Of a stretch of 28,339 bases of DNA, positions 1 through 28,339 are shown in pieces. This DNA comes from a virus: IMG/VR virus record IMGVR_UViG_3300050124_000034, positions 1-28,339 of that record. One strand, 5' to 3'. Every line of letters begins with the position of its first letter. The first letter of the stretch is position 1. The notes under the pieces were generated by a model. It did not search any database. It was not told the origin of the DNA and saw nothing but the letters and a program-made list of their open reading frames with translations. The position numbers and the translations under genes are program-made.

Positions 1-506
1 TGCTGTTCTGCCAACGCCTGTTCGGTGTTATACTGAGTGTTCGCCTGCGCCTGTGTCTGCGCGTCCAGTGCCGCAAGGTCTTTAGCCTCATTAGCATTTA
101 GCGTTCCGGCATTCGTATTGTAAGTATTCTGCGTATTCGCAATGCCGTTATTTGCGGTCTGAACTGCCGTGTTCTGCGCTTGATTTGTGGTATCAACTGA
201 CTTCTGCCAGTCTGCGTTATTTGCCTGTCTGAAATCATAATCAGCACCTGCACCCGATGCATAACCCTGATTGGCCGCAACGGCAGGAGCAGCAAGGTTA
301 GCCTTTTGATTTGCGAGATATGCGCTTTCTCTTGCAGGCTGATACGTCCCCGGGATAGCGCCTAAAGCCTGCTTCTGTTGAGCAAGAGCAGTGTTGAAAG
401 AACCCGTAAGGTTTGCCAACTGCGTAGCGTAATCCTGTTGAGTTGCATTGTATGTAGGCTGATTTGCTGCCTTGTACGAAGCTATTAGAGCGTCTAATGT
501 CGCCAT
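1..506 (-). CDS. Tail-associated / ejection-like coiled protein (partial, 3' end outside window)
   Basis: The reading frame opens with ATG at 506, three bases after the stop of the gp10-like gene, behind the SD AGGAGG, and stays open to the window edge (168 codons seen). The product is rich in Ala, Gln, Asn and Thr with long helical stretches and no membrane segment. That composition is typical of virion proteins downstream of the tail-hub gene in short-tailed phages, for example the DNA-ejection proteins of the P22 group. The role is inferred from composition and position only; a tail tape or fibre-attachment protein is also possible. Confidence 0.6.
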   Translation of the reverse strand, partial: MATLDALIASYKAANQPTYNATQQDYATQLANLTGSFNTALAQQKQALGAIPGTYQPARESAYLANQKANLAAPAVAANQGYASGAGADYDFRQANNADWQKSVDTTNQAQNTAVQTANNGIANTQNTYNTNAGTLNANEAKDLAALDAQTQAQANTQYNTEQALAEQ

Positions 507-509
507 TTT

Positions 510-2588
510 TTAAACCTCCTTGCCTATCTTTGACTTGATACTGTATGAACTTATTGCAAACGCCCCTGTATCGCCATTCAAACGGTGTACGGCGACTTGA
601 TAAGTCTTGCCCCATGACATTGCCTGTCTAAGAGATATGGATGTCATAGCCTCACTGTCGCCGCCCTCAAGTACTCCTAATTTTGAACATGTATCAACTT
701 CGTCTATAAGTTGAATTTCAATTCCAACTACTCCGGCACATGCCATATTGAAAACATAATAATACGGTTGTTTTTTAAACTGCGGCAACCCGTTATCAAA
801 GGCTTTTGAGATCATCCATGCGTCAAACCATGTGCCGCCTTCGTCAAGCGACTGCATAGGGTCAAAGGCATAGAGGAAGTTATCCGCTGCAGACGCACCC
901 CATACTTTGCCACCGAAGAGAAACGCCGTTGTGAGAGCGCAGGGGATTGTCCATATATACCACGCAAGACGGTTTTGAGCCTTTAGAATATCTGAGTAGT
1001 CTATGAAAGCGGTTGAATTGTAATCCCAAAGGTATACTTTGTTACCGACAAATAAGTAATAATAAAATCCATCATCAACCGATACTGCCGCCTGTAAATC
1101 AGCGAGGGAGTTTTTAAGTAAATCGGGATTTATGTTCTGAGATATCGGAACAATTACACGTTCGTTATTTGTGTTCGTTGTGGCGACCGTGTAAACTCCA
1201 CCTTTTGAATTTGCCCATGTAAGATTATTATTGATAAGTTGAACGCTATTTGGCATATCGCAACCAATACCAACATGAACCTCAGAAGTCGGATAACTCT
1301 GTTTTAGACTTGTACTGTCCCAGTAGAAGCCTTTTTCATAGGTTGAATTTTCCTTTAAAATAAACAGTTTGCCAAAGTCTTTCCCAAAGGCAGTTATGGG
1401 GTCTGAGGGAGAACCGACGTAATCAACACTGTCATCAGGCCAGTATGTAGGGTCACCGACTGCCGAATGGTATATTGCGTTCGGTTCGTTGGAATTTCCC
1501 GCAACAAACATGCTATTGCCCGATGTTTGCCCTTGATATGCTCCGCCATACCATGAGCCAATAGTACATTTTTCAATAGGCGTTGGGCTTGCATATAACG
1601 TATACGAGTATGTAACAGTCATGTTAGGCACATCCGCACTTGTGGCATCAACTAAATGCGTACTGAATGTAATTGTCCCTAAGATTCTGTTAAGCGTTGC
1701 TGTTATTCCTCCCTCAATATCTGTTGTAGAATTATTTGCAAATCCAAACGATAAAACCGTTCCACTTAAATTATTATAATTAATTTGTACTGTAGATTTA
1801 TCCACGTTCGTGCCAACTGTAGTGTCTAATCCTTTGTCGCTTAAATTGTAGACAGTGCTTGTGGCGTCAGTACGAATTTCATTTTTTACTTGTGGAGTTA
1901 TATAATTTCTTGCTTCTAAACCGGCTCCTGCACCTGATGCGTGCATATTTGTTCTAATTACCGGAATATGGGGTGGTGTTATTCTCGACCAATAAAAAAG
2001 ACTGTCAGTATCTCCTAAAGAAACTAAAAACATCAAATGGGGCAATGTTTCACCTTTAATTATTACATCAAGTTGGTATAAAGCATTTCCGGCAGAGATA
2101 ATAAGATTATTAGCCTTTATAACATTAACCGAACCATATCCAATTTCTTCTGAAAAAGACTCTGCCAAGAGCATGTGAGCTGAGGAAAAGTCAAAATCAG
2201 CGTAAATATATGTAAAATTAGGAGCGTTGTACGTATAATCCGTGGGAACTCTTTCAATATTTGTACCATCAAAATTTAGAAGAGCTTTCTCAGTCAATAT
2301 ATAAATTCCATATTTATTATCTATTTGTACACTGTTTATAATGAGATTGCGTAATAAAACAGTTGAACCGTCACTCGGGGCAACGTCCACAATCTTCCCG
2401 TAAGTCTGCTCGATCTCCTTAACAAGCCCCGGCCGAGTTCTGAGCATGGTGTCCCTGTACCACATATTTAACATAAGGGCATTTTGACCGTCGTCTATTT
2501 CATTCGGCAGTTTGGAAAGGTTTACGCCGCTTGCTGGGCTGTAAACTTTACTTTGGTCTTGAAGAATGGGCATTTGGGGTATTTTCAT
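510..2588 (-). CDS. Tail hub / DNA-stabilisation protein, P22 gp10-like (putative)
   Basis: A 692-aa protein, cytoplasmic until packaged into the virion, with no signal peptide or membrane segment. It is rich in short beta-strand stretches (aromatic, Thr and Asn-rich), as expected for a beta-propeller tail hub such as P22 gp10. The opening region, with a Gly-Val-Asn motif and RTRPG near residue 50, resembles the N-terminus of such proteins. It follows the small connector gene and precedes an ejection-like gene, matching the P22 order gp4-gp10-ejection. TTG at 2591 could also initiate, but GAGGTG at 2594-2599 is better spaced for ATG at 2588. The exact family assignment is inferred. Confidence 0.55.
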   Translation of the reverse strand: MKIPQMPILQDQSKVYSPASGVNLSKLPNEIDDGQNALMLNMWYRDTMLRTRPGLVKEIEQTYGKIVDVAPSDGSTVLLRNLIINSVQIDNKYGIYILTEKALLNFDGTNIERVPTDYTYNAPNFTYIYADFDFSSAHMLLAESFSEEIGYGSVNVIKANNLIISAGNALYQLDVIIKGETLPHLMFLVSLGDTDSLFYWSRITPPHIPVIRTNMHASGAGAGLEARNYITPQVKNEIRTDATSTVYNLSDKGLDTTVGTNVDKSTVQINYNNLSGTVLSFGFANNSTTDIEGGITATLNRILGTITFSTHLVDATSADVPNMTVTYSYTLYASPTPIEKCTIGSWYGGAYQGQTSGNSMFVAGNSNEPNAIYHSAVGDPTYWPDDSVDYVGSPSDPITAFGKDFGKLFILKENSTYEKGFYWDSTSLKQSYPTSEVHVGIGCDMPNSVQLINNNLTWANSKGGVYTVATTNTNNERVIVPISQNINPDLLKNSLADLQAAVSVDDGFYYYLFVGNKVYLWDYNSTAFIDYSDILKAQNRLAWYIWTIPCALTTAFLFGGKVWGASAADNFLYAFDPMQSLDEGGTWFDAWMISKAFDNGLPQFKKQPYYYVFNMACAGVVGIEIQLIDEVDTCSKLGVLEGGDSEAMTSISLRQAMSWGKTYQVAVHRLNGDTGAFAISSYSIKSKIGKEV

Positions 2589-2592
2589 CAAG

Positions 2593-2997
2593 TCACCTCA
2601 TTAAATCAGGATCGGTCAATGCACCGTAAACATCCTCAATTTCAGGCGCGTCAAAAGACATGGCGTTCTTTGCGTTTTCATAAGACACTGCAAAAATGTT
2701 GTATTGAGTGTCGCCATCTATTCGGGCAAACTCACGCGCTAAGCCTAAAGGTAAAACACTTTGAGCGGTCATATCGGTTATGGTCAATTCGTCAGTAAGA
2801 GCAGTCAAAGGGGCAGGGATGCCATTAGCGACAAAATCATAACTTTCGCATGTCAGTAATTCGAGTTGCAACATGTTACAGAACGCAGGCGCGAGATTAA
2901 TGTATTTGCTTTCTCGGTTTTCCTCGACTATTCCCTTTGGGTTTACGTGTCCAAGCTGGCTTAATGATGCCAGAGCTATTGAGTTTACTGTTACCAT
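2593..2997 (-). CDS. Head-tail connector / tail accessory protein (putative)
   Basis: A 134-aa mostly helical protein starting at ATG 2997 behind AGGAGG (about 3004-3009). Size, helical pattern and position between the capsid genes and the tail-hub gene fit the gp15/gp6/gp4 connectors that dock on the portal ring. Its stop (TGA 2593-2595) lies 4 bases upstream of the tail-hub ATG, so the two are probably coupled. Its first 101 bases overlap the upstream 111-aa gene in another frame. Family membership is inferred from position and fold pattern. Confidence 0.55.
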   Translation of the reverse strand: MVTVNSIALASLSQLGHVNPKGIVEENRESKYINLAPAFCNMLQLELLTCESYDFVANGIPAPLTALTDELTITDMTAQSVLPLGLAREFARIDGDTQYNIFAVSYENAKNAMSFDAPEIEDVYGALTDPDLMR

Positions 2998-3232
2998 TCT
3001 TTTTAGCCTCCTTAGGTGGCAGCGTGAGGGGTTTTTCTTCTATTGGAGTAATACCGCCCTCTGTGGGTTTAAGTTCGCCTGCGGGCGGCCAGTGGAGCAA
3101 CAGGTACTTTAAAAACCTATCATTGTCTTTTACTTCGATAATCCCGTATTCATCGGTCGTTCCAAAGTAATGCGTTGTGTCATCGTAATCGTGTTTCAAA
3201 AGCGTATTATATAAATTCGTTTGGATTTTCAT
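2897..3232 (-). CDS. Small structural-operon protein of unknown function, overlapping the connector gene
   Basis: A 111-aa frame starting at ATG 3232 with GGGGG (3238-3242) five bases upstream. The first 60 residues are acidic and aromatic; the last 40 are strongly basic (Lys/Arg/Pro-rich), so it could bind nucleic acid or a partner. The basic tail is encoded in the 101 bases that also encode the start of the connector gene in another frame. The SD of the connector gene sits inside this gene. A frameshift that shortened or lengthened the tail cannot be excluded. No family recognised. Confidence 0.55.
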   Translation of the reverse strand: MKIQTNLYNTLLKHDYDDTTHYFGTTDEYGIIEVKDNDRFLKYLLLHWPPAGELKPTEGGITPIEEKPLTLPPKEAKKNGNSKLNSSGIIKPAWTRKPKGNSRGKPRKQIH

Positions 3233-3237
3233 AATTT

Positions 3238-3271
3238 CCCCCTTAAGGGAGGGCCGGAGTTTAACCGACCC
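3238..3271 (-). promoter_or_regulatory. Tandem hairpins in leader of the 111-aa gene
   Basis: In the leftward transcript a 7-bp stem (3265-3271 with 3251-3257, one U-G pair, loop UUAAACU) follows the decoration-protein stop. Next comes a short stem, CUCCC-UUAA-GGGGG (3238-3251), whose 3' arm is the SD of the 111-aa gene. There is no U-run after either, so they are not classical terminators. They may lower expression of the connector genes relative to capsid and decoration, or protect the 3' end of the capsid message. That role is inferred. Confidence 0.4.
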
Positions 3272-3279
3272 TTTTAAAT

Positions 3280-3609
3280 TTAGGGCAACTGGATAACGCC
3301 GACTGTGATGCTGGTGATCAAAGAAATTGCCAACGTGTACTTGCCGCCTGCGCCGAACCTCATAGAATCCAGAGGGCCTATGATTTCCGTCACACCGGCC
3401 GCAACGGTAACCACCAGATTACCGAGCGGGCTACGGATGCCAGTACCTTTGTTGATAGTGGCCGTAATGCTTGCAGCGCTGGCATTCGTGACAAGAATGG
3501 CGGTTATTTCGTCTTTAGCGTAAGGAATGGTTTGAGTAGAGGCGGCGGCCGCCATCGAATGAACAACGCCGCTGTCTCTTACTGCTACGGTTTTAACTAA
3601 GTCAGCCAT
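3280..3609 (-). CDS. Capsid decoration / head-stabilising protein (putative)
   Basis: A 109-aa protein dominated by short beta strands rich in Ala, Val, Thr, Ile and Gly, with no Cys, no signal and no membrane helix. It is encoded directly after the major capsid gene (16-base gap) with SD AGGAGG (3613-3618) before ATG 3609. Small beta-rich proteins in this position typically coat the capsid or form head fibres. The function follows from position and composition; no diagnostic motif is visible. Confidence 0.5.
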   Translation of the reverse strand: MADLVKTVAVRDSGVVHSMAAAASTQTIPYAKDEITAILVTNASAASITATINKGTGIRSPLGNLVVTVAAGVTEIIGPLDSMRFGAGGKYTLAISLITSITVGVIQLP

Positions 3610-3625
3610 AATTCATATCCTCCTT

Positions 3626-4468
3626 TTATATTGTGGTTTCAGCCGTGTAAGAGCATTTGAGAACTGCAAACTCTTTCGGCCTGAGAACTTTACCGCCGTA
3701 CAGATGTAGACCTTTGACGGCATCAGAGAACGAGGACTCAGGGTTATACGCTTTTGTCTCGGCGATCTGATCTGCAAACCCTATCGCTGAGGTCGTGCGT
3801 ACAAAGCAGTAGTCGAACGTGCCATCGTTATAGATTCCGTTGGTCAGGAACACTTTCGAACCGAGCAGACCGGCGATAGAACCCTGCAACCCGTTCTGCA
3901 AGATGGTGTCATTCGGCATACCATGTACGAGCTTTGCGAGCAAAATTTTCTGCATAAGGCCAGAAGATGCTTCAATCGAAATCGAGGCATTTGATGGGAC
4001 GTTGTTGTCCCACAAATATCCGAAAGCTGCCATAATCTTCGACAGGACATTTGCAGAGGTGATGCCCGTGCAGTCGATCGTTGAGCCTGCATCGGCGTAC
4101 TTCCCGTAAATGTAACTGTCCGCAGATTCCGCAAGAGCCTGAGCGGCCTGCTGCATCTGAGCTGACATGATATTGCCCTGCGCCTGCTGCTTATCAATAT
4201 TGTCAATAAGAAAAGCAAAGTAGTCAGACTTATCAATGGTCATATTCGTAGACTGATCCCCGAGGTTTTCAGGCGAAATCACGGTTGAACCCTTTATGTA
4301 CTGGGCCACTGTCGGGCGCAGCACACCGTTAATCTTGACGGTATCGCCGACATTTGCGATTGCGCCCTCAAAGTCACGGTTGCAAAGGCTTATCGCAACG
4401 CAGTTCCTGTCTCGGTCGGTTTGGATTTTGTCGCTCCATATGGTTGGAATAAAATTGTTATAAGACAT
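3626..4468 (-). CDS. Major capsid protein
   Basis: A 280-aa protein starting MSYNNFIPTIWSDKI, a start typical of HK97-fold coat proteins of the P22-like and Gram-positive phage group. This is followed by an N-arm, a long spine-type helical region rich in Gln and Ala (about residues 85-120) and an alternating beta/alpha axial-domain pattern to the end. The gene follows scaffold and precedes decoration protein, the usual order. SD AGGGAG lies before ATG 4468. It would assemble around the scaffold and portal into the procapsid. No N-terminal protease cleavage domain is evident, consistent with a separate scaffold. Confidence 0.85.
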   Translation of the reverse strand: MSYNNFIPTIWSDKIQTDRDRNCVAISLCNRDFEGAIANVGDTVKINGVLRPTVAQYIKGSTVISPENLGDQSTNMTIDKSDYFAFLIDNIDKQQAQGNIMSAQMQQAAQALAESADSYIYGKYADAGSTIDCTGITSANVLSKIMAAFGYLWDNNVPSNASISIEASSGLMQKILLAKLVHGMPNDTILQNGLQGSIAGLLGSKVFLTNGIYNDGTFDYCFVRTTSAIGFADQIAETKAYNPESSFSDAVKGLHLYGGKVLRPKEFAVLKCSYTAETTI

Positions 4469-4487
4469 AATTCATATCTCCCTTGTT

Positions 4488-5342
4488 TTAATATTTCCAT
4501 TTCTTCATGGAGGTTTCGATTGCTTTTTTGTGTTTTAACTGCTCACTTGTAGACATTGCCTTGACTTCATCTACTGTATAGAAGTCTTTGTCTGCCGCAG
4601 AAGAACCCGACGCGACGCTTCCTGTGGTCGCATCTGAATTCGTCTTGTTGCCGGTAAGCACGGCCACTGTGGCTTTCAATTCGTCCATTTCTTTTCTGTT
4701 GTCTTTGATTGCCTTGTCGGACGCATAAATCTTGTGAGCTGCGGTGACGCTCATACCCTCATTAGCTGCCATGATATTAACAAGTGCGTCGTGGACTTCA
4801 TCCGGTATTGAGATTTTACCGTCCTTGTAATACTCGGGGTTGTCGCGGATTAACTGATCGAACTGCCCCTGCTGTTTTTGCTGAGTTTGTGAAAGTTGCT
4901 CACGTTTTGACGTAAGGATCTCCCCAGCCCTTTTGTCGGCCTCTATACTGGCAAGGCGTGTTGAAACTGCGTCACTGTTTCCCTCTTCGGAAATTGCCCT
5001 GTAGGTGTCGTCATAGACTTTCTGCGCAATAGCTTTTTCATCGGGTGTTAAGTCTACCTGAGGGGCGACCGGCGTGAGGGTAGGCACTGTACCGCCTAAT
5101 AACCTTGACAGTTTCGCTTGCTTTACGTCGTTGTAACTCCTAACGCCAGGTATGCCGTAAATGTCGGCCATTTCAGCGACGGCCTTATCGCGCTCATTTG
5201 TGCGTCTTATATCGGCTTGCCTTGTGTTTTCCTCGGCAGACTGTGCAGGGGATTTTTCCTGTTCGGCGACTACAGGAGTTTCTACGCCATCGGTTTGAGG
5301 CTGAACGACTTCCTCTGTTACGTCCAAATTTTCGCTTTCCAT
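4488..5342 (-). CDS. Capsid scaffolding protein
   Basis: A 284-aa highly charged, Gln/Glu/Lys-rich protein with an acidic disordered N-terminus, a central long helix (about residues 100-165) and a basic C-terminal helical hairpin ending near SMKKWKY. This C-terminal hairpin is the coat-binding element of P22-type scaffolds. It lies between the portal-side genes and the major capsid gene, as expected. SD AAAGGA precedes ATG 5342. An intrinsic terminator lies just upstream (5391-5431), so its expression depends on readthrough or on a promoter that I could not find. Confidence 0.8.
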   Translation of the reverse strand: MESENLDVTEEVVQPQTDGVETPVVAEQEKSPAQSAEENTRQADIRRTNERDKAVAEMADIYGIPGVRSYNDVKQAKLSRLLGGTVPTLTPVAPQVDLTPDEKAIAQKVYDDTYRAISEEGNSDAVSTRLASIEADKRAGEILTSKREQLSQTQQKQQGQFDQLIRDNPEYYKDGKISIPDEVHDALVNIMAANEGMSVTAAHKIYASDKAIKDNRKEMDELKATVAVLTGNKTNSDATTGSVASGSSAADKDFYTVDEVKAMSTSEQLKHKKAIETSMKKWKY

Positions 5343-5390
5343 AAAAATCCTTTCAAATTGGGTTTTTTGACGCTATCCCAAGCGAATTTT

Positions 5391-5431
5391 AAAAAAAGAG
5401 CCACTAAAACCGGTTAAGGTTTCAATGGCTC
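5391..5431 (-). terminator. Intrinsic terminator inside the late operon (leftward)
   Basis: On the minus strand a 14-bp stem (5418-5431 with 5398-5411, perfect if two G-U pairs are counted) encloses the loop TTAACC and is followed by seven Us (5391-5397). On the plus strand the two wobble positions become A-C mismatches, so the element is oriented leftward. It lies 22 bases after the Com-like stop and about 50 bases before the scaffold gene. No sigma-A-type promoter is visible between it and scaffold. Confidence 0.8.
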
Positions 5432-5452
5432 GTGTAGAGCGCTATTTGATAT

Positions 5453-5599
5453 TTACTTTTTATGCGGTTCCAAGTTGATAATTCCAGAACTCGTTGCCAA
5501 AACATGAGTGACTTCTTTACATTTGGGGCATATTTTCATGACTTCCCCATTTGCTTCACACAAGAGTTTTCCGCAATGAACGCATTTTATTTTCTGCAC
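5453..5599 (-). CDS. Com-like zinc-finger protein (phage Mu Com family), 48 aa
   Basis: GTG at 5599 immediately follows the TGA of the upstream gene (0-base gap), with GGCGG in that gene's last codons as a weak SD. The product has CVHC at residues 6-9 and CPKC at 24-27, then a THVLATS segment. This is the layout of the Mu Com family, whose founder is a zinc-binding translational activator that opens an mRNA hairpin to expose the mom start. Com-like genes are common in Gram-positive prophages without mom. Here the next downstream element is the perfect hairpin at 5391-5431, which may be its RNA target; that is speculation. Confidence 0.75.
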   Translation of the reverse strand: MQKIKCVHCGKLLCEANGEVMKICPKCKEVTHVLATSSGIINLEPHKK

Positions 5600-5869
5600 T
5601 CACTTACCGCCTTTCTTCGCAGCTTTTGCTTTGCCTTTTGCGGCAAGTACTGTCATTTTGGCCTGCCCGTATTTTTTAGCGCCTGCATTTGCCATAATCG
5701 CGGCTGCCTCGGGTGCCGGCATTCCTTTTGCGGTCATGCCCGAAACGCCTTTTGCAAATTTCCCTCCGCCGCCGAGTGTCATTGGCTTACCTTTAAATGT
5801 TTTAGGAGAAGTCTTTTTTGCTGCCAGCATCTTTTGAAATGCTGCCTTTTGTGCTACTGATTGTGCCAT
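5600..5869 (-). CDS. Small basic Lys/Ala/Gly-rich phage protein of unknown function
   Basis: An 89-aa protein with MAQSVAQKAAF at the start and a tail rich in Lys, Ala and Gly. It has no Cys and no membrane segment. The ATG (5869) overlaps the portal stop by one base (TAATG), indicating translational coupling. The strong positive charge suggests contact with DNA or with the acidic scaffold. Small basic proteins after the portal gene occur in many Gram-positive phages, but the role is unknown. Confidence 0.7.
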   Translation of the reverse strand: MAQSVAQKAAFQKMLAAKKTSPKTFKGKPMTLGGGGKFAKGVSGMTAKGMPAPEAAAIMANAGAKKYGQAKMTVLAAKGKAKAAKKGGK

Positions 5870-7548
5870 TATTGTCCACCTCCCATCTGTGGTATTTGTG
5901 GCTGCTGTTTAGCCTGCAGTTGTTGCATCTGTTGAGATTGCTGAATACTTGAAATAATCTCTTGTTTTCTGCCGTTAAACGCCTCGTTAGGTAGCATGTT
6001 CAGGTATTGAACCGTGTCGAAGTGTCCTGCCTGCGAAAGACTGCCGAACATCTGAAGCGCTGCGTCCTGCGTCCATTCCTTTGCAGCTCCGATGTCGATT
6101 TTAACGCTCCAAACCTTATCTTTTACCTTAGAGGGGTCAAAATCAACAGGATATTTGTTGCCATCGGCATCTATTACCTCTCTCCAACGTGATTCTTTTA
6201 TGTATGCAAGCGTCATGTCAAGCCAGTTTAAGGCGAATTCACGGGCAAAATTATAATATCGGTTTTGAATTGTCTGAATCGGTATCTTTGACTGTGCGAT
6301 TGCGGCCAGCATGGCATTTGCGTTGGTGGGATTTATATTTCCAAGGCTCGCGTCACTGTACCCCATCATTTCAAGGGTGTTTTTCAAAAGTGTAGCAGGA
6401 AGATTATACGCATCCGCCGCCATTGATGCAGGGATCATATATTTGGCAGCTGCGTTTACATCTCCATTTACTGCAATTGGTTTTGTAAAGGAGTTGTCCC
6501 ACTTTGTCAAACCTGAAGAATGACTAAAAATGATCTTTGGACTACTATTTAAAAGCACATTCAAAATGGTATATGCAACCGCTTTATTAATAGCCACCTG
6601 ATTGGGGATAAGTCCTGTAATTTCAGCTCTGCCGTGGCATGAATTCTTACGTATTTTCCAATTCATCATACTTATCGGGTATCTTTTTAAAAGCGTGTCC
6701 CATGCCTTGCGTATGATTACATTCTTGCATTGCTTTTGCGCCCATACTTTTCCGTTATCCCTGTAAAGATAGAGCAGTGTTATGACCTTACCGTCAGCGT
6801 TATCTTGTAATTCGGTTTGCGACATGTCACCACTTTGATATTGATAATCGCTATCTTTAGTGATGATGTCAATGTCGTCTTGTTTTACTTTATTCTTTTT
6901 TGCCTCTGCCCTGACGTCCGACAGCATTTCACGGCGGGCAAGTATTATGTAGGGCTGTTTCTGTGGGTCACGCTCATTTGTATTGCCCGGATAGTAGTTC
7001 ACGTTGTCTATGGTTTCGACACCAACATGCCCTTTTGCGGTCTGGCCTGTTTCCGCCTCGTCATCCCAATACGAAAAGAGGATAAAATCACCCGATATAC
7101 AAGCATCAAGCAACCCCTCTTGACTTATATAGTCCATATTAAGGCGTCCCCAGTCCATTTCAAACATGCTGCTTAACTTCTGGGCCTCCGGCTCGTTCAT
7201 TAAGAATGGATTTTTCCAGTCGTCGGGTTTTTTAGGGTTGGAAAGCGCCAATATGTTCGCCTTATTTTGAGTGACAAGCTCAGATGTAACAACTTTTCCA
7301 GGCCAATTCGGAGCTGAAAACAAGATCGCAATTTTGTTTGTGAGGACAGAAGCAATTTTCTGACCCGTGGCCCTTTCAATAAAATTAATAACAGGCTTAG
7401 GAAGGTTAACCGATGGACAACCGTGCCACTGATCACCCGCATTAAACCGCTCGTTTCTCCTGACGGTTTCATAAAGGTTAATGGCGTTTTTATAGTCTAT
7501 CCCCACTTGATACCGGCTCCATAAATCCTCTATACTCGGGATATTCAT
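5869..7548 (-). CDS. Portal protein
   Basis: A 559-aa protein without signal or membrane helices, rich in Asn, Lys and Trp. Its N-terminal segment, with RRNERFNAGDQW near residues 31-42, is typical of portal proteins of P22-like and SPP1-like phages. The C-terminus is Gln-rich, as in many portal barrels and crowns. It forms the dodecameric ring through which DNA is packaged and ejected. It is encoded downstream of TerL with four small genes between. A GTG at 7554 overlaps the previous stop (GTGA), but AGAGGTG at 7554-7560 is spaced correctly only for ATG 7548. Confidence 0.85.
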   Translation of the reverse strand: MNIPSIEDLWSRYQVGIDYKNAINLYETVRRNERFNAGDQWHGCPSVNLPKPVINFIERATGQKIASVLTNKIAILFSAPNWPGKVVTSELVTQNKANILALSNPKKPDDWKNPFLMNEPEAQKLSSMFEMDWGRLNMDYISQEGLLDACISGDFILFSYWDDEAETGQTAKGHVGVETIDNVNYYPGNTNERDPQKQPYIILARREMLSDVRAEAKKNKVKQDDIDIITKDSDYQYQSGDMSQTELQDNADGKVITLLYLYRDNGKVWAQKQCKNVIIRKAWDTLLKRYPISMMNWKIRKNSCHGRAEITGLIPNQVAINKAVAYTILNVLLNSSPKIIFSHSSGLTKWDNSFTKPIAVNGDVNAAAKYMIPASMAADAYNLPATLLKNTLEMMGYSDASLGNINPTNANAMLAAIAQSKIPIQTIQNRYYNFAREFALNWLDMTLAYIKESRWREVIDADGNKYPVDFDPSKVKDKVWSVKIDIGAAKEWTQDAALQMFGSLSQAGHFDTVQYLNMLPNEAFNGRKQEIISSIQQSQQMQQLQAKQQPQIPQMGGGQ

Positions 7549-7550
7549 TG

Positions 7551-7826
7551 TCACACCTCTTTATCGCTTGGTAATTCTGCGTTATATGCCGCAAATTGTT
7601 CTAAGTTTTCTTGCATCTTATCGGAGGACTTCTTACTTTCCGCGTCCTCCTGCATGGCCTGTACACCCTCTACGACTGCCCTCACAGGGTTGCTTAGTTG
7701 CTCGGGCAGTTCGTTGCGGTAGAGTTGATAGGCGTTGCGCTGCCCCTTGATAAAACACCACATTCCGAATACGCAGGTTATCATTCCGCAGGCTATTGCT
7801 ATTAAGATAATTAGAATATCAAACAT
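7551..7826 (-). CDS. Small single-pass membrane protein in late operon
   Basis: A 91-aa protein with one strong N-terminal membrane segment (residues about 3-27, Ile/Leu/Val-rich with Gly and Cys), followed by a charged helical cytoplasmic tail. It overlaps the preceding gene by 8 bases, and its stop abuts the portal SD. Candidate roles are a spanin- or holin-like accessory or a membrane anchor, but there is no dual-start or lysis-gene context. No family recognised. Confidence 0.6.
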   Translation of the reverse strand: MFDILIILIAIACGMITCVFGMWCFIKGQRNAYQLYRNELPEQLSNPVRAVVEGVQAMQEDAESKKSSDKMQENLEQFAAYNAELPSDKEV

Positions 7827-8031
7827 AATAAATTTCCCTTATCCTTTTCTTTTCTGCGATTTGTATTTTTATTATTCGTCGAACAGTTGGACTGTCAATC
7901 CAGTCCTTAAAGTGATAAGCAACGGCTACCTTTACATAAAAAATCGGATGCTTAAATATCGTTATCCAGTTTTTACGAGTTTTGTATGAAAGCCGAATAG
8001 AGAACGCTTCAATCCTTGATTTTAAATTCAT
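7819..8031 (-). CDS. Hypothetical small basic protein
   Basis: A 70-aa protein, strongly basic and aromatic (Arg, Lys, Ile, Tyr), with no clear membrane segment. GGAGG lies before ATG 8031 at normal spacing. It lies between a Cys-rich micro-protein gene and a membrane-protein gene in the late operon, overlapping the latter by 8 bases. No family recognised; the good SD and the coupling to its neighbours are the main grounds for calling it. Confidence 0.55.
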   Translation of the reverse strand: MNLKSRIEAFSIRLSYKTRKNWITIFKHPIFYVKVAVAYHFKDWIDSPTVRRIIKIQIAEKKRIREIYYV

Positions 8032-8048
8032 ATTTCCTCCATGAATAT

Positions 8049-8216
8049 TTACTTATACCACTTGCATTTTATAGGGACCATTGCCATGAGATAACATCGG
8101 TTTTTCAGGTTGTTAAAACATTCTGTGTTTTCGCAATGCCTCAATTTTACAGGGCATAACTCTTGACATATACATAAGGGCTTATCGGGTTCGCATATTT
8201 GGCAGGGTGAAAACAT
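8049..8216 (-). CDS. Cysteine-rich micro-protein (55 aa, nine Cys)
   Basis: ATG 8216 follows AGGTGG with an 8-base spacer. The 55-aa product has Cys at residues 5, 8, 15, 17, 21, 28, 33, 41 and 51, starting with CQIC. This suggests two zinc sites or a disulfide-free metal cluster, since there is no export signal. It fills what would otherwise be a 200-base gap between the HExxH protein and the 70-aa protein, all on the same strand. No family recognised. Confidence 0.65.
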   Translation of the reverse strand: MFSPCQICEPDKPLCICQELCPVKLRHCENTECFNNLKNRCYLMAMVPIKCKWYK

Positions 8217-8231
8217 TTAGCCCACCACCTA

Positions 8232-8531
8232 TTATTTGAATATGTCGGGGTTGTCCTTGATGACTTGATACAAGTTTTCTGCTATTGTGTTTATAAGTTC
8301 TTCGTTTTCTCGCCATTTATCATGGCCTGAGATATAGAATATTCCGTGAATTATTTCGTGCAGCAGTGTTGCACTTTTATTTTCCTCACCTTGTTTATCA
8401 TAAAGATATATTGTTTGTTCCTCATATTCGATCTCTCCATACAGATCCCCACCTTTGCTGCCGGATCTATGTTCGCCTTGCGATATTACATATTCGCGCC
8501 AGCCTATTTTTACTTTATCGGGTATGTTCAA
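8232..8531 (-). CDS. Minimal HExxH zinc metallopeptidase-like protein
   Basis: A 99-aa protein with LLHEIIHG at residues 56-63 (His58, Glu59, His62), a canonical zincin motif. A beta-rich N-terminal half precedes it, and a glutamate-rich helix follows (about residues 75-90) that could supply the third ligand. Such minimal HExxH proteins are known from Gram-positive phages, usually without an assigned substrate. The start is TTG 8531 with AGGAGG eight bases upstream, inside the end of terL. Lying between terL and portal, it could act on a head protein, but the lack of a maturation-cleaved capsid domain makes this uncertain. Confidence 0.7.
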   Translation of the reverse strand: MNIPDKVKIGWREYVISQGEHRSGSKGGDLYGEIEYEEQTIYLYDKQGEENKSATLLHEIIHGIFYISGHDKWRENEELINTIAENLYQVIKDNPDIFK

Positions 8532-8532
8532 T

Positions 8533-9939
8533 TTACCATCCTCCTGTTAGATATTCTTCCGTTACTTCGCCACCAAAAAAACTATCAGTGGGTTCTTTGG
8601 GCGTGAACATTGAAAATGCATCCGGCTGTTCCTGTGGCTCAACGTCTGTCGCGCACGGCCTTGAAATTGCCCAGTATCTAAGGGCATCCGGTAAATGCGT
8701 AACATCATGCGGCTCTGCTGCCGTGTCGTTGCCATCCTTTGTGCTGTACTGCATAAGCGGTAAACACCGAATGAGATTTACGCAATTTTCAAATATCTGC
8801 AACCTCGACGTGGCCTTACCGCCTTTGTCAAACACTTTGAGCCACTCTTTTAGGGCGAGCCATCCCGACACTCTGTCATTGCTTGCTTTCATGTAATAAA
8901 GGCCATGGTTTGCAAAAATCTCTATGGAGTTTACCCCTGAGTCTGATTTGCGTGACCATAGATCGGGCGGGGCTATCCTCATGGTTATTTCATCGGTTTC
9001 GAGTGACTTGATTTTATTTGCTGCCTCACTCACTATCAACCCGTTGTTGTCCCTTGCGTCTTTCCCACTGAAAACTTCCCGATAGACATAGGCCACGTTG
9101 TCGGGAGAAATAGCAATCCAAAGACCGGCGAGAGCATCAAGACCGTAATCTATTACGTTATATTTGTTCCACCCGCTCGGAATGGGAATAGGTTTACACA
9201 CGTGAATATTCTTGTCAAATTCGGTGAAGTATTGCCCTGAGAACGTGTCCCATTCTCCATTAAGCCATGCCCTGCGTAAATTTTCATCCTGGATAGTTTC
9301 AAGCGATTCTAAGTAATCGGGGTCATTCTTCATCAGCCAGTCATTATCGAATACTTTTGCGGGGATAAAAGTGAAATCTCTTTTCTTCTCTTTGCCCCTG
9401 TACTGCTGGTCTATGAATAATCTCTTGACCCATGCATGCCCAACCCCCCCAGGGTTACAGGTTATATAAAATCTTTTGGGGTGAAGTGGCATTCCGCCCC
9501 TTAAGCAAGCTCTCAAACATGTAAATTGAAACTCGGTAAACTGTGTCCCCTCATCCATACATATGATGTCGTATTCCTGCCCCTGATACTGGAGAACGTC
9601 TGCTTCTGCGTCACAATATCCAAGTTTTAAACGGCTTCCGTTTGGAAAGAGAAAAGCCTTTTCATCGTCGTTGTAAGTAGCGACACCGTTGAGGATCCCC
9701 CGCAACGGGTTTATATGGTTTTCTCTAAGCTCCTGTATTGTTCGGCGTATCAGCAATATTCTTATCCCTGGATATTCTACTGATAGAAGAATAACTTTCA
9801 TTCGTAACGCCCACGACTTGCCTCCGCCCCGGGCCCCGCCGTATGCTATGTATCTACTCCTTGCCTCAAAGAACAGAGTTTGGCGCGCAGATGGTTTGCA
9901 GTCGAGCCAAAGTGTATTCTTTGTTACTTTCTGTCTCAT
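8533..9939 (-). CDS. terL: Terminase large subunit (ATPase-nuclease)
   Basis: A 468-aa DNA-packaging motor. Walker A GGARGGGKS is at residues 34-42, Walker B IICMDE at 125-130 and the coupling motif TCNPGG at 160-165. A C-terminal RNase-H-like nuclease has its first acidic residue in VIDYG (about Asp264) and a late Asp in the PDALRY motif. It docks on the portal and cuts concatemers. Its ATG overlaps the terS stop (ATGA), so its translation normally depends on terS translation. Because terS has a stop at codon 20, terL may be poorly translated unless a cryptic start or readthrough compensates. Confidence 0.95.
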   Translation of the reverse strand: MRQKVTKNTLWLDCKPSARQTLFFEARSRYIAYGGARGGGKSWALRMKVILLSVEYPGIRILLIRRTIQELRENHINPLRGILNGVATYNDDEKAFLFPNGSRLKLGYCDAEADVLQYQGQEYDIICMDEGTQFTEFQFTCLRACLRGGMPLHPKRFYITCNPGGVGHAWVKRLFIDQQYRGKEKKRDFTFIPAKVFDNDWLMKNDPDYLESLETIQDENLRRAWLNGEWDTFSGQYFTEFDKNIHVCKPIPIPSGWNKYNVIDYGLDALAGLWIAISPDNVAYVYREVFSGKDARDNNGLIVSEAANKIKSLETDEITMRIAPPDLWSRKSDSGVNSIEIFANHGLYYMKASNDRVSGWLALKEWLKVFDKGGKATSRLQIFENCVNLIRCLPLMQYSTKDGNDTAAEPHDVTHLPDALRYWAISRPCATDVEPQEQPDAFSMFTPKEPTDSFFGGEVTEEYLTGGW

Positions 9940-10343
9940 CTCGCCAACTTCTTTAACTCGGGCGGCAGTTCAATCTTGATCGTCCCTGAAACATTCACAT
10001 TGTTATTGGTGTCAACCCTATACCCAAAGTGTTTGTTAAGTATTAAAGCCGCTGCAGCAGTTCTCTTCTGAGGGTCAAAAGCCATCCAGTCAAGTATTCT
10101 ATTTTCAAGAACAGTGTAGAGGTTTTCTACAAGAGCTTTATAACTAAAGTCAGCCTCTGTTGACCCGAATGTGTTGTTGTTGTAATGGCTATCATCTGTA
10201 CGGTAGTTATAGAGCGTCTTGAGTGTTACCCCGATATAAGCAGCTGCATGTGAGGGAGTATTTAAACCGGTTGAAGTCTCAAGTTATTCCGCTATTTTGG
10301 ATTTGAGCACATCATATTGGAATTTTGTTCTATTGGTAACCAT
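9936..10343 (-). pseudogene. terS: Terminase small subunit with in-frame TAA at codon 20
   Basis: The frame starts at ATG 10343 with SD AAAGGAG and ends with TGA 9936-9938, overlapping terL by four bases. It encodes 135 codons, including a helix-turn-helix segment (HAAAYIGVTLKTLYNYR, about residues 31-47) typical of small terminases, a central helical part and a C-terminal segment ending in a PPELKKLA motif. Codon 20 (10284-10286) is TAA where a Gln CAA would be one transition away. No ATG, GTG or TTG restart occurs in frame until past the middle of the gene. Otherwise it is intact, so the lesion is recent, a sequencing error or recoded. Confidence 0.8.
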
Positions 10344-10515
10344 TTGGAAACACTCCTTTGAGAGTTAAAATATCGGGTACGGGTATATATATACGTACTG
10401 GCAGAACGGGGGATGGTCTTTTTTCCTGCCCCCCCCTGCCCTGGGTGCATCTGCCTGCTGCCATGCTGGGGATTGTCGATGTTAGTGCTTACCTTGCTGT
10501 CATATCTGCACAGTA
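10344..10515. other. Intergenic region upstream of terS with palindrome and C-run
   Basis: No convincing gene is present here. It contains GTACG...CGTAC arms around ten alternating TA bases (10377-10398) just upstream of the terS SD, and a run of eight Cs (10429-10436). The palindrome could be an operator or a late-promoter element. No TTGACA/TATAAT pair faces terS here; the nearest strong leftward promoter is at 11206-11234, beyond the resolvase gene. Confidence 0.4.
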
Positions 10516-10544
10516 TTGACATTGCTGAATAGACGTGATAGAAT
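10516..10544 (+). promoter_or_regulatory. Sigma-A-type promoter for the resolvase gene
   Basis: TTGACA (10516-10521), a 17-base spacer and TAGAAT (10539-10544). Predicted transcription starts near 10551, about 40 bases before the resolvase ATG, which has AAAAGGAG nine bases upstream. Confidence 0.75.
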
Positions 10545-10592
10545 AGCCATGTAAACGGTGTCATATCTTACTATCAAAAGGAGTGTATTAAA

Positions 10593-11156
10593 ATGGTCTA
10601 TGGTTATGCAAGAGTATCAACGCCTGGGCAGTCACACGATGGGAACGGGTTAGAGGTTCAGGAGCAGCAGCTCAATCAATCAGGATGCGATCTTATTATA
10701 TCTGAGACATACACGGGCACCAAGATTGACCGTCCGAAGTTTACCGCTCTACTCAAGCGCCTACAGTGCGGCGACACGCTCAAGGTATGTAAACTTGATA
10801 GATTTGCGCGTACTGCCATTGAGGGCGTACAGACTGTACAGGAGTTGCTCAGGCGAAGCGTTAAAGTGCATATCCTTAATATCGGATTGATTGAAGATAC
10901 TCCGATGGGAAAACTCATACTCACTACCTTACTGGCCTTTGCGGAATTCGAGCGGGACACTATAATTGAACGTATGAGAGCCGGAAAGAATATCGCCAAG
11001 CAACGAGCCGATTTTATCGAAGGCAGACCCAAAGTATATAGTAAAAAACAAATTGACCACGCCTTAAGCCTGCTTGATACTATGTCTTTTGGTGAGGTCG
11101 AGCGGGTAACGGGAATATCTAAGAGCACATTATTCAGGGCTCGGCGTTTGCAGTAG
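10593..11156 (+). CDS. Small serine recombinase (resolvase/invertase family)
   Basis: A 187-aa protein with the catalytic serine in YARVST (Ser9), KLDRFART at about residues 68-75, a long E-helix region containing EFERDTIIERM, and a C-terminal helix-turn-helix (about residues 163-187). This is the full-length resolvase/invertase architecture, distinct from the large integrase at the right end. It is transcribed against the surrounding late genes from its own promoter. Possible roles are inversion of a tail-fibre segment outside the window, dimer resolution or regulation. No crossover-site pair was identified nearby. Confidence 0.9.
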   Translation: MVYGYARVSTPGQSHDGNGLEVQEQQLNQSGCDLIISETYTGTKIDRPKFTALLKRLQCGDTLKVCKLDRFARTAIEGVQTVQELLRRSVKVHILNIGLIEDTPMGKLILTTLLAFAEFERDTIIERMRAGKNIAKQRADFIEGRPKVYSKKQIDHALSLLDTMSFGEVERVTGISKSTLFRARRLQ

Positions 11157-11624
11157 TTTAGGCTGCTGCCGATAGTGCATATTTGACGCATTTATGTATA
11201 TTTACATTATATTCTTATTGCTAATGATTGTCAATAGCTTTTTGAGAAGAAGAAAACCGCACGTTATGTTTTATCTCCACTCCTCTACAATCGCCTATCT
11301 ACGCCATTAACCCAAATATTAACCTCTAATTATGTCTACTCATATATCACCCATATTCCGCTTAAACGGCCTAATCTCCATATATAAGTTATCTTATTAC
11401 ATTACTTATCTTAATGTATAACCTTATACCATAGTAAACCTATAGTATATAACGTGATTGAATGAGCTAAATTGATTATATGGCTTTACTTGGGCCCTCT
11501 ATCCTGCAACCGTCATATACTCCTCACCAAACGGAAATTTTTTTCCGCCGCTCAAATGCCCTCAAACCCTGTTGTCATAAGGCTGCAGCTCTGTTTTTAC
11601 GTGAAGTTGGTCTATCTATATAGA
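11157..11624. other. 468-bp noncoding region, G-poor on the plus strand
   Basis: No supported gene. Between about 11265 and 11455 the plus strand is AT-rich, contains very few Gs and many Cs (7 G versus 35 C in 11281-11400). It follows the resolvase gene, which has no intrinsic terminator. C-rich, G-poor unstructured RNA is what Rho binds, so this may be a Rho-dependent terminator for the resolvase transcript. A consensus leftward promoter (11206-11234) lies at its left edge. A short inverted repeat CGGAAA-TTTT-TTTCCG is at about 11530-11550. Confidence 0.5.
11206..11234 (-). promoter_or_regulatory. Perfect-consensus leftward promoter, antisense to resolvase, upstream of late operon
   Basis: On the minus strand TTGACA (11229-11234), 17 bases and TATAAT (11206-11211). 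It fires leftward, antisense through the whole resolvase gene, and the first sense gene it meets is terS. It is the best candidate for late-operon transcription and could also silence the resolvase. A perfect consensus would be active in the lysogen unless repressed or terminated, and no terminator was seen before terS. Confidence 0.7.
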
Positions 11625-12131
11625 TTAGCCAGTTTTGTCTTTTGCCCACGCAGACCCTTTAAACTTCTCGTAAAGCGTCTTATTGACGAAGCGCCCGCGG
11701 TTGTATATGTAAGGGTTAAATACAGTGATATAGCCATGGCCGCTCTCGGCTCTGTTTATCACTCGTAAATCAATCAGCCTTTGCAATGATGCGTTTGCGG
11801 TTTTGCGTGTCATGCCCAGCTCTGTAATTATGTAGTCTATCTGCACCGGCTTGTAATTGCCATACGCCACAAGGCCGCTGCAAGGTCGTATAAGCGGCAG
11901 CATCAACAATATGATGCGATACTCGGCTGCTGAGAGTTTGAGCCGTGCCAACTTGCCTATTGCGCCATCATACGCCTTGCCCCATGTCTCCGGCGCAAAT
12001 ATCATTTTGCTTGCGTCCTCAAACTTCAATCGGTCAATGATCTCGCGGTGCAATATTTTGTCGCCAGGCAATAACGACGTTATGTATTCGCCGGTTTCCG
12101 TGTCTATTACTGCTCTGGTCTTGACAGCCAT
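11625..12131 (-). CDS. Winged-helix DNA-binding regulator (RepL/MarR-like fold)
   Basis: A 168-aa protein. Residues about 65-135 form a winged helix: a helical segment LSAAEYRIILLML, a recognition-helix segment MTRKTANASLQRL, and a wing leading to YITVFNPYIYNRGR, a pattern shared with plasmid RepL-type proteins and phage regulators. It is a single leftward gene diverging from the rightward cassette promoter (12176-12204). Its position upstream of the late genes suggests a late regulator or cassette repressor; a replication role is the alternative. The SD is weak (GGATGTG before ATG 12131). Confidence 0.65.
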   Translation of the reverse strand: MAVKTRAVIDTETGEYITSLLPGDKILHREIIDRLKFEDASKMIFAPETWGKAYDGAIGKLARLKLSAAEYRIILLMLPLIRPCSGLVAYGNYKPVQIDYIITELGMTRKTANASLQRLIDLRVINRAESGHGYITVFNPYIYNRGRFVNKTLYEKFKGSAWAKDKTG

Positions 12132-12175
12132 TTATTCACATCCGATCTATCGCAAAAATAAATTTAATTAGGGTA

Positions 12176-12204
12176 TTGACATGTCGTTACACTGGGTATA
12201 CAAT
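12176..12204 (+). promoter_or_regulatory. Sigma-A-type promoter of the rightward ribozyme cassette
   Basis: TTGACA (12176-12181), a 17-base spacer and TACAAT (12199-12204), with predicted start near 12211. AAGGGGAG (12225-12232) precedes the ATG at 12241 by eight bases. No other strong promoter was seen before the terminator at 14400-14428, so the six following genes are probably one transcript. Confidence 0.8.
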
Positions 12205-12240
12205 GATAATACAATCTAAATACGAAGGGGAGTATATCAA

Positions 12241-12714
12241 ATGTATTTCAGCAATGTAAAGACGCTTGAAGATTTAAAAAAAGAATACCGGGCTCTTTGT
12301 TTTATCCATCATCCCGACGCAGGAGGCACAACGGAAAACATGCAGAAATTAAATAGCGAATATGAGAAACTTTTTATAATCTTAAAGGATCGCCACAACA
12401 GCACCGCAACCGAAGAGAACAAAATTAACGAGATGCCCGAAGAGTTTATAAACATCATTTCAAAAATCAATTATCTTGACGGGATTGAAATTGAAATCTG
12501 CGGCCGGTGGTTATGGATATCGGGCAACACAATAGCATACCGAGAGATTTTAAAAAATGCGGGTTGCCGGTGGGCAAGTAAAAAACTTATGTGGTACTGG
12601 CACAGTGTAAATGAGCCGACCGTCTACCACAAAAAGACATTTTCGATTGACGAGATCAGACAGAAATACGGCAGCGGAAAAATAGACAGCAAAGAAGAAA
12701 AGAAAATTGCATAA
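12241..12714 (+). CDS. J-domain (DnaJ-like) protein of mobile-element type
   Basis: A 157-aa protein. Residues 5-50 are a short J domain with the HPD motif at 24-26, the Hsp70-stimulating signature. The middle is charged. A conserved-looking second domain (about 80-120) is rich in Trp and Tyr, with RWLWISGNT and LMWYWHS segments. Proteins with this architecture occur in phages and plasmids of Gram-positive bacteria and may recruit host DnaK. It is the first gene of the rightward cassette. A hammerhead ribozyme starts on the base after its TAA, so cleavage would detach this message from the rest. Confidence 0.8.
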   Translation: MYFSNVKTLEDLKKEYRALCFIHHPDAGGTTENMQKLNSEYEKLFIILKDRHNSTATEENKINEMPEEFINIISKINYLDGIEIEICGRWLWISGNTIAYREILKNAGCRWASKKLMWYWHSVNEPTVYHKKTFSIDEIRQKYGSGKIDSKEEKKIA

Positions 12715-12766
12715 ATGCCCTGACGAGCTTGTGAAAATCAGGCGAAACCCCTTCGGGGGTCGGCAT
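12715..12766 (+). ncRNA. Type I hammerhead self-cleaving ribozyme
   Basis: All core bases are present in order. Stem I 5' arm AUGCC is 12715-12719. CUGACGA (12720-12726) matches the invariant CUGANGA. Stem II is GCUUG/CAGGC (12727-12731 with 12739-12743), with loop UGAAAAU. GAA is 12744-12746. Stem III is A-CCCC-UUCG-GGGG-U (12747-12760), then C12761 as the H17 cleavage base. Stem I 3' arm GGCAU (12762-12766) pairs perfectly with 12715-12719. Open ends on stem I make it type I. Predicted cleavage is between C12761 and G12762, leaving a 34-base leader before the next ATG. Confidence 0.93.
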
Positions 12767-12795
12767 ACAAAATAAATAAAAAGAAGGTCTTTATA

Positions 12796-13167
12796 ATGAC
12801 AAGAAATATTCAGAAAATGGTTAAGGAAAACAAGCAGAGAGCCGCCGAACTCGTCCGGTACGCAAATCCGAAAAGCAAAAGCAAACCGCCTGTAGAGCGT
12901 ATTACCGAACTTTTAAAAGAATACATCCCATATCGCTATGACGAGGGAAAACCCGAGATTACAAATTTCAGCGTGACAAGATGGAATGTAAACCGCATCA
13001 TAAGGTCAGCACAATTTAGGGTTGAAACTTCAAACGGCAAGGTTTTTGAGATTGACGCATACCAACACCTTACAGGCAGGACACAAGAACAAAAGGAGCA
13101 GGACAAAACCGCAGACTTTCCGAGTGGGTTGTTTAACATCTTCCATTCTGAATTAATCGCAGAGTGA
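12796..13167 (+). CDS. Unknown 123-aa protein bracketed by two self-cleaving ribozymes
   Basis: A soluble protein with a basic N-terminus (residues 1-32, Lys/Arg-rich) and a central alpha/beta region with TRWNVNRIIRSAQFR. It has no Cys, signal or membrane helix. AGAAGG lies eight bases before ATG 12796. A hammerhead lies 34 bases upstream of the start. The last codons and the stop (13165-13167) are inside a twister-like ribozyme, so the tail sequence is constrained at the RNA level. Cleavage at both sites would release this frame as a 422-nt RNA. No family recognised; basic charge suggests nucleic-acid binding. Confidence 0.75.
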   Translation: MTRNIQKMVKENKQRAAELVRYANPKSKSKPPVERITELLKEYIPYRYDEGKPEITNFSVTRWNVNRIIRSAQFRVETSNGKVFEIDAYQHLTGRTQEQKEQDKTADFPSGLFNIFHSELIAE

Positions 13168-13240
13168 GCCGCTCAGGCGGCTTAATGCGGCAAGACGGTC
13201 ACAAGCCCGTCACGCAAAATAAACGGAGGCGGTCAGAATG
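13144..13240 (+). ncRNA. Twister-like self-cleaving ribozyme, permuted (type P5)
   Basis: Elements in order: proposed P5 5' arm CAUUCUGA (13144-13151); AUUAAU; P2 CGCA (13158-13161); L1 GAGUG (13162-13166); P1 hairpin AGCCGC-UCAG-GCGGCU (13167-13182); UAA (13183-13185); P2 UGCG (13186-13189); L2 GCAA; P4 GACGG/CCGUC (13194-13198, 13207-13211); L4 UCACAAGC (13199-13206); P5 3' arm UCAGAAUG (13233-13240). Known twisters have UAA, GAGGG and UCCCAAGC. Here GUG in L1 and CAC in L4 covary and still form the T1 pseudoknot, and GC/GC can form T2. Cleavage is expected between U13183 and A13184. The 21-base linker before P5 3' is unusual. Confidence 0.72.
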
Positions 13241-13426
13241 AAATATTACGTTGAGACTAAATTTTTTAACAACGGAAAAACCAGTGGCAGGATGTACCTG
13301 GAATCAGAAGCTGTTAGCCTTGATAAAACACCTTACACTGAATGCAAAAATTACGATCGTTATGTTGATGAATTTGCAAGTTATGAAAAAGCGGGAAAGT
13401 TTTTAAATGATCTTAAACTCGCATAA
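13238..13426 (+). CDS. Hypothetical 62-aa protein with ribozyme-linked start codon
   Basis: A small protein rich in Lys, Tyr and Phe, with no recognisable domain and no membrane segment. GGAGG (13225-13229) lies eight bases before ATG 13238. The start codon is part of UCAGAAUG (13233-13240), which can pair perfectly with 13144-13151 as the P5 stem of the twister-like ribozyme. Translation could therefore be blocked until the stem opens, for example after cleavage. This control is inferred. It belongs to the rightward cassette. Confidence 0.65.
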   Translation: MKYYVETKFFNNGKTSGRMYLESEAVSLDKTPYTECKNYDRYVDEFASYEKAGKFLNDLKLA

Positions 13427-13481
13427 TTCAAAATCTGCGCTATCGGATTAGACGGGCAAAACGATGAAAGAAGGATTGAAA

Positions 13482-13682
13482 ATGAAAGCAGAAATGAGAA
13501 ACACAGTTAAGCAGTTGAAACATGAAATAAGTGGTCACAGGCTTGCTCAAGCAACATATGAAGATCTGGCAGTATTGATAGAGGCTCATAAAACAGGCGA
13601 TTACGCAGCAGCACATCAAACGATACTCTATAAAAATCACGGTGCCGAATATTGCGAATACCTTTCTATACTTAGTTTTTAG
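13482..13682 (+). CDS. Hypothetical 66-aa helical protein
   Basis: A soluble, mainly alpha-helical protein with a basic N-terminal helix followed by TYEDLAVLIEAHKTGDY and a Cys/Tyr-containing tail. ATG 13464 is also in frame, but AGAAGGA (13469-13475) is six bases before ATG 13482 and lies inside the longer version, so 13482 is preferred. It is the fourth gene of the rightward cassette. No family recognised; size and helicity would suit a small binding or inhibitor protein, but nothing shows this directly. Confidence 0.6.
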   Translation: MKAEMRNTVKQLKHEISGHRLAQATYEDLAVLIEAHKTGDYAAAHQTILYKNHGAEYCEYLSILSF

Positions 13683-13689
13683 CACGCTT

Positions 13690-13713
13690 CTAAAGGGCCG
13701 AGCATCGGCCCTA
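13690..13713. promoter_or_regulatory. Strong hairpin between cassette genes
   Basis: AGGGCCGA and TCGGCCCT form an 8-bp perfect stem around a 3-base loop (GCA), about 16 bases before the SD AAGGAGG of the next gene. There is no U-run on the plus strand, so it is more likely an mRNA-stability or processing element than a terminator. Confidence 0.45.
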
Positions 13714-13743
13714 TTCCATCCCAAAATTTAAGGAGGTATGAAA

Positions 13744-14187
13744 ATGAACACTTACAAAATTATGAAAGAAAAACATCAAAATGAGGTCAACGCTTTCCCG
13801 ATGGCATTTGCTTTTAGTCAAAAACAATTTGAAGAGGGTATGCAAAAACTCGGTCTTAATCCGACAGATACAGACAAGATTTATAAGCTTCACTCAACCG
13901 GTGGATTTTATCGGCGTAGCGATGCAAAGTTATTGCGCGAAATGTTCGACCGGAATGAAAAAGAAACGGCCGGCGCAATCGAAAACGACAAAACCGGTGA
14001 TGGTTTTATTTTTGAAATGTTTGATTATGAGCTGGGCAATTATGAGTATGTTATAACTTGCAGCACCGAGAACACCCTGGACGCACTTGGAATGACCGAA
14101 GAAGAAGTAAATAGTAATCCTGCACTTTTACACGGGCTTCAAAAAGCTTGCAACGCTCAGAAAGAATGGTATATACTTAACGGGTAA
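13744..14187 (+). CDS. Conserved mobile-element protein (147 aa) of unknown function
   Basis: A soluble acidic protein with an N-terminal segment containing EVNAFPMAFAFSQKQFEE, a KIYKLHSTGGFYRRSD core and a C-terminal ENTLDALGMTEEEV motif. From memory, very similar proteins are widespread in phages and conjugative elements of gut Firmicutes and Bacteroidetes, annotated only as DUF-type proteins. AAGGAGG (13730-13736) is seven bases before ATG 13744; the ATG at 13738 is too close. It is the fifth gene of the cassette. Function unknown. Confidence 0.75.
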   Translation: MNTYKIMKEKHQNEVNAFPMAFAFSQKQFEEGMQKLGLNPTDTDKIYKLHSTGGFYRRSDAKLLREMFDRNEKETAGAIENDKTGDGFIFEMFDYELGNYEYVITCSTENTLDALGMTEEEVNSNPALLHGLQKACNAQKEWYILNG

Positions 14188-14234
14188 AAACAAAGCGGAC
14201 CGATGTTTAATCCGATAAAAGGAGTGAAAATATT

Positions 14235-14375
14235 ATGGCAAGAAAGCAACACGGTTTCAGGCTCAGTGACGAAGTGTTTAAAATCCTTCACGATCAGGCG
14301 ACGCGAGAAACCCGCAGCATGGCTCAGCAGATCGAGCACCTTGTTTTAAAAGAAGAAAAAACTATCAACCCGTAG
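14235..14375 (+). CDS. Small ribbon-helix-helix (Arc-like) DNA-binding protein, 46 aa
   Basis: ATG 14235 follows AAAAGGAGTG. The product begins MARKQHGFRLSDEVFK, a beta strand followed by a helix, then a turn and a second helix ending near HLVLKEE. This matches Arc/MetJ-type ribbon-helix-helix proteins, which bind DNA as dimers through the N-terminal strand. It is the last gene of the rightward cassette, immediately before the terminator, and may autoregulate the cassette or act elsewhere in the phage. The assignment is by pattern; the size is normal for the family. Confidence 0.75.
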   Translation: MARKQHGFRLSDEVFKILHDQATRETRSMAQQIEHLVLKEEKTINP

Positions 14376-14399
14376 GTAAATAGAAATTGTGTTAAAAGC

Positions 14400-14428
14400 A
14401 AAAGCCCTGTCTATATGACGGGGCTTTT
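14400..14428. terminator. Bidirectional intrinsic terminator
   Basis: A 12-bp stem AAAAGCCCTGTC / GACGGGGCTTTT (one G-U pair), loop TATAT, with U-rich tails on both sides (CTTTTACTTT rightward, CTTTTGCTTTT leftward). It separates the converging rightward cassette and the leftward early operon. The stop codon of the leftward 100-aa gene lies inside it. Confidence 0.85.
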
Positions 14429-14713
14429 ACTTTCGCAAGAACATAGCCTTTTTATCATTTTATCTTGATAATCTGCAGCCGGTTTATATCGGCCTCTGAT
14501 AATTTTGCTCACAAATATGTCATCTGTCGATGCGTCTGTTGAGTTTGCAAACTTTTGCGCCAGTTCCCACGCCTTTGCTTCGGATTCAATCAATGGTTCA
14601 TCCTTTTCGGGAAATTGATCCAGCCTGCAAATGGCCCCGATATGCACCGAGAAATTTACGACATACCCGTCCCTGCTGTTCTCAATGATTTTCAAGGCAT
14701 ATTCCATTTTCAT
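14411..14713 (-). CDS. Hypothetical 100-aa protein, last gene of early operon
   Basis: A soluble protein with alpha/beta character. A segment rich in Trp, Ala and Lys lies around residues 45-60, and there is a Cys pair (CSC) near the C-terminus. AGGGGGTG lies eight bases before ATG 14713. The stop TAG (14411-14413) is inside the bidirectional terminator hairpin, marking the end of the operon. No family recognised. Confidence 0.65.
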   Translation of the reverse strand: MKMEYALKIIENSRDGYVVNFSVHIGAICRLDQFPEKDEPLIESEAKAWELAQKFANSTDASTDDIFVSKIIRGRYKPAADYQDKMIKRLCSCESKSPVI

Positions 14714-14727
14714 TTCTTTTTCACCCC

Positions 14728-14997
14728 CTAATCTTCGTCAACGTCGTCCCATTCTTGCGGCTCAAAACTCTTGTTAAATTCTTTTTCAGCCTCTTCAAAC
14801 GATAGGTGCTTTTCATTTGCCAACCTTTTTATTGCGCTTATCCTCATTTGCTTTATCTCCGGTCCCCACTTCATTCTTCCCTGTCCCCTTTCAGCCGCAG
14901 CCCCGTTAAGCCCGCGCAGCCACCCTTCGCTGTTAATATCGTGCCATTTGGCATTTCCCCGCTGCTGGGGAAAGCGTTTAAATCCGCGACAACTCAA
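14728..14997 (-). CDS. Hypothetical 89-aa basic protein, start uncertain
   Basis: The frame can start at TTG 14997, overlapping the previous stop (TTGA) with no clear SD, or at an internal Met (residue 42, QGRMKWGPEIKQM). The first part is rich in Arg, Gly and Trp (about residues 15-38). The second is a helical segment with NEKHLSFEEAEKEF and an acidic end. Codons run without gaps into the neighbouring early genes, so the frame is probably coding. No family recognised. Confidence 0.55.
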   Translation of the reverse strand: MSCRGFKRFPQQRGNAKWHDINSEGWLRGLNGAAAERGQGRMKWGPEIKQMRISAIKRLANEKHLSFEEAEKEFNKSFEPQEWDDVDED

Positions 14998-15194
14998 ATT
15001 GATTTTCTGCTACTTGCATATTCTTGGCAATGGTTAAGTGAAATTTTCAAAACTCGTTCTAAATCCTCTGGGGACACATCGAGATCGAGCGCAATTATCA
15101 AAGGGTATTCGCCGGAACGGTACCGGCGGCGCATCTCGGCTTTGTCATGTTCAGTCGGATGGTGTGCTGTTTCAAGAACTTTCTTTCCCGTCAC
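14994..15194 (-). CDS. Small helix-turn-helix-like protein (66 aa)
   Basis: GTG 15194 overlaps the upstream TAG by one base and is preceded by a GGGGGG run acting as SD. A longer version from GTG 15269 would overlap the upstream gene by 76 bases and is less likely. The product has AEMRRRYRSGEYPLIIALDL followed by VSPEDLERVL, which looks like a helix-turn-helix with a basic first helix. It lies in the early operon after the primase-helicase. A regulatory role is inferred. Confidence 0.6.
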   Translation of the reverse strand: MTGKKVLETAHHPTEHDKAEMRRRYRSGEYPLIIALDLDVSPEDLERVLKISLNHCQEYASSRKSI

Positions 15195-15490
15195 TATTCC
15201 CCCCGGCTTAATAAAATCTCTCTCCAACATTTCACGGAACGCTTTTGATCGTGCCTGCAGCCGTGGCACATTTCAAGTTTTTCCCCGTTATCTTCGGCGT
15301 ATGAATCAGCGGGGCAACCACCCATGTCCTCATGCAGCTCCAGGCACTCAGCGTTAATAACCTTGTTAAGCAAGGCGTTTTCTTTAATCCATCGGTCGCA
15401 ATCGGTCACAAGCCCGTCATGATGCTTTCTCAATGCCGTAAGATCAGATTTCAGTCGTTCGTTTTCCTCCTGCAAGGTTTCAAATGTCAT
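15194..15490 (-). CDS. Coiled-coil protein with Cys-rich zinc-type tail (98 aa)
   Basis: ATG 15490 overlaps the end of the primase-helicase gene and has GGGGGA eight bases upstream. Residues 3-40 are a heptad-like coiled coil (LQEENERLKSDLTALRK). The C-terminal half carries six Cys, including CHGC and KCW, fitting a zinc site. Proteins of this form are common in Gram-positive phage replication modules, usually without assigned function. A 17-base stretch inside it (15403-15419, plus strand) equals part of the twister-like RNA. Confidence 0.65.
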   Translation of the reverse strand: MTFETLQEENERLKSDLTALRKHHDGLVTDCDRWIKENALLNKVINAECLELHEDMGGCPADSYAEDNGEKLEMCHGCRHDQKRSVKCWREILLSRGE

Positions 15491-17261
15491 GCTCCCAGTC
15501 CCCCTCGCCTGTAATTTCAATAAAGTCCTGTTTATTGTTTGGCCTTTCCCACCCGAAAACTTTTGTATTACCCTTCGACGGCAAATACAACCGACGGCTG
15601 ATTTTATCGTAATTCAATCCGACCTGCCCGGTTATCCCCTCTGCCCTACTCTTAAGGACTTTAAGAGCAACGTCACAGCCATGTGCTGCCCGGTCTTTTT
15701 CGTTCAGCCGCTCAAGGGAAAACACATTGTCAGCCCGGTTTGTAATGTCCCCACTGCCGGAAACGTCGTCGTTTTCAAGGACTCCGCTTGTTTTCCGGGG
15801 ATGCGCCACGAGATGAACATGTACCTCATACCTTTTTGCAAACTCTATAAACAGCCCGACAAGGTTTGACTGCATCCGATAAAAATTATTATCACTTTCC
15901 GTGCTGTATCGGCAGGTCATGAGGTTATCAATCATGAACACTCGGCAGTTGTATCGCTTAACGGCATATTCAAAGATTTTCAATATGCTTTTTGCTTCAT
16001 CCGCTTGCGCTATGGTATTGTCGTAAAGCCAAAACTTTTCACGATACCAGGCCTTAATTCTTTCGGTAATTTCATGATCGACATAGCATAAATCTTTATC
16101 AAGAGTATCGTCGTGGTATTTTGTAACGTGATCTCTGCCTGCAGCCTGTAGGTCAATCCAGTGTTGAAATCTGTCTGCTCTCAATTCCCCCGAATAAGCG
16201 CATACTTTCTCGCCCTGATCCACGGCCTCAAGCATTAGCTGACCTAAAATCGTTGATTTGCCCTCACCCCTGCGCCCAGTCCATATAGACAGATCGCTCA
16301 TTAAAAAGCCACCCGTCATTCGATCAAGCTCTTGTATGCCGCTCAATGACCGCTGAACGTGCCTTATATCAATCGGGGTTACGTCAGCAAGGTCAATAAG
16401 GCCGTAAACCGGTATTTCTTTTGTCGTATCATAGGCGGCCTTTACCGCGGCGGGCCCGCTCCGGTATAAAAGCTCATTCGCGTCCTTGCAATCGTGCTGC
16501 ACTATGAAAATTCGATAATCTGCTAACCTTGGAATAAGCTTTTGAATCATAATCCTGCCGGGACCGTCGTTATCTCCGTAAAGGTAAATTGCCTTAAATT
16601 GTTTGAGCCAGTCCCAGCATGTATCAAGCCAGGTTAAATCTTCCGCGCCGGATGGAACGCTGACTGAATTGGGGATCCCTGCCTCATGGCCGCTCATTGC
16701 GTCAACCTCGCCCTCGTAGATACAAAGGGGATATTGCGGGTCGCATAAGTCCATGCCGAACAGGACGGGCTTTGTGTCGGTCTCACGCCATGCCTTTGGC
16801 TCGCCTTTTTCAATCTTGTGCGACGGTCGGAATTTCACAAAAACAAGTTCGCCGTTCTCGGTGTATGGAAACACGATATTGCCCTTGATGTCACATCCCA
16901 CGCCGTAAGCGTCCATTGTTGCCCGGCTGATCTTCCGCATAGCAAGGTATTTTTCGGCTGCATCCGTGGGCTTTTCAATTTTCGTTTCAGGTTTTTTATA
17001 CATGGCTTTGGGCTTGTATGTATTGCCTGTTTCATCCCTGTCGGCAGTCTCTCCAAAGTCCTTGCATAACTGCCAGAAAGTGCCCTGTTTGCCGCAACTT
17101 CCGCGCTTGCAGTTATATGTCCCGTTGTCTTTATTTAGTGCAAAGCTGTACTTGTCCCGGTGTTCTCCACCATGGCAAAAAGGGCATAAATCCGGCACAA
17201 TTTCGTCGCCTTTAATTTTAAAAGGGTCTAAATATCTATGGGCAAAGTCAAATATATCCAT
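15480..17261 (-). CDS. Bifunctional DNA primase-helicase (T7 gp4-like)
   Basis: A 593-aa replisome protein. An N-terminal zinc-binding domain has Cys26, Cys29, Cys51 and Cys56. A TOPRIM domain follows, with EGEVDA (about 183-188) and YGDNDGPG (about 228-235). Then comes a DnaB/RecA-type helicase with Walker A GRRGEGKST (329-337), Walker B VFMIDN (441-446) and the LVAHPRK motif. It would unwind DNA and lay down primers at the fork. A GTG at 17273 is in frame, but GAGGG is better placed for ATG 17261. It follows the initiator gene, the usual loader/initiator-helicase pairing. Confidence 0.93.
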   Translation of the reverse strand: MDIFDFAHRYLDPFKIKGDEIVPDLCPFCHGGEHRDKYSFALNKDNGTYNCKRGSCGKQGTFWQLCKDFGETADRDETGNTYKPKAMYKKPETKIEKPTDAAEKYLAMRKISRATMDAYGVGCDIKGNIVFPYTENGELVFVKFRPSHKIEKGEPKAWRETDTKPVLFGMDLCDPQYPLCIYEGEVDAMSGHEAGIPNSVSVPSGAEDLTWLDTCWDWLKQFKAIYLYGDNDGPGRIMIQKLIPRLADYRIFIVQHDCKDANELLYRSGPAAVKAAYDTTKEIPVYGLIDLADVTPIDIRHVQRSLSGIQELDRMTGGFLMSDLSIWTGRRGEGKSTILGQLMLEAVDQGEKVCAYSGELRADRFQHWIDLQAAGRDHVTKYHDDTLDKDLCYVDHEITERIKAWYREKFWLYDNTIAQADEAKSILKIFEYAVKRYNCRVFMIDNLMTCRYSTESDNNFYRMQSNLVGLFIEFAKRYEVHVHLVAHPRKTSGVLENDDVSGSGDITNRADNVFSLERLNEKDRAAHGCDVALKVLKSRAEGITGQVGLNYDKISRRLYLPSKGNTKVFGWERPNNKQDFIEITGEGDWEHDI

Positions 17262-17279
17262 TTGCACCCTCACTTTTAC

Positions 17280-18152
17280 TTATGTTTTAATACCGTCAAA
17301 CCGGTCACCGCCGCCGCTTGTGTCGCCATAATTGCCTTCAAGAATTTTTTGGCGGTTTGCAGACTTAATAATCCAGTCAAAGCCGCATCCGTGAAAGCTT
17401 CCGGTCCGCCCCGTTAAAAAGTCGCTTGCTTCTACACGCTTGAAAAACTCTCTTATAGCATCAAGCGTCAATTCGTCATACCTCCACCATACCCGCATAG
17501 TTGTCTGTCTTGCCTCAGTCATTGTTTTAATTTTTGGCAAACTGATACAGACGGTATTGTATATATCCATGATCTTTTGATAAGGGCAAACAGCTGCATG
17601 CCCCTCCACGGAATTCAACCCATCAAGCACAGGCTCGTCGGTGCCAACCGACATACTATCGTCAGATAGTATACAAGGTACGGTTAGGTTAGGTACGGTT
17701 AGGTTAGGTACGGTACTCGATACGACCTCCGCGGGTAATTCCGTAGGATGGTCACACGGAATTCCGTCGGAATTACCCGGGATTTCCCTCGGAATTGCGT
17801 CAGACTTTTTGCGTTTTCGTTCCCTGTCATATTTCCGCTTACGGATTAACTGCCCAGCGTAATCATTCCAGTCGTGAATAAATAATTTACCGTCAACACT
17901 ATCAAACCACCTTGAGGATATTAAGGCAGTCACAAACTTTTCAGGGGACTTCCGCCACCCTGCGGCGGCGGATATCTCCTCATAATCAAGATGGCTTATT
18001 TCTCCGGTTTCGTCCTCAATCTTATCAATGGCCCAAGACCAAAACCGAGCCAAATATGCGGCGGCAAGCATTTTTTCGATGCCCAACGAGGCGGCAAGCG
18101 GTTTTAATTTAGGGTTAGTGAAAAAATCATTATGTAATTCAATCCAAGCCAA
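17280..18152 (-). CDS. Replication initiator-like protein (O/DnaD-type context)
   Basis: A 290-aa protein. The N-terminal domain (1-100) begins MAWIELHNDF and resembles winged-helix N-termini of Gram-positive phage replication proteins. A basic, low-complexity linker (about 105-160) includes a repeated TVPNL unit. The C-terminal domain (about 185-270) is helical, with SFHGCGFDWIIKS typical of DnaD-like initiators. It is followed directly by the primase-helicase. The linker codons contain direct and inverted repeats, as in lambda O, where the origin lies inside the gene. The initiator role is inferred from fold pattern and context. Confidence 0.75.
   Translation of the reverse strand: MAWIELHNDFFTNPKLKPLAASLGIEKMLAAAYLARFWSWAIDKIEDETGEISHLDYEEISAAAGWRKSPEKFVTALISSRWFDSVDGKLFIHDWNDYAGQLIRKRKYDRERKRKKSDAIPREIPGNSDGIPCDHPTELPAEVVSSTVPNLTVPNLTVPCILSDDSMSVGTDEPVLDGLNSVEGHAAVCPYQKIMDIYNTVCISLPKIKTMTEARQTTMRVWWRYDELTLDAIREFFKRVEASDFLTGRTGSFHGCGFDWIIKSANRQKILEGNYGDTSGGGDRFDGIKT
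17653..17799. repeat. Iteron-like cluster, probable phage replication origin
   Basis: Inside the initiator gene are: a perfect inverted repeat ATACTATC-GTCA-GATAGTAT (17653-17672); two direct copies of GGTACGGTTAGGTTA (17677-17691, 17692-17706) plus a partial third (17707-17715); and four copies of a CGGAATT-type element in mixed orientation (17734-17743, 17757-17766, 17768-17777, 17790-17799). Lambdoid and many Gram-positive phages carry origin iterons within the initiator gene. Confidence 0.65.
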
Positions 18153-18167
18153 ATTATTTTATTCCCC

Positions 18168-18449
18168 CTATTCCTTTAAACTCTGAATTGCAAGCCGCAT
18201 GCCAAGTTTGAAACCGGAAACAAAAAAGTCACGCGAAGCAATGGCTGACACGTCGCTCACTCGATTGCTGAGACGTCGAAACGCTGGCAGCCGCTCTGGT
18301 ACTAACGCTTTTTCAAACTCAACGGCGGCACTGTACAGCGTCTCAACAGCCGCCTTATATTCTTTACTTTCGCAAATATCGCCCTCATTCAAAAGGCTGG
18401 CAAACATGGTTTCAATGGTGTTTTTTTGCTCAAAAATACTCTCACTCAT
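18168..18449 (-). CDS. Hypothetical 93-aa protein with GFKLGMRL tail
   Basis: A helical protein with an acidic N-terminal half and a C-terminal segment FFVSGFKLGMRLAIQSL. The same GFKLGMRL motif ends the 117-aa protein encoded at 18874-19227, so the two are probably related. The pattern resembles small Firmicutes proteins of the DUF6809 type, which end in a similar Phe-Gly-Phe-Arg/Lys-Leu-Gly helix. GAAAGGG precedes ATG 18449. Function unknown. Confidence 0.65.
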   Translation of the reverse strand: MSESIFEQKNTIETMFASLLNEGDICESKEYKAAVETLYSAAVEFEKALVPERLPAFRRLSNRVSDVSAIASRDFFVSGFKLGMRLAIQSLKE

Positions 18450-18563
18450 GATAAAAACCCTTTCAAAAATCTTATTTTATTCTGCAAATTTTGAGTAAAT
18501 TATTAATAAAACTCCTATGTAGTCGCAGAGTTATTCTTACGGATATAAGCGAGAATAGCTTGC

Positions 18564-18872
18564 TTAATTTCGTTGTGGGTCATGTATTACTTTCACCTCT
18601 CCTGCCATGATATTTCTATAGGCACTCATATTTTTGGAAGTGAGGAAAGCATTGCGTTCTAAAGAATCTTGAGAAACCCGAATATCTAAATCCGGGATTG
18701 TTATTCCGAATTCGCGTTCAATGGCGTTCCGCATATAAAACGCATGCTTGAGCGCATCCTCTATGTCAGGAATGGGATTTGGAAAACTTTCAGCCCCTTC
18801 ATCCGTTATGGCGGAAACCTGAAACCCCTTTCCGCTCGGATGAATGTCGACCATAATAACAACTTTATCCAT
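18564..18872 (-). CDS. Hypothetical 102-aa protein
   Basis: ATG 18872 is one base after the upstream TGA, with GGGGGAG ten bases before it; longer in-frame versions would overlap the upstream gene. The product starts MDKVVIMVDIHPSGKGF and reads like an alpha/beta fold: strands, a DIEDALKHAFYMRNAIEREFG helix pair and a basic tail. This resembles a small HicB-like or double-stranded-RNA-binding layout, but no diagnostic residue is visible, so no function is assigned. Confidence 0.6.
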   Translation of the reverse strand: MDKVVIMVDIHPSGKGFQVSAITDEGAESFPNPIPDIEDALKHAFYMRNAIEREFGITIPDLDIRVSQDSLERNAFLTSKNMSAYRNIMAGEVKVIHDPQRN

Positions 18873-18873
18873 G

Positions 18874-19227
18874 TCAATCATTCTCCCCCATGTCGCGGTA
18901 GTCTTTTGTATCTTCATCTTTGAAACATTCAGCGCCCAGTCGCATGCCGAGCTTAAAACCATCTTTAAACCCCTGGTCGTATCCGGTATTTAAGTAGGAA
19001 CCCTGTATGTCAGAAATAAGGTCTGATGCTTCGCGCTTTTTACCCTCCGAAATTTCTATCAGCAAACAATCAATAGGCTTATTAAATCGTTTATCAAGCG
19101 CTTCCTCTTCAGGGGTTGACATTGCATGTCGAGTATCAGCAGCCGTCGTACATGTACAAAGATAGTCAAGCGCCGTGCCGTCGTAGTTGAATCCACATTT
19201 CTTTATAAGAGGTAAACAACCGTTCAT
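18874..19227 (-). CDS. Hypothetical 117-aa protein, paralogue of the 93-aa protein
   Basis: A soluble protein with an N-terminal Cys-containing region (CTC), an acidic helical middle and a C-terminal GYDQGFKDGFKLGMRL segment shared with the protein at 18168-18449. GAAAGG lies before ATG 19227. The shared tail at the end of two nearby genes suggests duplication and divergence in the early operon. Function unknown. Confidence 0.65.
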   Translation of the reverse strand: MNGCLPLIKKCGFNYDGTALDYLCTCTTAADTRHAMSTPEEEALDKRFNKPIDCLLIEISEGKKREASDLISDIQGSYLNTGYDQGFKDGFKLGMRLGAECFKDEDTKDYRDMGEND

Positions 19228-19261
19228 TTATAATCAACCTTTCAAATTTTGATTTTTTATT

Positions 19262-19798
19262 CTAAACCCGTGCCATGCGGCTTGTTATATCAATAACAGC
19301 GCAAGAAATACCGGCCAACTCTTGTAAAATTTTTATTTTGTCAGGAACTGCTTGATATGCCGCTGCAATACCGCTGACGCACAGCAAGACTTCGCCTTTG
19401 TCATCGTCCGGCACAGTCGCCCATATCGAAAGCAATTCGCTTGTAGCTGCTTTTGCTTGGGCGGCTGCTTTTTGACGGTCTTTTACTATTTCGCTAATTT
19501 CATGTTCAGGAGTAAATTGAAGCATTCGCGCTGGTGTACTACTATAATAACTTGCAAGCCATTCATAAAGGAATTCCGGTATCAATTTGCCTTTAACGGA
19601 TAGCACCTGCTGCAGATGCTCAAGGTTGAAATAGTCCGGTAGTTTAATGTTGCGTTTTTCTGCCCATAAAGTGATGTAATTATATAAGCCTCTGAAATCA
19701 GTGCCCGGGTATTCTTCGTTGCGCATCTGACAGTATTCAAGAAACGCCCTGACATTATCGCTTTTCCCGGTAGTATCATTTTCAAATTGATAATTCAT
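19262..19798 (-). CDS. Hypothetical 178-aa protein
   Basis: A soluble, largely helical protein. A Tyr/Trp-rich N-terminal half includes GLYNYITLWAEKRN; a Lys/Ala/Gln helix spans about residues 105-125; a hydrophobic C-terminal region (ILQELAGISCAVIDI) is too short for a confident membrane helix. GGGAGG lies nine bases before ATG 19798. It is in the early operon between unknown genes. No family recognised. Confidence 0.65.
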   Translation of the reverse strand: MNYQFENDTTGKSDNVRAFLEYCQMRNEEYPGTDFRGLYNYITLWAEKRNIKLPDYFNLEHLQQVLSVKGKLIPEFLYEWLASYYSSTPARMLQFTPEHEISEIVKDRQKAAAQAKAATSELLSIWATVPDDDKGEVLLCVSGIAAAYQAVPDKIKILQELAGISCAVIDITSRMARV

Positions 19799-19868
19799 TG
19801 TAACTGGCCTCCCAATTTTTTTATTGTATTTAAACCAATATGGGGTTATAATTGTTACAGGTATTTAA

Positions 19869-20378
19869 TTAAATTGCCCGTTTAGTATCAGCACTCCCTA
19901 TATTTGCCGCCTTTACCATTCCCGTGGTGAGGGCGGCACTTTTATTAAAGAGATGATTTGCGTCCGAAAGAATACTGTTGAAATCATCAATAAAATCGGA
20001 AAGCATATTTATCTTTAAAAAAGCATCTTTGTAACCGCGGATCAACTCGGAAACCACGTCGGACGTTTCACCTTTCAAACCCTCTTCTATACCTTCTGGG
20101 CAAATACAAAAAAAGTCTGTGCTTAAATCACGCATAATTAATTGGGAATATTCGGATTTGTCTTTTGCCTTAGATAGCATATCGCCAACGTCGCAGAAAT
20201 TTTTATAAGTCACAATAAAACTCGGCGCAAAAGGAGAATCAGAGGGATAAGAATTGTGCTCAGGAGTCAATAACTCGGAGGTACATTCTGAGCAATAAAT
20301 TGTCTTATTGTCATAATGTGAAAAATATCTTCCCTCAATGACTTGGCCGCATCTCGAACATTTAATCTGATTTTCCAT
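19869..20378 (-). CDS. Zinc-ribbon / LIM-like early protein (169 aa)
   Basis: The N-terminus carries CSRC at residues 7-10 and CSEC at about 29-32, a treble-clef or LIM-like zinc finger. A helical body follows, with FFCICPEG in the middle and an acidic helix near residues 135-150. GAGAGGG precedes ATG 20378. Small zinc-finger proteins in early phage operons often bind host proteins or nucleic acid, but no specific function can be read here. Confidence 0.65.
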   Translation of the reverse strand: MENQIKCSRCGQVIEGRYFSHYDNKTIYCSECTSELLTPEHNSYPSDSPFAPSFIVTYKNFCDVGDMLSKAKDKSEYSQLIMRDLSTDFFCICPEGIEEGLKGETSDVVSELIRGYKDAFLKINMLSDFIDDFNSILSDANHLFNKSAALTTGMVKAANIGSADTKRAI

Positions 20379-20422
20379 TTTAAAAACCCTCTCTTATAAT
20401 AAATTTTGATTATGCCCTTGAA

Positions 20423-21058
20423 TTATTGCACCACTTTTAAGTATGCTGGTACCGGTCTTTTTACCGGCATAGATTTATGAGTATCGGAATTAATCATAAA
20501 TTCCTTGCCATCGGGAGTGGAGTATTTTGAATAAACGGGGATGCTGTTTTCAGCCGCCCAAACTTCCATAAAATCCGGTTTACCTTGAAGATGCAGAATT
20601 TTGCTTTGAACTGACATTAGTGCTACCGTAAATTTGCGCACATCCCGATTTTGATAGTCGAACAAAAGACCGGGCAAGTTTTCTTGACCTATAGGCTTGC
20701 CTGCAGGCAATTTATTAATTTCCCCAATAGTGGAGAAATAATCTTTCATTTCCCACTTGTCGCCGTCGTATCTTTTCTCAATAGGGAAAAACCTGACGAA
20801 TTCAAGCGGGGTTAACGAGGACAAAATATCCATAGTGGTCGCGATAAATCCCTGATAATTCAATAAGTCGTTGAATTCTATGATCTCTCTTTGATTGAAA
20901 ACTACATACCTGAGAGCAAGAAAAGCATATTGTTTTATAATTTTCTTTTGCTCGTAATCACTTTGCCCGTGCTGAATTTCGTTCAGCTTGCGGCCACAGG
21001 CACCAAGATAGATGTCTGGCATATTAACGGGTTTTGTTTTAACTAATTCCACGTCCAT
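20423..21058 (-). CDS. Hypothetical 211-aa early protein
   Basis: A soluble alpha/beta protein with LGACGRKLNEIQ near the N-terminus, a central SSLTPLEFVRFFPIEKRYDG segment and a basic Pro/Lys C-terminal tail. AAGGAG lies close (3 bases) before ATG 21058. TTG 21079 is an alternative start, so the first residues are uncertain. It is in the early operon. No family recognised. Confidence 0.6.
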   Translation of the reverse strand: MDVELVKTKPVNMPDIYLGACGRKLNEIQHGQSDYEQKKIIKQYAFLALRYVVFNQREIIEFNDLLNYQGFIATTMDILSSLTPLEFVRFFPIEKRYDGDKWEMKDYFSTIGEINKLPAGKPIGQENLPGLLFDYQNRDVRKFTVALMSVQSKILHLQGKPDFMEVWAAENSIPVYSKYSTPDGKEFMINSDTHKSMPVKRPVPAYLKVVQ

Positions 21059-21119
21059 AATCTCCTTATTGCTTTTCAAATCCGATTATAATAGCGGTAT
21101 AGATTTTTGCAGTAACTAC

Positions 21120-21449
21120 CTATTTAGGGCAAACGGTCAGATTGATTAGGCCAACGAGCTCTTCCGGGTAAAGTTCATTTATGCGCCCTTGAACAACATC
21201 GTAACAATCTCGAAAAAAATCCTGCACATCATCTTTGCAATCTAAAATAGGATTATCCCTGACCTTTTTGTAAATTTCCCGTGCCTCTTCTGATTCCTCA
21301 CCGAAACCGCAAGTTTTCAAAGTGTTTATGTAATAGTCACCCAACTCAGCAACTATGCGGGGCTTGTCCTCTTCTTTAGGCTGCCATTTGTCAAAATTCA
21401 ATGTGCGCTCATGAATTGAAAATAACTTATTGATTACAATCTCTGGCAT
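21120..21449 (-). CDS. Hypothetical 109-aa early protein
   Basis: ATG 21449 is preceded by GGGGGTGG at normal spacing. The longer form to 21506 would overlap the upstream gene by 23 bases. The product is acidic and helical, with INKLFSIHERTL near the start and two Cys in the DCKDDVQDFFRDCYD segment. It is in the early operon. No family recognised; acidity and small size are features of some host-inhibitor proteins, but that is not evidence of such a role. Confidence 0.6.
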   Translation of the reverse strand: MPEIVINKLFSIHERTLNFDKWQPKEEDKPRIVAELGDYYINTLKTCGFGEESEEAREIYKKVRDNPILDCKDDVQDFFRDCYDVVQGRINELYPEELVGLINLTVCPK

Positions 21450-21483
21450 TACTGCCACCCCCAAAAATTTAGTCCAAAACTGA

Positions 21484-22008
21484 TTATAATTTTGCACACA
21501 GGACATCAGAAATTAATGGATTGCCGAAAGTGTCAAGAGTATCACACCAACATTCCCCGTCTTTTATTCCGAACCACCCGTGAATTTCCCTTTCCGCTTC
21601 CCCTGTGCTCATGCCGTTTAATTTAGCCAACAGCCCAATGCCACCAACCAACCCCTGAGAACGAATTTTTGCAATAACCTTTATTTTGTTTTGCACCCAA
21701 ACAATAGCATTATCTTTATATGGTTCGGTCTCACAGGTGTCGGAGCGAACTATATCAATTCTGCCGGTTACCCTTTTAAGAGGGAATTTTGCGCCTATGG
21801 CATGCTCAAGGGCCTTTGTGTCGCTTGGCATATTATACGGGCCTGCCGTTACTACGCCGTGGACTTCGCCGTTGCATGTGTTGCAAAGCACTTTATCGCC
21901 ACACTTGATATTTAGATTTTTGGGGACTTCAAATAAATATTCTTTTGAATTCTTTTTTCTAATGGTATGATGTGCAAAAACAATTTGTACGCCTGAGATT
22001 TCATTCAT
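21484..22008 (-). CDS. Hypothetical 174-aa early protein with Cys motifs
   Basis: ATG 22008 overlaps the upstream stop (ATGA), with GGAGGTG nine bases before it. Residues 1-110 look beta-rich, with CGDKVLCNTC (about 37-46) resembling half of a zinc site or an SH3-like barrel edge. The C-terminal part has a Gly-rich IRSQGLVGGIGLLAKL segment and CWC. It is coupled to the preceding 57-aa gene. No family recognised. Confidence 0.65.
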   Translation of the reverse strand: MNEISGVQIVFAHHTIRKKNSKEYLFEVPKNLNIKCGDKVLCNTCNGEVHGVVTAGPYNMPSDTKALEHAIGAKFPLKRVTGRIDIVRSDTCETEPYKDNAIVWVQNKIKVIAKIRSQGLVGGIGLLAKLNGMSTGEAEREIHGWFGIKDGECWCDTLDTFGNPLISDVLCAKL

Positions 22009-22178
22009 GAACTTTGACACCTCCATATTTTTTCTTTTAAAACAGTGATCCGCTGGGTTCCGTCAATCTTCTTAAGCCGTTGCAAAAGCCGGTATGTATC
22101 AACGAGAACGGCTAAATGATCGATTTTGTCAGCATCTTTTACGATGATGTTAAAATGATCAGTTTTTGTGGATTGCAT
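22005..22178 (-). CDS. Hypothetical 57-aa early protein
   Basis: AAAAGGAG (22187-22194) is eight bases before ATG 22178 and overlaps the previous gene's stop. The product is a small mixed alpha/beta protein with a VDTYRLLQRLKKIDG helix. It overlaps the next gene by four bases (ATGA), indicating coupling. No family recognised. Confidence 0.6.
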   Translation of the reverse strand: MQSTKTDHFNIIVKDADKIDHLAVLVDTYRLLQRLKKIDGTQRITVLKEKIWRCQSS

Positions 22179-22183
22179 AGGCA

Positions 22184-22627
22184 TCACTCCTTTTGCTTTT
22201 TATTTGAGGGATGCCTTGCCTGCCGCTTACGCCGCTCGAACTCACCGTTTATGTCGCCAAGGGGCAGGTCATCGTGATATCCTGGAACCATATCTGTGAA
22301 TACATCAGATGCTGTGTCAAGAAACTGCTGGGGCGCGTTACGCAGAGCCCACGTAAAAAGTGAGGAGGGATAGCCGCTTTTTGTGATTAGGGCAACCCAG
22401 TCAAAAAAGCGCTCAACTTCGTTCTCCGGTGCAGGGGATAAAAAATTTATCATCTCGCCGCACTCTTCGCAGAACAGGTTACAGCTAAAATCATGGTTGG
22501 CGGGTAGATCTTCCGGCTCGATATGTACCTCTTTTCCGCATACAGGGCAATCGCAAAAGAATTCGTCGCCATAGATCGCTACTTTGATTTCAAGATCATC
22601 ATTGATTTTGGTTTTTACGTAAATCAT
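22184..22627 (-). CDS. Zinc-ribbon early protein (147 aa)
   Basis: CDCPVC (about residues 25-30) and CEEC (about 53-56) form a rubredoxin-like or zinc-ribbon knuckle pair. A helical Trp/Phe-rich region (FFDWVALITKSG) and a basic C-terminal tail rich in Arg, Lys and Gln follow. AAAGGA precedes ATG 22627. The zinc ribbon plus basic tail suggests nucleic-acid binding. Early-operon position; function unknown. Confidence 0.65.
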   Translation of the reverse strand: MIYVKTKINDDLEIKVAIYGDEFFCDCPVCGKEVHIEPEDLPANHDFSCNLFCEECGEMINFLSPAPENEVERFFDWVALITKSGYPSSLFTWALRNAPQQFLDTASDVFTDMVPGYHDDLPLGDINGEFERRKRQARHPSNKKQKE

Positions 22628-22652
22628 TTTTTACAAGTCCTTTCTTTATTAA

Positions 22653-22964
22653 TTATTTAAGAACTATCGTTGTACCTTCTGAAAAAGCGGGTACGGTTTC
22701 CGAACGATAAACGGAATCAGACTGTTTAATGTTGCAATATGTAGGGTCAAGGTTTTTAGTGATAGATATTGCTCCATCATTGCATATAACAAGGCAAAGG
22801 CCACAAATTGGTGCACCGTTTCCGTCTGTCGGCTGCAAGTCGATTTCAAATAAATTCACACCTTCCGGTGTTTCATCGTAATCCTCGTCACCTTGATATG
22901 TGGCCTTGTCGATGTAATATCGCTGACCTGTCGTTACGTTTAAAACATGCTGAAATTTGAACAT
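22653..22964 (-). CDS. Hypothetical 103-aa early protein
   Basis: ATG 22964 is ten bases after AAAGGAC. A longer in-frame version to 23069 would overlap the antirepressor gene by 86 bases and has no SD, so it is rejected. The product is beta-rich and acidic, with FKFQHVLNVTTGQRYYIDKA at the start and a CGLCLVIC cluster in the middle. It follows the antirepressor gene. No family recognised. Confidence 0.6.
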   Translation of the reverse strand: MFKFQHVLNVTTGQRYYIDKATYQGDEDYDETPEGVNLFEIDLQPTDGNGAPICGLCLVICNDGAISITKNLDPTYCNIKQSDSVYRSETVPAFSEGTTIVLK

Positions 22965-22983
22965 AATATAAAAGTCCTTTCTA

Positions 22984-23847
22984 TTAAGCGGCGTCTCCCA
23001 CAATCGGATTTTTCGTGTAGGTAATTCGAAATGTTTTGTCATTGTGATGGATTCCCATGGGGTAGCCATTCTCCCTTAACCATATGGCAATCTTATTCAC
23101 AACGGATTGGGCATACTGCCAATTTGTATCTGAATGACCGCTTATCTGATCCTGAAATGGGACATTTCGCATCTCGTCCGCACTCACTTCAATTTTTGCG
23201 ATTATGGCGCCTATCGCGTGACTGTGGGGTATTCCTGACGAAGAAAGGATTCCAAACTTTTGAGCAATGGCGGTTTTGTCATAAAACTTTTCTTCAATTA
23301 CAACGCCATCCATGGCTATATCAATACCGGCTTTTGCATAAAGTTTTTTCAAATTGGCTGCTATAAATTGCGGGGATACTCCTGCATCTTTAAGCACCTT
23401 TGTAATAATGCGGGATGCACTGTTCACTTCACCAAGACGAGGCTGCGATGGGTCGGAAACCTTTTTCTTATGTAGAAAAGCGTCTGCAAGAACCTTTTGT
23501 GCCTTAAGCTGATACTGCACAAGTTTGTCCGTAACTTCGGGCTGCTCTTTTTGCATGGTCGGGGTGATGGCGATCTTGGCAAGCCAGAGGGGTACAAATT
23601 CGTTATCGATGCAAGAAACCTCCTGTTCGCCGCTCTCGGTGGGGATGTGCAAACTTGCATACCCCTTTTTAAGGACGACATCATGTGAAATTCGACGGCG
23701 CTCATTTGTGGTCTGGCCCTCTGTTAACCCTATACCTCTACATATGTAAGATACGCCAACATGGATTTTTCCGGTTTTCTCGTCTTTGGCCGCCATGAGT
23801 TCGCTGCCCATAAAGGGGATCGTTTTGATTGTTAGTTCGTTTTCCAT
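22984..23847 (-). CDS. Phage antirepressor (P22 Ant N-terminal domain type)
   Basis: A 287-aa protein. Residues 1-125 match the P22 antirepressor N-terminal pattern: KTIPFMGSELMAAKDEKTGK, then YICRGIGLTEGQ and a VPLWLAKI segment. The C-terminal half is a different helical domain with basic patches. P22-type antirepressors bind and inactivate phage repressors to trigger induction. It is the fourth leftward gene after cro, suitable for early control of the CI-like repressor at 24975. AAGGAAAT precedes ATG 23847. Confidence 0.85.
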   Translation of the reverse strand: MENELTIKTIPFMGSELMAAKDEKTGKIHVGVSYICRGIGLTEGQTTNERRRISHDVVLKKGYASLHIPTESGEQEVSCIDNEFVPLWLAKIAITPTMQKEQPEVTDKLVQYQLKAQKVLADAFLHKKKVSDPSQPRLGEVNSASRIITKVLKDAGVSPQFIAANLKKLYAKAGIDIAMDGVVIEEKFYDKTAIAQKFGILSSSGIPHSHAIGAIIAKIEVSADEMRNVPFQDQISGHSDTNWQYAQSVVNKIAIWLRENGYPMGIHHNDKTFRITYTKNPIVGDAA

Positions 23848-23889
23848 AATATTTCCTTTCCTTTTTATTGGTTAGTGATTATGAGGGCA

Positions 23890-24114
23890 TTATTCTGCCT
23901 CTTCGAATTCATCAAATGCGGCTTGAACCACCGTTAAAATATCGTCCTCACTTAATATCTTTTGCTGCAAACATTCGTTGATTAAAGTTCCGAGTATCGC
24001 GGCGGCTCCTATTCTGGTTCTAAGTGGTGAGTTGCATGCGACTAAATCCGTTTCTGAAAAATACTCTATTGTGACACTTTCAGGATTTAAAGCCACTAAA
24101 AATTCACTTACCAT
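23890..24114 (-). CDS. Hypothetical 74-aa early protein
   Basis: ATG 24114, preceded by GGGGTG, lies inside the end of the upstream 43-aa gene (7-base overlap), so translation is probably coupled. A longer form to 24171 is possible but lacks an SD. The product has an N-terminal beta-rich half and an acidic helical C-terminus (SEDDILTVVQAAFDEFEE). No family recognised. Confidence 0.6.
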   Translation of the reverse strand: MVSEFLVALNPESVTIEYFSETDLVACNSPLRTRIGAAAILGTLINECLQQKILSEDDILTVVQAAFDEFEEAE

Positions 24115-24239
24115 AACATGCACCCCGCAAAGAAAACCCCGGCGCAGATGATTGATGCTGAATATCTCCAATCGGATTTTTCCTTAAGTGCCGCGACGAT
24201 GCAAAGTCCAAAAGCTGTAAGAGCAATTAAAACGTTCAT
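24108..24239 (-). CDS. 43-aa membrane micro-protein
   Basis: ATG 24239 overlaps the upstream stop (ATGA) and has GGGAGG ten bases before it. The product has two hydrophobic segments (residues about 2-17 and 29-43) joined by a short charged loop, LKEKSDWRY, giving a helical-hairpin membrane protein. Such micro-proteins in early operons can act in superinfection exclusion or membrane modulation; nothing specific is visible. Confidence 0.65.
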   Translation of the reverse strand: MNVLIALTAFGLCIVAALKEKSDWRYSASIICAGVFFAGCMLW

Positions 24240-24415
24240 ACCGTGTATGCCTCCCTATAAAAGAGATAGGCGTTGACGATGATATTAAAAACTGTGGTAT
24301 TGCCGTTTCCATTGATAAGTTTGCGGGTTTGATATTCAATCGCACTTAATAAATCGGTTAGCATCTGGTCTTGCTGGTCCGGTTCATAATTCCATTGGTC
24401 AAATGAGTTGTTCAT
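24236..24415 (-). CDS. Hypothetical 59-aa early protein
   Basis: AGGAG lies seven bases before ATG 24415; the 41 residues of frame upstream of this Met have no SD and are not included. The product starts MNNSFDQWNYEPDQQDQM and continues as a mainly helical acidic protein. Its stop overlaps the start of the 43-aa membrane-protein gene. It is the first gene after the cro-like gene and its 235-base downstream gap. No family recognised. Confidence 0.6.
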   Translation of the reverse strand: MNNSFDQWNYEPDQQDQMLTDLLSAIEYQTRKLINGNGNTTVFNIIVNAYLFYREAYTV

Positions 24416-24539
24416 AACGATTCTCCTAATATTAATTTGGGGTTCGTTTGAACATCCTTTTGTTTTCAGGCGGGTACGATATGTATTAAACCGCCTGCTA
24501 CTGTTCATAATTTTTTTTAGGTGCAACAATATGCACAAA

Positions 24540-24565
24540 ACTTTTTCACATTTGCGTGAAAAAGT
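24540..24565. promoter_or_regulatory. 10-bp perfect inverted repeat between cro-like and next early gene
   Basis: ACTTTTTCAC - ATTTGC - GTGAAAAAGT. In the leftward transcript the stem is followed by TTTTG, so it could be a weak intrinsic terminator or attenuator after the cro-like gene. As DNA it also suits a dimeric repressor. The rest of the 24416-24650 gap is AT-rich and holds no gene that I can support. Confidence 0.5.
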
Positions 24566-24607
24566 AATGCATTTCTACAAAGTTATAAAATTGTAAATGT
24601 TTCGCTA

Positions 24608-24636
24608 TTGACATTATATATTCCATTATGTACTAT
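24608..24636 (+). promoter_or_regulatory. PRE-like rightward promoter antisense to cro-like gene
   Basis: TTGACA (24608-24613), 17 bases and TACTAT (24631-24636). The predicted start near 24643 gives an RNA antisense to the whole cro-like gene that then enters the repressor gene at 24975. This is the geometry of lambda PRE. No terminator was seen between. Confidence 0.6.
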
Positions 24637-24650
24637 AGGCTTTATAGCTA

Positions 24651-24842
24651 TTACGTTTCGGAATAAATGAGAGTTACCGGAATGTTTAACAATTTTGCTA
24701 AGTTAAAAACAACGTCTATTGGGGGGTCGTTCTTTCTTTCGATTTTTGAAAGTTCTGACTGCGTAATTTTTAACTTTTTTGAAAGCTGTATTTGCGTTAG
24801 GCTCTTGCTATTTCTGATTTCTCGGATTTTATTCTTATACAA
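24651..24842 (-). CDS. Cro-like XRE-family helix-turn-helix regulator (63 aa)
   Basis: The start is TTG 24842, seven bases after GGGAG; a longer frame to 24917 would begin inside the promoter -35 box and is rejected. The product is a single XRE helix-turn-helix domain: IREIRNSKSLTQIQLSKKL, a recognition helix ITQSELSKIE, and helices 4-5 to the end. It is divergent from the CI-like repressor and is the first gene of the leftward early operon, which is the Cro position. It would bind the operators in 24889-24951. Confidence 0.85.
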   Translation of the reverse strand: MYKNKIREIRNSKSLTQIQLSKKLKITQSELSKIERKNDPPIDVVFNLAKLLNIPVTLIYSET

Positions 24843-24888
24843 TGGCTCACTCCCTTTTAGAATGTATAATTGTTGTTGGAACAATATT

Positions 24889-24917
24889 ATTATATATTCT
24901 ATTATGGTATATGTCAA
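24889..24917 (-). promoter_or_regulatory. Early leftward promoter (perfect consensus)
   Basis: On the minus strand TTGACA (24912-24917), 17 bases and TATAAT (24889-24894). It drives the cro-like gene and the early operon. A weaker divergent candidate for the repressor, TTGTTG (24870-24875) - 17 - TATATT (24893-24898), overlaps it, so the two may exclude each other. Confidence 0.85.
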
Positions 24918-24951
24918 TACAATATAGAGTATATATTCTATATTGGAATAT
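24891..24951. promoter_or_regulatory. Candidate CI/Cro operators
   Basis: An imperfect palindrome, ATATAGA - 8 bases - TCTATAT (24922-24943), lies beside the early -35 box. A second TATATTCTAT copy overlaps the -10 box (about 24893-24902). A third related copy, TATATTCCAT, is near 24617-24626 at the PRE-like promoter. Together they suggest two or three repressor sites covering the divergent promoters. Confidence 0.5.
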
Positions 24952-24974
24952 TAATAATTAAAGGTGATTTTGAT

Positions 24975-25751
24975 ATGAAAGAATTGGGTAGAAGATTAAG
25001 GCAATTAAGAGAGGACAGAGGTCTATACCAAAGCGATTTAGCCAAAATATTCGAAAAGTCTCAATCAGCCATTGGCAAATATGAAAATGAAACGTTACAA
25101 CTTGACTATGAAATGCTACGCAAGTATGCCGAGTATTTTAATGTAACAATAGACTATCTTCTTGGGAAAGTAGAAAAACCAAATGAATATAATATAGAAA
25201 TTCCAGATTTTAACTCAAATGAGCCCATACTTCTTTCTGTTGACAGATCTGAAATAAATGAATTTACAAAAGAAAAATGGTCTCGGATAATTAAGGCTGC
25301 TGTAGAAATCGTAGAAAATGGAAATTATAAAATTATTCCAAAAGACAATTCAATTCCTGCCGGGCCACTCCATAAAATTCCTATCATCGGCTCTGTTCGC
25401 TGCGGATACGGCGGGGCGGCCATAGAAGAACACATTGGATATGATTTTTCCGATGTCAAGAATCCGGAAGAGTTTTTCTTTCTGGAGGTCAACGGTGATA
25501 GCATGGAGCCCCAAATTCAAGAAGGTGACTTGGCTCTCGTCCACAGACAGCCCGACGTGGAAAATGGAGAACTTGCGGTCGTAGTCATCAATGGCGAAGA
25601 AGGTACATTAAAGAAGGTTATAAAAAAAGATAACGGAACTTACATTTTGCAAGCGTTCAATTCCAATTTTGAACCACTGAGTTTTGCCGGAGACGATCTT
25701 AATAAAATTCATATTTGCGGGAAAGTTGTTGAAACAAAGAAAAAATGGTGA
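24975..25751 (+). CDS. CI/LexA-like phage repressor (HTH + S24 peptidase)
   Basis: A 258-aa protein. An N-terminal XRE helix-turn-helix (about 1-65, including LYQSDLAKIFEKSQSAIGKY) is joined by a linker to a C-terminal S24 self-cleaving domain. A Cys143-Gly144 candidate cleavage site lies in SVRCGYGG, the catalytic Ser176 in NGDSMEP and the catalytic Lys at about 213 in GTLKKV. This predicts RecA-dependent induction. The start is ATG 24975 behind AAAGGTGAT; the longer frame from 24870 runs through the promoter region. It is the first gene of the rightward lysogeny module and a likely target of the antirepressor at 22984-23847. Confidence 0.93.
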   Translation: MKELGRRLRQLREDRGLYQSDLAKIFEKSQSAIGKYENETLQLDYEMLRKYAEYFNVTIDYLLGKVEKPNEYNIEIPDFNSNEPILLSVDRSEINEFTKEKWSRIIKAAVEIVENGNYKIIPKDNSIPAGPLHKIPIIGSVRCGYGGAAIEEHIGYDFSDVKNPEEFFFLEVNGDSMEPQIQEGDLALVHRQPDVENGELAVVVINGEEGTLKKVIKKDNGTYILQAFNSNFEPLSFAGDDLNKIHICGKVVETKKKW

Positions 25752-25864
25752 GTCTTGTTCCTAACTGTTGAATTTTATCCCGTTTGGTATTATCCTGTAA
25801 TTGATATAATTATAGGTGCATATCCCCAAAAGGGTAATATATAGAAGGAATAGGACGGGATGAA

Positions 25865-26428
25865 ATGATGAGGAACAATCCATATCAAATATTAGGTATA
25901 AATAAAAGTGCATCAGAAGCCGAAATAAAATCTGCATTCCGTCATTTAGCAAAAGAAACACATCCAGATTTAAATGGAGGTAATCAACAACTTACAGAAC
26001 GATTTAGGACGGGTTCAGAAGCATACGCCATATTATCAGACCCCACCAAAAAAGAAGAAGTTGATTATTTAATAAGAGAAGGATCTCAAACTCAAGGGAA
26101 TTATTCTTCGAGCGTAAATAGCGACATAAAGGCGACTGCTCACAACATAGAACATTGTATTCATCAAATGTATGAGCAGGTAAAGCCGGCAAAGAAACAG
26201 GCAATCCATTCTCTTTGGGTGGGGTTGGCTTGGCTTTCTATTGGGCTTATAATCAGCGCAATAAGTTATCTTGTTGCAAATAGCAACGGAGGCGGTACAT
26301 ATTTTGTTGCCTATGGAGCAATTATATTTGGAGGAATACAAGCAGTAAAAAGCTTTTACTGCTTCATTAAAATTAATATAGCGGTAATAAAATATAAATC
26401 TGAAATGTGGAAGTCGATTGGTATTTAA
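25865..26428 (+). CDS. Membrane-anchored J-domain protein
   Basis: A 187-aa protein with a complete J domain at residues 4-70 (HPD at 33-35, preceded by FRHLAKET). A polar linker follows, then two membrane segments (about 117-138 and 146-165). It would recruit Hsp70 to the inner face of the membrane. It lies between the repressor and the integrase, so it is probably expressed in the lysogen and may be a lysogenic-conversion or superinfection-exclusion gene. The SD is weak (GGACGGGA before ATG 25865). The 113-base gap upstream contains TATAAT (about 25805) without a good -35. Confidence 0.8.
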   Translation: MMRNNPYQILGINKSASEAEIKSAFRHLAKETHPDLNGGNQQLTERFRTGSEAYAILSDPTKKEEVDYLIREGSQTQGNYSSSVNSDIKATAHNIEHCIHQMYEQVKPAKKQAIHSLWVGLAWLSIGLIISAISYLVANSNGGGTYFVAYGAIIFGGIQAVKSFYCFIKINIAVIKYKSEMWKSIGI

Positions 26429-26494
26429 AAATCGTATCACGAAAGAATGATTTATAAAATAAAAAAAACAATTAAAAATTTAGGAAGTGAACAT

Positions 26495-28036
26495 ATGCGC
26501 GCTGCGGTTGCTTATCTTAGGTACTCAACTTCCAATCAAACTGAAAACAGCATAGCGTATCAACTTGATGCCGTGCAGGGATATTGTAAGCGGCTTGATT
26601 ATGTATTGTCGGACATTTACACCGACGAGGCCCAAAGCGGCACCAATACCGACAGGGACGGCTTACAACGAATGATGATCGATGCCGAGCAGCACAAATT
26701 TGATGCGATTGTCATATATGATCAATCCCGCCTGAGCCGTAATGTCGTTGACTGGTTTTCTCTACGTGAAAAAATGCGGCAACTTGATATAAAAATCTGT
26801 TCCTGCACCGAGGATATAGAGGAAAGCGACAATCCGAGTGCCTTTTTATCTGAGGGCATGAAAGCCCTTATCAATCAGCATTTTGTAATGGAAACCCGAA
26901 AGAAAACAATAGCCGGTCAAACCTCACGCGCAAGGCAAGGTAAATTTAATGGAGGAACTCCCCCGCTTGGCTATAACGTTGTTGACGGGGATTATATAAT
27001 AAACGATCATGAGGCAATCGCCGTGCGCCTCATATATGACATGTACGCCGATGGTTATTCTTACGGTAACATTGTGGACGAGCTTGCAAAGCGAGGCTAT
27101 AGGAGCAAGCGCGAGGCCGTGATAGGCACCAATGCCTTGAATGTCATCCTGCAGAACGAACGATACATTGGTATTTACTTCTGGAATACCCGATTTGTGA
27201 AACGCTTTAAGAAATGGGCGGGGGGGCAGCCTAACCCCGAAGCCATTAAAATACAGAACGGAATGCCTTCGATAATTGATATGCCAACATGGGAAAGGGT
27301 GAAGAAAAGAATGAGCAATAACAAAATGAACGCTTCCAATAGAGCGAAAAGAACTTATCTTTTGTCCGGACTGCTTCGCTGCGGAAAGTGCGGCGCGCTG
27401 ATGTGCGGAATTACCCATATATCCGGTAAGGGGTATGAAACCTCGTACTATGTCTGTGGTAATAAATATCGAAACCATACCTGCGATGCTCAGAACCTTT
27501 CTGCAAAAATGGTTGAGCGAGAAATTACCGAATCCCTTTTCACCGAAATATTGGATATCGACAGCATAGATAAATACAGCGTTAAGCTGTCAGAAGCGAT
27601 TGAAAGTTTCGGAGATAACAATAAAGACCGTGAAGAGGGCATAAAAAAAGAGCTCACGCAGCGAAAGCGCGAACTCACAAATTTAGTCAGTGCTATGAAA
27701 CAGGGCCACTATACAAATACCGTTCAGGATGCAATAGACGAAACAGAAGCGCAGGTTTCCATCTTAGAAAATCAACTTCGCGAAATTAAAGGGAGCCAAC
27801 AAAAACCCGTAGACAAGGGCGACATTATAATCGGATTTATAAAAGACCTGCAAGAAGCAAAAGAATCGCCCGAAAAGCTGAAAGCCATCATCAAAAAGCA
27901 CATCGTGGGCATAAAAGTAATCGACAACCGCAATCTTGAAATAGCTACTGTTATCGATTACGCCAATACGAATGGTTGCGGAGGTGCGCAATACTCCGTA
28001 TTGACGTACATTTTGAGTTTTTCCAAGCAACGATAA
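26495..28036 (+). CDS. int: Large serine recombinase (phage integrase)
   Basis: A 513-aa site-specific integrase. An N-terminal catalytic domain has the serine in LRYSTSN (Ser11) and DQSRLSRN. A recombinase domain with KFNGGTPPLGY follows, then a zinc-ribbon domain with CGKC (296-299) and Cys321/Cys330, a coiled-coil region (about 380-440) and a C-terminal tail. This is the full PhiC31/TP901-type layout. GGAAGTG lies before ATG 26495, preferred over ATG 26447. As usual for such phages, the gene is the last one before the attachment site, so the right prophage end should lie just downstream. Confidence 0.95.
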   Translation: MRAAVAYLRYSTSNQTENSIAYQLDAVQGYCKRLDYVLSDIYTDEAQSGTNTDRDGLQRMMIDAEQHKFDAIVIYDQSRLSRNVVDWFSLREKMRQLDIKICSCTEDIEESDNPSAFLSEGMKALINQHFVMETRKKTIAGQTSRARQGKFNGGTPPLGYNVVDGDYIINDHEAIAVRLIYDMYADGYSYGNIVDELAKRGYRSKREAVIGTNALNVILQNERYIGIYFWNTRFVKRFKKWAGGQPNPEAIKIQNGMPSIIDMPTWERVKKRMSNNKMNASNRAKRTYLLSGLLRCGKCGALMCGITHISGKGYETSYYVCGNKYRNHTCDAQNLSAKMVEREITESLFTEILDIDSIDKYSVKLSEAIESFGDNNKDREEGIKKELTQRKRELTNLVSAMKQGHYTNTVQDAIDETEAQVSILENQLREIKGSQQKPVDKGDIIIGFIKDLQEAKESPEKLKAIIKKHIVGIKVIDNRNLEIATVIDYANTNGCGGAQYSVLTYILSFSKQR

Positions 28037-28091
28037 AAAACAGCCCCGCCCGGGGTTAGGGGAACGGGGCGTAATATTCTGAAAATATCTC
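28037..28091. other. Candidate right attachment-site region (attR) and GC-rich hairpin
   Basis: Just after the integrase stop lies a GC-rich inverted repeat, GCCCCG ... CGGGGC (about 28045-28072), which may terminate the integrase transcript, although no U-run follows. The adjoining bases before the host-type promoter at 28092 should contain the integrase crossover site. The core cannot be identified without the empty site or attL. Confidence 0.4.
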
Positions 28092-28119
28092 TTTACAAAC
28101 AAAAACATAGGTATATAAT
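28092..28119 (+). promoter_or_regulatory. Promoter of the gene beyond the prophage end
   Basis: TTTACA (28092-28097), 16 bases and TATAAT (28114-28119), followed by GAGGG seven bases before ATG 28143. A complete promoter immediately outside the integrase suggests the host gene kept its own promoter after integration. Confidence 0.7.
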
Positions 28120-28142
28120 GACATCAGAAAGAGGGAAATTTT

Positions 28143-28339
28143 ATGAAAAAAGTGTTTTCGACAATAAAGCATTTTATATTAAGCAAAAGGGTTATGTCTG
28201 CTGTCATAGGAGTTGCAATGATTGGCGGCGTGTCAGCTGCTGGAATTGTCAGTTCTAATTTATCAAACATTGTCTCAAATGTATCTTCTAATGGTACTGC
28301 ATCTACCATGAGCATGTTAGATACATCAAGTGTTTCGAG
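28143..28339 (+). CDS. Partial secreted or membrane protein gene, probably host
   Basis: ATG 28143 behind GAGGG. The 65 visible residues start MKKVFSTIKHFILSKR, then a hydrophobic stretch (about 17-36, VMSAVIGVAMIGGVSAAGIV), then a Ser/Asn/Thr-rich region. This is a signal peptide or N-terminal anchor followed by an exported, low-complexity part. The reading frame is open at the window end. It lies beyond the integrase and is the best candidate for bacterial flanking DNA. Family unknown. Confidence 0.6.
   Translation, partial: MKKVFSTIKHFILSKRVMSAVIGVAMIGGVSAAGIVSSNLSNIVSNVSSNGTASTMSMLDTSSVS

Follow-up and report, generated by a model that had tools for sequence, protein, structure and literature searches.

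An operator-like site within a predicted cI-directed promoter antisense to cro in a phage immunity region

To our knowledge, the way in which repressor synthesis is started in phages without CII has been poorly described outside a few models. The immunity region analyzed here raises this question. It lies close to the right end of a linear fragment of 28,339 bases, IMG/VR virus record IMGVR_UViG_3300050124_000034 (the whole of which is referred to as the window), and comprises a cro-like gene on the minus strand and a divergent cI-like repressor gene on the plus strand (Table 1). The cro-like protein (P0002) matched the Pfam families HTH_3, HTH_19, and HTH_31 and no other; by eye, its TTG start codon is preceded by AAAGGGAGTG, and the repressor gene has a ribosome site of its own, AAAGGTGA. 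Small genes and then a P22_AR_N antirepressor gene (22984-23847) are found on the lytic side of cro. A preliminary description of this DNA had drawn attention to a promoter-like sequence that points rightward through the whole cro-like gene and into the repressor gene, with no terminator between, and had likened it to the lambda promoter pRE.

Table 1. Positions of the predicted signals and genes of the immunity region in the window
Feature	Position	Strand	Remarks
Hairpin ACTTTTTCAC-N6-GTGAAAAAGT then TTTG	24540-24565	-	inverted repeat after cro on the lytic strand
P_A, TTGACA-17-TACTAT	24608-24636	+	10/12 consensus, exact TTGACA; antisense to cro, into cI
Operator A (distal, OD-like), TATATTCCATTATGTACTATA	24617-24637		in spacer and -10 of P_A; 8/10 palindromic pairs
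Predicted leader of P_A transcript	24643-24974	+	complementary to whole cro; start expected about 24643
cro-like gene	24651-24842	-	63 aa, single HTH_3 domain, TTG start
Candidate cI maintenance promoter, TTGGAA-18-TATTAT	24876-24905	+	9/12; weaker than P_A; tentative
P_cro, lytic promoter, TTGACA-17-TATAAT	24889-24917	-	12/12 consensus, perfect
Operator B, TATATTCTATTATGGTATATG	24893-24913		overlaps P_cro, in its spacer; repeat family D1; 7/10 pairs
Operator C, TATATTCTATATTGGAATATT	24932-24952		just upstream of cI; repeat family D1; 7/10 pairs
cI-like repressor gene	24975-25751	+	258 aa, HTH plus Peptidase_S24 (S24-type)
DnaJ-domain protein gene	25868-26428	+	between cI and integrase; domain match
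Large serine recombinase (integrase)	26447-28036	+	same strand as cI

The promoter-like sequence, termed P_A here, is in the DNA as that description had it, matching the consensus at 10 of 12 positions, and the scan of the plus strand from 24637 to 27500, where it ended inside the recombinase gene, listed no terminator-like site. P_A faces the cro-like gene, P_cro, and the cI-like repressor gene, and the cro stop codon lies 43 nt from the P_A block. Within 24400-25000, it scored above the two other cI-directed candidates (9/12). On the plus strand of the 114-nt slot next to the cro stop codon, a match of 10/12 or better occurred in 6.1% of 1000 dinucleotide shuffles, and one with an exact TTGACA, on either strand of the 601-nt region, in 4.2%, and thus the match is by itself modestly unusual at most. 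Promoter-like sites across a 5-kb region numbered 19 versus 15.1 expected (sd 4.9), which is no clear excess. This count and the 6.1% rate both agree with P_A being a functionless match that arose by chance in AT-rich DNA, next to what remains of a diverged operator, an explanation on which the operator and conservation data below bear.

The operator-like motif that had been reported near P_A, TATATTCNAT, is present, but it lies inside the promoter, as the left half of the 21-bp imperfect palindrome of operator A. It occurs three times in the window versus 0.5 expected, a count reached by 0/100 shuffles, and all three copies are within the cro/cI switch. Three 22-nt direct repeats at 24615, 24891, and 24930 form imperfect 21-bp palindromes centred at 24627, 24903, and 24942 (operators A, B, and C), with the consensus TATATTCCATnATGGAATATA. 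Palindromes of at least 7/10 pairs are common, being found at 121 of 28,318 window positions; it is not palindromy but the common sequence of the three repeats that is rare. Operator A is located 14-34 nt past the cro stop codon, 276 bp from B and 315 bp from C (centre to centre), and on the minus strand no lytic-direction promoter of at least 9/12 was listed at this site.

When only B and C were used to build a matrix, A scored 16.2 bits and came third of all window positions after B and C (next, 9.7 bits), and when B or C was left out of the matrix, the omitted site scored 16.7 bits and ranked third (next, 11.2 and 9.6 bits). These results indicated that A belongs to the same operator family as the intergenic B and C, and its sequence makes a strong case that it is, very probably, an operator. 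Its right half-site is weak where TACTAT lies (4.8 versus 11.4 bits). Since the operator is inside the spacer and -10 of P_A, repression of P_A by CI and/or Cro is predicted. BLASTP of CI versus Cro gave no useful alignment; by eye, the presumed recognition helices of the two both begin with QS, a hint, only suggestive, that they use common sites.

To look at conservation of this arrangement, 2.9 million viral contigs were searched with the cro-like protein, and genome contigs were searched too. The sole close relative found was IMG/VR contig L002, and near-identical records may be absent from the searched sets; the conservation case thus rests on one comparison. The L002 cro is 87% identical to the cro-like protein of the window, and the first 65 residues of its repressor are 82% identical to those of the window's, while the rest differs. 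The L002 repressor gene (2527-2865, minus strand) encodes 112 aa with an HTH and no S24 match, and nothing else in the whole contig matched the repressor of the window. With the DNA-binding domain kept and the S24 match missing, these data suggested domain exchange behind the DNA-binding part, and SOS cleavage may be absent in L002. The next lytic-side gene also differs, having an HNH_3 domain in L002. Between the exchanged neighbors the cassette is kept, and the P_A-like element is close to its outer edge in L002. In further searches, the cro-like protein had no match at 1e-5 among 50,697 phage records (weak ones at E up to 10) and 0 matches at 1e-8 in bacterial genomes (391 and 398 genomes), and the switch DNA of the window or L002 had no match in the phage records. 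The cI protein matched in 5/391 bacterial genomes at 1e-25 with 35-49% identity; a comparable layout was not seen by eye in L004 (Acetobacterium, 37%).

The counterpart of P_A in L002 is TTGACT-17-TACTAT with ATATTCCATT, around AATATTCCATTTTATACTATG, 36 nt from the cro stop codon, and its 9/12 score is matched by other L002 sites. When the window's B and C matrix was run on 6.2 kb of L002, the counterpart of operator A ranked first with 13.6 bits (next, 10.0), and its right half-site was weak as well (2.9 versus 10.7 bits). As aligned, 23 of the 29 bp of the block are identical, compared with 39/63 and 5/14 in the non-coding flanks, or 44/77 (57%), giving P = 0.011 for the block and P = 0.057 for the hexamers (10/12); an equivalent placement of one gap changes these to 24/29 (P = 0.003) and 11/12 (P = 0.012). 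The -35 alone (5/6) does not differ significantly from the flanks (P = 0.19), and conservation is strongest in the operator half-site (9/10), indicating that most of the conservation signal of the block is that of the operator. The cro coding sequence is identical at 153/192 positions and at just 35/64 third codon positions, and weaker homology between the two genomes runs about 100 nt past the block. Given that cro is equally similar overall and that the homology continues, the block is no isolated island but part of a longer shared cassette. A block that is more conserved than its non-coding flanks while third codon positions of cro have diverged this far, together with the independent recovery of operator A from B and C, counts against the functionless chance match, which we regard as highly improbable.

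The homology past the block includes the hairpin after cro. A hairpin of altered sequence is found at the corresponding place in L002, about 67-41 nt upstream of TTGACT, and a short T run is behind the hairpin in both genomes; that of the window is absent from the terminator-like sites listed by the terminator scan. This hairpin could act as a weak terminator downstream of cro, much as tR1 does in lambda. The P_A transcript was also considered for a coding role, which was rejected, as the 86-aa plus-strand ORF at 24667-24927 is without a counterpart in L002.

As a control for the -35, we collected the other occurrences of the operator/-10 string, ATATTCCATTNTNTACTAT, which is found at 40 other places in 39 viral contigs (L002 excluded). 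A relative of CI or Cro was found at E up to 1 in 0 of 47 loci (the 39 viral contigs and 8 from genomes), while the same BLAST search found both CI and Cro in L002; the occurrences at these loci were therefore taken as chance matches. In none of the 40 control places did the DNA 16-18 nt upstream match TTGACA at 5/6 or more (the best scores ranged from 1 to 4), compared with 6/6 in the window and 5/6 in L002. This favors a real promoter at P_A, tempered by the lower AT content upstream of the control places (67% versus 77%). A search for ATATTCCATTNTNTACTAT with one mismatch in 391 genomes was discarded as noise, since matches were found in 52 of them and the reversed control was frequent too. 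We conclude that P_A is rather likely to be a working promoter; P_cro, with its perfect consensus, may swamp it. That 24608-24637 is a composite, in which a distal operator serving the repressor(s) that the phage itself encodes would lie within a near-consensus promoter facing P_cro across cro, is a reading on which we are evenly balanced.

A distal operator is known from other switches. In the parts of PMC7250872 and PMC8516035 that describe the CI-MOR switches of TP901-1 and phi13, cI and a small HTH gene are divergent, two operators are located between them, and a third is at the distal end of the small gene. The window resembles TP901-1 in having a distal operator at the cro/mor end, beyond the cro stop codon here and across the stop codon in TP901-1. 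A MOR-type switch as such was rejected, as the cro-like protein had no DUF739 match, while the control, TP901-1 mor, matched DUF739 at 1.6e-42.

We surveyed how common such a third copy is among 26 annotated stretches, hand-picked from lists of matches plus TP901-1, of which 20 were used; L013, L014, L015, L016, L029, and L037 were dropped as having no clear divergent cro-like gene assignable, and the cI-matching genome loci L008, L009, L011, and L012 were left out. The test asked whether a 20-mer of the intergenic region is repeated around the cro 3' end, in an interval covering the last 60 nt of the gene and the 150 nt that follow it, and a comparator was positive when at most 5 of 200 single-base shuffles reached the observed value. 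Operator-like copies at the 3' end of cro/mor were detected in 11 of these 20 hand-picked comparators, namely, Geobacillus PK5.2, phiLC3, TP901-1 (whose OD was thereby recovered), Listeria LMC, Tadhana, D6E, Jimmer2, MissC, Brochothrix BL3, C7Cdelta, and iLp84, the nine negatives being FP_Lugh, phi105, D7138, NF5, Lv-1, MCV2, Aster, MPV1, and R10.1. A third operator copy at the cro/mor 3' end is thus a common Gram-positive arrangement, and the operator part of P_A requires no pRE function. On the window and L002, the 20-mer test gave 5/200 and 11/200 shuffles, respectively, so that for these two the matrix test is the stronger evidence for the operator.

Back-facing promoters were rare at these copies. 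One of at least 9/12 overlaps the repeat in 1 of the 11 positives, and one of 10/12 in none; the negative FP_Lugh has a 10/12 back-facing site, its repeat not being significant. In the promoter scan, no back-facing promoter of at least 9/12 overlapped the TP901-1 site, and phiLC3, which like the window has an intergenic copy at the end of the cro-side gene (an annotated 15-bp repeat; 18/20 match), likewise has none at its repeat. The single case was Streptococcus phage MissC (L033 717-751), in which a back-facing TTGACT-16-GAGAAT overlaps an operator-like copy that closely follows the cro-like gene; this promoter-like site differs from P_A in scoring 9/12 with a poor -10. MissC is possibly an independent case of the operator-plus-back-facing-promoter arrangement. 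Among the matches listed in the open-access literature, we found no report of a back-facing promoter at a cro/mor-end operator.

With 10 of the 11 positive comparators having no overlapping back-facing promoter of at least 9/12, a distal operator can have another purpose. A could accordingly be only a distal CI operator of the OD type, acting cooperatively or by looping with B and C to strengthen repression of P_cro, with the hexamers incidental or inactive. Such a reading explains the common topology and most of the conservation, which in L002 peaks at the operator half-site and is not significant for the -35 alone. It leaves unexplained, however, why a TTGACA outside the palindrome is at the right spacing, with 5/6 bases kept in L002, when none of the 40 chance operator/-10 strings carries such a -35, and why the right half-site is weak exactly at TACTAT in both genomes. 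We consider an operator of this kind alone a serious possibility that nonetheless falls somewhat short of even.

If P_A is active, the following course of events may be envisaged. Just after infection, when CI is absent, P_A and P_cro would fire towards each other, and the P_A RNA would be an antisense RNA over the entire length of cro as well as an mRNA for cI, possibly also, through read-through, for the DnaJ-like and serine integrase genes. P_A would thereby start repressor synthesis without a CII-type activator. CI (perhaps also Cro) would then occupy A, B, and C; occupied B would turn off P_cro and occupied A would turn off P_A, while a weaker promoter beside B and C would keep cI on. As an establishment promoter, P_A would in this way limit itself, and contact of A with B and C may further aid repression. 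Our confidence is equally divided over this mechanism as a whole, a repressor-sensitive establishment promoter antisense to cro, placed on an OD-type site and acting in the manner of 186 pE/FR and lambda pRE.

Lambda pRE is located downstream of cro, is antisense to it, and reads into cI; it has poor hexamers, depends on CII, and is not known to have a CI operator inside. On sequence grounds, P_A resembles it in lying beyond cro, antisense, and in reading into cI without a terminator-like site, and this geometry, which the preliminary description had pointed out, is kept in L002. The likeness does not extend to the promoter itself, whose core is near consensus (exact TTGACA, 17-nt spacer, 10/12) with an operator within. 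Nor was a CII-type activator recognised by Pfam or PHROGs in the scanned lytic-strand ORFs (17280-24418), most of which match no family, the contig being a fragment. A near-consensus promoter, an internal operator, and no recognised CII together indicate that the mechanism differs from that of lambda pRE.

The closest parallel in logic that has been worked out is phage 186. In the part of PMC7708051 that treats the establishment promoter pE, pE is convergent with pR and raises CI, it is activated by CII, CI at the flanking FR represses it, and its interference on pR is not significant. As in 186 pE/FR, a putative repressor site lies within a convergent promoter, operator A (24617-24637) being inside P_A (24608-24636). 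P_A is unlike the CII-activated pE in being near consensus, with no CII recognised in the scanned ORFs, and the likeness is one of described logic.

These two systems also bear on whether P_A, if active, could serve mainly to make antisense RNA or to interfere with transcription of cro, as a brake on lytic growth with little cI synthesis. The predicted P_A transcript covers the whole cro gene, and convergent pRE lowers lambda pR 5.5-fold, as quoted in a passage of PMC4519249. With no terminator-like site between P_A and cI and with the ribosome site of cI, on the other hand, read-through into cI is expected, and pE of 186 had no significant effect on pR in the portion of PMC7708051 cited above. 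A lytic brake of this sort appears unlikely to us.

An OD-type operator at the cro end was known; what would be new is its putative fusion with a back-facing, cI-directed promoter. More tentatively, P_A might be an activator-free, self-limiting establishment promoter. Operator and promoter would then be a single cassette, moving together with the cognate repressor DNA-binding domain, and this one short element would take on the tasks for which lambda uses pRE, CII, and antisense RNA, a reading that we regard as possible rather than probable. If P_A works as proposed, about 30 bp would suffice to give a minimal two-repressor switch both an establishment phase and antisense control over cro, and at least some of the cro/mor-end operator copies in Gram-positive phage switches would have a concrete role.

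Several further features were observed around the two repressor genes. In L002, a perfect promoter, TTGACA-16-TATAAT, is located on the plus strand at 2351-2378, just behind the short cI and pointing into it, and downstream of this promoter, inside cI, there is a 14-bp hairpin with a T run (2617-2650, plus strand). Together they suggest a possible short antisense RNA against the cI end, within which a frame of about 45 codons lies. In the window, the DnaJ-domain gene at 25868-26428 (plus strand) has, by eye, apparent membrane segments after the DnaJ domain and is possibly a lysogenic cargo gene. A similar hairpin-like stretch, CCCC-AAAA-GGG with ATATAGAAGGAA behind it, is present in the window (25820-25850, plus strand) and in L002 (2267-2298, minus strand), where it precedes the differing genes between cI and the recombinase, which encode the DnaJ-domain protein in the window and, by eye, a membrane-like protein in L002. 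This stretch might be an expression signal that stays in place while the cargo behind it is exchanged.
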